64,000 nucleotides of DNA, taken from assembly GCF_017794765.1 (NCBI RefSeq), contig NZ_CP051236.1:790780-854779 (forward strand). Reading direction: 5' to 3'. This document shows, piece by piece, positions 1-64,000 of the stretch (within the stretch, counting starts at the first letter, position 1; each line of letters begins with the position of its first letter). The notes under the pieces were generated by a model. The model searched no databases, was not told the origin of the DNA, and worked only from the letters and a program-made list of their open reading frames with translations. The translations under genes were made by a program, and so were the position numbers. Source of the stretch: Nitratireductor sp. GTDB taxonomy: Bacteria > Pseudomonadota > Alphaproteobacteria > Rhizobiales > Rhizobiaceae.

Positions 1-395
1 CGCCAACGCTCTGGGCCTTCGACATCGCTTACATGAGCACCGGTGTGCTCTTCGTTCTGGGTGCGGCTCAGGCCCTGCGCGAAGATGCGCATGTGCGGAT
101 CGACTTCCTGTCGTCGCGGATGCCCAAACGGGTGCGCGGCGCGATCGATGGTCTGGCCTTTCTTGTCGTCCTCTTTCCGGTCTTTGTGTGGCTTGCATCC
201 ATTGCGGGCCAGCGCGCCTGGCGCGCCTGGATGACCGGCGAAGTGGAGCATGTCAGCCCGTGGGCGCCCTTGATGTGGCCCTTCTACAGCGCGCTGGCGA
301 TCGGGCTTTCCGCGCTGGCACTCCAGCTCTTCGCCGAAGGGCTGCGGGCTCTCACTGACCCGCGCGACGACGACAGCTTCAAGATCGAGACCTGA
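1..395 (+). CDS. TRAP transporter small permease (DctQ family), 5' truncated by window edge
   Basis: The reading frame is already open at base 3 (P-T-L-W-A-F-D-I-A-Y-M...) and runs to a TGA at 393-395, so only the C-terminal part of a DctQ-type subunit is present. The visible protein has about three hydrophobic segments separated by charged loops and a short acidic cytoplasmic tail. In TRAP transporters this subunit pairs with the large DctM permease to take up an organic acid or similar solute delivered by a periplasmic DctP protein. The large permease follows one base after the stop, which supports the assignment. The binding protein must lie outside the window, so the substrate cannot be stated. 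The ATG at 33 is internal, not the true start. Confidence 0.88.
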   Translation, partial: PTLWAFDIAYMSTGVLFVLGAAQALREDAHVRIDFLSSRMPKRVRGAIDGLAFLVVLFPVFVWLASIAGQRAWRAWMTGEVEHVSPWAPLMWPFYSALAIGLSALALQLFAEGLRALTDPRDDDSFKIET

Positions 396-396
396 C

Positions 397-1710
397 ATGC
401 TTATCGCAGGATTGATGTTTCCGGCGCTGTTCGCGCTGATCCTTCTGGGATTGCCGATCGCGTTTTCACTCACCATCGTTGCGGTTGGCGCGGGGCTGGC
501 GGCTTTTGGGTCCGTCGCGTTCAACCAGCTCTATGGCTCGTTCTATTCGGCCTCGACGAATTTCATTCTCTCGGCGATCCCGATGTTCATCCTGATGGGT
601 GCGCTGCTCGAACGTTCCGGCATTGCCGAGCGTCTGTTCCGGGTGATGAATCTCTGGCTCTCGCGCCTGCCCGGCGGGCTCGCGCTGGCGACCATCGCCA
701 TGGGCGCGATCTTCGCCGCCGCCGCCGGTGTGGTCGGCGCGGTGGAGGTGATGATCGGCATGATGGCCATTCCCGCGATGCAGAAGGCGCGCTATGGCAA
801 CACGCTGATTGCCGGCACGATCTGCGCCGGCGGATCGCTGGGCACGATGATCCCGCCCTCCGTCATTGCCGTCATGTATGCCTCGCTTGCGCAGATGTCG
901 GTGGGCAAGCTGCTCGCCGGCATGATGCTGCCCGGCCTGCTCATGGTTGTGCTGTTTCTCGCCTATATCTTCATCCACGGCCTGCTCTATCCGGCCAAAC
1001 CAGCTGATGACGATCCAGTCGACGAGCCTGTGGAGCTTGCCGAGAAACTGCGGCTGACGGCCACGGTGCTGCTGCCGGTTGTACTTCTGATCGTCGCCGT
1101 CCTCGGTTCGATCCTGGCGGGCATCGCCTCGCCAACGGAGGCAGCCGCAGTGGGTGCCGCCGGCGCGCTTGTGCTCTGCATCGTCAACCAGCGCTTTTCG
1201 ATCGCAATGCTGCGGGAATCGCTGGCGATCACCGTGCGGATTTCCGCGATGATCCTCTTGATCGTCGCCGCCGGCACCATGTTCATGGGCGCCTTCGCCG
1301 CCAATGGCGGGGCGCGGCTGATCCGCGAGGTGATCGACGGTGCCGGGCTCGGCCCCACGGGCATGATCGTGTTCTTCCTGGCGGTGGTCTTCATCCTCGG
1401 CTTCGTGCTCGACTGGACCGCCAATGTGCTGATCTGCGTGCCGCTCTTCACGCCGTTCATCCGTGCCGCGGGCATTGATCCGGTGTGGTTTGCAACACTG
1501 GTGCTCATTGTCATTCAGACGGGCTATCTGACACCGCCAATGGCGTCTTCGATCTTCTATCTGAAATCGATCGCCCCACCGAACATGACCTATGGCCAGA
1601 TGTGCCGCGGCGTTTTGCCCTTCATCCTGCTGCAGGTCCTCACACTCCTGCTGGTCGTGGCGTTTCCGGCGTTGGCGACCTGGCTACCCAACAGGATTGT
1701 CGGATTCTGA
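397..1710 (+). CDS. TRAP transporter large permease (DctM family)
   Basis: This 437-residue protein is almost entirely hydrophobic, with about 12 predicted membrane helices, as expected for the ion-coupled permease of a TRAP transporter. Typical family segments are visible: a Gly/Ala-rich stretch near residues 100-125, SLGTMIPPSV near residue 150 and SPTEAAAVGA near residue 245. It starts one base after the small-permease stop and is surely co-translated with it. It imports the same unknown substrate using a sodium or proton gradient. The operon ends here; about 70 bases later an unrelated small exported protein begins. Confidence 0.93.
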   Translation: MLIAGLMFPALFALILLGLPIAFSLTIVAVGAGLAAFGSVAFNQLYGSFYSASTNFILSAIPMFILMGALLERSGIAERLFRVMNLWLSRLPGGLALATIAMGAIFAAAAGVVGAVEVMIGMMAIPAMQKARYGNTLIAGTICAGGSLGTMIPPSVIAVMYASLAQMSVGKLLAGMMLPGLLMVVLFLAYIFIHGLLYPAKPADDDPVDEPVELAEKLRLTATVLLPVVLLIVAVLGSILAGIASPTEAAAVGAAGALVLCIVNQRFSIAMLRESLAITVRISAMILLIVAAGTMFMGAFAANGGARLIREVIDGAGLGPTGMIVFFLAVVFILGFVLDWTANVLICVPLFTPFIRAAGIDPVWFATLVLIVIQTGYLTPPMASSIFYLKSIAPPNMTYGQMCRGVLPFILLQVLTLLLVVAFPALATWLPNRIVGF

Positions 1711-1779
1711 CAGGCGTCGGCCGGTGTTCGGCCATCCTCTCAGTGGATTTTATCAGCACTTGCAGGTATGACCGGAGCA

Positions 1780-2097
1780 ATGCGTATGGTTCTGACCCTG
1801 TTGCTACTGGTTGTCATTGGCCTCGCGGGATCCATCCCCGGGGTCAAGGCGGTCGCGTCCGATAATGTGTCCATGGCAATGGCGCAGGCGGAAGGCGCGG
1901 GGTTCATGCAATGTTGTGCGCAGTCGGATGAAAGCAACGCCGACACACTCTCGAACTGTGTCACCGATTGCCATTATCTCACATCGGATCAGCCCCTGCT
2001 TCTTCGTTCGTCTGTGCCGCCGTTTGCACAGCCTTCAGCCTGTTCCCCTCATCAACCCGTGATCGCGGGATTCTTTCGACCTCCCATCGTTTCCTGA
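1780..2097 (+). CDS. Small exported hypothetical protein with CC and CxxxCH motifs
   Basis: The 105-residue product begins with a clear signal-like segment (MRMVLTLLLLVVIGLAG). A short mature part follows with a Cys-Cys pair and a downstream C-x3-C-H, and the C-terminus is Pro/Ser rich. I chose the ATG at 1780 because a GGAG lies 3 bases upstream; an ATG at 1768 in the same frame is possible. I do not recognise the family. The Cys/His residues, the predicted export and the DUF411 gene 95 bases downstream suggest a periplasmic metal-related role, perhaps copper, but that is inference from context. It could also be non-coding, though the signal peptide makes translation likely. Confidence 0.5.
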   Translation: MRMVLTLLLLVVIGLAGSIPGVKAVASDNVSMAMAQAEGAGFMQCCAQSDESNADTLSNCVTDCHYLTSDQPLLLRSSVPPFAQPSACSPHQPVIAGFFRPPIVS

Positions 2098-2192
2098 CCG
2101 ATACTTCGATCCATTCCGAACGACGCAGGCTCACGCGGTTTGCTGTTCTCAGGACACTGAGCCGTGGGACGAACAATCGAAAGTGAAAGACG

Positions 2193-2675
2193 ATGAACAA
2201 ACGCACACGCACTTTGGCTGCCGGCGCTACCCTGGCGATTTTGATCGCAACGGGTGTTGCCAACGCCACTCCCGTCAGCAATGGCAAAACGATCGCGGTT
2301 TTCAAGACGCCCTGGTGTGGCTGTTGCGAAGTCTGGGTTGAGGCTTTGCAGAAGGCTGGTTTCGAAATGAAGACGACTGACCTGGAAGACCTTGCCGGTG
2401 TCAAGAAGCAGGCCGGTGTGCCAGCTGATCTCGAAGCCTGTCATACGGCGGTTATAGAGGGGGAGCGCAAATACGTTCTGGAAGGGCACGTACCTATTGA
2501 AGCCTTGGAAAAGCTCCTGTCGGAGAGGCCGGACGTCAAGGGGATCGCTGTTCCGGGCATGCCGTCGGGTTCACTCGGCATGGGGTACGATCCGGACGCG
2601 CGTTATACGGTCTATTCCTTCGATGGGAGTCCGGACCGAACGCCTGGCGTGTTTCTTGAAACCGGCATCAAATAG
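2193..2675 (+). CDS. DUF411 periplasmic metal-binding protein
   Basis: The 160-residue protein has an N-terminal signal peptide ending near ATGVANA, then a DUF411 domain. The diagnostic element is the thioredoxin-like opening VFKTPWCGCCEVWVEALQ, with a CxCC Cys cluster, followed by a conserved Cys-His (ACHTAV) and the C-terminal GMPxGSLGMG segment. Family members are periplasmic and are usually found next to copper resistance or cytochrome oxidase genes, where they are thought to bind metal; a catalytic activity is not established. Here the only companion is the small Cys-containing exported protein upstream. A strong hairpin follows the stop codon. Confidence 0.88.
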   Translation: MNKRTRTLAAGATLAILIATGVANATPVSNGKTIAVFKTPWCGCCEVWVEALQKAGFEMKTTDLEDLAGVKKQAGVPADLEACHTAVIEGERKYVLEGHVPIEALEKLLSERPDVKGIAVPGMPSGSLGMGYDPDARYTVYSFDGSPDRTPGVFLETGIK

Positions 2676-2697
2676 CGGGCCCTGCGCCCTTGTTGCA

Positions 2698-2723
2698 GAT
2701 GGGCGGCTTTACGGCCGCCCATC
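2698..2723. terminator. Hairpin terminator between convergent genes
   Basis: A perfect 10-bp stem (GATGGGCGGC / GCCGCCCATC) encloses a 6-base loop, between the DUF411 stop (2675) and the stop of the convergent LuxR-type gene (2749). No strong T-run follows on either strand, so it may be a weak or bidirectional terminator. The position between two convergent stops supports the call. Confidence 0.7.
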
Positions 2724-2748
2724 CTTTGGCAGCGGCTGGGCAGGGATC

Positions 2749-3528
2749 TCAGCGTTGCAGTAGATCGCCGCCATTGCTCGTGAACAGATTGGATACCTTG
2801 TAGGCGGCTTCGGTCCGATTGGTCGCCTTCAGTTTCTGCATGATGTTTCGAATGTGAACCTTCACGGTGCTCTCGCACATGTTGAGCTCGTAGGCGATGA
2901 TCTTGTTGGGTTTGCCCTGCCAGATCGCTTCTGCCACCTGGATCTGGCGCGGCGTAAACATCTCTGTCAGGCGCTGGTCATGCGTGGCGTCGCCATTGAT
3001 AACCTCACGCATCGCGAAGACCGTGCTGGCGGGAACGAATACCCCGCCGGCAAGCGCGAGGTTTATGGCTTCGACACAAACCTCGACACTTACCGACGAA
3101 GGTATATAGCCCCGCACGCCATAATCGAGAGCATTGACGATCTGCACCACATCATCTCGATCGGCGAGGATGATCAGCGGAGCCGGTCCGGACAGTTTGA
3201 TGGTTTGTCTGATCAGCTCCTCCATGTGGGATTCCACGATGTTCGCGGATCCCACATGGAGGAGCACAGCGGCCAGTGGAGGATGCCGGTCCGCTTCAGT
3301 CTGCCATTCTTCCATCGTGCTGCAGGCGACCACATCCCAGGGAGCCGGATGGGCTGCCAGGCTGCTGCGCAGGCACTCACGTGCCAGAATGCGCTCGTCT
3401 ATGAGGACGACCGACCCCTTTTGCGCGAGCACGCGGCTGGAAGTTGTCCTGACCGGGTCGCGGAGAGCTCGTTCTGCCGGCCTACCCGGGCCGTGGGAGG
3501 ATGCGGTACAAACTGATAAGGCCGCCAT
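2749..3528 (-). CDS. LuxR-type response regulator with degenerate receiver
   Basis: The 259-residue protein has an N-terminal extension of about 38 residues, a receiver-like domain (about 39-160) and a C-terminal LuxR helix-turn-helix (FTPRQIQVAEAIWQGKPNKI onward, about 190-250). The acidic pair is D44-E45, and the position 47 residues later, where the phospho-acceptor Asp should be, is His91 (VLLHV). The protein therefore probably does not accept phosphate in the usual way, and may respond to another signal or act constitutively. No histidine kinase lies nearby. A perfect inverted repeat overlaps the His91 codon. The start at 3528 has a weak ribosome-binding site, and a later start (near 3410) is possible. 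It is divergent from the adenylate cyclase gene, so they may share control. Confidence 0.85.
   Translation of the reverse strand: MAALSVCTASSHGPGRPAERALRDPVRTTSSRVLAQKGSVVLIDERILARECLRSSLAAHPAPWDVVACSTMEEWQTEADRHPPLAAVLLHVGSANIVESHMEELIRQTIKLSGPAPLIILADRDDVVQIVNALDYGVRGYIPSSVSVEVCVEAINLALAGGVFVPASTVFAMREVINGDATHDQRLTEMFTPRQIQVAEAIWQGKPNKIIAYELNMCESTVKVHIRNIMQKLKATNRTEAAYKVSNLFTSNGGDLLQR
3216..3265. repeat. Perfect 17-bp inverted repeat inside the receiver coding region
   Basis: The arms are 3216-3232 and 3249-3265 (core GCTCCTCCATGTGGGA and its exact reverse complement), with a 16-base spacer. Both arms are coding on the minus strand. One arm encodes the segment containing His91, at the expected phosphorylation site; the other encodes ESHMEEL. 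A perfect palindrome of this length inside a coding sequence is not expected by chance and may mark a template-switch event or a structured mRNA element. Confidence 0.9.
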
Positions 3529-3753
3529 GTCGAAAACCCGCCGTTTCTCGTCAAGATTGCTCTGCTAACGGACGGCAGATTAAGCATGTCAGCATGTGAC
3601 TTCTGTGAAATTGGCTACACTTGCTAATAGAGAGTCTCCTCAGCCGCGTAACAACCCAACTGTGCCGGCAAACAGACCGATGCTCTTCATGGTTGCCCGA
3701 ACCTTTGTGCGGGGCTACGCTGCGGTTTCTTGAGGGGCACCAACAGAAAAACA

Positions 3754-5532
3754 ATGTCCGAGGGGCAATACACCCGACAGGTCACGACGATCGCATCGAT
3801 TGATGCGGTCGGATTCTCGCGCCTGATGGGGATCGATGACGAATTCGCGGTGGCCGCATTCGAGGAGCGGCGGTCGATCATCGCCGACAGCTGCGATGCT
3901 GCTGGTGGACGAACGTTTGGCGCCGCCGGCGACAGCATCATGGCGGAGTTCGGAACGCCGATTGATGCGTTGCGCGCAGCCTTCGATTTTCAGCAACGGA
4001 TCATCCAGCTCAATGACCGTGTTCCCGGGGATCGTCGCATGCCGTTCCGGGTCGGTATCAACACGGGCAACGTGATTGTTCGTGGTCCGAGCCTTTATGG
4101 CGATGACGTCAACATAGCTGCTCGTATCCAGGAACTGGCGCCGACAGACGGGCTTGCGATCTCCGAAACCACCTGGAACCATGTGCGGGACAAAGTTGCC
4201 GCCAGCTTCACCGATCTCGGGGAACAACGATTGAAGAACATCGCCCTTCCGGTGCGGATCTTCGTTGCGAGCCGGCGGGAAGGGGAACAGACAGAAATCG
4301 CGTCGGGCAGTTCGGTCGATCCGGCCGCTCCGCCCGCGGTCGCCGTTCTGCCGTTTCACAACGAAGCCGGAGCGCGGGAATTCGACTACGTCGCCGACGG
4401 TGTTGCAGAAGACATCATTCAGGGCCTTTGCAGCACGCGCTGGTTGCCGGTAATCGCGCGGGAATCGAGCTTTCAGTTTCGCGACAAGGCTCTGGGTGCT
4501 CGCATGACGGGCAGCGCCCTTGGTGCGCGCTACCTTGTCGATGGCAGGCTCGCACGCACGAGCGGTCATTTCGACCTCGTCATAACATTGACCGATGCTG
4601 CCAACGAACGGCTGGTCTGGTCGCGCGGCTTCCGCCGACCGCTCGATGAGGTTTCGCTGGTGAACGACGAGATCGGCGGCCAGATCGTCTCCATGCTGGA
4701 AAAGGAGGTGGAGAGGGTCGAGCAGGCGCGCACCTTTCAGGTGCCCTGGGAAAGCCTGGAGACATGGCAGCTCGTACGGCGTGCGCGCTGGCACATGCAG
4801 CGTCGCACTCGCGAGGACACGACGCTGGCACTGGACTGTCTGGACGAAGCGCGTCGGAAGGCTCCCAATTCCAGCGCCGTGCTCAACGAACTCGCTTGGT
4901 GGTATTTCTGGCGTGGATGGCTGCGCGCCGGAGCGGGTGACGATCTCGACAAGGTAACGGATTTCTCGCGCAGATCGCTTCTGATGGACAGTCAGGATGC
5001 CCGGCCTCACGCGCATCTCGGCGCTGTCGCGATCATGCGTGGACAGCCGAAGGCAGCAATCGAGCATCTGCATGAAGCACTTCAGATCAATCCCAGCTTC
5101 GCCTTTGCGCATTCGGTGATGGGAAGCGCGTATCTGCTGCTGGGTGAGGCTGGCACGGCCATTCCCCTGTTCAAGACGGCACGGCAGCTCAGTCCGTTCG
5201 ACATTTACGGATTTCATAATCTCGGAGAACTCGCCGCCGCCTGCTGCTTTGAGGGGCGGTGGGATGAGGCCATTGCGGCGGCAGAGGCGTCACTTGATCT
5301 TTCGCCGCGCTATTTTTACGCACGGTTTCTTAAGATAGGGGCGCTGGTGCGCAGTAATCGGTTGGAAGAGGCACGACGCGAGAAAGCGCTCTTCCACGCC
5401 TATCATCCCGATTTCTCGCTTGATCGAGTCGCATGGATCCCGTTCACGCAGAAGTCCGCGACCGCATTTCTCATCAGCAATTTCAACCTGGCCGACCAGA
5501 CCGGAGGTGCGATCGAAGCTGGCCGTGCGTGA
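3754..5532 (+). CDS. Class III adenylate/guanylate cyclase with TolB-like and TPR regions
   Basis: The 592-residue protein starts with a class III cyclase catalytic domain (about 10-175). Both metal-binding aspartates are present (D17 in SIDAVGFSR and D60 in GDSIMAEF), as is the transition-state pair N120/R124 in GDDVNIAARI, so it should be active, most likely making cAMP. Residues about 195-330 (VAVLPFHNEAG...) resemble the TolB/FlgO-like segment common in rhizobial cyclases. The rest is TPR-like helical repeats for protein interaction. I chose the ATG at 3754 over an in-frame TTG at 3730. The P450-peroxidase fusion follows after 72 bases on the same strand, so co-transcription is likely. 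A cNMP-domain regulator lies beyond it, suggesting a local second-messenger circuit. Confidence 0.9.
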   Translation: MSEGQYTRQVTTIASIDAVGFSRLMGIDDEFAVAAFEERRSIIADSCDAAGGRTFGAAGDSIMAEFGTPIDALRAAFDFQQRIIQLNDRVPGDRRMPFRVGINTGNVIVRGPSLYGDDVNIAARIQELAPTDGLAISETTWNHVRDKVAASFTDLGEQRLKNIALPVRIFVASRREGEQTEIASGSSVDPAAPPAVAVLPFHNEAGAREFDYVADGVAEDIIQGLCSTRWLPVIARESSFQFRDKALGARMTGSALGARYLVDGRLARTSGHFDLVITLTDAANERLVWSRGFRRPLDEVSLVNDEIGGQIVSMLEKEVERVEQARTFQVPWESLETWQLVRRARWHMQRRTREDTTLALDCLDEARRKAPNSSAVLNELAWWYFWRGWLRAGAGDDLDKVTDFSRRSLLMDSQDARPHAHLGAVAIMRGQPKAAIEHLHEALQINPSFAFAHSVMGSAYLLLGEAGTAIPLFKTARQLSPFDIYGFHNLGELAAACCFEGRWDEAIAAAEASLDLSPRYFYARFLKIGALVRSNRLEEARREKALFHAYHPDFSLDRVAWIPFTQKSATAFLISNFNLADQTGGAIEAGRA

Positions 5533-5604
5533 AGTGCTTCACACAGATCCTGCCCATTCACGCGTAGGCTTTTGCCGTCCGAGGGGAGCGCCGAGGGGAG
5601 CGCA

Positions 5605-8600
5605 ATGACGACCACAAAATATTTTGATGGTGTGCGCGAGGCGCAGCGCGCTCAGGGACCCGTAGCCGACATGCCGCCGTTCGATATCGAGCGGATGCGG
5701 GCAAAGGGTTGGCGCGCCACACTCACGAGCCGCCTCCTTGAGAATCCGCGCTGGGCGCTCGGTCTGTTGCGACGGTTTCATCCGATTCTGAAGTTTGGGG
5801 GTCTCGTTCTCGTTACGCGCAGCGAGGATGTGCGCGAAATTCTCGAGCGTCAGGACGTGTTCCAGACCCCCTATGGTCTCGAGATGGCGGAGATCGCCGG
5901 GGGAACCAACTTCATTCTCGGCATGCAGGACGGTCCGGATTACCGGCGCATGAAATCGACCGTGTTGTCGGCCTTTCCGGTAGACGAGGTCGAAGATGTT
6001 GTACGCCCTATGGCCGCGCGGCACGCTTCGGCCATCATGCAACGCGCCGCCCCGCGTTTCGATGCGGTCGCCGGGCTTCTGCGTGTGGTTCCCGTCCGCA
6101 TCTGCCGCGAGTATTTCGGCATTCTCATTGATGATGAAGAGGCCTTCTCTGATTGGGCCAATGCTTTGAGCGGTTTGTTTTTTGCCGATCCCGCCGCCGA
6201 TCCTGTGACACGGGAACTGGCGGTCGTGGCCGCAGATCGCGTGCGGCGATCGATAGACCGATCGGTCATGGCGGTACGCGAGGGGAAGGTGGCAAACACC
6301 ACACCGCTTGGCCGGCTGGTCAGGATGCTCGATGCGCAAGAACCGCAGATCAGCCTCGGCGAGGTCCATGCGATCATGCTGGGCATGATTGCCGGTTTCA
6401 CGCCCACCAATCTGCTGGCGAGCGGCAATTGCCTGGACGTCGTGCTCTCCAGACCCGAGGCGCGCCGGGCCGTGGAAGAGGCCATTGCTGCGAAAGACAA
6501 TGCGCGTTTTGAACGGGCCATTCTTGAGGCAATGCGGTTCAAGCCCATCTGGATCGGTCCGTTCCGCTATGCGGCGCGCGATGCGGTGATCGCCAGAGGG
6601 ACACGCCGCGAACGGAAGATAAAAGCAGGCACCACGGTGATGCCCGCGACCCTTTCGGCCATGTTCGACCCGGCAGTGGTGAGTGAACCCGAGCGGTTCG
6701 ACACCGACCGCCCGGCGCGGGATTACATGGTGTTCGGTCATGGCATTCACCAATGCATCGGTGCTGCAATCGCCCGGATACAAATCGCTGAGTGCTTTCG
6801 CGCGCTGTTCTCAAAACCCGGGCTGCAGCGCGCCGGCGGGAAAGACGGGCGCTTGAAACGGCTCGGTGCCTATCCGGAAAGTCTGACGGTCTGCTTTGAT
6901 CCTGCGCCGCTTTCAAGGGCGGTCGAGCACGCCATGGTGACGGCTGTGATTCCCTGCGACAGGGACGCGCCGATGGACGCGTTGCGCGAAAGGGTCGATG
7001 GGCTGGGCAACCCGGCGGGAGAGGCGATTAAGAGCGCGCTGGACGCGAGTGGCATGATCCATTTCGCCAGCATCGCCGTGATCGACGGGCGAGGCGAGAA
7101 GGGGACGAACAGCGCCGGCCACCTCGTCATCGAGCTGTCAGGCGACGGCACGAAGGATCAGGTCGTGGATGCCTTTGTACAGGCGACCGAACCTGTTTTG
7201 TCGGAGCTCTTTGCCGTGGCGAGCGGAACGGGCGTGCATAAGCCGGCCGGTGTGCTTGTCCGTGACAATGCGCTCGACATCTCCCCCACTTTCGGCAGCA
7301 ACGCGGGACTTGTGTTTTCCGGCACACCTGGCCACTCCGTCCGGCGCATCCGGGCAGAAGCCGAGTTGGAAAAGGCCGCACGCGAAGAAATCGCGGCGGC
7401 ACCCGAGGGTGTCGAGGCTGGCGAAATTCTGGACAATGTCCGGCAGAAACTGGCCGACGACGGGCGTTTCCACTGGGCGTTCGAGCCTGCCGAAGCACTT
7501 CTCGAAAATCCAGCAGGCAACCTTGCCAACGCGGTGAAGCGGACATTGCGCGCGCCGAAGGTTCTGGTCACGGTTTCAGTGATCCTCCTCATCTGCCTCG
7601 CGATCACCTATTCGCTGGTGTTCGGATACGCGCCCGGCTTCTTTCGCAATCTCCTGATCGTGGGCACCTCCATCGTGCTTACTCTGATCGGTGTGACCAT
7701 GCTTCTGCTCTTCATCGTCGGGCTTTTGATCCTCTATTTGCGCCGCCTGGAAAAGCGCGATCCCCCGAGCGACGGGAACGCGAATCTGGCACTTCTGGAA
7801 GAGATCTCAAGGCGCGAGAACCATCTGGCACAAAACCATCTGACGGCGGTGTCCACGCTGAAGGGTGGTTGGCTGAGACGCCTTGCGCTTCGAACCTCCT
7901 TTTACCTGATCTCGATCATGGCTCGCCAGGTTTTTCGGCCGGGATACCTTTCCGATATCAACACCATCCACTTTGCTCGCTGGGTGCTCCTTCCGGGGAC
8001 GAAACAGCTTGTCTTCCTCAGCAATTATGGTGGCAGTTGGGAAAGCTATCTGGAGGATTTCATCACCAAGGCTCATGCCGGCCTGACCGGTGTCTGGAGC
8101 AATACCGCAGGCTTTCCGAAAGCGCGGATGCTGTTTTTCGACGGGGCGACCGATGGCGACCGCTTCAAGCGCTGGGCACGGGCACAGCAGGTGCCGACTC
8201 TGTTTTGGTACGCAGCCTATCCAGGCCTCACCACCGCGCGCATCCGCATCAACTCGCTGATCCGCAGCGGGATCGCGAAAGCGGAAACCGAAAGCGAAGC
8301 GCGCGACTGGCTGCGCCTCTTCGGCTCGCAGCCGCGCCCGCGCGATACGCTTGAAACGGAGGAGATCCAGTCGATCTTCTTCGGACCTCTTGGCCCGCTC
8401 GCAAAAGCGGAAATGATTGCCTTCCATATCCCGGCGGACCTGTCGCGCCCTGCGCGGCGGGAGTGGTTGGCATTCTTGCTCGAACGCACCAGCTTCGGCA
8501 ATCAGCTCCCGCCCGAGCGGGCCATGATCACCTTGTTCGGGCCGGATGGCTTGCGACGAATGGGGTTGGGAGACCGGCCGGGTGATGATTGTCTGGACGA

Positions 8601-9768
8601 ATTTCCGGCCGCTTTTCGGCAAGGCATGGCAACCGAGGCACGCAGTCGGGTTCTGGACGACATCGGCAAAAGCGCGCCGCAGCGCTGGCTCTGGGGCTCG
8701 CAGGAGAAGCCGGTCGATCTCGCGGTAATCTGCTATGCGCGTAGTTATGAAACACTCGATGCAGACATTCAGTCACTGATGGACGCCACGGACAAGGCCG
8801 GTGTGAAGCGCGTTGCCCAGCTCCCCCTCGAAATCAGGAGAGAGGGCAGGCATGCCGTCGAACATTTCGGTTTCGCCGACGGCATATCCCAGCCAATCGT
8901 GCGGGGCACGCCACGCGCCAGCGGGAGCACATCGTCGATGCACCTCATCGCGCCCGGCGAGTTCGTGCTTGGCTATCCGGATGAAAACAATTTCTATCCG
9001 CCCTCTCCAACGGTCTCCCCAGCCGAGGACAGCAAAGGAATACTCCCGGTAGTGGAAGCGGGAGCAGAAGCGCCGCTCTTCGGCAAGAAGGCAGCCCTGC
9101 GTGACTTCGGGCGCAATGGCAGTTTCATGGTGATCCGTCAGCTCGAGCAGCATGTTTCGACCTTCAATACCTATTGCCGGCATGCTGCCGAGACGGTGCG
9201 AGCCGAGACAGGCAATACCACGATCGATTCGAAATGGATCGCAGCCAAAATGGTCGGGCGCTGGCAGGACGGCACCTCTTTGGTGCGCAATCCAAATGGC
9301 CGCCCCGATCGCGAGCCGGACAACGATTTCACCTTCGCTGCAGAGGACCCGCAAGGGCTCCATTGTCCGCTGGGCTCTCATGTGCGTCGTTCGAACCCCA
9401 GAGACTCTCTCGGCGCCGACCCCGAGACCCAGCTCAAGATCAACAATCGCCATCGCATCCTGCGTTGTGGCCGAACTTATAAAAACGGTCAGGAAGCGGG
9501 CCTGCTCTTCATGTGCCTCAACGCCGATATCGAGCGACAATATGAATTCATGCAGCAAAGCTGGGTGTCGTCCTCCTTCTTTCAGGGGCTGACGGACGAG
9601 AAGGATCCAGCCATTGGCGCCAACGAGGGCAAAGGCAGTTTTTCTATCCCGATGGACGAGGGGCGTCTGATTTTGGATGATCTGCCAGGCTTCGTGACAA
9701 CTCGCGGCGGCGGCTATTTCTTTATGCCGAGCCGCTCGAGCCTGCGCTATCTCCTGTCCCGCTTGTGA
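5605..9768 (+). CDS. Cytochrome P450 - membrane hairpin - DyP-type peroxidase fusion
   Basis: This is one 1387-residue reading frame. Residues 1-440 form a cytochrome P450 with ExxR (E308-A-M-R311) and the heme-thiolate motif FGHGIHQCIG (Cys384). The I-helix reads A263-G-F-T-P-T-N, so the usual acid-alcohol pair is absent. Residues about 480-640 form an IHFA-type alpha/beta segment. About 653-710 holds two hydrophobic helices, which would keep both enzyme parts on the same membrane face. A second IHFA-type segment starts at 788. From about 920 to the end is a DyP-type peroxidase with GFADG (Asp1092), heme-ligand GSHVRRSNPR (His1259) and the RILR segment. The ATG at 5605 has a good GAGGGGAG site; a TTG at 5572 is the alternative. 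The substrate is unknown; lipid or other hydrophobic hydroperoxides are my guess. Confidence 0.9.
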   Translation: MTTTKYFDGVREAQRAQGPVADMPPFDIERMRAKGWRATLTSRLLENPRWALGLLRRFHPILKFGGLVLVTRSEDVREILERQDVFQTPYGLEMAEIAGGTNFILGMQDGPDYRRMKSTVLSAFPVDEVEDVVRPMAARHASAIMQRAAPRFDAVAGLLRVVPVRICREYFGILIDDEEAFSDWANALSGLFFADPAADPVTRELAVVAADRVRRSIDRSVMAVREGKVANTTPLGRLVRMLDAQEPQISLGEVHAIMLGMIAGFTPTNLLASGNCLDVVLSRPEARRAVEEAIAAKDNARFERAILEAMRFKPIWIGPFRYAARDAVIARGTRRERKIKAGTTVMPATLSAMFDPAVVSEPERFDTDRPARDYMVFGHGIHQCIGAAIARIQIAECFRALFSKPGLQRAGGKDGRLKRLGAYPESLTVCFDPAPLSRAVEHAMVTAVIPCDRDAPMDALRERVDGLGNPAGEAIKSALDASGMIHFASIAVIDGRGEKGTNSAGHLVIELSGDGTKDQVVDAFVQATEPVLSELFAVASGTGVHKPAGVLVRDNALDISPTFGSNAGLVFSGTPGHSVRRIRAEAELEKAAREEIAAAPEGVEAGEILDNVRQKLADDGRFHWAFEPAEALLENPAGNLANAVKRTLRAPKVLVTVSVILLICLAITYSLVFGYAPGFFRNLLIVGTSIVLTLIGVTMLLLFIVGLLILYLRRLEKRDPPSDGNANLALLEEISRRENHLAQNHLTAVSTLKGGWLRRLALRTSFYLISIMARQVFRPGYLSDINTIHFARWVLLPGTKQLVFLSNYGGSWESYLEDFITKAHAGLTGVWSNTAGFPKARMLFFDGATDGDRFKRWARAQQVPTLFWYAAYPGLTTARIRINSLIRSGIAKAETESEARDWLRLFGSQPRPRDTLETEEIQSIFFGPLGPLAKAEMIAFHIPADLSRPARREWLAFLLERTSFGNQLPPERAMITLFGPDGLRRMGLGDRPGDDCLDEFPAAFRQGMATEARSRVLDDIGKSAPQRWLWGSQEKPVDLAVICYARSYETLDADIQSLMDATDKAGVKRVAQLPLEIRREGRHAVEHFGFADGISQPIVRGTPRASGSTSSMHLIAPGEFVLGYPDENNFYPPSPTVSPAEDSKGILPVVEAGAEAPLFGKKAALRDFGRNGSFMVIRQLEQHVSTFNTYCRHAAETVRAETGNTTIDSKWIAAKMVGRWQDGTSLVRNPNGRPDREPDNDFTFAAEDPQGLHCPLGSHVRRSNPRDSLGADPETQLKINNRHRILRCGRTYKNGQEAGLLFMCLNADIERQYEFMQQSWVSSSFFQGLTDEKDPAIGANEGKGSFSIPMDEGRLILDDLPGFVTTRGGGYFFMPSRSSLRYLLSRL

Positions 9769-10464
9769 TCACTCGTCCTCCAGGTGGATGATTTCCTGCA
9801 GCCCGGCTCTGGAGATCAGTCTTATGGCGCCGCGTCTGATGGCGATGAGGTTCTCATTGCGCCAGGCGTTCAGCATCTTGTTGACGGATTCGCGCGTGGC
9901 GCCGAGAAAGGCGGCGAGCTCGGATTGGGAGATCCTGATCCAGCCACCATCTCCGGCGATCCTGTCATTGAGAAGCAGGAGGCGCTTGGCGAGCCGCGCT
10001 TCCACCTTGAGCAGCGCCTGATCATTGCGCTCATTGCTGATCCATCGCAACCGCGCACACAGGAGCTCGATCATCGCAAGCGACAATGAGGCGTCCTCCG
10101 CCAGCTTCCGCATCAGTTGCACGCGGCTCAGCGACACCAGCTCGCAATCGGTCAGGCAGATGGCGCTTGCGGTTCTGGCACCGCCGTCAAGGGCTCCGAT
10201 TTCGCCAATGAGGCTGCGTGAGAGCTCAATATTGGCGACCAGTTTCCGACCGCTGATGGAATAGCTGGAGATCTCCACCGTCCCCGAAAGTACACCGTAT
10301 ATGCGATCTGCCGGATCCTCATGCATGAAGAGATAGTCGCCCGCTCTGTAGCGCTCGGGCCGGCACTGACTGAACAGCATCTCAAAATGCGCAGGACACA
10401 GGTTGACCGTCTCCCTGGGCGAGGGGCTCGCTTGTGCGATCTGCGGCGTGTCCGTGCTGTCCAA
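9769..10464 (-). CDS. Crp/Fnr family transcriptional regulator
   Basis: The 231-residue protein has an N-terminal cyclic-nucleotide-binding fold (about 25-140: RYRAGDYLFMHEDPADRIYG, then LIGEIGALDGGARTASA) and a C-terminal Crp-type helix-turn-helix (ISQSELAAFLGATRESVNK). No Fnr-type N-terminal Cys cluster is visible, so oxygen sensing through Fe-S is unlikely. The LIGEIGALDGGARTASA segment resembles the phosphate-binding cassette of cNMP sensors, which fits the cyclase 4 kb away. The frame starts at a TTG (10464) with a poor ribosome-binding site, so the true start is uncertain and may lie closer to the domain. Its stop codon abuts the stop of the P450-DyP gene with no bases between. Confidence 0.88.
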   Translation of the reverse strand: MDSTDTPQIAQASPSPRETVNLCPAHFEMLFSQCRPERYRAGDYLFMHEDPADRIYGVLSGTVEISSYSISGRKLVANIELSRSLIGEIGALDGGARTASAICLTDCELVSLSRVQLMRKLAEDASLSLAMIELLCARLRWISNERNDQALLKVEARLAKRLLLLNDRIAGDGGWIRISQSELAAFLGATRESVNKMLNAWRNENLIAIRRGAIRLISRAGLQEIIHLEDE

Positions 10465-10854
10465 GAGATTTCACGCAGGCTGGCCAATGTTATTCTTGAT
10501 AATGATTTGCGCCGCTGTTTCCGTCAACGGAACAGGCGAGTGAGTGGAAAGCGATCTGCGCTCGATCATGCTTGCCGGTGCCCGGCGCGGAAGAAACAGA
10601 CTGAGCATTTGCACAGAAACGCCAAGACCGTTTCGGCCATGGGAATGCGTTGGGCATGGTGCCGCCCGGGCAGGATTTTTGGTAATTTCGTTTCAACGGA
10701 CAGTGCATCCTGGCGGGGATTCTTGCGCATTTCTTGCAACCTGAGGGAAAGGTGCCCAAAAGCGTTTGACGTATACGGAATTTCGTTGCCAAATGCCGCC
10801 TCTTTCATCCTTTGGTTGGATGACAAGCAAGCAAGAAAATGGGAGTGCGGGAAA
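10465..10854. other. Intergenic region between divergent crp-type gene and oppA
   Basis: This 390-base gap separates a minus-strand regulator from the plus-strand peptide-importer operon, so it must hold promoters for both. A TTGACG at 10766-10771 could be a -35 element for oppA, but no convincing -10 follows. A TTGAT at 10496-10500 has only a poor Fnr-like partner. I see no gene and no clear operator. Confidence 0.5.
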
Positions 10855-12441
10855 ATGTTGAAATCCCTGATGCGACCGCTGCTCGCGGGTACGATTCTGC
10901 TTTCTTCGGCAATGGCAGCGTCCGCCGTCACCTATGTGCGCGGCAATGACGGCGATCCGGAAACGCTGGACCAGCATAAGACCTCGACGGTTGTCGAGGC
11001 GCATCTTCTGCGTGACCTTTATGAAGGCCTCGTCGTTTATGACGCCAGCGCCAAGATCATTCCCGGCGTGGCCGAGGAGTGGACAGTTTCGGATGATGGC
11101 AGTGTCTACACATTCAAGCTGCGCGACGATGCCAAGTGGTCGAATGGTGACCCGGTCGTGGCCGGGGATTTCGTCTTCTCGCTCCGCCGTATCATGATGC
11201 CGGACACCGGCGCGAAATATGCCAACATTCTCTACCCGATCAAGAATGCAGAGGCGATCAACAAGGGCGAGATGGAGCCCGATCAGCTGGGCGTCAAGGC
11301 AGTGGACGAGCGGACGCTCGAGATCACGCTGGAGCAGCCAACCCCCTATTTCCTCGAACTCCTGACCCACCAGACGGGCCTGCCGGTCAACCCCAAGGCA
11401 GTTGAAGCGTACGGAACCGATTTCGTGGCGCCGGAAAACATCGTGACCAACGGCGCCTACAAGCTCGTATCTTTCCAGCCGGGCGACAAGATCGTCATGG
11501 AGAAGAACGAGAACTTCCACGACGCAGACAGCGTTCAGATCGACCGGATCGAGTATTTGCCGATCGAGGATCGCGCCACCTGCGTGCGCCGCTTCGAGGC
11601 GGGCGAAGTCCATAGCTGTTCCGACCTGCCGACCGAGCAGATCAAGTCACTCAAGGAGCGTCTTGGCGATCAGGTTCGGATCACACCCTATCTCGGCACC
11701 TACTACTACGCGCTCAACATGAAGCGCGAGGCAATGGCCGATTCCAAGGTGCGCCAGGCGCTCGCCATGGCGATCGATCGCGAGTTCCTTGGCGACGAGA
11801 TCTGGGCTGGCTCCATGTTGCCCGCCTATTCGCTGGTTCCGCCCGGCATCGGCAATTATGAAGGCGGCGGCGCTCAGGCAGAGTGGGCCGATATGTCCCC
11901 GCTCGACCGCGAGGACAAGGCCATCGAGCTGATGAAGGAGGCTGGCTTCGGCCCCGACAATCCGCTGACAGTCGAGCTGGCCTACAACAACTCTGAAAAC
12001 CACAAGAATACGGCGACCGCGATTGCCGACATGTGGAAGCCGCTCGGCGTCAATGTCGAATTCAACGTCCGCGATCTGTCGGCGCACTACGCCAATCTGC
12101 GCGATCAGAAGGACTTCGACGTGGCGCGTGCCGGCTGGATCGGCGACTACTCCGATCCGCAGAACTTCCTGTTCCTGGTCGAGAGCGACAACACCGGTTT
12201 CAACTACGCCCAGTACGAGAACCCGGAATACGACGCACTCATGGACAAGGCCGCGGCCGAGACCGATCTGGTCAAGCGTGCGGAGATCCTGCGTGAGGCA
12301 GAAGCGATGTTCATGGCAGACATGCCCTATATTCCGCTTCTCTTCTATTCGTCCCTTTCTCTGGTATCGCCCAAGCTCAAGGGCTGGGAAGACAACATCC
12401 AGAATGTTCATGGGACACGCTTCATGAGCATCAGCGAGTAA
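10855..12441 (+). CDS. oppA: Oligopeptide ABC transporter substrate-binding protein
   Basis: The 528-residue protein has a signal peptide (MLKSLMRPLLAGTILLSS...ASA) followed by an SBP_bac_5 (family 5) fold. Features matching OppA are the start NDGDPETLDQHKTSTVVEAH, the PGVAEEW segment, the VRQALAMAIDRE motif and the late RAGWIGDYSDP motif. It should bind oligopeptides in the periplasm and hand them to the permease pair encoded just downstream. The frame stays open far upstream to 10321, but the signal peptide and GGGAG at 10841 select the ATG at 10855. A stem-loop separates it from oppB. Confidence 0.93.
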   Translation: MLKSLMRPLLAGTILLSSAMAASAVTYVRGNDGDPETLDQHKTSTVVEAHLLRDLYEGLVVYDASAKIIPGVAEEWTVSDDGSVYTFKLRDDAKWSNGDPVVAGDFVFSLRRIMMPDTGAKYANILYPIKNAEAINKGEMEPDQLGVKAVDERTLEITLEQPTPYFLELLTHQTGLPVNPKAVEAYGTDFVAPENIVTNGAYKLVSFQPGDKIVMEKNENFHDADSVQIDRIEYLPIEDRATCVRRFEAGEVHSCSDLPTEQIKSLKERLGDQVRITPYLGTYYYALNMKREAMADSKVRQALAMAIDREFLGDEIWAGSMLPAYSLVPPGIGNYEGGGAQAEWADMSPLDREDKAIELMKEAGFGPDNPLTVELAYNNSENHKNTATAIADMWKPLGVNVEFNVRDLSAHYANLRDQKDFDVARAGWIGDYSDPQNFLFLVESDNTGFNYAQYENPEYDALMDKAAAETDLVKRAEILREAEAMFMADMPYIPLLFYSSLSLVSPKLKGWEDNIQNVHGTRFMSISE

Positions 12442-12459
12442 CAACAGCGTTCGATTTTT

Positions 12460-12487
12460 CCGCCCGGTCCCTTTGAGGGCCGGGCGG
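12460..12487 (+). promoter_or_regulatory. Stem-loop between oppA and oppB
   Basis: CCGCCCGG/CCGGGCGG continues after a single T bulge into CCCT/AGGG, closing a 3-base loop. It lies between the oppA stop and the oppB start and has no T-run, so it is more likely an mRNA-stabilising or partial-attenuation hairpin that keeps binding-protein levels above permease levels. Confidence 0.7.
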
Positions 12488-12515
12488 CATCGAACCAGCA
12501 TGAGAGTTGGTAGCG

Positions 12516-13433
12516 ATGCTCGGATATGCCGTGCGCCGTCTCCTCGGCGCAATTCCAACCCTGTTCCTGATCATAACCTTCGCCTTCTTCCTGATGCGGG
12601 TGGCGCCGGGTGGTCCCTTCGACCGTGAGCGCACGCTGGAAGCGAAGGTGCTGGAAAACCTGAACCGTGTTTTCCATCTCGATAAGCCTGTCTGGGAGCA
12701 GTACCTTTACTATCTCGGCAACCTCGCCCGTGGCGATCTGGGGCCGAGTTTCATCTATCGCGATTTTTCCGTTCAGCAGTTGCTCGGCAATGGCTTGCCG
12801 GTATCCATACAGCTCGGTGGCATGGCACTGCTTGTCGCGCTGCTGATCGGCAGCGTGCTCGGCACCATCGCCGCGTTGCGCCAGAATTCATGGGTCGATT
12901 ATTCCGTCATTGCGGTTGCCACTTTCGGCATTACCGTGCCGAACTTCGTGGTCGCCCCGCTTCTGTCTCTGGTCTTCGGTGTGTGGCTCAGCCTGCTGCC
13001 GGCCGGCGGCTGGAACAGCCCAGAATCCATGGTGCTTCCGGTAATCACGCTGGCCCTGCCACAGGTGGCGATCATCGCCCGTCTGATACGAGGCTCCATG
13101 ATCGAAGCGCTGCGTTCCGACCATGTGCGCACCGCGCGCGCCTACGGCCTGCCGCAGCGCATGATCGTCATCGTGCATGCGCTGCGGGCAGCCTGTCTGC
13201 CGGTGATCTCCTATCTGGGGCCGGCGGCAGCCGCGCTTCTGACAGGCTCGGTGGTGGTTGAAACCATTTTCGGCCTGCCGGGCATCGGCCGTTACTTCGT
13301 TCAGGGTGCGCTTAACCGCGACTACACGCTGGTTATGGGCACCGTCATCATCATCGCCGTCTTCGTGGTGGTCTTCAATCTGATTGTCGACCTTCTCTAT
13401 GCGGCGCTGGATCCGAGAGTGCGCTATGACTGA
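12516..13433 (+). CDS. oppB: Oligopeptide ABC transporter permease OppB
   Basis: This 305-residue integral membrane protein matches OppB closely in motif order: an N-terminal helix (LGYAVRRLLGAIPTLFLIIT), the MRVAPGGPFDRERTL segment, and the EAA loop around RTARAYGLPQRMIVIVHALR that docks on the ATPase. About six helices are predicted. It forms half of the membrane channel for peptides bound by OppA. The ATG at 12516 is preferred over a TTG at 12507. Its end overlaps the start of the next permease gene by 8 bases, so the two are translationally coupled. Confidence 0.94.
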   Translation: MLGYAVRRLLGAIPTLFLIITFAFFLMRVAPGGPFDRERTLEAKVLENLNRVFHLDKPVWEQYLYYLGNLARGDLGPSFIYRDFSVQQLLGNGLPVSIQLGGMALLVALLIGSVLGTIAALRQNSWVDYSVIAVATFGITVPNFVVAPLLSLVFGVWLSLLPAGGWNSPESMVLPVITLALPQVAIIARLIRGSMIEALRSDHVRTARAYGLPQRMIVIVHALRAACLPVISYLGPAAAALLTGSVVVETIFGLPGIGRYFVQGALNRDYTLVMGTVIIIAVFVVVFNLIVDLLYAALDPRVRYD

Positions 13434-14568
13434 CATCGCCACCGGCCAAATGCCGCCCGAGGGTGAGTTGCCGACGACCAAGAGCCGCTCGGCCTGGGAA
13501 ACGGCTTTCATGCGGTTGCGGAGAAACCGCGCCGCCATGGCCAGCCTCTTCATTCTGATCCTGTTCGTCGTTGCCGGCATCTTTGGTCCGATGCTGGCGC
13601 CGCATCCCTATGCGCGTGTTTATTCGGACTTCGTGAAAGTCCCGGCCAGCCTGGAAGCATACCCGCGTCAGTCGGAGATCGTGCCCCTGGCGGAAGCCGC
13701 GCTGTCGCGGGCGCGGCTGGAGACAGGCACCATCGAGCTCGATGGAAATACGGTGCGCATCGCGGCAACCTCTCGTCGCGAGATCGACCCGCGCGTGACG
13801 CGTTATCTTGACCGCTCGGACCTGTTCTCGAACGCACGGATCGTCGAGCAGGCAGATGACAAGAAGTCGATCGTCATGGAGGCGGATGTTCAGCGTCTGC
13901 GCTTCATATTCGGTACGGATGCCAACGGGCGTGATCTGTTTGCGCGTGTACTTATCTCGATCCGCATATCGTTGATGATCGGCGCGCTTGCGACGGGCGT
14001 GGCGTTGTTGATCGGCGTGATTTATGGCGCCACCGCCGGTTTCCTCGGCGGACGCATCGATAACATCATGATGCGCATTGTCGACATTCTATATTCGCTC
14101 CCCTTCACCTTTTTCGCCATTCTCCTCGTGGTGTTCTTCGGGCGAAACGTGGTTCTGATGTTTATCGCGGTCGGTGCCGTGGAATGGCTGGACATGGCAC
14201 GCATCGTGCGCGGGCAGACAATCGCGCTGAGACGGCGTGAATTCGTTCAGGCGGCGGAGGCGCTCGGCGTTAGCTCAGGCGGTATACTCAAGCGCCACAT
14301 CATCCCCAACACGCTCGGTCCGGTGATCATCTACATGACGCTGCTCGTGCCCAAGGTCATTCTTCTGGAGAGTTTCCTCTCCTTCCTCGGCCTTGGTGTA
14401 CAGGAGCCGCTCACCAGCCTTGGTGTGCTGATCTCGGAGGGCGCGCGCAACATGCGTGGGGCAGCCTATATGCTGCTCTATCCGTCGCTGGCTCTCACCG
14501 CGCTTCTCTTCGCGCTCAACTTCCTCGGCGATGGCCTGCGCGACGCGCTCGATCCGAAGGACCGCTGA
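13426..14568 (+). CDS. oppC: Oligopeptide ABC transporter permease OppC with enlarged periplasmic loop
   Basis: The 380-residue protein has a cytoplasmic N-terminus with LRRNRAAMASLFILILF as helix 1, then the FGTDANGRDLFARVL motif and EAA loop (RREFVQAAEALGVSSGGILK) of OppC/DppC permeases. Between helix 1 and the GTDxxGRD motif there is an unusually long stretch of about 90 residues, where many family members have 20-30. This makes the protein longer than the usual 300 or so; the added part should face the periplasm. The ATG at 13426 lies inside the oppB stop region (8-base overlap). The next gene starts one base after its stop. Confidence 0.92.
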   Translation: MTDIATGQMPPEGELPTTKSRSAWETAFMRLRRNRAAMASLFILILFVVAGIFGPMLAPHPYARVYSDFVKVPASLEAYPRQSEIVPLAEAALSRARLETGTIELDGNTVRIAATSRREIDPRVTRYLDRSDLFSNARIVEQADDKKSIVMEADVQRLRFIFGTDANGRDLFARVLISIRISLMIGALATGVALLIGVIYGATAGFLGGRIDNIMMRIVDILYSLPFTFFAILLVVFFGRNVVLMFIAVGAVEWLDMARIVRGQTIALRRREFVQAAEALGVSSGGILKRHIIPNTLGPVIIYMTLLVPKVILLESFLSFLGLGVQEPLTSLGVLISEGARNMRGAAYMLLYPSLALTALLFALNFLGDGLRDALDPKDR

Positions 14569-14569
14569 C

Positions 14570-16210
14570 ATGATGAAGCAGAACGAGGAACGCATCTTCG
14601 ACATCCGCGACATTCGCGTCACCTTCGACACGCCGGACGGTGCGGTCGAGGCGGTGCGTGGCGTGGACATGCATGTGAACGCCGGCGAAACGGTCGCTGT
14701 GGTGGGGGAATCGGGATCCGGCAAGAGCCAGATCATGATGGCCGCCATGGGGCTTCTGGCCACCAATGGCTCCGTCTCCGGTTCCGTGACTTATCGCGGA
14801 CAGGAGCTCATCGGTCTGCCGCGCGCGAAACTCAACAGGATCCGCGGCGCCAAGGTCACCATGATTTTTCAGGAGCCTATGACATCGCTCGACCCGCTCT
14901 ACACGATCGAGCGGCAGATCTGCGAGCCGATCCGCGTGCATGGCGGGCTTTCCGCTTCCGCGGCGCGCAAACGGGCGCTGGAACTCCTGAAGCTCGTCCA
15001 CATTCCCGATCCCGAGCGGCGACTGAAATCTTATCCGCACGAGCTTTCGGGCGGTCAGCGCCAGCGTGTCATGATCGCCATGGCACTCGCCAACGATCCG
15101 GACCTGCTGATCGCCGATGAGCCAACGACGGCGTTGGATGTGACGATCCAGGCCGAGATCCTCGGTCTTCTGGCCGAGCTTCAGAAGAAACTCGGCATGG
15201 CCATCCTTTTCATCACCCATGATCTCGGCATCGTGGAAGCCTTCGCCGACCGGGTCTATGTGATGCAGAAAGGGCTGGTGGTGGAAACGGGTGCTACGGA
15301 GGACATCTTCCAGCGCCCGCAAAAGGACTACACGAAAATGCTCCTGGCGGCCGAACCGGAGGGCCACAAGCCACCGGTGGGCAATGATCAGCCTGTCCTG
15401 CTCGATGCCAGGGATATGTGCGTGACTTTCACCATCAAGGGCGGCTTCCTTTCGGGGCCGGGCTATGAACTGAAGGCAGTTCAAAATGTAGGGCTGACTC
15501 TGCGTGCCGGGCAGACAATCGGCATTGTGGGCGAATCCGGATCCGGCAAATCAACGCTGGGTCGTGCGCTCCTCCAATTGTTGCCCTCTGAGGGGCGAGT
15601 CGTCTATCAGGGCACACCCATTCAGGGCTTCGACCGTGCGGCCATGCGGCCATACCGGCGCAATCTGCAGATGGTCTTTCAGGATCCCTACGGGTCGCTC
15701 AGCCCACGCATGACGGTCGGCGAGATCATCACCGAAGGTCTTCTGGTGCATGAGCCGGGTCTGTCCGCTCGCGAGCGCGACAGGCGCGCCATTCAGGCAC
15801 TGGAGGAGGTCGGGCTCGATCCATCCATGCGCAACCGCTTCCCGCACGAGTTCTCGGGCGGTCAGCGCCAGCGCATCGCCATCGCCCGTGCGGTGATCCT
15901 GAAGCCTACCGTGATCGTGCTCGACGAGCCGACCTCGGCACTCGACCGCTCGGTGCAAAAGCAGATCATCACATTGCTGCGCCGCATCCAGGAAAGCCAC
16001 AACCTTTCCTTCATCTTCATCAGCCACGACCTGGCGGTGGTGAAGGCGCTTTCTGATTATGCGATCGTGATGCGGTCCGGAACGGTCGTGGAGGAGGGGC
16101 CGACCAGCGAGGTCTTCGACAATCCACAGAGTGATTACACGAAGGATCTGATGGAAGCTGCGTTCAATCTCCGGGAAGTTTTGAACCGGCAGGCTGCAGC
16201 CCGCGTCTAG
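14570..16210 (+). CDS. Oligopeptide ABC transporter ATPase, fused OppD-OppF
   Basis: This 546-residue protein carries two complete ABC ATPase domains in one chain, replacing separate OppD and OppF. Domain 1 (about 8-265) has Walker [10 protein letters not shown], signature LSGGQRQR and Walker [13 protein letters not shown]. Domain 2 (about 275-535) has [17 protein letters not shown] and [12 protein letters not shown]. Both contain the expected switch His (ITHDLG, ISHDLA), so both sites look active. It energises uptake through OppBC. The start at ATG 14570 (a second ATG at 14573) is one base after the oppC stop. It ends the operon. Confidence 0.93.
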
Positions 16211-16754
16211 TATTCGAACCGGGCCGTCCAGGGGAATACGCGCGGTTCGGCTGGCCTGTCGTTCACGTGTCCTTGCGGTTGAAAGCAAAAGGTTTCACGT
16301 TTTGTGGAACTTTGTTCGGTGTGGCTCGTTTTCACCTCGGAAACAATCGATTTAACAATCGATTGACTCTGCCGCGCGTCTGTTTCACGCTGGCCCGGTC
16401 GAAAGACGAATGGGAGCAAGGAGGGGCGTTTGAACGCACTCCAAATGATTGGCCTGAACGATGGGGCCACACCGGCGCGGTGTGGTCGTTTGCGTTCGTT
16501 GTGCCGACTGAGGGCGGTGATCGCCCCGGATCTGGCCAGCGCCGTATCATTCCCTTTGCTTCTCGGACGCAGCAAAAAGCGGCGTCGCAAGTTCCCGGCA
16601 AAAGCACGCCTACGCGGTATCGCGACCGTGCCTGGCTGGTTCCCGGCCAGCTGACGACGCTCGTTTGAGATCGTTTGCCCGAGCCGTATGGGCGGCGCGG
16701 GGCTTGTTTATATTTTTTGCCTGCCCGTTTGTTAAATGACCAGAGGAGAACAGT
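16211..16754. other. 544-base intergenic region upstream of the TRAP operon
   Basis: No supported gene lies here. The left end has a 7-bp inverted repeat (CGAACCG at 16215-16221, CGGTTCG at 16243-16249) that could weakly terminate the opp operon. The middle holds the AATCGATT palindrome pair, annotated separately. A TTGACT at 16363-16368 may be a -35 element, but no good -10 is visible at 17 bases. Confidence 0.5.
16344..16365. promoter_or_regulatory. Candidate operator: paired AATCGATT palindromes
   Basis: CAATCGATT and AATCGATTG form a 9-bp inverted repeat around TAAC, and each half contains the palindrome AATCGATT (centres 12 bases apart). It overlaps a TTGACT hexamer and lies about 390 bases before the TRAP binding-protein gene. 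A dimeric regulator could bind it, but no regulator gene is adjacent. Confidence 0.4.
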
Positions 16755-17774
16755 ATGCGTTCCATCAAAACCCGCTTAATGGCAGGCCTTGCCAGCACCG
16801 CGATCGTGCTTGCAGGCGCCGTTGCAGCTCAGGCGGAAACCTGGAAATACGCTTTCGAAGAAGCGATGACGGATGTTCAGGGCGTTTACGCCCAGAAGTT
16901 CAAGGAAGAAGTCGAGGCCAACTCGGACCACGAGATTCAGCTTTTCCCGTTCGGTACGCTGGGCGAATCCGCTGACATCATGGAGCAGGCACAGGCCGGC
17001 ATCCTTCAGTTCGTCGACCAGTCTCCGGGCTTCACCGGTGCGCTGATCCCGGAGGCGCAGGTTTTCTTCGTTCCCTATCTTCTGCCGGCAAAGTCGGAAG
17101 ATCTCGGAGATTTCTTCCGCAACTCGAAGGCCATCAACGAGATGTTCCCGGAGCTCTATGCAGAACAGGGTCTCGAGCTTCTCAAGATGTTCCCCGAGGG
17201 CGAAGTGGTGATGAACACCAAGGAGCCGGTGGAGAAGCCTGAAGACCTCAACGAGGTGAAGTTCCGCGTCATGACCAACCCGCTTCTGGTTGAAAGCTAC
17301 AAGGCATTCGGCGCGACGCCGACGCCGCTTCCCTGGGGCGAGGTCTATGGCGGTCTCCAGACCAACATTATTCAGGGCCAGGAAAATCCGCTGTTCTGGG
17401 TCGAGTCCACAAAGATGTATGAAGTGACCGGCGCCATAACGCTCACCGGCCACAACAACTTCACCACCGCGGTGATGGCCAACAAGGAATTCTTTGACGG
17501 CCTGAGCGATGAGGACAAGAAGGTCGTGCGGGACGCTGCCGATGCGGCTTTCGAGCACATCCTCGAGTACCAGAAGGGCCTGAGCGAAGAATCGCTTGCC
17601 AAGATCAAGGAAGCCAAGCCCGAGATGACGATCAGCGACCTCACCGAAGAGCAGCGCGCTCCCTTCAGGGAAGCGGCAGCCCAGGTGGAGGCAAAGTTCA
17701 TCGAGATGACGGGTGACAGCGGCAAGAAGATCCTTGACCAGATGAAGGAAGACCTGAAGGCGGCCACGCAATAA
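16755..17774 (+). CDS. teaA: TRAP transporter substrate-binding protein, TeaA-like (ectoine type)
   Basis: The 339-residue DctP-family protein has a signal peptide ending at AAQA. Its mature start ETWKYAFEE, then QAGILQFVDQSPGFTGALIP, RVMTNPLLVESYKAFGATPT and PLPWGEVYGGLQTN, match my recollection of the Halomonas ectoine-binding protein TeaA very closely, including a Glu at mature position 9. It should capture ectoine or hydroxyectoine in the periplasm. The gene order DctP-DctQ-DctM-UspA also matches teaABCD. No ectoine synthesis or degradation genes are present in this window, so use as an osmolyte or import for catabolism elsewhere are both possible. Confidence 0.82.
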   Translation: MRSIKTRLMAGLASTAIVLAGAVAAQAETWKYAFEEAMTDVQGVYAQKFKEEVEANSDHEIQLFPFGTLGESADIMEQAQAGILQFVDQSPGFTGALIPEAQVFFVPYLLPAKSEDLGDFFRNSKAINEMFPELYAEQGLELLKMFPEGEVVMNTKEPVEKPEDLNEVKFRVMTNPLLVESYKAFGATPTPLPWGEVYGGLQTNIIQGQENPLFWVESTKMYEVTGAITLTGHNNFTTAVMANKEFFDGLSDEDKKVVRDAADAAFEHILEYQKGLSEESLAKIKEAKPEMTISDLTEEQRAPFREAAAQVEAKFIEMTGDSGKKILDQMKEDLKAATQ

Positions 17775-17800
17775 GCCGCTGCCTTGAGCAACAATAAGCT

Positions 17801-17833
17801 GGACCCTGCGGCCATTCTCGGTCGCGGGGTTCC
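17801..17833 (+). promoter_or_regulatory. Stem-loop between teaA and teaB
   Basis: GGACCCTGCGGCC can pair with GGTCGCGGGGTTCC, allowing one bulge and wobble or mismatched positions, around ATTCTC. It lies between the binding-protein stop and the small-permease start and lacks a T-run. It is probably a transcript-stabilising hairpin. Confidence 0.55.
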
Positions 17834-17857
17834 GTCATCTCATTGAGGGGAATGAAG

Positions 17858-18448
17858 ATGGGCAGTGAAGACGACAAATCTGACCCGCACAGCGAACACT
17901 ACGAATCCACACTGCCCGGCGTCATAGGCATATTCGACAATGCCATCAGCCGCATAGAATCGGTGATGCTCGCGCTCGGCGTGATGCTCATGGCGGTCAA
18001 CACGATCGCCAATGTGGTCAGCCGCGCTATTGGGAGCACAATCTTCTTTTCCGAGGAGCTCAACCGCATCCTCATCATTCTCATCACCTTTGCCGGCATC
18101 GGCTATGCCGCGCGTCACGGCCGCCACATCCGCATGTCGGCGCTCTACGATGCGCTGCCCGGCAAGACCCGCAAGGTCTTGATGATCATCATCACGGTGA
18201 TCACCGCGCTCACCATGTTCGCGCTGTGCTATTTCGCCATCGGCTATATCGGCAAGGTGGCCAAGTCCGGCCGTGTTCTTCCGGCCATGCAGATCCCGGT
18301 CTACTGGATCTATCTCTGGGTCCCCATCGGCTTCTTCATCACCGGCGTGCAATATGCGCTCACCGCGCTGAAGAATGTCGTCCAGAAGGACATCTATCTC
18401 TCCACCCATGTGCTGGAGGGATATGAGGAAGACGAAATCGAGATCTGA
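17858..18448 (+). CDS. teaB: TRAP transporter small permease, TeaB-like
   Basis: The 196-residue DctQ-family protein has a hydrophilic acidic N-terminus of about 25 residues and then four hydrophobic helices, with the family segment [20 protein letters not shown] followed by HGRHIRM. It partners the large permease encoded 14 bases downstream. I chose ATG 17858 because GAGGGGA lies 6 bases before it; the ATG at 17852 sits directly against that site. The acidic tail at the C-terminus (EEDEIEI) is short. Substrate follows the TeaA-like binding protein, hence probably ectoines. Confidence 0.85.
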
Positions 18449-18462
18449 GCGGGGCCACGACC

Positions 18463-19746
18463 ATGACACTCAAAATTTCCACCATCATGATCGTGTTGCT
18501 GCTGTTTGGCTTCCCGATGATGATCCCGCTCATACTGGGTGCGGCGTACGGTTTTTACGGTCTGTTCGGCGGTTTCGACCGTATGGACTTCATGGTTCAG
18601 CAGATGCTGGCAGGCATCCGTCCGGCCTCGCTCATCGCGGTGCCCATGTTCATCCTCGCAGCCGACATCATGACGCGTGGCCAGTCGGCAGACCGGCTGA
18701 TCGACATGGTCATGAAGTTCATCGGCCACATCAAGGGCGGCCTTGCCGTCTCCACCGCCACGGCTTGCACGCTGTTCGGCGCGGTCTCCGGCTCCACGCA
18801 GGCAACTGTGGTCGCGGTCGGCTCGCCGCTGCGCCCGCGCATGCTGAAAGCCGGCTACAACGATTCCTTCGTTCTGGCGCTGATCATCAACGCCAGCGAC
18901 ATTGCCTTCCTGATCCCGCCCTCCATCGGCATGATCATCTATGGCGTCGTCTCCAAGACCTCGATCGCCGAGCTGTTCATCGCCGGCATCGGCCCCGGGC
19001 TTCTGCTCCTGGTGCTCTTTTCCGCCTATTGCATCGTCTATGCAATCGTGAAGGGCGTGCCGACCGAGCCGAAAGCGCCATGGGGCGAGCGTGTGGCGGC
19101 AGTGCGCGCGGCCATCTGGCCGCTGTTCTTCCCGGTCATCATCGTCGGCGGCATCTATGGCGGGATTGTCAGCCCCACCGAGGCTGCGGCCATCTGCGTG
19201 GCCTATGCGCTCTTCCTGGAACTGGTGATCTTCCGCTCGCTTAGCGTGGCCGACATCTACAAGATCTCCAAGTCCACCGGCCTCATCACCGCCGTGGTGT
19301 TCATTCTCGTCGCTGCCGGCACGGCCTTCTCCTGGGTGATCTCCTTTGCGCAGATCCCGCAGCAGATTCTCGGCGCCATCGGCATAGACGAGATGGGGCC
19401 TAAAATGGTGCTCGCCGTCATTTCGATCGCCTTCTTCGTCGGCTGCATGTTCGTCGATCCGATCGTGGTGATCCTCGTTCTGGTGCCGATCTTCGCGCCA
19501 GTGGTGGATTCGGTTGGCCTCGACAAGGTTCTGGTCGGCACCATCATTACGCTGCAGGTGGCCATTGGCTCCGCGACACCCCCATTCGGGTGTGACATCT
19601 TCACGGCGATAGCCATATTCAAGCGACCCTATATGGACGTGATCCGGGGCATTCCGCCCTTCACGCTCATCCTGCTTGGCGTGTCGGCAGCACTGATCTT
19701 CTTCCCGCAGATCGCGCTGTTCCTGCCCAGCCTGGCATTCGATTAG
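18463..19746 (+). CDS. teaC: TRAP transporter large permease, TeaC-like
   Basis: The 427-residue protein has about 12 predicted membrane helices and DctM-family landmarks: AGIRPASLIAVPMFILAADI, the GAVSGSTQATVVAVGS stretch, the SDIAFLIPPSIGMIIYG motif and SPTEAAAICVAYA. It is the ion-driven translocation subunit that works with TeaA and TeaB. It follows teaB by 14 bases and precedes the universal stress protein gene by 10 bases, so all four genes probably share one transcript. Normal length for the family and no missing segments seen. Confidence 0.88.
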   Translation: MTLKISTIMIVLLLFGFPMMIPLILGAAYGFYGLFGGFDRMDFMVQQMLAGIRPASLIAVPMFILAADIMTRGQSADRLIDMVMKFIGHIKGGLAVSTATACTLFGAVSGSTQATVVAVGSPLRPRMLKAGYNDSFVLALIINASDIAFLIPPSIGMIIYGVVSKTSIAELFIAGIGPGLLLLVLFSAYCIVYAIVKGVPTEPKAPWGERVAAVRAAIWPLFFPVIIVGGIYGGIVSPTEAAAICVAYALFLELVIFRSLSVADIYKISKSTGLITAVVFILVAAGTAFSWVISFAQIPQQILGAIGIDEMGPKMVLAVISIAFFVGCMFVDPIVVILVLVPIFAPVVDSVGLDKVLVGTIITLQVAIGSATPPFGCDIFTAIAIFKRPYMDVIRGIPPFTLILLGVSAALIFFPQIALFLPSLAFD

Positions 19747-19756
19747 GAGAGAGCCG

Positions 19757-20194
19757 ATGTTCAAAAGGATACTCGTCCCGGTCGATGGCTCGGAAAACTC
19801 GGTGAAGGCTCTGCAGATGGGCGTTGAGTTGCAGAAAAACACCGGAGCGGAATTGATGACGCTCACCGTCTTCCGGCATCACAGCCTGCTTGAGGCGTCC
19901 ATGTCGATGGTGCGGCCCGATGATCCCGAGAGCATCGATGATGTTATGCGTGAACATGCCAAGGAGATCGCCGACGCCGCCAAGAAAGCGGCAGTGGAGA
20001 TGGGAGCTGAAAGCCCGCGTGCCTTTGTGAAAAGCGGCCAGCCTGCGCGCACCATCGTAAAGTTCGGCAAAGAGCGTGAGGTGGACCTGATCGTGCTTGG
20101 CAGCCGCGGGCTGGGCGATCTGGAGGGCTATCTTCTGGGAAGCGTGTCCCACAAGGTCACGAGCCTTGCCAATTGCCCCGTCATGGTGGTGTGA
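19757..20194 (+). CDS. teaD: Universal stress protein, TeaD-like regulator of the TRAP system
   Basis: The 145-residue protein has a single UspA domain: strand 1 FKRILVPVDGSENSVKAL, and the ATP-binding signature GSRGLGDLEGYLLGSVS near the C-terminus followed by CPVMVV. In Halomonas the homologous TeaD binds ATP and lowers TeaABC activity; a similar regulatory role is inferred here from sequence type and position. The start has GGAGAGA 7-13 bases upstream. A strong hairpin follows at 20219, ending the operon. Confidence 0.85.
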   Translation: MFKRILVPVDGSENSVKALQMGVELQKNTGAELMTLTVFRHHSLLEASMSMVRPDDPESIDDVMREHAKEIADAAKKAAVEMGAESPRAFVKSGQPARTIVKFGKEREVDLIVLGSRGLGDLEGYLLGSVSHKVTSLANCPVMVV

Positions 20195-20218
20195 TCGAAA
20201 CGAAAGTGCAGATGCAAC

Positions 20219-20250
20219 AAGGGCCGGATCCGCTGTCTGATCCGGCCCTT
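20219..20250 (+). terminator. Terminator of the teaABCD-like operon
   Basis: A perfect 12-bp stem (AAGGGCCGGATC / GATCCGGCCCTT) with an 8-base loop starts 25 bases after the last stop codon. The tail (ATTCCTG) is only mildly T-rich, but the stem length and position make termination the best reading. Confidence 0.8.
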
Positions 20251-20295
20251 ATTCCTGATGTTCCAGAAGCGTCTCGACGCTCTTTCCTGACAGTG

Positions 20296-20475
20296 TCAAA
20301 CCGGGTCCGCTCCACCAATCGGTGGCGTGCCCGTTGGCCTGCGCCAGATGTTCCCGAGCCGCGTGCCAAGGGCGGTCAAGGCGTGCTTCAGCGCCGTGGA
20401 ACGGGCTTTGTTCGCCTGCCGCGCATAGCGCTGCAATTCAGGGCTGGAACCAACGCCCACAGTATAGTGTGACAT
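20296..20475 (-). CDS. 59-residue basic protein of unknown function
   Basis: The ATG at 20475 is preceded by a perfect AAGGAGG with 5-base spacing, one of the best ribosome-binding sites in the window. This selects it over an upstream start at 20544. The product is small, basic and probably mostly helical (LQRYARQANKARSTALKHAL, then LGNIWRR) with a Pro/Gly-rich tail; no signal peptide or membrane helix. I do not recognise the family, though its size and Arg/Ala-rich helix recall short alphaproteobacterial proteins of the DUF1127 kind without the DUF1127 motif. It lies tail-to-tail with the tea operon and divergent from a LysR gene, so that LysR protein may control it. Confidence 0.65.
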   Translation of the reverse strand: MSHYTVGVGSSPELQRYARQANKARSTALKHALTALGTRLGNIWRRPTGTPPIGGADPV

Positions 20476-20584
20476 CAGAACCTCCTTGAGAGGGTTGGCA
20501 ATGTAGAGAGTCTGCGGCGGTGTGCTGCCGGTTCTCCCGGTCAACCCATCGCTACAATTCCTATTTGGTCTCTATAGGAGCTTT

Positions 20585-20614
20585 ACACAATAGAAATTAT
20601 TCTTCCTGTTGTGT
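20585..20614. promoter_or_regulatory. Possible LysR-type operator between divergent genes
   Basis: ACACAA (20585-20590) and TTGTGT (20609-20614) form a 6-bp inverted repeat with an 18-base AT-rich spacer. It lies 21 bases before the LysR gene and 110 before the divergent small gene. Short arms make this tentative. Confidence 0.3.
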
Positions 20615-20635
20615 GCGTTTATGTTACGCTAAATC

Positions 20636-21556
20636 ATGAGACATCGCCTGCCCAATCTAAACGCCGTCCGGGCGTTTGACGCGGCTGCCCGGCACCAGAG
20701 TTTTTCCCGCGCCGCGGCGGAGCTGGGCGTGACGCATGCATCTGTCAGCCGCTACATCAAGAATCTCGAAGCGGAGTTGGGCATGCCGCTCTTCGAACGC
20801 CGGCACAGGCAGGTGGCGCTCACGCCGGGGGGAGCCCGCTACGCGGAAATTGTCGCCGATGCTCTGATGCTGATCTCGCTGGACACCGGCACGCGTGCAA
20901 CGCGCAATGCAAAGGGGCGCGTCGTTCTGGAATCGGACTCTGATCTCGCGGCTCTGTGGCTCATGCCCCTCCTGACCGACGAAGTGCTGGAAACGTTGGG
21001 GATCGAGCTCGAATTGCGCTCTTACCCCGAGCCACCACGCACCATTGCCCCCGATACCGATCTGGCGATCACCTGGGGGCGGCTGGATGTGCCGGGCTAT
21101 ACACGCGAGCCGTTTCTGGATTTCACGATCTTTCCGGTCTGCGCGCCGGATCGCGCGGAGCATGTGCGCATGCACGGGTTGATCGCCAACAAGCTGATCT
21201 ATGATCGCGGCGTGAACACCTGGGAGGAACTCCTGCGGCGGCAGGGCACAAGCCTCAGCGCCGCATCGGGCCATCTCATCTTCCACCGCACGCAGCTTTG
21301 CCTTGAAGCGGCTGCGCGGGGGCTTGGTGTCGCTCTTGGCGATGATGTCTCGGCGGCCGCCATGCTGCGTGATGGAAGGCTGGTGCGTCCCTGCGGGCCA
21401 TCGGTCGCCGGCCGCAACAGCTATTACCTTTCCTCCGTTTCGCGGGGCCCGGTCAGTCCTTCGGCGATGGCGATGCGGGCATGGCTCTTGCAAAAGGCGG
21501 CCGAGCATGTGCGTTGGGCCGAAGAGGCCGGCTATGCGCTGACCAAAGAGAGGTAG
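20636..21556 (+). CDS. LysR family regulator, GcvA-like
   Basis: The 306-residue protein opens with RLPNLNAVRAFDAAARHQSF, a winged helix-turn-helix typical of the GcvA/AmpR branch, followed by a substrate-binding effector domain (about 95-300). Members of this branch activate or repress a divergent or nearby gene in response to a small metabolite. The divergent neighbour is the 59-residue protein. No metabolic target can be assigned from context. The C-terminal part is complete and normal in length. Confidence 0.9.
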   Translation: MRHRLPNLNAVRAFDAAARHQSFSRAAAELGVTHASVSRYIKNLEAELGMPLFERRHRQVALTPGGARYAEIVADALMLISLDTGTRATRNAKGRVVLESDSDLAALWLMPLLTDEVLETLGIELELRSYPEPPRTIAPDTDLAITWGRLDVPGYTREPFLDFTIFPVCAPDRAEHVRMHGLIANKLIYDRGVNTWEELLRRQGTSLSAASGHLIFHRTQLCLEAAARGLGVALGDDVSAAAMLRDGRLVRPCGPSVAGRNSYYLSSVSRGPVSPSAMAMRAWLLQKAAEHVRWAEEAGYALTKER

Positions 21557-21587
21557 GTGAACGCACGGGGCTGTGAGGCAGCGCAAT

Positions 21588-21783
21588 CGTCATCCCGTCC
21601 GAGCGGAGCGAGAGCCGGGACCCCCAGAGCCGGGACCCCGAAAGCCGGTATCCATTGAGAGGCACGGCCGATCTCCACAGCAGGAGCCGGCGGCCCAACA
21701 GGCGCCTGAAGCGCATCCGCGCCGCGCTCCATGGCAGTCTTCCAATGGGTCCCGGATGGCCCCTCGGACTTCCGGGATGGCAC
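21588..21783. repeat. Rhizobial-type intergenic palindromic element
   Basis: Between the LysR stop and the dppF stop lies a mosaic containing CGTCATCCCGTCCGAGCGGA and tandem GAGCCGGGACCCC units, and about 140 bases later an inverted counterpart (GGGTCCCGGATGG, CTTCCGGGATGGCA). This pattern of degenerate inverted units occurs in many alphaproteobacterial intergenic regions. No coding potential is convincing here. It may form a terminator for the convergent genes. Confidence 0.5.
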
Positions 21784-21831
21784 TTTCGGATGGCTTTCAA
21801 TCCGGCGCCTTCACGCCGCCAGATTGCAGCT

Positions 21832-22655
<824 letters not shown>

Positions 22656-22659
<4 letters not shown>

Positions 22660-23516
22660 GGGCGGGCTCCTGTCAGCGGCGCTTCATCGAACACGAAGTC
22701 GGAGACGGTCGGCAGGCGGTCGCCTGTCGCGTTCTCCGGCAGGGCCGAAAGCAGCGCCTTGGTATAAGGGTGCTGGGGCTTTTCGAAGAGCGAAAGCACG
22801 TCGGCCTCCTCCATCTTCCTGCCCTTGTACTGCACGATCACGCGATCGGCCGTTTCCGCTACCACGCCCATGTCATGGGTGATCATGATCATGCCCATGT
22901 TCTTCTCGGCCTGGATCGACACCAGAAGATCGAGGATCTGCTTCTGGATCGTCACGTCGAGCGCGGTGGTCGGCTCGTCGGCAATCAGGAGCTTGGGGTT
23001 ACAGGCAATGGCCATGGCGATCATCACGCGCTGGCATTGGCCACCCGACATCTGGTGCGGGTAGGCATTCACCCGGTCGCTCGCATTTGGCAGGCCCACC
23101 GCCTCGAAGAGTTCCACCGTCCGGTCACGCCGCTGGCGGGCCGAAAGATCGGTGTGCATCTTGAGCGTTTCATCGATCTGGAAACCGACGGTGAAACACG
23201 GATTGAGACTGGCGATTGGCTCCTGGAAAATCATGGCAATGTCCTTGCCGACGATCTTGCGTCGGTCCGATGGCGACAGGTTGAGAATGTCGCGGCCCTG
23301 AAAGGTCATGGCGTCTGCCGTGACCTTTGCGGTCCATGGCAGAAGCCCCATAACCGCCAGCATCGAAACGGATTTGCCCGAACCCGATTCGCCAACGATG
23401 GCCAGCACCTCGCGCGCCTCGACGGACAGCGAAACACCATCCACCGCGCGCAGCGTGCCGCCTGCCGTCTCGAATTCGACGCTCAGATTGCGAATGTCGA
23501 GAAGAGCTTCACTCAT
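22656..23516 (-). CDS. dppD: Dipeptide ABC transporter ATPase DppD
   Basis: The 286-residue ATPase has Walker [10 protein letters not shown], signature [10 protein letters not shown] (Cys in place of the usual Arg of QRQR), Walker [13 protein letters not shown] and switch ITHDMG. The [17 protein letters not shown] segment is typical of the DppD/OppD half. It forms a heterodimer with DppF under the DppBC permeases. The gene begins one base after the dppC stop. The C-terminal region contains the usual [14 protein letters not shown] extension. Confidence 0.93.
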
Positions 23517-23517
23517 G

Positions 23518-24453
23518 TCACGACCTCTTCAGCTTGGGATCAAGCGCATCGCGAAGACCGTCGCCCATCAAATTGATGGCCAGAACGGTGATCAGGATGG
23601 CGAGACCGGGGAAGGTGACGACCCACCACGCACGCAGGATGAACTCGCGCGCTTCGGCCAGCATCGTGCCCCATTCGGGTGTGGGCGGCTGTGCACCCAT
23701 GCCGAGGAAGCCAAGCGCCGCCGCATCGAGGATCGCGGTCGAGAAGGAGAGCGCCGCCTGCACGATCAGCGGTGCGGTACAGTTCGGCAGGATGGTCTTG
23801 AACATCAACCTGATGTTACTCGCGCCGGCAACACGTGCCGCCGTCACATAGTCGCGGCCTTTCTCCGACATCACCGCAGCGCGCGTCAGGCGCACATAGT
23901 GCGGCTGCTGCACGAGCGCGATGGCGATCATCGCGTTGACGAGGCCCGGCCCCAGAATGGCGACCAGAACCAGTGCCAGAAGCAGCGACGGAAACGCGAG
24001 AATAATGTCCATCACGCGCATGATGACCGTGTCCACCGCGCCGCGGAAATAGCCGGCGATGAGGCCGATCAGAATACCCACCGAGACGGCGACCGAAACC
24101 ACCACCACGCCGATAAAGAGCGAGAAGCGCGCGCCATAGATCAGGCGTGAGAGCAGGTCGCGGCCCACGGCATCCGTGCCGAGTATGAACGACCAGTTGC
24201 CGCCTTCCTGCCAGACCGGGGGCAGGAGGAAGGAGCCGCGGTTCTGCATGCTCGGGCTGTGCGGCGCGATCACCGGCGCCAGAAGCGCGATGACCACGAT
24301 TGCGAGGAAAACGTAAAGGCCGATCACGGCGCCGCGGTTCTGGCTGAAATAGTACCAGAATTCCGCAAGGCGGGCGCGCCGCGTGACCGCGATGATCGTG
24401 CCGCCTTCGAGACCGACGGCGGCATTCGGATCTTTTGTGTTTGTCGAGCTCAT
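23518..24453 (-). CDS. dppC: Dipeptide ABC transporter permease DppC
   Basis: The 311-residue membrane protein shows the DppC pattern: cytoplasmic N-terminus, helix 1 (AVIGLYVFLAIVVIALLAPV), the LGTDAVGRDLLSRLIYGAR motif and the EAA loop (GRDYVTAARVAGASNIRLM). It is of usual family length. With DppB it forms the channel for dipeptides delivered by DppA. Two bases separate it from the dppB stop, so the genes are co-translated. Confidence 0.94.
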   Translation of the reverse strand: MSSTNTKDPNAAVGLEGGTIIAVTRRARLAEFWYYFSQNRGAVIGLYVFLAIVVIALLAPVIAPHSPSMQNRGSFLLPPVWQEGGNWSFILGTDAVGRDLLSRLIYGARFSLFIGVVVVSVAVSVGILIGLIAGYFRGAVDTVIMRVMDIILAFPSLLLALVLVAILGPGLVNAMIAIALVQQPHYVRLTRAAVMSEKGRDYVTAARVAGASNIRLMFKTILPNCTAPLIVQAALSFSTAILDAAALGFLGMGAQPPTPEWGTMLAEAREFILRAWWVVTFPGLAILITVLAINLMGDGLRDALDPKLKRS

Positions 24454-24455
24454 GG

Positions 24456-25460
24456 TCAGTGCCTGATTCTCGGATTGATCAGACCGTAGAGAACGTCCAC
24501 GATCAGGTTCACGATCATGATGATGGCGGCAATGAGCAGAAGCCCGCCCTGCACCACCGCATAATCGCGCTTGAACACGCTATCGACCATCCACTTGCCG
24601 ATGCCCGGCCAGGAGAAGATCGTCTCGGTGAGGATCGCGCCGGCCAGCAGCACGCCCACCTGGAGGCCGATCGTGGTCACCACGGGGATGAGCGCGTTGC
24701 GCAGCGCATGGAGGCCGATCACCCGGCGCGGCGGCAGGCCCTTGGAGCGCGCCGTGCGCACATAATCTTCGCCCAGCACCTCTAGCATGGCCGAGCGCGT
24801 CTGGCGGGCGATCACCGCAAGCGGGATCGTGGCCAGAACGATGGTCGGCAGGATGAGATGCGACAGCGCCGATTTGAACGCGCCCGCCTGTCCCGACAGA
24901 AGGCTGTCGATCAGCATGAAGCCGGTGACCGGCGGGAAGAAATAAAGCAGCGAAATGCGGCCTGACACCGGTGTCCAGCCCAGAATGCCGGAGAAGAAGA
25001 TGATCAGAAGCAGGCCCCACCAGAAGATCGGCATGGAATAGCCGACAAGGGCCGCACCCATCACGGTCTGATCAAGCCACGAACCGCGCCGGACAGCGGC
25101 GATGACGCCAAGCGGAACACCAATGGCAACCGCCACGATGATCGCGCACAACGACAGCTCGATCGTCGCCGGGAACAGGGTCAGAAACTCCTGAAGCAGC
25201 GGTCTCTTGGTGACGATGGAGGTGCCGAAATCGCCCTGCAGCAGATCCGTCATGTAGTTGAAATACTGCACGAACAGCGGCTGGTCGAAGCCATAGAGCG
25301 CCTGGAGCTGCTGGTAGCGCTCTTCGCTCATGCCGCGCTCGCCGGCCAGAAGCATGATCGGATCGCCCGGCAGAAGGCGAATGAAGGAAAAGGCGACGAT
25401 GGACACCCCGATGAAGGTGGGGATCAGCAGCGCCAGCCTGGAGAGAAAGAAACGGAGCAT
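24456..25460 (-). CDS. dppB: Dipeptide ABC transporter permease DppB
   Basis: The 334-residue protein matches DppB in its opening helix (LRFFLSRLALLIPTFIGVS), the RLLPGDPIMLLAGERG loop, SMPIFWWGLLLIIFFSG and the EAA loop GEDYVRTARSKGLPPRRVIG. About six membrane helices are predicted. It is the first permease of the operon and follows dppA after a 59-base gap that contains a stem-loop. Confidence 0.95.
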   Translation of the reverse strand: MLRFFLSRLALLIPTFIGVSIVAFSFIRLLPGDPIMLLAGERGMSEERYQQLQALYGFDQPLFVQYFNYMTDLLQGDFGTSIVTKRPLLQEFLTLFPATIELSLCAIIVAVAIGVPLGVIAAVRRGSWLDQTVMGAALVGYSMPIFWWGLLLIIFFSGILGWTPVSGRISLLYFFPPVTGFMLIDSLLSGQAGAFKSALSHLILPTIVLATIPLAVIARQTRSAMLEVLGEDYVRTARSKGLPPRRVIGLHALRNALIPVVTTIGLQVGVLLAGAILTETIFSWPGIGKWMVDSVFKRDYAVVQGGLLLIAAIIMIVNLIVDVLYGLINPRIRH

Positions 25461-25470
25461 CTAATACACG

Positions 25471-25498
25471 ACCGGCGACAGCTCGCGCTGCCGCCGGT
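25471..25498 (-). promoter_or_regulatory. Stem-loop between dppA and dppB
   Basis: ACCGGCG/CGCCGGT pairs as a 7-bp stem, then one mismatch, then CAGC/GCTG closes a TCGC tetraloop. It sits 21 bases after the dppA stop and has no T-run, so it is probably a stabilising or partial-termination hairpin that sets binding protein above permease. Confidence 0.75.
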
Positions 25499-25519
25499 TC
25501 CTGTTTCTGGTGAAGGGGC

Positions 25520-27115
25520 CTATTCGGCGATGTGGACGCCTTCAAAGGCGTGGCCACCGAGCGGGTCCATCTTGTAGCCGGTCACTTCCTTGCGCATGGG
25601 CATGTGGACGACCGAGTGAGCGATGGTTGCCCACGGAGCTTCACGCTTGAAGACGAGCTGGGCCTCTTCATAGAGCTTGGCGCGCTCTTCCTGTGAGGAA
25701 AGCGTCTTGGCCTTCTGGATCAAAGCCTCGAACTCATCGTTGCACCACTGGGCACGGTTGGCGCCGCCGACACCGTCGCAGCCGAGCAGAACGGCGAGGA
25801 AGTTGTCCGGATCGCCATTATCACCTGTCCAGCCGAGCAGAACGGCGCCATCACGGTCAACATTTCCGGTGACATCAAGATATTCGGTCCATTCGACCGA
25901 GACAATCTCGACGTCAACGCCGACCTTGGAGAAATCCTCCTGGATCAGTTCGGCCATGCGGCGCGCGTTCGGGTTGTAGGGACGCTGCACAGGCATCGCC
26001 CAGACCTTCATGGAAAGGTCCGAAACGCCCTCTTCCTCAAGCATCTTCTTGGCTGCTTCCGGATCGTAGGCATCATCCTCGACCGCGTCGTTATACGACC
26101 ACATTGTCGGCGGAATCGGGTTCTTGGCTGCCTGGCCGGCACCCTGGAACACGGCGTCGAGAATGGCTTCCTTGTTGATTGCCATGTTCAGCGCCTTGCG
26201 GACCTTCGCGTTGTCGAACGGGGCTTGCTGCGTATTGTAAGCGAGGTAACCGACGTTCAGGCCTTCCTGCTCGTCAACCTTCAGCGCATCGTTCGCTTTC
26301 AGGCTCTCGATGTCGGCCGGGTTCGGGTAAGGCGTGATGTGGCACTCGCCGGCGATCAGCTTCTGCTGGCGCACCGAAGCCTCGGTGGTGATGGCGAACA
26401 CCAGATCGTCGATCGGCTGCTTGCCGTTCCAGTAATCGGGATGCGCCTTGTAGCGGATCACAGCGTCAGGCTGATAAGCCACGAACTGGAAGGGGCCGGT
26501 GCCGACCGGCTTCTGGTTCAGGTCCGAAAGATTGCCGGATTCAGCGAGCTTGTCAGCATATTCCTTCGAGAAGATGGAGGCAAAATCCATGGCCAGGTTG
26601 GCAATGAACGGGGCCTCCGGGCGGTTCAGCACAAACTTCACCGTGTAATCATCGACCTTCTCGATGGACTTCACGAGGTCCGGCATGGACATGCCGTTGA
26701 AATACTCCCACGAAGCGCCTTCCACATAGGCGTGGTAAGGATGGTCTTCCTGAAGCTGGCGGTTGAAGGAGAACAGCACGTCGTCGGCGTTGAAATCGCG
26801 GCTTGGCGTGAAGAAGTCGGTCGTGTGGAACTTCACACCCTGACGCAGCTTGAAGGTGACCTCGAGACCGTCGTCGGAAATCTCCCAGCTCTCCGCCAGA
26901 CCCGGCACGGTCTTGGTGGTGCCCGGCTCGAACTGGACGAGGCGGTTGTAGACCGGTTTCGACGATGCGTCGAACGTGGTGCCAGCGGTGTAGAGCGCCG
27001 GGTCAAAGCCTTCCGGGCTTCCTTCCGAGCAGTAGACAAGCGTCTTCGCGCCCGCAGCGCCGCTCAGCACCGTAGCGGCCAGCAGAGCAGCCGCAAAGGT
27101 CAATTTGCTTTTCAT
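25520..27115 (-). CDS. dppA: Dipeptide ABC transporter substrate-binding protein DppA
   Basis: The 531-residue family-5 binding protein has a signal peptide ending at SGAAGA. The mature start KTLVYCSEGSPEGFDPALYT is nearly identical to E. coli DppA as I recall it, as are YNRLVQFEPGTTKTVPGLAE, RPEAPFIANLAMDFASI, VMPVQRPYNPNARRMAE-type and GWTGDNGDPDNFLAVLL segments. It binds dipeptides, and in some bacteria heme, in the periplasm. It is the first and presumably most abundant product of the dppABCDF operon. A structured leader precedes it. Confidence 0.96.
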   Translation of the reverse strand: MKSKLTFAAALLAATVLSGAAGAKTLVYCSEGSPEGFDPALYTAGTTFDASSKPVYNRLVQFEPGTTKTVPGLAESWEISDDGLEVTFKLRQGVKFHTTDFFTPSRDFNADDVLFSFNRQLQEDHPYHAYVEGASWEYFNGMSMPDLVKSIEKVDDYTVKFVLNRPEAPFIANLAMDFASIFSKEYADKLAESGNLSDLNQKPVGTGPFQFVAYQPDAVIRYKAHPDYWNGKQPIDDLVFAITTEASVRQQKLIAGECHITPYPNPADIESLKANDALKVDEQEGLNVGYLAYNTQQAPFDNAKVRKALNMAINKEAILDAVFQGAGQAAKNPIPPTMWSYNDAVEDDAYDPEAAKKMLEEEGVSDLSMKVWAMPVQRPYNPNARRMAELIQEDFSKVGVDVEIVSVEWTEYLDVTGNVDRDGAVLLGWTGDNGDPDNFLAVLLGCDGVGGANRAQWCNDEFEALIQKAKTLSSQEERAKLYEEAQLVFKREAPWATIAHSVVHMPMRKEVTGYKMDPLGGHAFEGVHIAE

Positions 27116-27174
27116 TGAGGTCTCCCTGATTCTCGCATGGGCTTACTCCCGAAGCCCTGGAAGCTGGCATATAA

Positions 27175-27215
27175 GCAAAGATCGAATTGAGAGGGAACAC
27201 CCTCGATCGCTTTGC
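27175..27215 (-). promoter_or_regulatory. Stem-loop in the dppA leader region
   Basis: GCAAAG (27175-27180) pairs with CTTTGC (27210-27215), and inside it GAGGG/CCCTC closes an AACA tetraloop; ATCGA/TCGAT offers an alternative pairing. It lies 60-100 bases before the dppA start. Alternative structures would suit post-transcriptional control, but the 5' end of the transcript is unknown. Confidence 0.4.
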
Positions 27216-27344
27216 CGCTGCAAATGCAATTATTAGTCGAATTTGCTCCTATTAATGCAATAAAGCACCACGCCCGCTCTTGTACTGTGAGCGATAGGGG
27301 AACCATATCAGCATCAAAGGTCATTGTTTCGAGGAGAAGAAAGT

Positions 27345-27896
27345 ATGAGCGGCACATGGCATCTGGACGTTCTGGAGTTCTGGTTTGAGACGCTGACCCC
27401 CAAAGACTGGTTCACCGTGAGCGAGAAGACGGACGCGCTGATCCGCGACCGTTTCGGCGCGCTGCATGAGCGTTTGGTGCGTGAGCTCCCGCCGGAAGTG
27501 TTCAACGAGCCGAAAGCGGCCCTCGCCGCGGTTATCGTGCTCGATCAGTTCCCGCGCAACATCTATCGTCGGCAGCCTGGCGCGTTCGCTTCGGATGAGC
27601 TTGCCATGAGTGTGGCAGGCAATGCGATCGAGAAGGGACTGGATGAAGGGATGCGCGTTCCCGAGCGGCAGTTCCTTTATATGCCCTACATGCATTCGGA
27701 AGTGCTTGCCGACCAGGAACGCGCCGTCATGCTGTTCAAATCGCTGGGGCAGGAAGAATCTCTGAAATACGCGATCGAACACCGGGACATCGTCGCCCGT
27801 TTTGGCCGCTTCCCGCATCGCAACCGTGTGCTTGGACGGGAGAGCGGACCTGAGGAACGCGCCTTTCTGGAGGAACACGAGGGCTACGGCCAGTAA
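27345..27896 (+). CDS. DUF924 family protein
   Basis: The 183-residue protein is a full-length DUF924 member, recognised by the opening VLEFWFETLTPKDWFTVSEK, the LDQFPRNIYRRQPGAFASDE signature and the C-terminal ARFGRFPHRNRVLGRES motif. The family has a TPR-like all-helical fold and no established biochemical role. ATG 27345 is chosen because GAGGAGA precedes it by 8 bases; an ORF start at 27324 is less likely. It is divergent from dppA and lies alone, with no partner implied. Confidence 0.9.
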   Translation: MSGTWHLDVLEFWFETLTPKDWFTVSEKTDALIRDRFGALHERLVRELPPEVFNEPKAALAAVIVLDQFPRNIYRRQPGAFASDELAMSVAGNAIEKGLDEGMRVPERQFLYMPYMHSEVLADQERAVMLFKSLGQEESLKYAIEHRDIVARFGRFPHRNRVLGRESGPEERAFLEEHEGYGQ

Positions 27897-28104
27897 ACCC
27901 CGCAGCGTTTCCTGCCTCATTGATACGGTCCCGGCGCGTAAACGCACTTGTGAAGGCCGGGGATGAAGCCCTACACTCGTCTTTTGAAGGGGGAGATCGT
28001 CATGATGCCGTGCGCTTGCCCAAACGTCGTGTGACGGTTGGTGTTGCGTCTGGTGTTACGTGAACGTAAACGTTATAACTGGTTTTTCTTTCTGGGAGGA
28101 GCAG

Positions 28105-30000
28105 TTGGCAAAACGCGCAAAGACGCCCGCCAAGGGTGAAGTGAAAGCAGCGCGCACCGCAAAGGGCGGATCGGGCAGCAAGACGTCAGCCAAGAAGACG
28201 GCATCTACAGCAAAAAAACCGGCCGCAAAATCGGCAGCCGGTTCATCAAAGAAGTCGGCACCGAAGGCAGCGGCAAAACCTGCGGCATCAGCCCGCAAGG
28301 CCGCGCCGAAAAAGGCAACGGCATCCCGCAGGTCCGAGATCGCACGGCCCTGGGTAAATCATTATCCCGAGGGCATTCCCGCCGAGATGGGAGACTTCCC
28401 GAACAATTCGCTTGGCGAATTGCTTGTAGACGCCTGCAAGAGCTTCGGTGATCGCCCTGCCTTCACGTGCATGGGCAAGTCATTGAGCTATAGCGACCTT
28501 GAGGAGATGTCGCGGCACTTCGCAGGCTATCTGCAAACTCTGGGGCTTAAACGCGGCGCACGCGTCGCGCTGATGATGCCCAATGTGCTGCAATATCCCG
28601 TCGCCATGATGGCTGTTCTGCGGGCCGGCTATGTGGTGGTCAATGTCAATCCCCTCTACACGCCGCGCGAGCTGGAACACCAGCTCAACGATGCCGGCGC
28701 GGAAGCCATCGTCATACTGGAAAATTTCGCCCACACGCTGGAAGCGATCGTGGAAAAAACGTCGGTCAAACACGTGGTCGTTGCCTCGATGGGCGAGCTT
28801 TTGGGGCTCAAGGGACACATCGTCAACTTCGTGGTCCGGCGCGTGAAAAAAATGGTGCCCGCCTGGTCGTTGCCGGGGCATGTCTCCTTCAGGGGGGCGG
28901 TCAAGAAGGGCGCTTCCAGTGGCTACAGGCCGGTGGAGATCGCGCTGTCCGACAATGCCTTCCTGCAGTATACGGGCGGCACGACCGGCGTCTCCAAGGG
29001 GGCGACGCTCACCCACAGCAATGTTCTGGCCAATGTAATCCAGAACGAGTTGTGGTTCCGCAGCGCCTATATCGACAGGCCGAAACCCGAAGCGCCGGTG
29101 CTGATCTGCGCCCTGCCGCTCTATCACATCTACGCGCTCACGGTGAACGCGCTGATGGGCATGAAGCTTGGCGGCAACAACGTGCTGATTCCCAATCCGC
29201 GCGACATTCCCGCTTTCGTGAAGGAGCTGCAGAAATACGACTTCCACATTTTCCCGGGGCTCAACACGCTGTTCAACGCGCTCCTGAACAATGAGGATTT
29301 CTGCAAGCTTCCCTTCAAGAGCCTGCTTGTCACCTTCGGCGGCGGAATGGCGGTGCAGCGCGCGGTCGCAGAACGCTGGCAGAAGCTGACGGGCTGCGTG
29401 ATCTCGCAGGGCTATGGTCTGTCGGAAACCTCGCCCGTGGCCACGGTGAACAGCTTTGCGGCGAAGGAGTTCACCGGCACGATCGGCTATCCGATTTCCT
29501 CCACCGACGTCGTCATCCGCGACGATCACGGCAAGAACCTGCCTTTCGGCAAGGTCGGCGAGATCTGCATTCGCGGCCCGCAGGTGATGGCCGGCTACTG
29601 GAACCGGCCGGACGAGACCGCCAAGGTCATGACCGAGGATGGCTTTTTCCGCTCCGGCGACATGGGCACCATGGATGAGACCGGTCAGGTCACCATAGTT
29701 GACCGCAAGAAGGACATGATCGTTGTCTCCGGCTTCAAGGTCTTCCCCAACGAGGTGGAAGACGTAATCGCCAATCATCCGGGTGTTCTGGAGGCGGCGA
29801 TTGTCGGCGTCGAGGATGAGCATTCCGGCGAGGTGCCGAAGCTCTTCGTGGTCCGAAAGGACGCGAATCTGACGGAAGAGGACCTCAAGAAGTTCTGCAA
29901 GGAGAACCTCACCGGTTACAAGCGCCCAAAATATATCGAGTTCCGCGACGATCTGCCGAAATCCAATGTCGGCAAGATCCTGCGAAAGGAACTGCGCTGA
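28105..30000 (+). CDS. fadD: Long-chain acyl-CoA ligase (FadD-like) with Lys/Ala-rich N-terminal tail
   Basis: Residues about 80-631 form a complete AMP-forming acyl-CoA synthetase: ATP-binding motif YTGGTTGVSKGATLTH, GYGLSETSP, the SGDMG hinge region and the catalytic Lys near the end (KSNVGKILRKEL). It should activate fatty acids to acyl-CoA for degradation or lipid synthesis. The first 76 residues are a low-complexity tail with 18 Lys and many Ala, Ser and Pro, like eukaryotic histone H1 or AlgP tails. The best start is TTG 28105 with GGGAGGA 4 bases upstream; a GTG at 28060 would add 15 residues. A hairpin terminator follows. Confidence 0.88.
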   Translation: MAKRAKTPAKGEVKAARTAKGGSGSKTSAKKTASTAKKPAAKSAAGSSKKSAPKAAAKPAASARKAAPKKATASRRSEIARPWVNHYPEGIPAEMGDFPNNSLGELLVDACKSFGDRPAFTCMGKSLSYSDLEEMSRHFAGYLQTLGLKRGARVALMMPNVLQYPVAMMAVLRAGYVVVNVNPLYTPRELEHQLNDAGAEAIVILENFAHTLEAIVEKTSVKHVVVASMGELLGLKGHIVNFVVRRVKKMVPAWSLPGHVSFRGAVKKGASSGYRPVEIALSDNAFLQYTGGTTGVSKGATLTHSNVLANVIQNELWFRSAYIDRPKPEAPVLICALPLYHIYALTVNALMGMKLGGNNVLIPNPRDIPAFVKELQKYDFHIFPGLNTLFNALLNNEDFCKLPFKSLLVTFGGGMAVQRAVAERWQKLTGCVISQGYGLSETSPVATVNSFAAKEFTGTIGYPISSTDVVIRDDHGKNLPFGKVGEICIRGPQVMAGYWNRPDETAKVMTEDGFFRSGDMGTMDETGQVTIVDRKKDMIVVSGFKVFPNEVEDVIANHPGVLEAAIVGVEDEHSGEVPKLFVVRKDANLTEEDLKKFCKENLTGYKRPKYIEFRDDLPKSNVGKILRKELR

Positions 30001-30008
30001 AACGGAAA

Positions 30009-30051
30009 GGCCCGCGCCCGGTTTGAATTGACCCTTAAGGTTGCGCGGGCC
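30009..30051 (+). terminator. Terminator after fadD
   Basis: A 9-bp perfect stem (GGCCCGCGC / GCGCGGGCC) with a 25-base loop lies 9 bases after the stop and is followed by ATTGTTTTC, a short T-rich tail. Confidence 0.65.
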
Positions 30052-30074
30052 ATTGTTTTCGTGGCTCTGGCGTT

Positions 30075-30226
30075 GTGCGTGGTTCGACAAGCTCACCATG
30101 AGGGAGGGTGAAGCTGGCGGGATCGGTGGCCACCGCTAGGAGCGTTTCATTTGCGTAGTCTCATGATCGGATTTCGCATGGCGCAACCAGCCACCTTCCT
30201 CATGGTGAGCTTGTCGAACCACGCAC
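30075..30226. repeat. Dispersed inverted-repeat element (29-bp arms)
   Basis: Arms 30075-30103 and 30198-30226 are exact reverse complements, built on GTGGTTCGACAAGCTCACCA, with a 94-base spacer. The same arm sequence recurs at 55723-55789 in a shorter form. Such elements are common in alphaproteobacterial intergenic DNA. No gene is visible in the spacer. Confidence 0.92.
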
Positions 30227-30257
30227 CGCGTTGATGCAACGCGGTTGCCCTGATCGT

Positions 30258-31151
30258 TTAAAGCGCCACCCGCCCCTCCGCCGCCCGGCGCGCGAGGATG
30301 ATTGCGCCGTCCACCGCATCGCCGTCGGCGGGCTTCAGGCGGCGGCGCACATCGGGTGAGAGCCAGGGTTCCAGCGGGCCTGACAGCCCACCCAGAAGCG
30401 TGACACGCGGAGCGTTCTGATCAAACAGGGTGCGCACCAGCATGTCGATCTGCGCTGCCGCATTCTGCACGATGCGCCTGGCGGCGGCATCGCCCTGGTC
30501 GGCATGGCGCAGCACCATGGGCGCGAAGGTGGCATAGTCCGTGGCACTTGCCCGGTCCATCCAGGCCACCACTTCTGCCGGGTCATCGTCGAAGCGGCGC
30601 ATCACTTCGGTCAGAAGCGCGCTTTGCGGAATGCGTCCGTCATGGCCCTGCAGTGCGGCACGCACGGCATTGAGGCCGATATCGGCACCGCTTCCCTCAT
30701 CGGAAATCGGAAAACCGTAGCCGCCAATGCGCAGATGCTTTCCATCCACGATGCCAAGCCCCACCGAGCCGGTGCCGGCAATGGCGATGGCGCCATCGAG
30801 ACCCGAATGCGCGCCAAGGCACGCCGTGTCGCTATCGCTGGCAAAGACGATGCTGGCGAAGGGGTGCGATAGCGCCTGAAACGCCTCGACGGCACCCTTG
30901 CGGCGCATGCCGGCAAGGCCGATCCCGGCATGAATGCGGGCGATCTCTGCCTCGCCAAAGCCCGCTTCCTCAACTGCGGCATCCACTGCGCGCCGGACCG
31001 AGGCCCAGGCCGCTTCAACGCCAAGCCTCGTGGTGGCCGGGCCGGAAAGCCCCTGCCCAAGCACGGCACCTGCTGCATCCTCGATGCGCGCGCGGCAGCC
31101 CGTGCCGCCACCATCGACACCGAGATAAAAATCGCTCTGACCGTCGCTCAT
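30258..31151 (-). CDS. N-acetylglucosamine kinase-like (BadF/BadG family)
   Basis: The 297-residue protein is a sugar kinase of the ASKHA fold with phosphate motif FYLGVDGGGTGCRARI near the N-terminus, the IAIAGTGSVGLG motif and ISDEGSGADIGLNAVRAAL. This pattern is typical of GlcNAc and glucosamine kinases. It would phosphorylate GlcNAc (or a related amino sugar) to the 6-phosphate in the cytoplasm. Its ATG at 31151 overlaps the murA stop by 4 bases, so it is translated together with MurA; an upstream in-frame start at 31181 would lie inside murA. The divergent RpiR/SIS regulator supports an amino-sugar role. Confidence 0.85.
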   Translation of the reverse strand: MSDGQSDFYLGVDGGGTGCRARIEDAAGAVLGQGLSGPATTRLGVEAAWASVRRAVDAAVEEAGFGEAEIARIHAGIGLAGMRRKGAVEAFQALSHPFASIVFASDSDTACLGAHSGLDGAIAIAGTGSVGLGIVDGKHLRIGGYGFPISDEGSGADIGLNAVRAALQGHDGRIPQSALLTEVMRRFDDDPAEVVAWMDRASATDYATFAPMVLRHADQGDAAARRIVQNAAAQIDMLVRTLFDQNAPRVTLLGGLSGPLEPWLSPDVRRRLKPADGDAVDGAIILARRAAEGRVAL

Positions 31152-32404
31152 GTCTGCAACCGTTCGATGACCGCGCCACATTGCGCCAGTTTGCGGTCAA
31201 GCTGCTCATAGCCTCGATCGATGTGGTAGACGCGGTTGATAATGGTTTCGCCTCTAGCGGCAAGGGCTGCGAGCACCAGGCAGACCGAGGCGCGCAGATC
31301 CGTCGCCATTACCTGCGCTCCTTTCAGCGCTTTGCCGCCCCGCACCACGGCGGTCGTGCCCTGTAGCGTGATATCGGCACCGAGCCGCGCCAGTTCCGGC
31401 ACATGCATGAACCGGTTCTCGAAAATCGTCTCGCGGATGAGCGATGTTCCGTCGGCGCAGCAGGCGAGCGCCATGAACTGCGCCTGAAGGTCTGTCGGAA
31501 AGCCCGGATAGGGTTCCGTGGTGAGGTCGGTCGTGCGCAACGCTCCGCTTCTTGAAATCACCAGGCCCCGATCGCTCGGCCACACATTCACGCCCATCAC
31601 CTCAAGCGCCTGGATCACGGCAGCGAGGTTTTCCATGCGCGCGTTCACCAGTTCCAGCGCCCCGCCGGTGATGGCCGCAGCCACCGCATAGGTGCCCGCC
31701 TCGATGCGATCGGGGATGACGTGGTGCGCGGCGGCCTTCCAGTCGGTGCCGCCCTCGATGATGATGCGATGCGTTCCCGCTCCCTCGATCTTCGCGCCCA
31801 TGGCGTTGAGGCAGGCGGCGAGGTCCGCCACTTCCGGTTCGCGCGCCGCATTCAGGATTTCGGTTTCGCCGCGCGCGGCAGTGGCCGCCATCATGGCCGT
31901 CTCCGTCGCGCCCACCGAGGGCGAACTCAGGATGACCCGCGTGCCCTTCAGCCCACCGGCTGCACGAGCCACGATCAGCCCGCCCTCAATGCCGATCTCC
32001 GCGCCCAGCATTTCGAGGGCTTTCAGGTGCATGTCCACCGGACGCGCGCCGATGGCGCAGCCACCCGGCAAAGAGACCCGCGCCTCGCCGAACCGCGCAA
32101 GCAATGGCCCGAGAAACAGGACCGTGGCCCGCATCCGCCGCACCGTTTCATAGGAGACTTCGCATGAAACCATCGCGCTGGCGTCGATCACCGCCGTGTG
32201 GGCGTTGCGCGTTACCGACGCCCCGTAAAGTTCGGCGACCCGGAGCATGTTCTCCACATCGGAGACCAGCGGCAGGTTCGACAGCTCCAGCGGTTGGGGG
32301 CTCAACAGCGCGGCGGCGATTTGCGGCAGCGCCGCATTCTTTGCCCCGGCAATGGTGACGGCGCCCTGAAGCGGCATACCGCCTGTTATTATCAGTCTGT
32401 CCAT
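31148..32404 (-). CDS. murA: UDP-N-acetylglucosamine 1-carboxyvinyltransferase MurA
   Basis: The 418-residue protein is a complete MurA: it starts MDRLIITGG, has the substrate Lys in AGAKNAALP (K22) and the catalytic, fosfomycin-target Cys116 in [13 protein letters not shown]. It transfers enolpyruvate to UDP-GlcNAc, the first committed step of peptidoglycan synthesis. The upstream frame is open to 32644, but family alignment fixes the start at ATG 32404. The context (kinase overlap, divergent RpiR regulator) differs from the usual rhizobial murA neighbourhood, as I recall it, with DUF2948 and hisD. This may therefore be a second copy tied to cell-wall recycling. Confidence 0.93.
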
Positions 32405-32461
32405 GATTGCGGTTCCGGAAACACCGTGTGGCGAAGTTACAGTTTCTATTGGCAAATTCCT

Positions 32462-32490
32462 TTGATCAAGCCCTTTTGGGAATATATTAT
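32462..32490 (+). promoter_or_regulatory. Candidate promoter of the rpiR-type gene
   Basis: TTGATC (32462-32467) and TATTAT (32485-32490) are separated by 17 bases and match the sigma-70 pattern well. The -10 lies inside the GGAATATATTATTCC palindrome, so binding there would block the promoter. Confidence 0.5.
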
Positions 32491-32493
32491 TCC
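32479..32493. promoter_or_regulatory. Candidate RpiR/MurR operator, site 1
   Basis: GGAATATATTATTCC is a palindrome with 6-bp arms and a 3-base centre, in the murA/rpiR divergent region. Nearby AATTCC (32501) and GGGATTCCC (32511-32516 region) add half-sites. The same word, with one change at the last base, precedes murQ at 53011. It resembles the GGAA-spacer-TTCC sites I recall for rhizobial RpiR-family regulators such as IolR. Confidence 0.65.
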
Positions 32494-32570
32494 AGTCTTC
32501 AATTCCTACGGGATTCCCATCGCGGCGAAACTCATTTAGTTTTCGCCCGACAGTTCCTCGAAAGGAAGCC

Positions 32571-33431
32571 ATGTCTGTCCTGAAGATCATCGACGCGCAG
32601 CTTGAGACCATGGCCCCGGCGGACCGGCAGATCGGCCGGTTCATCGTCGACCATCCCGACCGTGTGCTCAGGCTCTCTTCCGCCGCTCTGGCGGAAGAGA
32701 CTGGCCGTAGCCAGTCGAGCGTGGTGAAGTTCAGCCAAAAGCTTGGTTTCTCCGGTTATCAGGATCTGAAGCTCGCGGTCAGCAAGGCCAAGGCGCAGGA
32801 ATGGCAGGTGCCGCCGGGCATGATCCACTCCACCATCGAGATCGGCGACAGCCACGCCACGATTTCGCAAAAACTGATCTCAAGCAAGCTTCTCTCCATG
32901 CAGCAGACCATCGCCGCCAATCACGAGCCGGAGATCGCCCGAGCGCTTGAGGCGCTTGACGGCGCGCGCCGCATACACATTGCAGGGGTTGGCGCATCCT
33001 CGCTGGTGGCGCGCGACTTTTCCTACAAGCTGCAAAAGCTCGGTCGCAATGCGCTGCATGACAGCGACAGCCACGTCCAGATGGCCAATGTCTCCTCTCT
33101 GGGGGAAGAGGATGTGCTCTTTGCACTCTCCTATTCCGGCACCAGCATCGAGACGGTGCGCATTGCCGAGCTTGCAAAGGCGCGCGGAGCAACTGTCATC
33201 TCCGTCACCGGCTTGCAGCAGAACCCGCTGATGCGCGTTGCCGACATTCGCCTGCACACGGTCGCAGACGAGGAACGCGTGCGCTCCTCCGCCATCACGT
33301 CGCGCGATGCGCAGCTCACTTTGATGGACTTCCTGTTCATCCTCATCCTGCAGCGCCAGCCGGATGCGAACGACTATGTCCACAACAGCGAAGCGTCGGT
33401 GTCCGCGCTGAAGATGTCGGCGTCGAAATAG
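32571..33431 (+). CDS. RpiR/MurR family regulator with SIS domain
   Basis: The 286-residue protein has an N-terminal RpiR helix-turn-helix (about 1-77, with LAEETGRSQSSVVKFSQKLG) and a C-terminal SIS sugar-phosphate-binding domain (about 125-250, with IAGVGASSLVARDFSYKLQ and LSYSGTSIETVRIAELAK). SIS-type regulators sense sugar phosphates; MurR, the E. coli repressor of murQP, belongs here. It is divergent from murA and the GlcNAc kinase gene, and a palindrome in the shared promoter recurs before murQ. I infer that it senses MurNAc-6-P or GlcNAc-6-P and controls both loci; the effector is not shown. Confidence 0.9.
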   Translation: MSVLKIIDAQLETMAPADRQIGRFIVDHPDRVLRLSSAALAEETGRSQSSVVKFSQKLGFSGYQDLKLAVSKAKAQEWQVPPGMIHSTIEIGDSHATISQKLISSKLLSMQQTIAANHEPEIARALEALDGARRIHIAGVGASSLVARDFSYKLQKLGRNALHDSDSHVQMANVSSLGEEDVLFALSYSGTSIETVRIAELAKARGATVISVTGLQQNPLMRVADIRLHTVADEERVRSSAITSRDAQLTLMDFLFILILQRQPDANDYVHNSEASVSALKMSASK

Positions 33432-33435
33432 AAGC

Positions 33436-34428
33436 TCAGTAGGTGGCTCTGCGGGCTGTCTCGCTGGGGCGCTCACCGAAGGTCTTGCGGTAGTCGGCGG
33501 CAAAGCGCCCGAGATGGGTGAACCCCCAGCGCAGTGCGGTCTCCGTTACCGAAATCTCGCCCTGTGCGTTCTCCAGATCGAATCGCACCCGACGCAGGCG
33601 CTCAAGCGTCAGCGCGTGCATGGGCGACATGCCGTGCGTACGCTTGTAGGCAAGCTGCAGCGCCCGCGCGCCGACACCGGATGCCGCCGCGATGTCGGTC
33701 AGGGTGATCGGGCGGTGCGCATTCTCCCTGATGAACGCGTCGGCCCGCTTCACCTGCCGCGGCGCCGCCTCCTGCTTTGTGTCAAAGAAAGCGGAGAGGT
33801 TGTGCGGCTGGAGCCTCAGAAGCGCCTCGAGAATACGCTGCTCGTGGAACGCGGCGCAGAGGTTCAGAACCTGCTTTTCGGGCTTGTTGGCGGCGCAGAA
33901 CATCGCATTGACCAGATTGCGCCATGAAGCAAGCTCCGGCCGGGTGAAATCGATCACCGGATCGAACACCACAGGTCCCGGCAGCGGGCGCTCGCAGAGC
34001 TGCTCGGCAAAACCCATGAACGAGGCTTTGGGGATCTGCACCAGAACCTGCTCACAGCCGGCCCACCAGCGCATGGAGGTTTCGCGGTCGGCATTGAGCA
34101 GCGCCGCCCTGTCGCCATCGCTCAGGAATTCGTTCCGGTTGTGTTTGATCGTCGCGCAGCCGGAAATCGGAATCTGTATGAGATAGAAGGTTTCGAGCGC
34201 GCCGGGGTCGATCAGAACATCGGCGCCGTAGCTGATATAGTTGAGGGAAACGAGGAGGCCCGGCTGGTGGTTTTGCACCGCGCGAAACCGTCCGCCACCG
34301 ACCACTTCCAGCCGGTGGTTGCAGAATTTCCGGGCAACCTTCTCCCGTGCACAGTCCAGATCGTCCGTTTGAAAAAGGGCGTGGCTGGACAACGGGCGGT
34401 CGCCCCACTCCTCCCGGGCGATCACCAT
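33436..34428 (-). CDS. AraC family transcriptional regulator
   Basis: The 330-residue protein has an N-terminal AraC-type ligand-binding region (about 30-200) and a C-terminal double helix-turn-helix (about 225-325: ITLTDIAAASGVGARALQLA and VTETALRWGFTHLGRFAADY). It lies convergent with the RpiR gene (4-base gap) and divergent from the cupin-monooxygenase operon. The intervening region has direct repeats spaced two helical turns apart, as AraC regulators often use. It probably activates the cupin-monooxygenase genes in response to an unknown, likely organic, inducer. Confidence 0.9.
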   Translation of the reverse strand: MVIAREEWGDRPLSSHALFQTDDLDCAREKVARKFCNHRLEVVGGGRFRAVQNHQPGLLVSLNYISYGADVLIDPGALETFYLIQIPISGCATIKHNRNEFLSDGDRAALLNADRETSMRWWAGCEQVLVQIPKASFMGFAEQLCERPLPGPVVFDPVIDFTRPELASWRNLVNAMFCAANKPEKQVLNLCAAFHEQRILEALLRLQPHNLSAFFDTKQEAAPRQVKRADAFIRENAHRPITLTDIAAASGVGARALQLAYKRTHGMSPMHALTLERLRRVRFDLENAQGEISVTETALRWGFTHLGRFAADYRKTFGERPSETARRATY

Positions 34429-34450
34429 TCCCGGAGTTTAGCAGGTGTTT

Positions 34451-34538
34451 TGGTTTCTCCAAGATTTGTCCTGGTTTCTCGCCAAAACCGATCTGTTTTT
34501 TTCGTTTTTCGGATATTTGGTTCAGTTTCCGGATATTT
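34451..34538. promoter_or_regulatory. Two pairs of phased direct repeats upstream of the cupin gene
   Basis: TGGTTTCTC occurs at 34451 and 34472 (21 bases apart), and GGATATTT at 34511 and 34531 (20 bases apart, each preceded by a T-rich run). Repeats about two DNA turns apart between an AraC gene and a divergent operon are good candidates for AraC operators. Confidence 0.55.
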
Positions 34539-34590
34539 TTCCCGATCGCTTCCGGGCACCATGAAACTCCGTGATAAAGGGAGGAAAATC

Positions 34591-35043
34591 ATGGAAAAGG
34601 AACTCGAAAAAGGCGTCACCGCAAACGGTGAGGGCTATGCCGGCAAGGAATGGAACATTCTCGGACAGGTCTATTTTCCCAAGGCCACCTGCGATTCCAC
34701 TTTCGCCTTTGAAACCAACAGCGACCCGGGCCAGTTCGTGCCGGTTCATGTTCATCCCACGCAGGAAGAGTTCATTCTGGTGCAGGAAGGCGAGCTGGAT
34801 CTGAAGCTCGACGGCAAGTGGATGAAGGCGAAGGCCGGTGATCTGGTGCGCATGCCGCGCGGCGTACCGCATGGCTATTTCAACAAGTCCGACAAGCCGG
34901 CCCGCGCGCTCTTCTGGGTTTCGCCGGCGCGCAAGCTCGAAGCGCTGTTCGAGACGCTGCACAACATGACCGACCCGGAAGAGGTGGTGAAGGTCTCGGC
35001 GCTTCACGAAGTTGATTTCCTGCCACCGGAAGCAAACGACTAG
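34591..35043 (+). CDS. Cupin domain protein
   Basis: The 150-residue protein is a single small cupin: motif 1 spans VPVHVHPTQEEFILVQEGEL (two His and a Glu as likely metal ligands) and motif 2 is GDLVRMPRGVPHGYFN with the fourth ligand His. Catalytic and sensing roles both occur in this family, so the reaction is unknown. ATG 34591 is preceded by GGGAGG at a good distance, which rejects the much longer upstream frame. A flavin monooxygenase gene follows by 144 bases and is probably co-expressed under the AraC regulator. Confidence 0.88.
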   Translation: MEKELEKGVTANGEGYAGKEWNILGQVYFPKATCDSTFAFETNSDPGQFVPVHVHPTQEEFILVQEGELDLKLDGKWMKAKAGDLVRMPRGVPHGYFNKSDKPARALFWVSPARKLEALFETLHNMTDPEEVVKVSALHEVDFLPPEAND

Positions 35044-35187
35044 CGCCAGGCGCTTTGGCCGGCTCGGGGTTGGGCCGGCCCACAGACCCGATAACAATCG
35101 AGGCCGGCAAGGGACCTTTGGCGACGTGGCAACACGCGGCGCGGGGAGGCGCGCGTCCAGAATTTGCCGGACGGGAGGAACAACGTC

Positions 35188-36678
35188 ATGACAAAACGAA
35201 AGCATGTCTGCGTAATCGGCGCCGGCGTCAGCGGCCTTGCCGCCGCCCGCTCGTTCAAGAAGCGCGGCCACCGGGTAACCGTGCTTGAGCGCAGCCACGA
35301 ACTGGGCGGCGTCTGGGAGCCCTCACGCTCCTATCCGGATGTGCAGACGCAGAGCCCCAAGGATCTCTATCGCTACACCGACAAGGCGATGCCGAAGGAT
35401 TTTCCCGAATGGCCGAAGGGTCCGCAGGTTTTTTCCTATCTGTCGGACTATGCAGACGACCATGGTCTGCGCCCGCTGATCCGTTTCAACACTGCGGTCT
35501 CGGCCATGCGCCGGCGCGACGATGGCAAACCCGGCTGGGAGCTCGATCTCGAAATGGCGAATGGCGAGAAAACCAGCGAAGCTTTTGATTTTGTCGCCGT
35601 CTGCACCGGCCAGTTCAGTGAGAAGAACATCCTCACCCATCCCGGGCAGGAAGAGTTCGAGGCAGAAGGCGGCGCGGTGATCCATTCTTCCGAATACACC
35701 GATCCGGCCATGGTGAAGGGCATGAACGTCACGGTTCTCGGCTTCTCGAAATCGGCGACCGACATTGCCGTGAGCGCGGTGAAATCGGGCGCGGCTTCGG
35801 TCACCATCGTCTATCTGGAATCGGTCTGGCGCATTCCCTACTTCGTCGGCGGGCTGATCAACTTCAAGCGCATCCTTTATATCCGCGCGCAGGAAAAGAT
35901 GTTTCCGGGCTGGAGCCGGAGCGGCTTCGCCCGCTTCAACCATGCCGTTGCCCGGCCCTTCATCTGGGCGCACTGGCGCGCGCTGGAAGCGCTTCTGACC
36001 GTGCAGCTCAAGCTCAACAAGACCGGGCTGAAGCCGAAAGAACCCATCGAGAGAGGCGTGAACTGCTCGGTTCCCATCGCCACGCCGGGCTTTTTCGAGA
36101 TGGTGGCAGACGGGCGCATCAAGGCCGTGCAGGGCACCTTTGCGAACTATGAGCCCGGCGCGATAAGACTGACCGGAGGTGAAGTCATCAAATCCGACAT
36201 GGCGATCCTCGCCGTTGGCTGGAAACTCGGCGTTCCCTATCTGCCGGCGGAATACCGCGAAAAGCTGGTAGAGCCGGACGGGCAGTACCGGCTCTATCGC
36301 CTGATTGCCAATCCGGACATTCCCGATCTCGGCTTTGTCGGTTTCAACTCGTCTTTCTGCACCGTTCTGTGCGCCGATCTCGCCGCCGAATGGCTGGTGC
36401 GCTACGCGGACGGAAAACTGGCGAAACAACCGACCCCGGACGAAATGCGCACCAACATGGACATGATGCTCCACTGGCGACGCAACGAGCGACCGGCCGC
36501 GAAAATCTATGGCGGCCTGTGCGTGGCACCCTATCACTTCAAGCATTTCGACGAGCTGATCGACGACATGGGCGCGCAGGTGAAACGCCGCAACCCGCTG
36601 GCGGAAAATCTCTCGCCTCCGGATGCCGATGCCTATGCACGCTATCTGCGCTCCGCACCTGATTATCAGGTGGCGTGA
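35188..36678 (+). CDS. Flavin-containing monooxygenase (FMO/Baeyer-Villiger type)
   Basis: The 496-residue protein has an FAD-binding Rossmann motif at the N-terminus (VCVIGAGVSGLAAARSF), the SPKDLYRYTD region of FMOs, AVIHSSEYTDPAMVKGMNV (the family-type segment before the NADPH site) and a second Rossmann motif (TVLGFSKSATDIAVSA). It should use NADPH and O2 to oxygenate a ketone, amine or sulfur compound. The substrate is unknown. ATG 35188 is used; GGGAGG at 35170 supports it. It forms a likely operon with the cupin. A strong hairpin follows the stop. Confidence 0.88.
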   Translation: MTKRKHVCVIGAGVSGLAAARSFKKRGHRVTVLERSHELGGVWEPSRSYPDVQTQSPKDLYRYTDKAMPKDFPEWPKGPQVFSYLSDYADDHGLRPLIRFNTAVSAMRRRDDGKPGWELDLEMANGEKTSEAFDFVAVCTGQFSEKNILTHPGQEEFEAEGGAVIHSSEYTDPAMVKGMNVTVLGFSKSATDIAVSAVKSGAASVTIVYLESVWRIPYFVGGLINFKRILYIRAQEKMFPGWSRSGFARFNHAVARPFIWAHWRALEALLTVQLKLNKTGLKPKEPIERGVNCSVPIATPGFFEMVADGRIKAVQGTFANYEPGAIRLTGGEVIKSDMAILAVGWKLGVPYLPAEYREKLVEPDGQYRLYRLIANPDIPDLGFVGFNSSFCTVLCADLAAEWLVRYADGKLAKQPTPDEMRTNMDMMLHWRRNERPAAKIYGGLCVAPYHFKHFDELIDDMGAQVKRRNPLAENLSPPDADAYARYLRSAPDYQVA

Positions 36679-36684
36679 GGCAGC

Positions 36685-36712
36685 GCCGCGCCGGCCTCCT
36701 CCCCGGCGCGGC
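36685..36712 (+). terminator. Hairpin after the monooxygenase gene
   Basis: A perfect 10-bp stem (GCCGCGCCGG / CCGGCGCGGC) with an 8-base loop starts 7 bases after the stop. There is no T-run, but the GC-rich stem and position support termination. Confidence 0.65.
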
Positions 36713-36819
36713 CCGGCCCCCATCTCTTTGACACACCCTTGAAATCCATGGCGGCATGGGCGAAGGAAAAGGAAGCGCAGACCGTGCGCACCGATTTTTC
36801 CTGCCGGAGTAGACGTTCC

Positions 36820-37872
36820 GTGAAAACCCTGACCATCCGCCGCCCCGACGACTGGCATCTGCATCTGCGCGACGGCGCGGTTCTGGAGGCGGTTCTGCCG
36901 CATTCTTCCGCCGATTTCGCCCGCGCGATCATCATGCCCAATCTGGTGCCGCCGGTGGTGACGGTGAAAGACGCGCTCGCCTACCGCGACCGCATCATGG
37001 CGGCAAAGCCCGAGGGGCATGATTTCACGCCGCTGATGACGCTCTACCTGACTGAGCAGACGGATGCAGATGATGTCGCCGCCGGCCACCGCGACGGGCA
37101 CATCACGGCGGTGAAGCTTTATCCGGCAGGTGCGACCACCAATTCCCAGAGCGGCGTGCGCGATCTCATGAAGGTGCAGCCGGTGCTGGAGCGCATGGCC
37201 GAGATTGGCCTGCCGCTGTGCGTGCATGGTGAGGTGACGGACGCCTCCATCGACATTTTCGACCGCGAAGCCGTGTTCATCGAGCGGGTGCTCAATCCGC
37301 TGCGTGAACGTCTGCCCGAGCTCAGGGTGATCATGGAGCATGTGACCACGAAGAACGGGGTCGACTACGTTCAGAGCGCGGAGAAGAACCTCGCCGCCTC
37401 ACTCACCACCCATCATCTGATCATCAACCGGAACGCCATTCTCGCTGGCGGCATCCGTCCGCATTACTATTGCCTGCCCGTCGCCAAGCGAGAGGAACAC
37501 CGGCTGGCGCTGCGCAAGGCTGCGACGTCGGGCGACAGACGCTTTTTTCTGGGAACCGATTCGGCGCCGCACCTCGACCCGGCCAAGGAATCGGCCTGCG
37601 GCTGTGCCGGCATCTACACCTCCATCAACACCATGTCGTGCCTGGCGCATGTGTTCGAGGAAGAGGGCGCACTGGACAAACTGGAGACCTTCGCCTCTCT
37701 CAACGGCCCTGCCTATTATGGTCTGCCTGCCAATGAAGACACCATCACGCTTGTTCGCCGTGATGAGCCTGTGGAGTTTCCCAAATCCGTCTACAGCTCA
37801 GACGGCACGATCACCGTGTTTGATCCCATGTTCCCGTTGCATTGGGTGGTAGAGAAACAGCCGGCCGGCTGA
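36820..37872 (+). CDS. pyrC: Dihydroorotase PyrC (class II)
   Basis: The 350-residue protein is a class II dihydroorotase: it starts with the diagnostic [13 protein letters not shown] (zinc ligands), then [11 protein letters not shown] (carboxylated Lys), [14 protein letters not shown] and FLGTDSAPH (catalytic Asp). It cyclises carbamoyl-aspartate in pyrimidine synthesis. Homology places the start at GTG 36820 (MKTLTIRR) rather than an upstream ATG at 36739 that would add an unrelated 27 residues. It runs convergent with fdsD, 2 bases apart, and is not part of a pyr operon here. Confidence 0.96.
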
Positions 37873-37874
37873 CA

Positions 37875-38120
37875 TCAGGCGGCCTTGGGCCGATTGATCG
37901 TTTGCGATGCTTCCAGAACGAGCGGGGAAAGCCCGTCGCCGCCCATCTCGATGATTTCGAAAAGGCGGCCGCGCATGCGCGGCTCCCAGAACTTGTTGAT
38001 GTGATCTGCAACACCGGCGGCACGCTCCGCTTCGGGCTGCGAGGTGAAGAATGTGGCGATCTGGTTGGCCATGTAGACGAGATGCTCGTCGCCGGATTTG
38101 AACTTTTCGTCATGCGACAT
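37875..38120 (-). CDS. fdsD: Formate dehydrogenase delta subunit FdsD
   Basis: The 81-residue protein carries FdsD-family segments: LVYMANQIATFFTSQPE, IWKFWEPRMR-type NKFWEPRMRGRL and an Ala/Pro-rich end. FdsD is a small accessory protein needed for full activity of the NAD-dependent molybdenum formate dehydrogenase. Its ATG at 38120 lies within the end of fdhD (11-base overlap), consistent with the conserved fdsGBACD order. It is the last gene of the operon. Confidence 0.92.
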   Translation of the reverse strand: MSHDEKFKSGDEHLVYMANQIATFFTSQPEAERAAGVADHINKFWEPRMRGRLFEIIEMGGDGLSPLVLEASQTINRPKAA

Positions 38121-38934
38121 GTCTGGCCGCTCCAATGGTCACGCGTTCGGGGTGGGTGAAAATGTCGAACTCCTCGCCGCGAACAAGAGCGACAAGGGTC
38201 ATGCCGGCGGTTTCCGCCGTGCGGATGGCCAGCGCTGTCGGGGCTGATACGGCAGCAATGAGCGGCGCGCCGATGGCGGCGGTTTTCTGAACCATCTCCA
38301 CCGAAACGCGGGAGGTGACGATCACCGCGCCGGTGCTGCGATCAATGCCAGCCTTGACGAGCGCGCCGGCCAGCTTGTCGAGCGCATTGTGCCGGCCCAC
38401 ATCCTCGCGCGCGGCAATAATGCCCTTGCCCGGGATGTAGAAACCGGCTGCATGAACAGCACCCGTGGCTCTGTGAAGCTCCTGATGCTGGTGCAGATCG
38501 CCCACGGCACCGGTGATCTCGGCGGCCGTGAAGCGCTGCGCGGACGCAGTTTCCGGCACGGAGCGCATGGCTTCCTCGATGCTCTCGATTCCACAAAGGC
38601 CGCAACCGACCGGACCGGCCAGCCGCCTGCGCCGCGCCTCGAAGCGGGTGTTGGCCGCATCGCGCAGGCGGATCTGCAGGTCGATGCCGGGACCGAGCTC
38701 CTGCACGGTGATGGAGTCGATTTCATCGGCGCTGGAGATGATGCCTTCCGTGACGCTGAAACCGAGCGCAAAGTCTTCAAGGTCGGCGGGTGTCGCCATC
38801 ATCACGGCATGGGTGGTGCCGCCATAGGAGAGCGCGACGGGCGTTTCCTCGGGCACGGTTCGCGGGGTGACTTTCGTTCCGCCGGTGCGGCGGGCCGTTC
38901 TTGAAACGCGGGCTGTGGCGGGAGGGTGAGTCAT
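38110..38934 (-). CDS. fdhD: Formate dehydrogenase sulfurtransferase FdhD (FdsC)
   Basis: The 274-residue protein has the FdhD signature: the cysteine pair in GCGLCGIES that carries sulfur, AAGFYIPGKGIIAAREDVGRH-type segment and SRVSVEMVQKTA. It moves sulfur from a cysteine desulfurase to the molybdenum cofactor, which activates the formate dehydrogenase alpha subunit. It sits between fdsA and fdsD as in other fds operons, but a 258-base gap filled with palindromic repeats separates it from fdsA. Confidence 0.95.
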   Translation of the reverse strand: MTHPPATARVSRTARRTGGTKVTPRTVPEETPVALSYGGTTHAVMMATPADLEDFALGFSVTEGIISSADEIDSITVQELGPGIDLQIRLRDAANTRFEARRRRLAGPVGCGLCGIESIEEAMRSVPETASAQRFTAAEITGAVGDLHQHQELHRATGAVHAAGFYIPGKGIIAAREDVGRHNALDKLAGALVKAGIDRSTGAVIVTSRVSVEMVQKTAAIGAPLIAAVSAPTALAIRTAETAGMTLVALVRGEEFDIFTHPERVTIGAARHVA

Positions 38935-38987
38935 GGCCGGATGGCCCCTTCAACGCCTGGCCGGAGACAGGGCGACAGCCTAGACGA

Positions 38988-39145
38988 AGGCCCCCTTCTC
39001 CCGGTGTGCTGGGAGAAAGTCCCGGCAGGGGGATGAGGGGCAAGCGTCAACGTTTGACAATCACATTTCGAAGCAGCGATCTCATCAACGGGTGGCGCTC
39101 GCCCCTCATCCTCACCTTCTCCCTGCTTGCGGGGAGAAAGGGGCC
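38988..39145. repeat. Inverted pair of rhizobial palindromic units inside the fds operon
   Basis: CCCCTTCTCCCGGTGTGCTG... ending GGATGAGGGGC (about 38990-39041) is mirrored by GCCCCTCATCCTCACCTTCT ... GGGGAGAAAGGGG (about 39100-39143). Each unit is itself a hairpin. They fill most of the gap between fdsA and fdhD and could attenuate or stabilise the operon transcript. This unit type is frequent in Rhizobiales. Confidence 0.7.
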
Positions 39146-39192
39146 GATAGGTTGGCGCATCCCTGATCACACCACCGCCAGCAAACATTACA

Positions 39193-42096
39193 CTACTCCG
39201 CCGCCTCGACATGTACGATGCGGCGGCTCTGGCGGGCGTGTTCCTCGTAGTCTTCCTGCCACTCGGTCGGGCCGTTGGAGGGCGAAACCTGCACCGCCGT
39301 GACCTTGTATTCGGGGCAGTTGGTGGCCCAGTCGGAATATTCGGTCGTCACCACATTGGCCTGCGTGGCCGGGTGGTGGAAAGTGGTGTAGACGACGCCC
39401 GGCGCAACGCGCTCGGTGATGGTGGCGCGCAGGCTCGTCTCGCCGGAGCGGCTCTTGAGCTTCACCCAGTCGCCCTCGCGGATGCCGCGATTCTCGGCGT
39501 CGAACGGATGGATCTCCAGGAGATCCTCGTCGTGCCAGACGACATTCTCCGTGCGGCGCGTCTGTGCGCCGACATTGTATTGCGAGAGGATGCGCCCGGT
39601 GGTGAGCAGCAGCGGGAAGCGCGGGCCGACCTTTTCGTCGGTGGCGACATAGGCGGTGCGCACGAACTTGCCCTTGCCGCGCACAAAGCCGTCGATATGC
39701 ATGACGGGCGTGCCGGTGGGAGCCTTCTCGTTGCACGGCCACTGGACCGAACCTTCCTTTTCCAGAAGCTCATAGGTCACGCCGGCGAAGCTTGGCGTGG
39801 TGGCCGCGATCTCGGCCATGATCTCGGAAGGATGGGTGTAGTTCCAGTTCTGGCCCAGCGCGCGGGCCATGTCCTGCGTGACCTCCCAGTCGGCATAGCC
39901 GTTCTTGGGCTCCATCACCTTGCGGACGCGATTGATGCGGCGTTCGGCATTGGTGAAGGTACCGTCCTTCTCAAGGAAGGTCGAGCCCGGCAGGAACACA
40001 TGGGCGTAATTGGCGGTTTCGTTCAGGAAGAGGTCGTGAACGATGACGCATTCCATCGCCTCAAGCCCAGCCGCCACATGGTGCGTGTTGGGATCGGACT
40101 GGAGAATGTCCTCGCCCTGCACGTAAAGCGCCTTGAAGGAGCCATCGACGGCGGCGTCGAGCATGTTGGGGATGCGCAGACCCGGCTCGTTGTCGAGCTT
40201 CACGCCCCACAGGCTCTCATAGATGGCGCGGGTCGCATCCTCGGAGATGTGGCGGTAGCCCGGCATCTCGTGTGGGAAGGAGCCCATGTCGCAGGAGCCC
40301 TGCACATTGTTCTGGCCGCGCAGCGGGTTCACGCCCACGCCCGGCCGGCCGATATTGCCGGTTGCCATGGCGAGGTTGGCGATGGCCATGACGGTGGTGG
40401 AGCCCTGGCTGTGCTCGGTGACGCCGAGGCCGTAATAGATTGCGCCGTTTCCGCCGGTGGCATAGAGACGCGCCGCGCCGCGGATCAGCTCCGCCGAAAC
40501 ACCGGACATTTTTTCCACGGCCTCGGGGCTGTTTTCCGGCTGGAGAACGAAGCTCGCCCAGTCCTGGAACTCGTCCCAGTCGCAGCGCTCGCGGATGAAG
40601 GCCTCGTCGAACAGGCCCTCCGACACGATCACATGGGCAAGAGCTGTCAGAACGGCGACATTGGTGCCGGGCTTCAAGGGCAAGTGATAGCTTGCCTCCA
40701 CATGGGGCGTGCGCACGAGGTCGATGCGGCGTGGGTCGAGGACGATCAGCTTCGCGCCTTCACGCAACCGCTTCTTCAGCCGGGAGGCGAACACGGGATG
40801 GCCGTCGGTCGGGTTTGCGCCGATCACCAGAACCACATCGGAATGTTCGACCGAATCGAAATCCTGTGTGCCTGCAGAGGTGCCAAAGGTGGTCTTCAGG
40901 CCATAGCCGGTGGGCGAGTGGCAGACGCGGGCGCAGGTGTCGACATTGTTGTTGCCGAAGACCTGACGCACCAGTTTCTGGACGAGATAGGTCTCTTCAT
41001 TGGTGCAGCGCGACGAGGTGATGCCACCGACCGATCCCCGGCCATACTTCTTCTGAATGCGGCCGATCTCGCTGCCAATATGGGCATAGACCTCTTCCCA
41101 CGAGACCTCGCGCCACGGGTCGGTGATCTTCTCGCGGATCATCGGATTAAGGATGCGGTCCCTGTGGGTGGCGTAGCCATAGGCAAAACGGCCCTTCACG
41201 CAGGAATGGCCGCGATTGGCCTTGCCATCCTTGTAGGGCACCATGCGGACGACTTCCTCGCCCTTCATCTCCGCCTTGAACGAGCAGCCGACACCGCAAT
41301 AGGCGCAGGTGGTGACGGCGGAGCGATCTGGCATGCCCATCTCGATGATGGACTTTTCCTGAAGCGCACCGGTGGGGCAGGCCTGCACGCAGGCGCCACA
41401 GGACACGCATTCCGACTGCAGGAAGGGCTCGTCCATGCCGGCGGTGATGCGGCTTTCAAAGCCACGGCCTTCCACCGTCAGGGCGAAGGTGCCCTGCTGT
41501 TCCTCACAGGCGCGAACGCAGAGCGAGCAGACGATGCATTTCGACGGATCGTAGGCAAAATAGGGGTTGGAAACGTCCAGTTCCTTGAAGTTCACCCCGT
41601 GCTCGCCGATTGGCGAGGGTTCGAGGTGGTTTGCCCCTTCATCGCCATAGCGGTTCTGCTTCAGGCCGACGGTCTCGGCCATATTCGCCATCTCGCAGTC
41701 GCCGGCGGCACAGGCCGCGCAGTCTTCCGGATGGTCGGACATGTAGAGTTCCATCACGCCGCGGCGGATGGTGTTGAGGCGGTCGGTCTGAGTGTTGACA
41801 GAAATGCCGTCCATCGCCGGTGTGGTGCAGGAGGCGGGCGTACCGCCCTTGCCCTCGATCTCGACAAGGCAGAGGCGGCAGGAGCCGAAGCTTTTCACCA
41901 TGTCGTTGGCGCAGAGCTTCGGGACGGCGATGCCGGCCTCGCGCGCGGCGCGCATGATCGACGTGCCTTCCGGAACGGTGACAGACTGGCCATCGATGGT
42001 CAGCGTTACCGTCTTGTCAGAGCGGACAGCGGGGGTGCCGTAGTCGATTTCTTCTACGAAACGCTTGTCGGTTCCACGTTCTTGAGTTCCACACAT
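39193..42096 (-). CDS. fdsA: NAD-dependent formate dehydrogenase alpha subunit FdsA
   Basis: The 967-residue molybdoenzyme has, in order: an N-terminal [2Fe-2S] domain (CANDMVKSFGSCRLCLVEIEG...CTT), a His/Cys [4Fe-4S] site (HPEDCAACAAGDCEMANMAE), two ferredoxin sites (CIVCSLCVRACEE and CVSCGACVQACPTG), a catalytic-domain [4Fe-4S] (CAYCGVGC) and the molybdenum ligand Cys392 followed by His in CARVCHSP. The C-terminal molybdopterin-dinucleotide domain is complete. It oxidises formate to CO2 and sends electrons through FdsB and FdsG to NAD+. All expected ligands are present, so it should be active. Confidence 0.97.
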   Translation of the reverse strand: MCGTQERGTDKRFVEEIDYGTPAVRSDKTVTLTIDGQSVTVPEGTSIMRAAREAGIAVPKLCANDMVKSFGSCRLCLVEIEGKGGTPASCTTPAMDGISVNTQTDRLNTIRRGVMELYMSDHPEDCAACAAGDCEMANMAETVGLKQNRYGDEGANHLEPSPIGEHGVNFKELDVSNPYFAYDPSKCIVCSLCVRACEEQQGTFALTVEGRGFESRITAGMDEPFLQSECVSCGACVQACPTGALQEKSIIEMGMPDRSAVTTCAYCGVGCSFKAEMKGEEVVRMVPYKDGKANRGHSCVKGRFAYGYATHRDRILNPMIREKITDPWREVSWEEVYAHIGSEIGRIQKKYGRGSVGGITSSRCTNEETYLVQKLVRQVFGNNNVDTCARVCHSPTGYGLKTTFGTSAGTQDFDSVEHSDVVLVIGANPTDGHPVFASRLKKRLREGAKLIVLDPRRIDLVRTPHVEASYHLPLKPGTNVAVLTALAHVIVSEGLFDEAFIRERCDWDEFQDWASFVLQPENSPEAVEKMSGVSAELIRGAARLYATGGNGAIYYGLGVTEHSQGSTTVMAIANLAMATGNIGRPGVGVNPLRGQNNVQGSCDMGSFPHEMPGYRHISEDATRAIYESLWGVKLDNEPGLRIPNMLDAAVDGSFKALYVQGEDILQSDPNTHHVAAGLEAMECVIVHDLFLNETANYAHVFLPGSTFLEKDGTFTNAERRINRVRKVMEPKNGYADWEVTQDMARALGQNWNYTHPSEIMAEIAATTPSFAGVTYELLEKEGSVQWPCNEKAPTGTPVMHIDGFVRGKGKFVRTAYVATDEKVGPRFPLLLTTGRILSQYNVGAQTRRTENVVWHDEDLLEIHPFDAENRGIREGDWVKLKSRSGETSLRATITERVAPGVVYTTFHHPATQANVVTTEYSDWATNCPEYKVTAVQVSPSNGPTEWQEDYEEHARQSRRIVHVEAAE

Positions 42097-42105
42097 GGTG
42101 TCCTC

Positions 42106-43662
42106 CTATTCCGCCGCTTCGCGCATGGGCGCGGGGCGGAAATCTTCCGGGAAATGGGTCAGTGCGCTCATCACGGGGTAGGGCGTGAAGCCACCCAGCG
42201 CGCACAGCGATCCGAACTTCATCGTGTTGCAGAGATCGGTCACGGTCTCGATCTGCTCTTCGGGCGCGATGCCCTGCTTCAGCCGGTCGAGCACCTCGAC
42301 ACCACGCGTCGAGCCGATGCGGCAGGGCGTGCACTTGCCACAGCTTTCGACAGCACAGAACTCCATGGCGAAGCGCGCCTGCTTCAAAAGATCGACCGTG
42401 TCGTCGAAAACCACGATGCCGGCATGGCCGATCAGACCATCCTTCGCGGCGAAGGCCTCATAGTCGAATGGCGTGTCGAACAGATCGCGTGGCCAATAAG
42501 CGCCGAGCGGACCGCCCACCTGCACGGCGCGCACGGGACGGCCGGTGGCGGTGCCGCCGCCGATATCGTCCACCAGCTCGCCGAGGGTGACGCCGAAGGC
42601 GGTCTCGAACAGCCCGCCATGTTTCACATTGCCGGTGATCTGGATCGGAATGGTGCCGCGCGAACGGCCCATCCCGAAATCGCGATAGTAAGCGCCGCCC
42701 CTGTCCAGAATGATCGGGACGGAGGCGAGGGAGATCACATTGTTGATGACGGTCGGCTTGCCGAACAGGCCTTCGTGGGCAGGCAGCGGCGGCTTGGCGC
42801 GCACCTGGCCACGCTTGCCTTCCAGACTGTCGAGCAGCGCCGTTTCCTCACCGCAGACATAGGCACCCGCGCCGACGCGTACTTCCATGTCGAAGGCGTA
42901 TTCCGAGCCGAGTACGCTTTTGCCGAGTATGCCGGCTGCGCGGGCGGCATCGATGGCCTCGTTCAGGATCTTGTGAACATTGGGATATTCGGAGCGCAGA
43001 TAGACGTAGCCTTTGGTCGCGCCCACGGCGATGCCGGCAATCACCATGCCCTCGATGAGAACGAAGGGATCGCCCTCCATGATCATGCGGTCGGAAAACG
43101 TGCCCGAATCGCCTTCATCGGCGTTGCAGACGATGTATTTCTGCGCACCCTCAGTGTCGTGGACCGTTTTCCACTTGATGCCGGTGGGGAAGCCCGCGCC
43201 GCCACGGCCCCGCAGGCCGGAATCTGTGACCTCCTCGACAATGCCGAGCGGCGTTTTTTCCAGCGCGTTGCGCAGGCCGCGGAGGCCGCCATGGGCCTCA
43301 TAATCCTCAAGCGAGACAGGATCGATGATGCCGCAGCGCGCGAAGGTCAGTCGGGTCTGCTTTGCAAGGAAGGGGATTTCCTCGGGCCTGCCGAGGGAGA
43401 GGTCGTGCGCGCTGCCTTCGATCAGGCCGGCATCGAACAGGCCTGCCACGTCTCCTGGCTTCACCGGACCATAAGCCACGCGACCTTCGGCGGTTTCGAC
43501 CTCGACCATGGGCTCAAGCCAGAACATGCCGCGTGAGCCGTTGCGGACGATCTTTGCGTCCAGACCGCGTTTTTCGATTTCCTCGCGCGCGGCGGCGGCA
43601 ACCTTTTCGGCGCCCAGCGCCAGCGCACCGGCATCGCGCGGTATGTAGATGTTGATGGTCAT
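42106..43662 (-). CDS. fdsB: NAD-dependent formate dehydrogenase beta subunit FdsB
   Basis: The 518-residue protein is NuoF-like: an N-terminal extension of about 110 residues, the NADH-binding GLRGRGGAGFPTGIKW, the FMN-site CNADEGDSGTFSDRMIMEGDP, and the [4Fe-4S] site ESCGKCTPCRIGS with a later Cys in SLCALGG. It transfers electrons from the alpha subunit to NAD+. It overlaps fdsG by 4 bases and is 9 bases from fdsA. Confidence 0.96.
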   Translation of the reverse strand: MTINIYIPRDAGALALGAEKVAAAAREEIEKRGLDAKIVRNGSRGMFWLEPMVEVETAEGRVAYGPVKPGDVAGLFDAGLIEGSAHDLSLGRPEEIPFLAKQTRLTFARCGIIDPVSLEDYEAHGGLRGLRNALEKTPLGIVEEVTDSGLRGRGGAGFPTGIKWKTVHDTEGAQKYIVCNADEGDSGTFSDRMIMEGDPFVLIEGMVIAGIAVGATKGYVYLRSEYPNVHKILNEAIDAARAAGILGKSVLGSEYAFDMEVRVGAGAYVCGEETALLDSLEGKRGQVRAKPPLPAHEGLFGKPTVINNVISLASVPIILDRGGAYYRDFGMGRSRGTIPIQITGNVKHGGLFETAFGVTLGELVDDIGGGTATGRPVRAVQVGGPLGAYWPRDLFDTPFDYEAFAAKDGLIGHAGIVVFDDTVDLLKQARFAMEFCAVESCGKCTPCRIGSTRGVEVLDRLKQGIAPEEQIETVTDLCNTMKFGSLCALGGFTPYPVMSALTHFPEDFRPAPMREAAE

Positions 43663-44132
43663 GCGCGCACCTCTGCTGCGATTTCCTCGGCCCGCGCCTC
43701 ATCCAGCCGGCCAATGACCTCGCCGTTGAGCATGGCGGAGGGCGCACAGGCGCATAGACCGAGGCAATAGACGGGCTCCAGTGTTACCGCGCCATCGGCG
43801 GAGGTCTCATGAAACCTGATGCCGAGCAGCTTCTGCAGCTTCTCGGCGACCGCATCGCCGCCCATCGACTGACAGGCTTCAGCCCGGCAAAGCTTCAGCA
43901 CATGACGGCCAGCCGGCTTCTCGCGGTAGTCGTGGTAGAACGAGACAACGCCATAGACTTCGGCGCGTGATAGATTGAGCGCTTCGGCGATGATGGGCAG
44001 GCTCTCGCGCGGCACATAGCCGAGTTCCCGCTGAATCCCATTGAGGATGGGTAATAACGGGCCTTCTTCATTCTTCCAGCGGTCTATGATGGGCTCGACC
44101 GCGGAAGCGATTTCGGTACGTGCTTGCTGCAT
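43659..44132 (-). CDS. fdsG: NAD-dependent formate dehydrogenase gamma subunit FdsG
   Basis: The 157-residue NuoE-like protein has the four [2Fe-2S] cysteines in CRAEACQSM and YCLGLCACAP, plus the GYVPRESLPIIAEAL helix region. It is the first gene of the fds operon, with ATGA overlap into fdsB. A LysR gene lies upstream on the same strand, and a T-N11-A type palindrome about 90 bases before this start is a candidate control site. Confidence 0.96.
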   Translation of the reverse strand: MQQARTEIASAVEPIIDRWKNEEGPLLPILNGIQRELGYVPRESLPIIAEALNLSRAEVYGVVSFYHDYREKPAGRHVLKLCRAEACQSMGGDAVAEKLQKLLGIRFHETSADGAVTLEPVYCLGLCACAPSAMLNGEVIGRLDEARAEEIAAEVRA

Positions 44133-44214
44133 CTCGCAGCGCCCTCCCTAACGATGCTCGTTCTGGAGGAGAAACAAATCCTGTTGCAAGGATCAATATA
44201 GCATATTCGTCGCT

Positions 44215-44233
44215 CGATAGAAAATCTCTATCG
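44215..44233. promoter_or_regulatory. Candidate LysR box upstream of fdsG
   Basis: CGATAGA and TCTATCG form a 7-bp inverted repeat with a 5-base spacer. It overlaps the LysR stop codon and lies 83-101 bases before the fdsG start, a usual position for LysR-type activation. Confidence 0.5.
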
Positions 44234-45127
44234 CTGCGCCGCGTATCGCTGTGCCAGAAGTCCGGCTTCGTAGAGCAAGGCTGAGACCAGTGGAGTGTGC
44301 GGTTCACGTTTGACCGCCACAAGCCCGACCAGATGGCTGGCGTCCGGTTCGACAATCGGGATGGCGCGGATTGGCTCTGCAAAACCCAGAACCTCCGCAA
44401 GGTTGAGCGGCATGATGGAAGCCCATTTGCCAGTGCGGATATGGGAGAAGAGCACGATCATCGAATTGGATTCGAGCGTCGGGTGCGCCGTTGCCCCCAC
44501 CTCTTCCAGATGTTTGTTGATGATGCGCCGGTTTTGCATGTCGGGCGTGAGGAGGCAGAGTGGCAGCTCGGCAACTTCCTTCCATGTTACCGTGTCGCGG
44601 TCTGCAAGGCGGTTGGCGGCTGCCGTAATCAGCTGGTAGCGCTCGGAATAGAGCGGTACGGACGCGACATGGCCTAGCGGTTCATTGTCGAGATAGGTGA
44701 TTCCTATATCGATCTCGAAATTCTCCAGAAGCGACAGCACTTCCAGCGAGGTGCGCGAGATGACGGAGAAGGTGACGTCTGGGTGCTTTTCACGAAAGGG
44801 CGTGGTGAGTTCGGGCAGCATGGCGAGTGCCGTGGGAATGGCGGCAATGCGCACATGGCCGGCAAGGCCGCTTCTTGCAGCTCTCATCTCGGCGCGCATG
44901 GTACGCGTGTCGCCAACGATGCGTCGCGCCCATTCCAGAACCCGCTGGCCCTCCGGTGTCAGCCCCTGAAAGCGCGAACCCCGCTGGACGAGCATGACGC
45001 CAAGCTGGTCCTCGAGCTGCTTGATGGCGGCAGACAGGGTGGGCTGCGTGATGCCGAGCTCTGCGGCGGCTCGCCCGAAATGCTGCTCTCTGGCAAGCGC
45101 GATAAAAAATTCCAGCTTGTCGATCAT
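44228..45127 (-). CDS. LysR family regulator of the formate dehydrogenase operon
   Basis: The 299-residue protein starts MIDKLEFFIALAREQHFGRA, a LysR helix-turn-helix (with AAELGITQPTLSAAIKQLE), followed by the effector domain. It lies just upstream of fdsG on the same strand, which is the usual neighbourhood of the fds regulator in Rhizobiales; divergent arrangement is more common for LysR genes generally. I infer that it controls fdsGBACD, with formate or a C1 signal as a possible effector. Confidence 0.88.
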   Translation of the reverse strand: MIDKLEFFIALAREQHFGRAAAELGITQPTLSAAIKQLEDQLGVMLVQRGSRFQGLTPEGQRVLEWARRIVGDTRTMRAEMRAARSGLAGHVRIAAIPTALAMLPELTTPFREKHPDVTFSVISRTSLEVLSLLENFEIDIGITYLDNEPLGHVASVPLYSERYQLITAAANRLADRDTVTWKEVAELPLCLLTPDMQNRRIINKHLEEVGATAHPTLESNSMIVLFSHIRTGKWASIMPLNLAEVLGFAEPIRAIPIVEPDASHLVGLVAVKREPHTPLVSALLYEAGLLAQRYAAQR

Positions 45128-45256
45128 GGCGTGACGCTACATCGGTGATGCGCCACCGGCAACGTGCAATACCCACAATGACGGTCGGCCAATTTGCCTC
45201 TCTTGGCCCGCGCGCCCATCTGCATTATCTGAAGGAAAACGCAAAGGCACGTGCAC

Positions 45257-46417
45257 ATGACTCTCGACAGACAGACCGTCATCGACCGCTTGCGGTCCGT
45301 GAAGGGGCCTGACCTCGAAGGCGATATAGTTTCGCGGGGGCTGGTTTCCGAGATATTCATCGCAGACGGCAAGGTTTTCTTCTCGATTACGGTCCCGGCA
45401 AAACGCGCTCAGGAACTTGAACCTTTGCGCCAGGCGGCGGAGAACGCGGTGAAATCGCTGCCGGGCGTCAAGGGCGCGATGGTTGCACTTACGGCGGAAA
45501 AGGCAGGTGGCGGCATGGGCACGACACCACCTCCGCGACCCAAACCCGCACAACAGCGCCCTGCTCCGGGGGGGGCTGCTGCACAAGCCGGCCAGCAACC
45601 GGCCAAGCAGGATGTGCCGGGCATCAAGGCAATCATCGCCGTGGCGAGCGGCAAGGGTGGCGTCGGCAAGTCCACCACGGCGGTCAATCTGGCGCTGGGG
45701 TTGAAGACGCTGGGCCTGAAGGTCGGTATTCTGGATGCGGACATTTACGGCCCTTCCATGCCGCGCCTGCTTGGGCTGAAGGGCAAGCCGGAAACCGCCG
45801 ATGGGAAGACGCTGAAGCCGATGGAGGCATTCGGCGTGAAAGTCATGTCCATGGGCTTCCTGGTTGAAGAAGACACGCCAATGATCTGGCGTGGCCCTAT
45901 GGTCGTTTCGGCGCTGCGCCAAATGCTGCGTGACGTCGCCTGGGGTGAACTTGACGTGCTCGTGGTCGACATGCCACCCGGCACGGGCGACGCACAGCTG
46001 ACCATGGCGCAGCAGGTGCCGCTCGCCGGTGCAGTGATTGTTTCAACACCGCAGGATCTGGCGTTGATCGACGCGCGTAAGGGGCTGAATATGTTCAAGC
46101 GGGTGGATGTCCCGCTACTCGGCATCGTCGAGAACATGAGCTACTTCGTGGCCCCCGACACGGGCAAGCGCTATGACATTTTTGGTCATGGTGGCGCGAA
46201 GGCGGAGGCGGAGCGGCTGGGCGTCCCCTTCCTTGGCGAGGTGCCGCTGACCATGGATGTGCGCGAGACCTCGGATGCAGGAACGCCGGTCGTTGCGTCA
46301 AACCCCGACGGAGTACAGGCCATAGTTTACAGGGACATCGCCGGAAGAGTTCGGACCCATCTCGAAGCTGCGATGCAGAATGCGGCGGATGAAGCACCGG
46401 CCATCGTTTTTGAATAA
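45257..46417 (+). CDS. apbC: Iron-sulfur cluster carrier ApbC/Mrp
   Basis: The 386-residue protein has an N-terminal MIP18-type domain (about 1-85), a Pro/Ala/Gln-rich linker (about 88-120) and a P-loop NTPase with ASGKGGVGKSTTAVNLALG, DADIYGPSMPRL and VVDMPPGTGDAQLT. It should carry Fe-S clusters to target proteins. Most Mrp/Nbp35 proteins have a CPxC pair after the NMSYF motif; here it reads VENMSYFVAPDTGKRYDIFG without cysteine, as I recall also for other alphaproteobacterial ApbC. ATG 45257 is chosen over a GTG at 45251. Confidence 0.92.
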   Translation: MTLDRQTVIDRLRSVKGPDLEGDIVSRGLVSEIFIADGKVFFSITVPAKRAQELEPLRQAAENAVKSLPGVKGAMVALTAEKAGGGMGTTPPPRPKPAQQRPAPGGAAAQAGQQPAKQDVPGIKAIIAVASGKGGVGKSTTAVNLALGLKTLGLKVGILDADIYGPSMPRLLGLKGKPETADGKTLKPMEAFGVKVMSMGFLVEEDTPMIWRGPMVVSALRQMLRDVAWGELDVLVVDMPPGTGDAQLTMAQQVPLAGAVIVSTPQDLALIDARKGLNMFKRVDVPLLGIVENMSYFVAPDTGKRYDIFGHGGAKAEAERLGVPFLGEVPLTMDVRETSDAGTPVVASNPDGVQAIVYRDIAGRVRTHLEAAMQNAADEAPAIVFE

Positions 46418-46487
46418 AATGGTTGCGGCAATTGATTGATGGTGCGGTGCGTGTAAAAAGCGCTGCATCCAATCAAGGGGGATTTCC

Positions 46488-47285
46488 ATGAGCGCCGCGA
46501 CCTCGCAGACCGTGCTTCACGAACGCCATAATGGATGGCACCGCATCACGCTCAATCGACCGGAGAAGCTGAATTCCTTCAACGAGGAGCAGCACACGGC
46601 ACTGCGCGAAGCACTGGAGGCATGCTCAGCAGACCATACATGTCGGGCGGTGCTTCTGACCGGGGCAGGGCGCGGCTTCTGCGCCGGACAGGATCTGGGC
46701 GACCGCGACCCGGCAAAGCTCGAGGACAAGCCCGATCTCGGCTATACGATTGAGAATTTCTATAATCCGCTGGTGCGCAAGCTTAGGGGCATGAACAAGC
46801 CCATCGTCTGCGCGGTTAATGGGGTGGCTGCCGGTGCTGGCGCCAACATTGCCCTGGCCTGCGACATTGTGCTGGCGGCGAAATCGGCGAAGTTCATCCA
46901 GGCCTTTGCGAAAATCGCGCTGGTGCCGGATTCCGGCGGCACCTGGTTCCTGACGCGCATTCTTGGCGAGCCGCGCGCCAAGGCGCTGGCGCTGACGGGC
47001 GAGCCACTTTCGGCGGAGGATGCAGCCAACTGGGGCCTGATCTGGCGCGCGGTCGAAGACGATGCGCTGATGAGCGAGGCGGAGGCGCTGGTGGAGAAGC
47101 TGGCCAGCGGGCCGACCCACGCCTATGGGCTGATCAAGAAGGCAATCCATGCCGCGCCGGGAAGTTCACTCGATGCGCAGCTTGAGCTGGAGCGCGAATT
47201 GCAGCGTGAGGCCGGCCGCTCGGACGATTACCGCGAAGGGGTCTCGGCGTTTCTCGAAAAGCGCAAGCCAGTCTTCAAGGGCTAG
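46488..47285 (+). CDS. paaG: Enoyl-CoA hydratase/isomerase, PaaG-like
   Basis: The 265-residue crotonase-fold protein has TGAGRGFCAGQDLGDRD, FYNPLVRKLRGMNKPIVCAV, NGVAAGAGANIALACDIV and SAKFIQAFAKIALVPDSGGT, all very close to E. coli PaaG as I recall it. PaaG isomerises ring-epoxidised phenylacetyl-CoA to the oxepin form. No other phenylacetate genes are in the window, so either the pathway is split or this copy serves another acyl-CoA. GGGGGAT at 46477 supplies a ribosome-binding site. Confidence 0.85.
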   Translation: MSAATSQTVLHERHNGWHRITLNRPEKLNSFNEEQHTALREALEACSADHTCRAVLLTGAGRGFCAGQDLGDRDPAKLEDKPDLGYTIENFYNPLVRKLRGMNKPIVCAVNGVAAGAGANIALACDIVLAAKSAKFIQAFAKIALVPDSGGTWFLTRILGEPRAKALALTGEPLSAEDAANWGLIWRAVEDDALMSEAEALVEKLASGPTHAYGLIKKAIHAAPGSSLDAQLELERELQREAGRSDDYREGVSAFLEKRKPVFKG

Positions 47286-47299
47286 AGTATCCGTGTTGG

Positions 47300-47472
47300 T
47301 CAAGCACGTTCTGGTTCCCATTTTCGCTTGTCCCTTATCAAGGCATTTGCGAGTACGACGAGCTTCCGCATGATGGCTGTGATTGCCTTTTTGGGCGGCT
47401 TTCGCCATCGCTCATCCGATGAGCGTCGAGATGGTCTTTCGAGATGTCGACGCCGATGGTATCGTTGGTCAT
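47300..47472 (-). pseudogene. IS110-family transposase remnant with internal deletion
   Basis: Reading the minus strand from ATG 47472 gives MTNDTIGVDISKDHLDAHR, the start of an IS110 transposase (DEDD domain, with the first catalytic Asp). About 20 codons later another frame continues as KPPKKAITAIMRKLVVLANA followed by LIRDKRKWEP and a stop at 47300, which is the IS110 C-terminus. Some 270 residues of a normal protein are missing and the two parts are in different frames. It is a dead fragment left by an insertion element. Confidence 0.75.
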
Positions 47473-47780
47473 CTTTCACTTGTCCTCTGCTTGTCATCCG
47501 GAGCCGAACCCCGGGTATCCGTTCAGGACCAAAGAGAAAGACGAGGGCGATCCGACTCTAGCTCGACCCGTCAAACGGTCAGCATTTCAACGATCCGACC
47601 CTCGCCGCTGAGGGAGGGCGCCTACCCTCTCACAGCGGTTCCTTTTTCCCCTGTTTCGCAGAGAAAGTCATAAGACAGGCATTTTGCAGTCAGGCGGAGG
47701 CACCTGACTCTCGCATAAATGAGGGAAATCAGACAGATAGAACAGGGCAGCGTTTCCGTGAAACTGTGATCCGCTCCCGG
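47473..47780. other. Intergenic region without recognisable gene
   Basis: This roughly 300-base stretch after the IS110 remnant shows no supported reading frame. An imperfect hairpin (CCGCTGAGGG with CCCTCTCACAGCGG, about 47605-47640) may be a palindromic intergenic unit. Nothing else stands out. Confidence 0.4.
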
Positions 47781-48257
47781 TCAGGAGGCTGCGGCTTCCC
47801 CGGCATCGCCACCGGTAACGCGGGCGTTGAAATCGGAGAAGAACTGGCCGGCAAGCTTCTTCGAGGTGGACTGGATAAGGCGACTGCCGAGCTGGGCCAT
47901 TTTGCCGCCCACATCCGCCTTGGCGCTGTAGCTTAAGATCGTGGCATTTGGCCCGTCTTCCTTCAGCGAAACGTCTGCTCCGCCCTTGGCAAATCCTGCC
48001 ACGCCGCCCTTGCCTTCGCCCGTGATCGTGTAGGAATGCGGCGGGTTGAGGTTGGTGAGTTCGACCGCGCCGTTGAACTTCGCCTTGATGGGGCCGATCT
48101 TGAGGGTGACGACAGCCTCGAATTCGGTGTCTGATGTCTTGTTCAGCTCCTGGCAACCGGGAATGCAGTCTTTCAGAACCTCGGGATCGTTCAGCGCCAG
48201 CCAGACCGTTTCCACCGGCGCTTCGATGCGTTCTTCACCTTCGATGACCATGGCCAT
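47781..48257 (-). CDS. CoxG/SRPBCC family protein
   Basis: The 158-residue protein is a polyketide-cyclase-like (SRPBCC) domain of the CoxG type, with IEGEERIEAPVETVWLALND, VLKDCIPGCQEL and FAKGGADVSL landmarks and an LIQSTSKKLAGQFFSDF end. CoxG relatives help mature or membrane-anchor molybdenum hydroxylases such as CO dehydrogenase, but no cox genes lie near. The ATG at 48257 has GGAGG 8 bases upstream; the longer frame to 48323 is unlikely. Confidence 0.85.
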   Translation of the reverse strand: MAMVIEGEERIEAPVETVWLALNDPEVLKDCIPGCQELNKTSDTEFEAVVTLKIGPIKAKFNGAVELTNLNPPHSYTITGEGKGGVAGFAKGGADVSLKEDGPNATILSYSAKADVGGKMAQLGSRLIQSTSKKLAGQFFSDFNARVTGGDAGEAAAS

Positions 48258-48404
48258 GACGCGTTCCTCCTGAGACGGTGTTCCAGATCTGGCTAACCCA
48301 CCGGCTACGTCTTGTCCATCCATGCGGCCACCGCCACTGTTGTCTTGCGGGTGACATGTGTCGCATTTATTCGACAGCGAATCGGATGAAGGGTGGGGCG
48401 GACA

Positions 48405-49613
48405 ATGAATGGGGGCAAACCGGAGCGTGGCGAACGGGCAGGGACGGTAACAGAAGTTTTCGGCGCGTTTTTAAGGCTCGGCGTCACGTCCTTCGGAGGC
48501 CCCATAGCGCATCTCGCCTATTTCCGTGACGCTCTCGTCCTGCGGCGCAAATGGCTCGATGAAGCGGCCTATGCCGACCTGGTGGCGCTGTGCCAGTTCC
48601 TGCCGGGTCCGGCGAGCAGTCAGGTGGGGTTCGCGCTTGGCTATATGCGAGCGGGCCCGCTCGGCGCTGCGGCGGCATGGACCGCTTTCACACTGCCATC
48701 CGCACTGCTTCTCTTCGTCTTTGCCATGTTTGCCTCGGCACTCGACAATCCGGTCGGCCAGGGGCTGCTGCACGGGTTGAAGATCGTGGCCGTGGCCGTG
48801 GTCGCACAGGCAGTGTGGGGCATGGCGCGTGCGCTGTGCCCGGACCGCGAGCGCGCGGGAATCGGCCTTGTCGCGCTGGTTCTGGTGACGGTTTCAGCGA
48901 GTGCCTTTGCGCAGATCGGCGCCGTCGTGATTGGTGCGCTCCTTGGCTGGCTTTTCTGCCGAAACAGGGTGGAAGGCGATGGTGCGTCGATCTCGCTCGG
49001 GGTGTCGAGGCGGGCCGGGGTAGTCTGCACCCTCCTGTTCTTGTTGCTGCTTTTCGGGTTGCCGCTTGCCGCGCCCATGGCTCAGGGGCTCTCGGTGTTC
49101 GACACGTTCTATCGTGCCGGCGCGCTGGTGTTTGGCGGCGGCCATGTGGTGCTGCCGCTCCTTGAAGCGGGTGTCGTCGAGCCCGGCTGGGTGACGCGCG
49201 ATGCGTTTCTCGCAGGCTATGGTGCTGCACAGGCCGTCCCCGGCCCACTCTTCACCTTCGCGGCCTATCTGGGCGCGGTTCTGGGCCCGGTGCCGAATGG
49301 GCTGGCAGGCGCTGCCATTGCGCTGATCGCGGTGTTTCTGCCGGGGTTCCTGCTGCTTCTGGGCGTCGCGCCGTTCTGGGACCGGTTCCGGCAACTAAAC
49401 GCGGCGCGGGCCGCAATGATGGGCACAAATGCCGCCGTGGTCGGAATTCTGGCGGCGGCGCTTTACGAGCCGCTGTGGACGACCGCGATCCAGGCGCCTG
49501 CCGATTTTGCCGTGGCGGCGGTGGGCTTCATTCTGCTCACCATGTGGAAAGCGCCACCATGGGTGGTGGTGGCGCTTTGTGCCGTGGCGGGCATGGGGCT
49601 CACTGCGCTCTGA
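48405..49613 (+). CDS. chrA: Chromate transporter ChrA (two-domain form)
   Basis: The 402-residue membrane protein has the duplicated CHR structure: domain 1 opens with RLGVTSFGGPIAHLAYFRDA and QFLPGPASSQ, domain 2 with GALVFGGGHVVLPLLEAGVV and AVPGPLFTFAAYLG. This full-length, two-domain form is the chromate efflux type, although the physiological substrate may be sulfate-like. It is convergent with the MocR-type regulator, 11 bases apart, and has no chrB neighbour. Confidence 0.93.
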   Translation: MNGGKPERGERAGTVTEVFGAFLRLGVTSFGGPIAHLAYFRDALVLRRKWLDEAAYADLVALCQFLPGPASSQVGFALGYMRAGPLGAAAAWTAFTLPSALLLFVFAMFASALDNPVGQGLLHGLKIVAVAVVAQAVWGMARALCPDRERAGIGLVALVLVTVSASAFAQIGAVVIGALLGWLFCRNRVEGDGASISLGVSRRAGVVCTLLFLLLLFGLPLAAPMAQGLSVFDTFYRAGALVFGGGHVVLPLLEAGVVEPGWVTRDAFLAGYGAAQAVPGPLFTFAAYLGAVLGPVPNGLAGAAIALIAVFLPGFLLLLGVAPFWDRFRQLNAARAAMMGTNAAVVGILAAALYEPLWTTAIQAPADFAVAAVGFILLTMWKAPPWVVVALCAVAGMGLTAL

Positions 49614-49624
49614 CAGTGTCTGCT

Positions 49625-51118
49625 TTATGCCGCCACACGCCGATACTCGGATGCTGCCGCCGCCAGCTCGCGTATGCCGGGCTCGATCTGCTGCGCGGCG
49701 ATGGATGAAATGCCAAGCCGCATGAAGGGTGTCGGCTGGGTGCGTCCGAGGAAGAAGCGGGCGCCCGGCTCGATCAGAACGCTGCGCCGCGCCGCCGATT
49801 TTGCAAGGACGGCCGAATCGAGCCCGGGCGGGCCTTCAAGCCAGAGCGACGTGCCGCCGCGAATGTCGGCCGCATTCCAGTCCGGCAGGATGTTGCCCAC
49901 GGCCTGAAAAAGCTTTTCGCGGCGCTCTTCGAAAGCCGCCGAAATGCGGCGAACGAGGGTGTCGTGATGCCCAAGCGACAGGAACAGTGCAACGGCGCGC
50001 TGGTTGTTCGCCGGCGGATGGCGCAGCATGAAGCGGCGCAATGCGCGAAGTTCGGCGATCAGGTCTGCAGGCGCCACGATGTATCCCATGCGCAGACCGG
50101 GCGCGAGCGTCTTGGACATGGAACCCAGATGCACCACGCGGCCATTGCGGTCGAGCCCCTTGAGGGCTGCCTGCGGGCGCTCGTCGGCGAGCTGGCTGTC
50201 ATAATCATCCTCGATGACGATCCAGTCATTGCGCTCTGCCGCCTCCAGCAGTGCTTCCCGGCGGGCCTGGCTCAGCGGCACCATTGTGGGGCAGTGATGA
50301 CTGGGTGTGGCAAAGACGAAGTCGGCATCCGCAGGGATCTGCGCCACGTCGATGCCCTGCCGGTCGACGGGAACGGGGGCGATCTGCGCGCCGGCAAGCT
50401 GGAAGATGGAGCGCGCATCGGGATAGCCGGGATTTTCCACAGCGACTTTCTTGCCGCGGGCCATGAGGAGGGTAGCGAGCATGTAGAGCGCGTGCTGCGA
50501 GCCGAGCGTGACGAGGATCTCATCGGGATTGGCGAAGATGCCGCGCCGGGGCAGAAGCCGCGCCTGGATCTGCTCGACAAGCAGCGGATCGTCGCGGTCC
50601 ACCATGTCCGCCGCCCAGTTGCGGATCTCCAGCACGGCCAGCGCCATGCGGTTGCACTCGCGCCACTCGGCGGTTGGGAAAAGCGAGGGATCAAACTGGC
50701 CGTAGACGAAGGGGTAGGAAGCTTTCATCCAGTCTTCATTCTTGCGCGGCTCCGGCATTTCGCTGGCCAGAATCTGAAACCGCTTCTGCCAGTTAAGGCC
50801 ATCCTTGCCACTCTGCTTGCGGGGCGGGCGCGGTGGCGCGGCCAGCACTTCGGGATTGACGAAATGACCGCGGCGCTCGCGCGCGATCAGAAAACCCTGG
50901 TCGACGAGCTGTTGAAAGGCGAGCACCACCGTGCCGCGTGCGACACCGAGCTTCTCTGCAAGAATGCGGCAAGATGGAAGCGGCATTGAAGGCGCGATCT
51001 GACGGTCGAGAATGGCCGACACGATGGCCTGACGAATCTGTGCCTGAAGGGTCTGCCCCGATTCAGGGGAGATCTTGAACAGGCCTGTCCACAGGGCGGT
51101 ATCATTTCTGGCTGGCAT
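49625..51118 (-). CDS. MocR/PdxR-type GntR regulator with aminotransferase domain
   Basis: The 497-residue protein fuses a GntR winged helix-turn-helix (about 20-90, LAEKLGVARGTVVLAFQQLV) to a class I aminotransferase-like domain with the PLP-binding Lys in GSMSKTLAPGLRMGY. MocR regulators often sense PLP and an amino compound, and control vitamin B6, GABA, taurine or ectoine genes. No obvious target is adjacent; pgi is divergent. Homology fixes the start at ATG 51118. Confidence 0.9.
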   Translation of the reverse strand: MPARNDTALWTGLFKISPESGQTLQAQIRQAIVSAILDRQIAPSMPLPSCRILAEKLGVARGTVVLAFQQLVDQGFLIARERRGHFVNPEVLAAPPRPPRKQSGKDGLNWQKRFQILASEMPEPRKNEDWMKASYPFVYGQFDPSLFPTAEWRECNRMALAVLEIRNWAADMVDRDDPLLVEQIQARLLPRRGIFANPDEILVTLGSQHALYMLATLLMARGKKVAVENPGYPDARSIFQLAGAQIAPVPVDRQGIDVAQIPADADFVFATPSHHCPTMVPLSQARREALLEAAERNDWIVIEDDYDSQLADERPQAALKGLDRNGRVVHLGSMSKTLAPGLRMGYIVAPADLIAELRALRRFMLRHPPANNQRAVALFLSLGHHDTLVRRISAAFEERREKLFQAVGNILPDWNAADIRGGTSLWLEGPPGLDSAVLAKSAARRSVLIEPGARFFLGRTQPTPFMRLGISSIAAQQIEPGIRELAAAASEYRRVAA

Positions 51119-51173
51119 TTGGGTTTCCTCTCCGGCGGGGGAGCCTACCCTTGGGTCAATGCATGTCAACCCT

Positions 51174-51191
51174 GGTACAATTGATTGTTCC
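51174..51191. promoter_or_regulatory. Imperfect palindrome between mocR-type gene and pgi
   Basis: GGTACAAT and ATTGTTCC (one mismatch) flank TG, 56 bases upstream of the MocR-type start. MocR proteins usually bind near their own promoters, so this may be its site. Confidence 0.35.
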
Positions 51192-51280
51192 AACAAGAAA
51201 ATTGATGAATGCCAGCAAACCCCTGTTTCACTTCGTTTTGTTTGATAAAAGAACGGCGTTTCTTTTTGCAGGAGGCCTCC

Positions 51281-52921
51281 TTGGACACGGATTTTCAGAA
51301 TGCACTCGCTGCCCTTCGGGAGCATCGCGCGAAAACCGCACCCATGGACATGCGTGCGGCCTTCGCCTCGGATCCCGAGCGGTTCAATCGCTTCTCGCTT
51401 TCACTGGATGACCTGACTCTTGATTGCTCGCGCACTGCGGTGGACGAGAAGGCGGTGGACCTGCTGATCAAGCTGGCCGAAGTGGCGGCGCTGGAGACTG
51501 CACGTGACGACATGTTTGCCGGCAAGCGCATCAATGTCACCGAAGACCGCGCCGTGCTGCACACCGCTCTGCGGGCGCTCTCGGGCGGGGCCATCGAGAA
51601 TGACGGCTACGATGTCATGCCCGAGGTGCGCGCGGTTCTGGAGGCGATGGACGCCTTTGCCGATGGCGTGCGCAAGGGCGCGATTCGCGGCGCGACCGGC
51701 AAGGCTTTCACCGATGTGGTGAACATCGGCATTGGCGGCTCCGATCTCGGACCGGTAATGGTGACGCGGGCGCTCTCACCCTATTGTGACGGGCCGCGTC
51801 TGCATTACGTCTCCAACGTGGATGGCGCGCATATCGCCGATACGCTGGCCGGGCTCGATCCCGAGACCACGCTCTTCATCATCGCCTCCAAGACTTTCAC
51901 CACCATCGAGACGATGACCAATGCGCGCACCGCACAGAAGTGGATCGCGCAAAAGCTTGGCCAATCAGCGACGGGCGATCATTTCGCGGCCGTTTCCACG
52001 GCGCTCGACAAGGTCGCGGATTTCGGTATCGACGAAAAGCGCGTATTCGGTTTCTGGGACTGGGTCGGCGGTCGCTATTCGCTCTGGTCTGCCATCGGCC
52101 TGCCGATCATGATCGCCATCGGTGCCGATGATTTCCGCCGGCTGCTCGCCGGTGCGGAGGCGATGGATCAGCATTTCAAATCGGCGCCGTTGAGAGAGAA
52201 TTTGCCGGCTATGCTCGGCCTGATCGGCTATTGGCACCGCGTCGTGTGCGACTATCCGGCTCGGGCCATCATTCCCTACGATCAGCGGCTGGAGCGGTTG
52301 CCCGCCTATCTGCAGCAGCTCGACATGGAATCGAACGGCAAGGGTGTGCAGCTTGACGGATCGCCGGTAATCACCCCCACGGGCCCGCTTGTCTGGGGCG
52401 AGCCGGGCACGAACGGGCAACACGCCTTCTTCCAGCTTCTGCATCAGGGCACCGACATCATCCCCGTGGAGTTCATGCTGGCGGCGGAAGGGCATGAGGC
52501 AGGGTTGCAGCATCATCACGACCTCCTTGTCGCCAATTGTCTGGCGCAGGCGGAAGCGCTGATGAAAGGGCGCACGCTGGAAGAAGCCGAGACGCAGCTT
52601 CTGGAGAAGGGCGTGCCCGAAGCCGAAGCGAAGCGCCTGGCGCCGCATCGCGTGTTCACCGGCAACAGACCCTCGCTCACCATTCTCTATCGCAAGCTCG
52701 ATCCGTTCGCGCTGGGCCGGCTGATCGCGCTCTACGAACATCGCGTTTTTGTGGAAGCGCAGCTCTTCGGCATCAATGCCTTCGATCAATGGGGCGTTGA
52801 GCTCGGCAAGGAACTGGCGACCGAGCTTCTGCCCGTGGTGGAGGGCAAGGCCGGCGCGGACAGCCGTGATGCGGCGACCAGCGGCACGGTGAACCGGTTG
52901 ATGGAGCTACGCAGGGGCTGA
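51281..52921 (+). CDS. pgi: Glucose-6-phosphate isomerase Pgi
   Basis: The 546-residue protein has both Pgi signatures ([14 protein letters not shown] near 145-160 and a second around [20 protein letters not shown]) and the catalytic [15 protein letters not shown] region. It interconverts glucose-6-P and fructose-6-P. The best start is a TTG at 51281 with GGAGG 5 bases upstream, giving normal family length; the ATG at 51209 would add 24 unrelated residues. Fructose-6-P also links to amino-sugar metabolism encoded nearby, but that link is coincidental as far as I can see. Confidence 0.95.
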
Positions 52922-53010
52922 GCGGTTCGCCACCGGCGTTTTTCATTTTCCACTTTAATGGCCGCTTGACGGGCGCGCACTTGCCCGCACGACGGCTGCT
53001 TGCCAAGAAT

Positions 53011-53025
53011 GGAATATATTATTCT
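53011..53025. promoter_or_regulatory. Candidate RpiR/MurR operator, site 2 (murQ)
   Basis: GGAATATATTATTCT matches site 1 (32479) in 14 of 15 bases. Further GGAATT half-sites occur at 53031 and 53044. A TTGACT (53035-53040) that could be a -35 lies directly beside and within this cluster, so binding would repress murQ. Confidence 0.65.
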
Positions 53026-53132
53026 CGATTGGAATTGACTCTTGGAATTATCAATTTTAACACTTCCGTAAGGCGTCAGGCTTGCGGGATGCGGGCTTCG
53101 CCACAGGCAGACTTGTTAATTTCGGAGTGTCC

Positions 53133-54071
53133 ATGAACGCGCAGACGCTGATGTCGGAGCTGGAAAAGCTTGTGTCGGAGGGCCGCAACCCGGACACGAT
53201 GCAGATCGATCTTCAGCCGACAACCGAAATTCTGAACCTCATCAACGCCGCCGACAGGGATGTGCCGCTGGCCGTCGAAAAGGTGATCCCGCAGATCGCT
53301 GAGGCGGTCGACCGGATTGTCGAGGCGTTCCAGAATGGTGGAAGGCTCATCTATATGGGCGCGGGCACGAGCGGACGGCTCGGTGTGCTCGACGCTTCGG
53401 AATGCCCGCCCACCTTCAGCGTCCCCGAAGACATGGTGACCGGTGTGATCGCTGGCGGCGATCACGCATTGCGTCACGCTGTGGAAGGAGCAGAAGATGA
53501 CCCGGCGCAGGGTCGTCAGGCGCTGGAAGAGCGCGGTCTGACAGCCAAGGATGTCGTGGTAGGCATCGCGGTGAGCGGCCGCACGCCCTATGTGATCGGT
53601 GGGCTGAATTACGCCAAAGAGATTGGTGCGACAACCGTTTCGCTGTCCTGCAATCCGGATTCGGCCATCGGTGCCATTGCCGACATCGCCATCGCGCCCG
53701 TGGTGGGGCCGGAAATCCTGACGGGCTCGACGCGGATGAAATCGGGCACGGCGCAGAAGCTCATCCTCAACATGCTCTCCACGGCGAGCATGATCCGGAT
53801 GGGCAAGATCTATCAGAACCTGATGGTGGACGTTAACATCAGCAACCAGAAGCTCATGGCGCGCGCCTCGCGCATAGTCATGGAGGCAACGGGGTGTTCT
53901 GCTGATGAAGCCGAGACTTTGCTTGAACGCAGCGGCAATGATGTGAAGCTCGCCATCTTCATCGCGCTGACGGATATGGATGTAGCGGAAGCGCGCGCCG
54001 CCCTTGCAAGGGCTGGCGGGTTTCTGCGCAAGGCAATAAACGAAAGGCAGCAGCAAGCTGCAAACAGGTGA
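53133..54071 (+). CDS. murQ: N-acetylmuramic acid 6-phosphate etherase MurQ
   Basis: The 312-residue protein is a typical MurQ with a SIS domain: [20 protein letters not shown] (substrate phosphate and catalytic Glu), [33 protein letters not shown] and the C-terminal NVKLAIF-type segment [13 protein letters not shown]. It cleaves the lactyl ether of MurNAc-6-P to give GlcNAc-6-P and D-lactate. ATG 53133 is chosen from family length and GGAG upstream. It leads an operon with an ABC importer, a hydrolase and anmK. Confidence 0.96.
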
Positions 54072-54138
54072 AGCAGCCATTCATGCGACCGTTCATTGGG
54101 CGGTTGCAGGCATCAAACGCTCTCGGAGGGAGAAGATC

Positions 54139-55662
54139 ATGGGACAGTCTTTGATGAAGAAGTTCGCCACCTCGGTGGCATTCGCAGCCGCGCTTGGCGC
54201 GGCCACGGCGGTGGTGCCCGCATCGGCGGAGACGCTGCGCATGGCCTGGTCGCAGGATGCGACCGGCCTTGACCCGCACAAGCAGACGGCGTTTTCCTCG
54301 CTGCGTCTTCTGGAACTGGTTTATGAGCCGCTGGTGCGTCTCAATGCCGATCTGGAGATCATTCCTGCCCTCGCCGAATCCTGGGAGTTCTCCGAGGATG
54401 GCAAGACGCTGACCTTCAAGCTCGATGCTGACGCAAAATTCCAGAACGGCGAAAAGGTGACGCCAGCGGATGTGAAGGCGTCGTTCGAGCGCGTTCTGGA
54501 TGAGGCCACGGGTGCAGCCGCACGCGCCAACTTCACCTCCATCGAGAGCATCGACACGCCGGATGAGACCACCGTTGTCTTCAACCTGTCGCAGCCGGAC
54601 GTTCCGATGCTGACGGCGATGACGGGCATCAACGCGGCAGTCGTTCCGGCGAGCGAGATCGAGGCCGGCACGATCGGCACGAAGGCGATCGGCTCCGGCC
54701 CGTTCAAGCTGGATAGCTGGGAGCCGAACCAGAAAGAGGTTCTGAGCGCCAATCCGGACTGGGCCGGCGGCGAGGTGAAGGTGGACGGCATCGATATTTC
54801 TGTTCTGCCGGACGAGACCGCCATTCTGGCGGCCCTGCGCACCAAGCAGGTGGATTTCGCGCTGATCAACGATCCGCTCGTGGCCACGCTGGTGCCGAAC
54901 GAGGCAAGCCTGGAACTCAGCCGCACGCCGGTTCTGGCCTATCATGTGCTGCAGCTGAACCCGTCGCGCGAGCCGATGACGGAACAGGCCGTGCGTCAGG
55001 CGATCTCCTGCGCCATCGACCGTCAGGACGTGCTCGACACCGCGCTTCTGGGCGAGGGTGCGGTGACCGGCCCGCTGACCATGCCGGCCTACCGTTCGGA
55101 CCCGGGCGCGCTGTTCTGCTATGAGCGCGACGTCGAAAAGGCCAAGCAGCTCATGGCCGATGCCGGCTATGAAGACGGCTTCTCCGCGACGGTGATCGCC
55201 GCCACGGGCGAGCCGCCCACAGCCGCTGCCGAGGCGCAGGTCATCCAGTCACAGCTTGCCGAAATCGGAATCAAGCTCGACATCAAGATGATGGAGCTCA
55301 ACGTTTATGTGGACACCTGGCTGAAGGGTGATTTCGACATGGCGGTGGCACTGAATGGTGGCCGCGCCGATCCTTATTCTATGTACAACCGCTACTGGAC
55401 CAAGGACGGCAATCTCCAGCATGTCGCCAATTATATCGACGACACGCTGGACAGCCTGATGCAGGAAGGCCGCGTGGAGACCGACTTCGACAAGCGCAAG
55501 GAAATCTTCGCGAAATTCGAGACGCATCTTGCCGAGGTTTCGCCGTGGATCTGGCTCTACACGGGCTACACCTACACCGCGCAGCAGAAGAACGTGAAAG
55601 GCTTTGTGCCTTCCCCGACCGGCACGCTGTTTGGCCTGACCGAGGTGAGTGTGGGCGAGTGA
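54139..55662 (+). CDS. ABC transporter substrate-binding protein (family 5) in the murQ operon
   Basis: The 507-residue protein has a signal peptide (ending VPASA) and an SBP_bac_5 fold: LRMAWSQDATGLDPHKQTAF, YEPLVRLNADLEIIPALAES and EQAVRQAISCAIDRQDVLD. Family members bind peptides, but also glycopeptides and opines. Its place between murQ and anmK suggests muropeptides or MurNAc-containing sugars as ligand; that is inference. A dispersed inverted repeat lies between it and the first permease gene. Confidence 0.9.
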   Translation: MGQSLMKKFATSVAFAAALGAATAVVPASAETLRMAWSQDATGLDPHKQTAFSSLRLLELVYEPLVRLNADLEIIPALAESWEFSEDGKTLTFKLDADAKFQNGEKVTPADVKASFERVLDEATGAAARANFTSIESIDTPDETTVVFNLSQPDVPMLTAMTGINAAVVPASEIEAGTIGTKAIGSGPFKLDSWEPNQKEVLSANPDWAGGEVKVDGIDISVLPDETAILAALRTKQVDFALINDPLVATLVPNEASLELSRTPVLAYHVLQLNPSREPMTEQAVRQAISCAIDRQDVLDTALLGEGAVTGPLTMPAYRSDPGALFCYERDVEKAKQLMADAGYEDGFSATVIAATGEPPTAAAEAQVIQSQLAEIGIKLDIKMMELNVYVDTWLKGDFDMAVALNGGRADPYSMYNRYWTKDGNLQHVANYIDDTLDSLMQEGRVETDFDKRKEIFAKFETHLAEVSPWIWLYTGYTYTAQQKNVKGFVPSPTGTLFGLTEVSVGE

Positions 55663-55722
55663 TTGTGATGTGGGGTCGCACGTTCATGTGTGGCCCCGTT
55701 TGCGCCCAGCGCCCTCGTGGTT

Positions 55723-55789
55723 CGTGGTTCGACAAGCTCACCATGAGGGGTGTCGGCGCTAGCCCTCATGGTGAGCTTGTCGAACCACG
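55723..55789. repeat. Dispersed inverted-repeat element (27-bp arms) between binding protein and permease
   Basis: Arms 55723-55749 and 55763-55789 are exact reverse complements built on the same GTGGTTCGACAAGCTCACCA word as the element at 30075-30226, with a 13-base loop. In RNA it would fold into a very stable hairpin. It takes the place occupied by ordinary hairpins in the other importer operons of this window. Confidence 0.92.
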
Positions 55790-55865
55790 GGGGCGGCATG
55801 AAGGGCTCGACCCTTAACAACCGCGCAAGACGATTGCAGTTAGAAGGACACGGAGTGAAAGCTTC

Positions 55866-56825
55866 ATGAATTACCTGGCCCGACGGCTGATGACCTTTCC
55901 ATTGGTCATGCTCGGGGTGTCCGTCCTCGTCTTCGTCTCGATCCGGCTGGTGCCGGGCGACGCCATCACCGCCATGCTGGGAACCGAGGCCGGGCTTCTG
56001 ACCCCCGACCAGCGCGCGGCGCTTGAGGCCTATTTCGGCATCGATCAGGGCTGGTTCACGCAATACTGGCGCTGGCTTGCGGGTGCGGTTCAGGGCGACC
56101 TCGGCGTGTCCGTGACCTTCGGCAAGCCGGTGCTCGACGTGATCCTTGAACGCTTTCCGCTAACGCTGGAACTCGCCCTTCTCTCCATGGTCATCGCGCT
56201 CGCCATCGGCCTGCCGGCGGGCATCTTCGCCGCCACGCGCAATGAAAAGCCGTCGGACCTCGCCGTGCGAATCTTCGCGATGATCGGCCAGTCGACGCCG
56301 AATTTCGTGTTCGCGCTTCTGGCGATCTATGTGCTGTCGGTGGGCTTCGGCGTGCTGCCGGCCATGGGCGAGTTCACGCCCTTCCTTGAAAATCCGCTGC
56401 GCAATCTGGGGCAGATGATCCTGCCGGCGTTGACGCTGGGTTTTGCGTTCGCTGCTGCGGTGACGCGCATTTCGCGCTCGGCCATGCTCGACATTCTGAG
56501 CGACGATTACATCCGCACCGCGCGCGCCAAGGGCGTGCCGGCGCGCAAGGTGATCTGGCGGCATGCGCTGCCCAACGCGCTGATCCCGGTGGTGACGCTG
56601 AGCGGCGTCGAGTTTGGCTATCTCCTGGGCGGCGCGGTGATCGTGGAGCAGATTTTTGCGCTGCCGGGTCTTGGGCGCATGGTGCTCGACGCCATTTTGC
56701 AGCGTGACTATGCGCTGGTGCAGGGCTCGGTCCTGTTCATCGCGCTCAACTTCATGATCGTGAATCTTCTGGTCGATCTCGCCTATGCGATGCTCGACCC
56801 GCGCATTCGGCTGGGGGGCAAGTGA
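55866..56825 (+). CDS. ABC transporter permease (DppB/OppB type) in the murQ operon
   Basis: The 319-residue protein has about six membrane helices, the opening NYLARRLMTFPLVMLGVSV, the RLVPGDAITAMLGTEAG loop and EAA loop SDDYIRTARAKGVPARKVIW. It is the first channel subunit of the importer. It overlaps the next permease gene by one base (TGATG). Substrate follows the binding protein, possibly muropeptide-like. Confidence 0.92.
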   Translation: MNYLARRLMTFPLVMLGVSVLVFVSIRLVPGDAITAMLGTEAGLLTPDQRAALEAYFGIDQGWFTQYWRWLAGAVQGDLGVSVTFGKPVLDVILERFPLTLELALLSMVIALAIGLPAGIFAATRNEKPSDLAVRIFAMIGQSTPNFVFALLAIYVLSVGFGVLPAMGEFTPFLENPLRNLGQMILPALTLGFAFAAAVTRISRSAMLDILSDDYIRTARAKGVPARKVIWRHALPNALIPVVTLSGVEFGYLLGGAVIVEQIFALPGLGRMVLDAILQRDYALVQGSVLFIALNFMIVNLLVDLAYAMLDPRIRLGGK

Positions 56826-57664
56826 TGCAGTTGCTGCGCGCCATTTTCAGCCATTCGAGTGGCCGCATCGGCGGCGCCATCGTTGGCCTTTACATCATCA
56901 TCGCCATTCTCGGGCTTCTCGGCATCACGCCGCATGACCCCCTGATGCAGTTCCGTGTCGACCGCCTGCATGCGCCCGACGCGACCTACTGGATGGGAAC
57001 GGACCTGTTCGGCCGCGATGTGGCGAGCCGGTTGATGCTGGGCATCAGCCAGTCCTTCATCGTCGCCTTCGCCTCGGTGGCGCTGGCCGCCGTGGCGGGC
57101 ATTGTGCTCGGTCTTGCGGCCGCATGGTTCGGCGGCTGGTGGGACGGCACGATCATGCGTTTCATGGACGTGCTACTGGCCTTCCCGGCGATCCTTCTGG
57201 CGCTGCTCATCATTGCCATTGTAGGGCCGGGCACCTGGACCAGCGTGATGGCCATCGCCATTGTCTACACGCCGATCTTCACCCGCGTGGTGCGCGGGCC
57301 GGCGCTCTCTCTGAAGACGCGCGACTTCGTGGACGCTGCGCGCACCTTCGGTTCGAGCCGCAACTACATTCTGACACGCCATCTGATGCTGAACCTCGTC
57401 GCGCCGCTGACTGTGCAGGTGACGCTGGCGCTCGCATGGGGCCTTTTGACGGAGGCGGGCCTGAGCTTTCTCGGTCTCGGCACGCAGCCGCCGGCCTCGT
57501 CGCTCGGCCTGATGCTCGCCGACAGCCGCAATCTGATGGAGATGGCGCCCTGGCTCCTGATCTTCCCGGGCATTGCGATCATGATCGGCATTCTTGGCTT
57601 CAACCTTCTGGGGGATGCGCTGCGCGACATTCTCGATCCCAGAACGCGGAGGTCGGCCGCATGA
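56825..57664 (+). CDS. ABC transporter permease (DppC/OppC type) in the murQ operon
   Basis: The 279-residue protein has helix 1 (SGRIGGAIVGLYIIIAILGL), WMGTDLFGRDVASRLMLGIS (the GTDxxGRD motif) and the EAA loop TRDFVDAARTFGSSRNYILT. Unlike OppC at 13426 it has no enlarged periplasmic loop. The ATG at 56825 shares its first base with the previous stop. Its stop overlaps the ATPase start by 4 bases. Confidence 0.93.
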   Translation: MQLLRAIFSHSSGRIGGAIVGLYIIIAILGLLGITPHDPLMQFRVDRLHAPDATYWMGTDLFGRDVASRLMLGISQSFIVAFASVALAAVAGIVLGLAAAWFGGWWDGTIMRFMDVLLAFPAILLALLIIAIVGPGTWTSVMAIAIVYTPIFTRVVRGPALSLKTRDFVDAARTFGSSRNYILTRHLMLNLVAPLTVQVTLALAWGLLTEAGLSFLGLGTQPPASSLGLMLADSRNLMEMAPWLLIFPGIAIMIGILGFNLLGDALRDILDPRTRRSAA

Positions 57665-59406
57665 CATCGCTTCTGTCCGTTTCAAACCTGCGCGTCGGTT
57701 TTGGCCGCAAGCCCGAAGACAATGAAATCGTCCATGGCGTGAGCTTCGATCTCGCAGCCGGCGAGACGCTGGCCATTGTCGGCGAAAGCGGCTCGGGCAA
57801 ATCCGTCACCGCGCTGTCAATCAACCGGCTGGTGGATTTCGGCGGCGGGCGCATTCTGGATGGCTCCATTCAATTCAACCGCGAGAACGGCACGATGCTC
57901 GATCTGGCCGCAGCCGGCGAGCAGGAGCTGACGAAGATCCGCGGCGGCGAGATCGGCATGATCTTCCAGGAGCCCATGACCTCGCTCAATCCGGTTCTGA
58001 CCATTGGCGAGCAGATCGAGGAATCGTTCCGCCTGCATCGCGGCCTGACCGGAAGGCAGGCGCGGGAAGCGGCGAAGGATGCGCTCGACCGCGTGCGCAT
58101 TCCCGATGCCGCGCGACGCCTGAAATATTGTCCGCACCAGCTTTCCGGCGGCATGCTTCAGCGCGTGATGATCGCCACGGCGCTGTCGTGCAATCCGCGT
58201 CTTCTGATTGCGGATGAGCCCACCACGGCGCTCGACGTGACGGTGCAGGCGCAGATCATGGCGCTGCTCGCCGAGCTGAAGCGCGAGACCGGCATGGGCA
58301 TGATCTTCATCACCCATGACATCGGCCTGGTGGCCGGCATCGCCGACAAGGTGATGGTGATGCAGAATGGCGAGGCGGTGGAGCAGGGACCGCTCGACGC
58401 GGTGCTGGATGCGCCGCAGCATCCCTATACGAAACATCTTCTGAGCGCCGTGCCGCATTTCGAGGCCGGGCGCGCCACGCGCACCGACTATCGCCGGGCA
58501 GATGCGCCCAGCGCTGCGCCGGCGCTTAAAGTGGAAGGGTTGACGGTTCGCTTTCCGGTGACCGGTGGTCTCCTGCGCCGGCAGACCGGTGCGGTTCATG
58601 CGGTGGACGGGGTCGATTTCGACCTGATGCCGGGCGAGACGCTTGGCATTGTCGGCGAAAGCGGCTCGGGCAAATCGACCACGGCGCGCGCCATTCTGGG
58701 GCTGGTCGAGCCGACGCGCGGCACCTTCTCCGCGAACACGAATGGCGCGGCGCGGCAGAGCGGCAAGCCGGTGCAGATGGTGTTTCAGAACCCCTATGCC
58801 TCGCTCAATCCGCGGCTTCGGGTGGACAGCATTCTGGCCGAGCCGGTGATTGCCGCCGGCGGCGGGCTGAAAGGCGAAACGCATGCGCGCATGCGCATGC
58901 TGCTCGACCGGGTGGGCCTGCCTGAGAACGCGCTTCAGCGCTATCCACACGAGTTTTCCGGCGGCCAGCGGCAGCGCCTGTGCATCGCCCGCGCGCTGAT
59001 GCTGAACCCGTCCGTGGTGGTGCTGGACGAGGCCGTCTCGGCGCTCGACGTTTCGGTGCAGGCCAAGGTGCTGGAGCTCCTGGTGGATCTGCAGCGCGAG
59101 TTCGGTCTTGCCTATCTCTTCGTCTCGCACGACATGGCGGTGGTGGAGCGCATCGCGCACCGCATCGCGGTGGTCTATGCGGGGCAGATCGTCGAGATCG
59201 GCGATGCGGCGTCGGTCCTTTCCGATCCGAAACACGCCTATACGAAACGGCTGATCTCGGCGGTGCCGAGCGTCGACCGGCGCAAGGAGACCTTCGAGGT
59301 GGACACGCGGCAGGTGCCCTCGCTGGTGCGGCCACTGGGCTTTGAGCCGGAGCCGGCCAACTGGCAGAGTTTTGGTCCCGACCACATGGCACGGGCGGAG
59401 GCATGA
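57661..59406 (+). CDS. ABC transporter ATPase, fused DppD-DppF type, in the murQ operon
   Basis: The 581-residue protein has two ABC ATPase domains. Domain 1 has [19 protein letters not shown] and [12 protein letters not shown]; domain 2 has [18 protein letters not shown] and [12 protein letters not shown] (DEAV in place of DEPT). Switch residues ITHDIG and VSHDMA are present. The ATGA overlaps at both ends show tight translational coupling with the permease and the hydrolase. The fused arrangement parallels the opp operon at 14570. Confidence 0.93.
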
Positions 59407-60422
59407 GCATGACGGAGACGCCCGGTTTTGCGCCGCGCTTCGAGCGCGCCTTTGCCCTGCTGAACGCTTCGGTAGAGGCGGGGCGCATTCCCGGCGGGGT
59501 GCTCGGTGTGATCGACCGGGATGGCGGGCGCATGGTGCGCGCCACCGGCTTTGCGCAGCGCGTGCCGCATGAGCGTGAAATGCGAACCGATACCTGGTTC
59601 GACCTCGCATCGCTGACCAAGGTGATCTTCACCACCACGCGCATTCTGGAACTGGCGAAAGAGGGCGTGATCGATCTCGATGCGCCGCTCACCACACTCC
59701 TGCCGGATCTGCGCCAGTATGATCCGGGCGCATGGGAAAGGCAGGTGACCTTTCGCCAGTGCCTCGGCCACCAGACGCCGTTTCCGGCGGTGGAGCCGAT
59801 CTACACCTATGGCCGCGATGCGGACCTTTTGCGCGCCTTCATTCTCCAGCGGCGCTGGGAAAAGGGCCCGCCGGTCTATTCCGACATCAATTTCATTCTA
59901 CTCGGTTTCGCGCTGGAGCGGCTTGAAGGCAAGCGGCTGCGCGATTTCGATCCGGGGCCGGGCTTCGCCTTTGCCGCCGATCCGGAAAAGACGGCGGCGA
60001 CCGAGGACTGCACATGGCGGCACCGGGTGCTGTGCGGCGAGGTGCATGACGACAATTGTTCAGCGCTTGAGGGCGCGGGGCATGCCGGACTGTTCGGCAC
60101 GGCAGATGCGGTGCTCGATTTCGCGGCCGGGCTTTTTGCGGGCGACACGGAAGGTGATGAGACGGTGGCGCTGATGCGCACGCCGCTTTCCGAAAAGCGC
60201 ACCCACGGCTGGGAACGGCCATATGACAACTGGCCCGGCGGGGCGCTGGCCAGCGCCGGCACCATAGGCCATACGGGTTTCACGGGAACAGGGCTGTGGG
60301 TCGATTTCGACAATGGCCTTGCGTGGACCCTTCTCACAAACCGCATACATCCGACCCGGCATTTCGACAGCGGCATCGCTGCGCTGCGACAGGCGGTCGG
60401 CGATTGCATGAACGCAGGATAG
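59403..60422 (+). CDS. Beta-lactamase-fold serine hydrolase without signal peptide
   Basis: The 339-residue protein has the serine beta-lactamase/esterase (class C-like) motifs: S70-L-T-K73, Y159-S-D161 (the usual YxN with Asp) and H290-T-G in place of KTG. No signal peptide is seen, so it probably acts in the cytoplasm. In E. coli a related protein (YfeW) is encoded next to murQP, supporting a role in murein metabolism. I suggest cleavage of an ester, lactone or peptide on an imported muropeptide; an esterase of family VIII is the alternative. Overlaps of 4 bases with the ATPase and an 8-base gap to anmK tie it to the operon. Confidence 0.85.
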
Positions 60423-60430
60423 GAACGCAC

Positions 60431-61558
60431 ATGGCTGAGGGATTCGAACCGATCTGGGCTGTCGGCCTGATGACCGGAACCGTGCTCGACGGAAATATCG
60501 ACGTGGCGCTTCTGAAAACGGACGGCGAGCGCATCGAAGCGTTCGGCGCTTACACGCTGGCGCCCTATCCGCAATCGACGCGCGACCTTCTGGAAGAAAC
60601 GCTGCAACAGGCGCGGGCGTGGAATTTTAAAGGCGATGAACCGGCGATCTTCGCCGAGGCGGAAGAGGTTTTGACGCGTGCGCAGTCAGAGGCCGTGCGA
60701 GAGCTGGTGGAAAGCCATGGCCTCACCATGGCCGATATCGGCGCAGTCGGTTTCCACGGGCAGACGGTTCTGCACCGTGCGCCGCAGGAAGGGCGTCTCG
60801 GCGAGACGCGGCAGCTCGGCGATGGCGGCCTGATGCACTCCATTCTGGGCTGTCCGGTGGTCTATGATTTCCGCTCGGCGGACATGCGCGCCGGTGGGCA
60901 GGGTGCGCCGCTTTCGGCAGCCTATCACGCGGCTCTCTTGCGCGATGTGGATGCGAGCGGCGAGACAGCGGTGCTCAATCTGGGCGGCGTGGCCAACGTG
61001 ACCTGGTGGGACGGTGCGGACCGGGTGATCGCGTTCGACACTGGCCCGGCAAACGCGCCGATCAACGATTTCGTCAAGGCACACGGGCTTGGCGAGATGG
61101 ACCGTAACGGCGCGCTTGCCGCTTCCGGCACGGTGGACGAGGCGCGGCTGGCGGAGCTTTTGAAGCATCCCTATCTCACCGCGCCCTATCCGAAATCGCT
61201 CGACCGGTTCGACTTCGGCGCCTCCATGGCGGACGGGCTCGATGCCAAGACGGGTGCGGCGACGCTGACGGCCTTCACCGCATCGGCGGTCGGCAAGGCG
61301 CTCGATCTTCTGCCGGTTCGGCCCAAGCGGCTTCTTGTGTGCGGCGGTGGCCGGCACAACCCGACCATTATGAAGATGCTGGGGGAACGCGCCGGCGTGG
61401 AAGCAGCCCCCGCCGAAACAGTGGGCTGGCGTGGCGACGCCATCGAGGCCGAGTGCTTCGCTTTTCTGGCGGCGCGCGTGCTGCGCGACCTGCCGATCAG
61501 CTTCCCGACGACGACGGGCGCGCCCGAGCCGCTGCGCGGCGGAAAGATCGCCCGTTAA
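60431..61558 (+). CDS. anmK: Anhydro-N-acetylmuramic acid kinase AnmK
   Basis: The 375-residue protein is AnmK-like: the phosphate motif is [17 protein letters not shown] (most relatives have GxMSGTSLDG), followed by [22 protein letters not shown] and the C-terminal [14 protein letters not shown]. It opens 1,6-anhydroMurNAc while phosphorylating it to MurNAc-6-P, which MurQ (first gene of the operon) then uses. ATG 60431 is chosen by homology; the upstream frame overlaps the hydrolase. The altered motif marks a distinct subgroup but keeps the catalytic Asp region. Confidence 0.9.
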
Positions 61559-61992
61559 TCGCTGGCCGCTGGGTTGAGCCGCTTCTGAAGAAAGATGCGG
61601 CTGCGGCCTTTCGGAAAGTCATCCATCCGGCCGAACTCTTTATAGCCCTGGCGCGTATAGGCCTTTTCCGCGCCGGGATTGAACGTGTCGATGAAGGCTC
61701 CGTGGCAGCCGCGGCGCTCTGCCTCTTCTTCCGCCGCAGTCAGCATGCGCCCGGCCATGCCCTGCCCGCGCAGGCTTTCATCCACCCACAGTTTCTGAAC
61801 GTAGAGCCAGCCCCATGCGGTGTAGCCGGAAATGCCGGCGACCACCGCACCGCGTTCATCGCGAACGAGGATGGCAAGTGTGGCCTTTTCCGAAGGGCCG
61901 ACATCGGCGTCGTTGAATGCGGCGAGTTCGGTTTCCACCCGTTCGAGCGCCGCCTCATCCGGCGTATCGGTGATTTCGATTGTCACGCTCAT
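61555..61992 (-). CDS. GNAT family N-acetyltransferase
   Basis: The 145-residue protein is a single GNAT domain: [40 protein letters not shown] (the R/QxxGxG/A acetyl-CoA site) and a C-terminal [20 protein letters not shown]. The acceptor is unknown. Its stop overlaps the anmK stop tail-to-tail. ATG 61992 is favoured over 62013 because a GAGGCGAGA sits just upstream. Confidence 0.88.
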
Positions 61993-62072
61993 GGTAATCT
62001 CGCCTCTCCGCACTTTGCGTCAACTGTTCTAGCCGACAGACCGGAATCAGCAAGGCGCGGAGAGAGCGAAAA

Positions 62073-62969
62073 TCAGCCCACCCAGGCGGCGATTTCCGGA
62101 TCGGCCAGAATGGCACTCATGCGCGCTTCGCAATCGTCGACCAGCGGGGCCAGCGGCAGGCGCGTCGGCCCGCAGTCGACCCCGCGCAGGCGGAGTGCTG
62201 CCTTCATGCCCGGCAGCACGCCGGTCTCCATCAGGGTTTCTACGAAGCACTGCGAGATCGTCTGCAGTTCCTGGGCTCGCTCCAGCGAACCCTTCTTCAC
62301 CGCCTCGTTGAGCGCTGCATAGAGCCTGCCGAGCAGATTGTAGGTGGTTCCGATGCCACCATGCGCGCCCATGACCGCGCCTGAGAGATAGACTTCGTCA
62401 AAACCGAAGAAAAAGGTCTTTTCGGGAAACCGTCGCCGCAGGGTGGCAAACTTGAAGAGGTCCATCGAGGTGAACTTGATGCCACCGACGCCGGGGAGGG
62501 TGAGAATGCGGCCGAGCAGGTCAAGACTGAAGGGACGTCCCGTGCGGACCGGCACCTCATAGACAATGAGCGGCAGGTCGGTGGCGGCTGACAGCGCTTC
62601 GTAGTAGGCGAAAATCTCCCGGTCCGAGAAGGGGTAGGCGTGGGGCGGCAGGGCCGAAAGGCCACGATAACCGAGCTTTTGCGCATTCTGTGCGAGCCGG
62701 ATCGAATCCCGAAGATTGGGAACGCCCACATGCGCGATCAGTGTTGCGGCGGAGTCTCGCACATCTTCAGCGACGACCGCCTGCTGCGCCAGAAGTTCAT
62801 CAACGCCCAGAAGCCCCGATTCGCCGCTGCTGCCGCCGACATAAAGCCCGTCGAGACCCTGCCCCAGCACATAGGCATCGATCGCCTTCTGGCGCCCGGG
62901 ATCGAAATCGCCCGTATCGCTGAGGCCGGTGAGGAGGGCGGCATACATGCCCGCCAGCGGATTGGTCAT
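62073..62969 (-). CDS. nanA: N-acetylneuraminate lyase-like aldolase (DapA family)
   Basis: The 298-residue TIM-barrel protein has the DapA/NanA family motifs: GLYVGGSSGESGLL (pyruvate carboxylate site), LPLIVYEVPVRTGRP (Tyr) and the Schiff-base Lys in GIKFTSMDLFKFATL, followed by GFDEVYLSGAVMGAHGGIGT typical of N-acetylneuraminate lyases. It would split sialic acid to ManNAc and pyruvate; related sugar-acid aldolases cannot be excluded. It is divergent from a GntR regulator, with a matching operator between them. Confidence 0.85.
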   Translation of the reverse strand: MTNPLAGMYAALLTGLSDTGDFDPGRQKAIDAYVLGQGLDGLYVGGSSGESGLLGVDELLAQQAVVAEDVRDSAATLIAHVGVPNLRDSIRLAQNAQKLGYRGLSALPPHAYPFSDREIFAYYEALSAATDLPLIVYEVPVRTGRPFSLDLLGRILTLPGVGGIKFTSMDLFKFATLRRRFPEKTFFFGFDEVYLSGAVMGAHGGIGTTYNLLGRLYAALNEAVKKGSLERAQELQTISQCFVETLMETGVLPGMKAALRLRGVDCGPTRLPLAPLVDDCEARMSAILADPEIAAWVG

Positions 62970-63081
62970 GCGGCAGTTCCTTGCAGTTTAATATCGACGT
63001 TCTTGTCCTGCCTGCTGTGGAATCGTCTCTTCGGCAGGCTGGATCAGCATAGAAGGGGATTTTTGTTTGACAAGAAATATG

Positions 63082-63096
63082 TTTGGTAATACCAAA
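63082..63096. promoter_or_regulatory. Candidate GntR/FadR-type operator
   Basis: TTTGGTAATACCAAA has 6-bp arms and a 3-base centre, and contains the FadR-family consensus TNGTNNNACNA. A TTGACA (63067-63072) that could be a -35 lies just before it. It sits between nanA and the GntR gene and could control both. Confidence 0.7.
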
Positions 63097-63162
63097 ATAT
63101 CAGTTTGGACAAACAGCTCTGCCGCACAGGCGTGAAGGCGGGGCCCAGCCGGAGTGAGAAAC

Positions 63163-63918
63163 GTGTCCGCTGCCCAGCCGGAAGAAATGGTGGAAACACG
63201 GCGTGTGTCCGATGAGATCGCCGAAGCGTTGATCGAGGAGGCGCGCGAGGGGCGGCTCGAAACTGGCGCATTTCTCCCGACCGAGCGCGAGCTTTGTGAA
63301 CGCTTTTCCGCTTCGCGCCCAACGGTGCGTGCAGCGCTGCAGCAGATGCAGGCGCGCGGCTATGCGGAGGCCGGTGCGGGGCGCCGCCCGCGTGTGGCGC
63401 GTCCCTCCCTGCAGACGGTGCTGCAACTGGCCGGCGATCATATCCGTGACATTTTCGGCGATGCGGAAAGCGGCGCGCATCTCGAGCAGATGCGTCAGTT
63501 CATTGAAGCGGGCGCAGCACGCGAGGCCACCAAGCGTGCCGACAATGTGCAGATCGCAAAGCTGCGTGCGGCGCTGGAAGAAAACTTCGAGGCGATCGGA
63601 ACTCCCGAATTCGCGCGCACGGATATCGCCTTTCACCGTGTACTCGTGTCGGTAGTCGGAAATCCGGTGATCCTTAGCCTGCATGACATGTTCGTCAGCG
63701 CCATGCTTGCGCAGCGGCCGCCAACGGATGACCCGGCCAAGCACGACACGGTGGCCTATGAAGAACACCGGGCGATCTATCAGGCCATCATCGATGGCGA
63801 CATGATCACCGCGACGGATGTCATGGACCGACACCTGGCGCGCTCCTATCGCGCGCGGCTGAAAAGCCCGCGGAAGGTCTCCGACTACTTCCAGAAAGAA
63901 GAAGACAAGACTGACTGA
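63163..63918 (+). CDS. GntR family (FadR/FCD) regulator, NanR-like
   Basis: The 251-residue protein has a GntR winged helix-turn-helix (about 15-80: FLPTERELCERFSASRPTVR) and an FCD effector domain (about 95-230, with metal-ligand type His/Asp residues in TDIAFHRVLV). Divergence from nanA suggests control by sialic acid or a related sugar acid. GTG 63163 with GGAG 8 bases upstream is favoured over GTG 63154. A gene for an exported protein follows 45 bases later. Confidence 0.9.
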   Translation: MSAAQPEEMVETRRVSDEIAEALIEEAREGRLETGAFLPTERELCERFSASRPTVRAALQQMQARGYAEAGAGRRPRVARPSLQTVLQLAGDHIRDIFGDAESGAHLEQMRQFIEAGAAREATKRADNVQIAKLRAALEENFEAIGTPEFARTDIAFHRVLVSVVGNPVILSLHDMFVSAMLAQRPPTDDPAKHDTVAYEEHRAIYQAIIDGDMITATDVMDRHLARSYRARLKSPRKVSDYFQKEEDKTD

Positions 63919-63963
63919 CCTGGCAGGCCGGGAAGCCTGTTCAACATTCCAAGGGAGGATTGC

Positions 63964-64000
63964 ATGAAACTGATTTCGAAACTGATGCTCGGCGCGGCAG
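63964..64000 (+). CDS. Start of an exported protein (signal peptide only), truncated by window edge
   Basis: GGGAGGA precedes an ATG at 63964, and the 12 visible codons read MKLISKLMLGAA, a typical signal-peptide start. It is probably the binding protein of an ABC or TRAP importer, given that it follows a sugar-acid regulator, but the family cannot be seen. Confidence 0.6.
   Translation, partial: MKLISKLMLGAA

Follow-up and report, generated by a model that had tools for sequence, protein, structure and literature searches.

A conserved single-chain P450–DyP protein with a membrane hairpin in Nitratireductor and its relatives, and its possible peroxide chemistry

Why should a cytochrome P450 and a DyP-type peroxidase be made as one membrane protein? 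The question is raised by a gene of Nitratireductor sp. that lies in the 64,000-nucleotide stretch of DNA analyzed here (the window). To our knowledge, the partners in natural P450 fusions are reductases or, in fungi, a dioxygenase, and the natural substrates of DyPs are mostly not known. Literature searches directed at a P450–DyP fusion found no account of one. The original prediction described a single frame of about 4.1 kb that joins the two enzymes through membrane helices, and its coordinates, frame and landmarks are all borne out. The frame opens with an ATG at 5605, closes with a stop at 9766–9768, has zero internal stops and encodes 1387 residues. The features discussed below are as follows.

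3730–5532, plus strand: nucleotide cyclase with TPR repeats, just upstream (Pfam Guanylate_cyc and TPR)
5605–9768, plus strand: complete coding sequence, in the order P450, Fd1, membrane hairpin, Fd2, DyP
5605–6897, plus strand: cytochrome P450 domain, residues 1–431 (Pfam PF00067)
6391–6411, plus strand: I-helix AGFTPTN, residues 263–269
6526–6537, plus strand: ExxR, Glu308 to Arg311
6754–6756, plus strand: Cys384, heme thiolate ligand by motif
6922–7479, plus strand: Fd1 ferredoxin-like module, about residues 440–625
7561–7749, plus strand: two-helix membrane hairpin, about residues 653–715
7807–8274, plus strand: Fd2 module with the SNYGGSWESYLEDF stretch, about residues 735–890
8317–9765, plus strand: DyP-type peroxidase domain, about residues 905–1387
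8869–8883, plus strand: GFADG motif with the distal Asp1092
9379–9381, plus strand: His1259, proximal heme ligand by homology
9463–9465, plus strand: Arg1287, distal arginine by homology
9769–10464, minus strand: CRP/FNR-type regulator, convergent (Pfam cNMP_binding and HTH_Crp_2)

The original prediction had allowed for the case that close relatives carry two separate genes, the fusion then being a sequencing error, and had called for a search for homologs of the same domain order. We found 209 relatives and kept 80, of which 78 have both halves in one frame; the exceptions (L102 and L103) are both more distant relatives with two adjacent genes. The 15 fused P450s of the same domain order form one clade (support 98/95), and dN/dS, calculated for five parts of the chain with three relatives, is low in all five (0.036–0.254). 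Although the L102 and L103 lineages do have two genes, the 78 separate fused records, the fused clade and the low dN/dS rule out a chance join, and make an assembly or sequencing artefact exceedingly improbable. In-phase junctions with one stop between neighboring genes (L102, L103 and others) were counted by eye and occur at about chance level. Sites resembling promoters or terminators were roughly as frequent as in shuffles, and searches for Rfam families and tRNAs gave zero matches.

The N-terminal half is a P450 by profile, model and fold. Pfam matches residues 67–396 (E 4.3e-13; 49.3 bits against a cut-off of 22.8), the AlphaFold2 model of this part has a mean pLDDT of 90.2 (83.5 for the rest of the chain), and its best Foldseek matches are solved P450s. 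The Cys384 heme motif and the ExxR pair, both recognized originally, are invariant, with Cys384, Glu308 and Arg311 each present in 36/36 aligned P450s, and together with the fold they place the domain in the P450 superfamily.

The C-terminal half is matched by Pfam Dyp_perox_C at residues 1170–1321 (E 9.4e-5; 22.7 bits, cut-off 20) and by the NCBIfam DyP superfamily model at 1034–1379 (E 9.7e-27, yet with 94.1 bits below the cut-off of 100.5). A PDB sequence search matched 8re3 (E 9.5e-44), and the best Foldseek match is the Deinococcus radiodurans DyP 8re2 (target TM 0.85). The GFADG motif and the proximal His1259, on which the peroxidase assignment had been based, hold up: Asp1092, His1259 and Arg1287, whose roles we take to be those of their counterparts in known DyPs, each occur in 45/45 aligned rows. 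Judged by sequence and modeled fold, this half is a D-type DyP. It shares fold, Asp, His and Arg with D. radiodurans 8re2/8re3, AauDyP and the DyP of 2d3q, but the solved chains of that type have about 390–490 residues and no P450, extra modules or hairpin.

The two membrane helices that had been placed near residues 653–710 are found by hydropathy in 45/45 rows, at 653–671 and about 683–712. The mean number of Lys plus Arg is 2.36 before the hairpin, 1.0 in its loop and 3.07 after it, and the hairpin would tether the chain to the membrane with its domains facing the cytoplasm. On either side lie Fd1 and Fd2, which were absent from the original prediction. Neither has a Pfam match, and the claim for them is limited to the ferredoxin-like look of the model, for Fd1 its secondary structure. 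Taken as repeats of each other, or as resembling the halves of the DyP, they gave at best 6.5% probability in the comparison. In L137, L140, L142 and L157, Fd1 and Fd2 occur together in a protein distinct from DyP; in L149, L150, L161 and other distant relatives, Fd2 is a small protein of its own adjoining DyP. Altogether, the evidence supports one genuine chain that carries a membrane hairpin and two heme-enzyme domains, each predicted to be heme-loaded.

What chemistry the P450 performs had been read from its I-helix, said to lack the acid–alcohol pair of O2-activating monooxygenases, as in P450s that rearrange hydroperoxides. Half of this description stands. The acid is absent, its position being taken by Pro267 in 36/36 rows of the within-family alignment, whereas the alcohol, Thr268, is retained in 36/36. 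We conclude that only the acid is lost, with Thr268 the alcohol, because relatives bearing Glu or Asp (L178, L181 and L182) align in the Pro267 column and their spacing to ExxR is equally 41 residues; in outgroup P450s it is mostly 36, versus 41 in the family. In HMMER's alignment with solved P450s, the register differs by one residue from that of the family alignment, and the acid is absent in either reading. A wider comparison, on a 41-row P450 set from which L144, L152 and L210 fall outside, has Pro at the acid position in 27 of 31 DyP-linked rows. The step from this motif to hydroperoxide rearrangement is not supported. Besides the retained Thr, EryK and TbtJ1, among the nearest solved sequences, likewise have no I-helix acid, and since EryK is an O2-dependent hydroxylase, loss of the acid is not diagnostic of lost O2 activation; the EryK case suggests that the acid is not essential for an O2-activating P450. 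Our domain is like the bacterial P450s near EryK (CYP113A1) and TbtJ1 (5vws) in fold, ExxR, Cys loop and acid-less I-helix, but these are chains of about 390–430 residues with no peroxidase fusion.

The main rival to the peroxide-driven enzyme that we prefer is an O2-dependent monooxygenase with borrowed redox partners, whose ferredoxin and reductase would be encoded elsewhere, while the fused DyP clears leaked H2O2 or oxidizes the product further. We consider it rather unlikely, yet it draws on the retained Thr268 and acid-less EryK and TbtJ1, on L178, a DyP-linked P450 that keeps a D–T pair, and on the plasmid cassette L161. The latter encodes, in a row, a ferredoxin, an FAD reductase, a canonical P450 retaining E–T, a catalase-family protein, an Fd2-type protein and a DyP, and is the only cassette seen with an adjoining ferredoxin and FAD reductase. 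The L161 ferredoxin, used as a single query, gave no match elsewhere in 127 loci and none near the fused genes, which speaks against this rival. So do the Pro found in all 36 close rows and the P450s of L181 and L182, which belong to the same side of the P450 tree, have no DyP within about 9 kb and retain E–T; these three points, and the E–T pair of the one cassette with adjoining redox partners, also count for a peroxide-driven enzyme.

Alternatively, the P450 could be an H2O2-driven peroxygenase like CYP152, with the DyP working alongside on other reductants and lipid hydroperoxide uninvolved. The presence of a peroxide enzyme in the same chain and the altered acid site would fit. In CYP152, however, Arg-Pro replaces the acid–alcohol pair, and here residue 266, next to Pro267, is one of V, T, A, G and I in 36/36 rows and is never Arg, which leaves this alternative unlikely. 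PMC9112060 gives Arg245 of OleT a substrate-binding role. CYP152 and CYP74 enzymes use peroxides and have a modified oxygen-activating site (see PMC10813956). The 60 solved-sequence and 50 fold matches listed include none named CYP74, AOS, HPL or CYP152, though many carry just the name ‘cytochrome P450’.

A third alternative looks to the neighboring genes. A cyclase-TPR homolog lies upstream on the same strand in 75/81 loci, perhaps co-transcribed with the P450–DyP gene, and a CRP-type homolog is found in 71/81, a count from a rough gene prediction in which the window's own copy went undetected. TPR proteins also precede fused genes in L136, L158, L159, L207 and, together with BTAD, L099. The protein might serve less in metabolism than in sensing redox state or peroxide, its heme state or product feeding the upstream cyclase-TPR protein and the downstream CRP-type regulator. 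Against this, both sets of heme-site residues are completely conserved, co-location is no proof of signaling, and many of the loci are close relatives, so that the locus counts are not independent; we hold a sensor to be improbable.

In distant relatives, the modules are encoded as neighboring genes together with a second heme protein, and the identity of this partner changes. Among 28 module-found loci, it is a P450 in 11 and a catalase-related protein in 10; none has both, six have neither and one is at a contig end. Eight module hits are not among the 28. Four of the 24 other genomes with the module (G114, G229, G252 and G255, leaving 20 loci used) hold the same family as single frames of 1410–1542 residues, and G459, G337, G615 and G583:C3 had already been obtained via the P450 search; all of the latter have a P450, so the 28-locus count understates P450s. 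Of the 11 counted, the L144 P450 is below the Pfam cut-off, and in L210 the P450 and the DyP are read in different frames. Some of the loci counted with the catalase-related profile had also served to build it; L211 was excluded from the profile. Row A3 was not used. The C-terminal part of the L211 DyP chain looks P450-like by eye and has no Pfam match. In the reverse direction, a search with the family P450 profile showed that 6/11 P450s outside the own genome adjoin or are joined to a DyP.

Lipid genes accompany some of these loci. Patatin and FadL genes adjoin split cassette L150, with same-cluster genes in L152, and an LCAT gene adjoins split cassette L178, whose P450 retains the acid–alcohol pair. 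Acyl-CoA dehydrogenase and MaoC genes lie near a Novosphingobium fusion, the one case behind lipid links at fused genes. Neither the own genome nor three genomes of the same genus gave a match to lipoxygenase or to an animal-type heme dioxygenase.

How does the protein compare with other two-enzyme systems? CYP102A1 and CYP116B are self-sufficient natural P450 fusions likewise, but their partner domains are electron-feeding reductases, versus a peroxidase here. In the fungal fusions, the dioxygenase is N-terminal to the P450. Here the P450 is N-terminal, a hairpin lies between, and by Pfam and fold the partner is a DyP, not the cyclooxygenase-type (animal-type) heme dioxygenase of the fungi, so our protein is not of the fungal type. 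The parallel drawn originally survives in its layout, one chain with two hemes of which one is a P450, and not in its partner family. PMC13049297 lists the fungal fusions as DOX-LDS, DOX-AOS and DOX-EAS and calls their P450 self-sufficient so far as current knowledge goes. The (V/A)PxT stretch of fungal 9S-AOS resembles our motif, but this resemblance was rejected: as we read PMC13049297, the residue before Pro is axial there, while here Pro precedes Thr, and the positions mismatch. Coral catalase-related AOS/HPL proteins are fused to lipoxygenase, according to PMC5617202. They resemble our DyP-adjacent cassettes in pairing a catalase-related heme protein with a second oxidative enzyme, and differ in having lipoxygenase where ours have DyP and in that five of eight catalase-related rows here have Asn where three have His.

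Our preferred reading, held tentatively, is a membrane-bound, peroxide-driven two-heme enzyme that probably acts on lipids. It keeps the self-contained, membrane-bound hydroperoxide enzyme of the original prediction as far as the one-chain, two-heme-domain protein goes, and drops its I-helix argument. The DyP domain would react with peroxides, and the P450 domain would most likely use H2O2 or an organic hydroperoxide, probably a lipid one, in place of O2 and ferredoxin. One heme might make or consume a peroxide or radical for the other to rearrange or reduce, in a self-contained peroxide-processing unit with presumed transfer between hemes. The hairpin would keep both hemes at the inner membrane face, near putative lipid substrates, possibly under control of the neighboring cyclase. 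Peroxide chemistry gains support because the DyP residues are intact, catalase-related proteins replace the P450 in other cassettes, and lipid genes adjoin two split cassettes; the conserved hairpin, with flanks on average richer in Lys and Arg than its loop, also appears to favor a membrane enzyme. Against it count the retained Thr268 in a motif that is non-diagnostic, the D–T pair of DyP-linked, LCAT-adjacent L178, the company that the L161 DyP keeps, the absent lipoxygenase and dioxygenase matches in four genomes, and the six cassettes with neither partner.

A bolder and unlikely extension is that such proteins are the bacterial counterpart, from unrelated parts, of the fungal and mammalian dioxygenase plus P450 oxylipin systems. 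The DyP would make a lipid radical or hydroperoxide at the membrane, and the P450, elsewhere the catalase-related protein, would rearrange it with no need of redox partners; cyclic nucleotides may control the process. The DyP is given the dioxygenase's role because the genome has no lipoxygenase or animal-type dioxygenase match.

Many related bacteria keep the P450–DyP join, and comparison of their sequences hints at a shared peroxide chemistry, perhaps on lipids. The conserved fusion, with its catalase-related swap in sister cassettes, would model two hemes in series on peroxides and would give one group of DyPs a cellular role. It would also open a direct way to ask if Mesorhizobium, Nitratireductor and similar bacteria produce or detoxify oxylipins.

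The P450 and the DyP peroxidase are encoded by one gene, in whose frame all the P450 and DyP landmarks named in the original prediction were found. Pfam finds a P450 domain between residues 67 and 396 and the C-terminal DyP domain between 1170 and 1321, and the NCBIfam DyP superfamily model matches residues 1034-1379 with 94.1 bits, below its cut-off of 100.5. Two AlphaFold2 models were built, one from 36 P450 rows (alignment A1) and one from 45 rows of the remaining chain (A2), with mean pLDDT values of 90.2 and 83.5, respectively. Foldseek matched the first to bacterial P450s and the second to D-type DyPs, the best being 8re2 from Deinococcus radiodurans (target TM 0.85, 27% identity). Neither Fd1 nor Fd2, the two ferredoxin-like modules of the chain, matched a Pfam family at E 0.1.

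Window 5605-9768, plus strand: P450-DyP fusion gene, single frame of 1387 residues
Residues 1-431: P450 (Pfam, AlphaFold2 model, Foldseek)
Residues ~440-625: Fd1, ferredoxin-like module (AlphaFold2 model)
Residues 653-671: membrane helix 1
Residues ~683-712: membrane helix 2
Residues ~735-890: Fd2, second module (window 7795-8280 in A5, an alignment of Fd2-type proteins)
Residues ~905-1387: DyP

Both hydrophobic stretches are present in 45/45 rows, and the mean count of K+R is 2.36 before them, 1.0 between them and 3.07 after them, with single rows deviating. Given these counts and the positive-inside rule, by which K/R-rich flanks of membrane helices face the cytoplasm, both enzyme halves would lie on the cytoplasmic side.

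The source genome (3.7 Mb) has a listed completeness of 86.1%, and the closest named relatives of the fusion protein are Nitratireductor records. We found 209 relatives and kept 80 (their loci carry L numbers, genomes G numbers). P450 and DyP sequence share one frame in 78 of these, including L028 and L087, which are cut by contig ends; the fusion is therefore genuine and not a join created by sequencing error. In the other two, L102 (Bradyrhizobium) and L103 (Bauldia), P450 and DyP are encoded by separate neighbouring genes. Among nine other genomes searched of the same genus, four carry the fusion, which in G005 is spread over two contigs. Comparison of the window with three relatives gave dN/dS values of 0.036-0.254 in five parts of the gene. 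In a maximum-likelihood tree of 41 P450s, the 15 fused rows with the same domain order form one clade (support 98/95), and the nearest group to it is L102 plus L103, with identical gene order (support 94/90, under the tool's star). L183, from a genome of the same class, encodes a single chain in the opposite order, DyP then P450 (713-3757, minus strand; both domains by Pfam), with an Fd2-type gene upstream; given its reversed order, it is a separate fusion event of the same two families. L210, close to a contig end in G688, has P450 sequence and the DyP chain overlapping but read in different frames (7783-11649 and 10719-11660, both minus strand); a fusion broken by a frameshift or a faulty assembly may explain this.

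The heme sites are strictly conserved, with Cys384, E308 and R311 of the P450 unchanged in 36/36 rows and Asp1092, His1259 and Arg1287 of the DyP in 45/45. In the I-helix, Pro267 is unchanged in all 36 rows, while residue 266 varies (V 17, T 6, A 6, G 5, I 2). The same columns of a wider alignment read GGIETT in L181, GAVETT in L182 and GAVDTT in L178, and the spacing from I-helix to ExxR is 41 residues in these three and in the window alike, from which we read Pro267 as occupying the former acid position, with the Thr kept. The loss of the acid-alcohol pair proposed in the original prediction thus holds for the acid but not for the alcohol, Thr268 being retained in 36/36 rows. Among 31 DyP-linked rows of the wider set, which include L211 although the kinship of its P450 is doubtful, 27 carry Pro at residue 267; of the other four, L178 has Asp there and L139, L183 and L211 have Ala or Gly. 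At residue 268, Thr occurs in 26 rows, whereas L138, L157, L179 and L180 have Gln and L211 has Ala. The P450 of L161, DyP-linked but grouping with the outgroup, has E-T. For nine P450s of this set no DyP link was found (a wide-flank DyP check covering L181, L182, L184 and L185); the acid position holds E or D in seven and V in two (L184, L185). The HMMER alignment to EryK and TbtJ1, two solved bacterial P450s, was shifted by one residue, so that Pro faced Thr; both proteins likewise lack the acid. EryK is an O2-dependent hydroxylase, and because this acid-less enzyme uses O2, the I-helix motif suggests a changed chemistry without demonstrating one.

Of 398 genomes in the phylum, 25, including our own, matched a profile of the chain middle (A4). 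In distant relatives, the parts are adjoining genes: small ferredoxin-like proteins or a joined Fd1-Fd2, a DyP and often a P450. Across 28 such cassette loci (20 of the 24 other A4 loci plus eight new ones), the partner is a P450 in 11, counting L144 (below the Pfam cut-off) and L210 (P450 in another frame), and a catalase-related protein in 10; none has both, six have neither, and one ends before any DyP. The 28 exclude four loci of the same family whose single frames span 1410-1542 aa, as well as L176, L178, L179 and L183, which were obtained via a P450 search and all have a P450. Eight proteins from such loci, seven of them within the 28, served to build the catalase-related profile, which matched L147, L151 and L213 beyond its training set. 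Pfam indicates catalase kinship for L148 (E 6.9e-8) and, below the cut-off, L161 (7.3e-5); the remaining proteins were assigned by mutual similarity, those of L137, L140, L145 and the L142 chain having no Pfam match. In the reverse direction, searching 385 genomes with the P450 profile (E 1e-30) returned 11 matches outside our own genome, six of them adjoining or joined to a DyP.

Several further features of these families were observed. In A6, catalase-related proteins beside DyP carry either Asn (L137, L140, L142, L206, L209), in the stretch GNTKTHG or GNTKTYG, or His (L145, L148, L161), in HAK. Fd2-type proteins (A5, 20 rows) make up a family that occurs next to DyP in several groups of bacteria, including Nostoc, with near-invariant His and Arg in an IHxARW-like stretch. 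Two Rhizobium plasmids carry an Fd1-Fd2-DyP chain (L156:5824-8817, L160:5026-8115), near which no P450 or catalase-related gene was found; heparin lyase and DNA/RNA endonuclease genes lie near both, and L156 additionally has an endonuclease/exonuclease/phosphatase-family gene and a CHAT gene.

On a Methylorubrum plasmid, L161:1740-7713 encodes a ferredoxin, an FAD reductase, the canonical P450 with E-T, a catalase-family protein, an Fd2-type protein and a DyP. This cassette adjoins an ISL3 transposase. Plasmids of Methylobacterium, Sphingobium, Novosphingobium, Terrarubrum, Agrobacterium, Shinella and Roseomonas gave matches with 27-28% identity to the same part of the query and may carry the same cassette. 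With the L161 ferredoxin as sole query, a search at E 1e-4 through 127 loci and the first 20 kb of the window returned only the protein itself. The reductase query found flavoprotein-like frames in 21 Mesorhizobium loci, at least 3.3 kb downstream, and a single one in L068. L162 has a gene annotated as a (2Fe-2S)-binding protein, next to a molybdopterin gene and ~5 kb away from the DyP.

The gene upstream of the fusion, on the same strand, encodes a nucleotide cyclase with TPR repeats (Pfam). Beyond it lie two further genes:

Window 2193-2675, plus strand: DUF411 protein
Window 2749-3528, minus strand: LuxR-type regulator

Homologues of the cyclase-TPR protein were grouped on the whole protein, and the L099 member matches TPR and BTAD but not the cyclase family. 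Of the 81 loci (window plus 80), 75 have such a homologue upstream, in most cases 30-145 bases away from the crude start; two of the other six start at the end of a contig. In 71/81, a convergent CRP-type gene lies downstream, as judged by a crude gene caller that overlooked the copy in the window. Because many of the 80 loci come from closely related Mesorhizobium, these neighbour counts are not independent. A LuxR-type homologue occurs in 13/81 loci. Lipid-linked neighbours were noted in individual annotated loci, those of most other fused genes being clustered only: L150 has genes for patatin and a porin of the FadL type, its congener L152 has neighbours from the same clusters, L178 adjoins LCAT, and a Novosphingobium fusion has acyl-CoA dehydrogenase and MaoC genes upstream.

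Neither a lipoxygenase nor an animal-type heme dioxygenase was matched in the source genome or three same-genus genomes, which speaks against a simple oxylipin pathway; of ten fusion-bearing genomes, one has a lipoxygenase match and three an An_peroxidase match (one below cut-off). Any hydroperoxide would either come from outside or autoxidation or be made by the DyP, or else the P450 uses none. No account of a P450-DyP fusion was found in open PMC titles and abstract openings, a search space mostly outside subscription journals and preprints, so novelty is not proven. The fusion belongs with the known two-heme chains that contain a P450. Its architecture and conservation, the site residues, the cassette and the partner exchange are established, and we infer the topology, that heme is loaded and that the P450 uses peroxide, along with the substrate, transfer from one heme to the other and regulation. 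The reading we favour is a membrane-bound enzyme in which two hemes would act in series, driven by peroxide, with lipids as the likeliest substrates.
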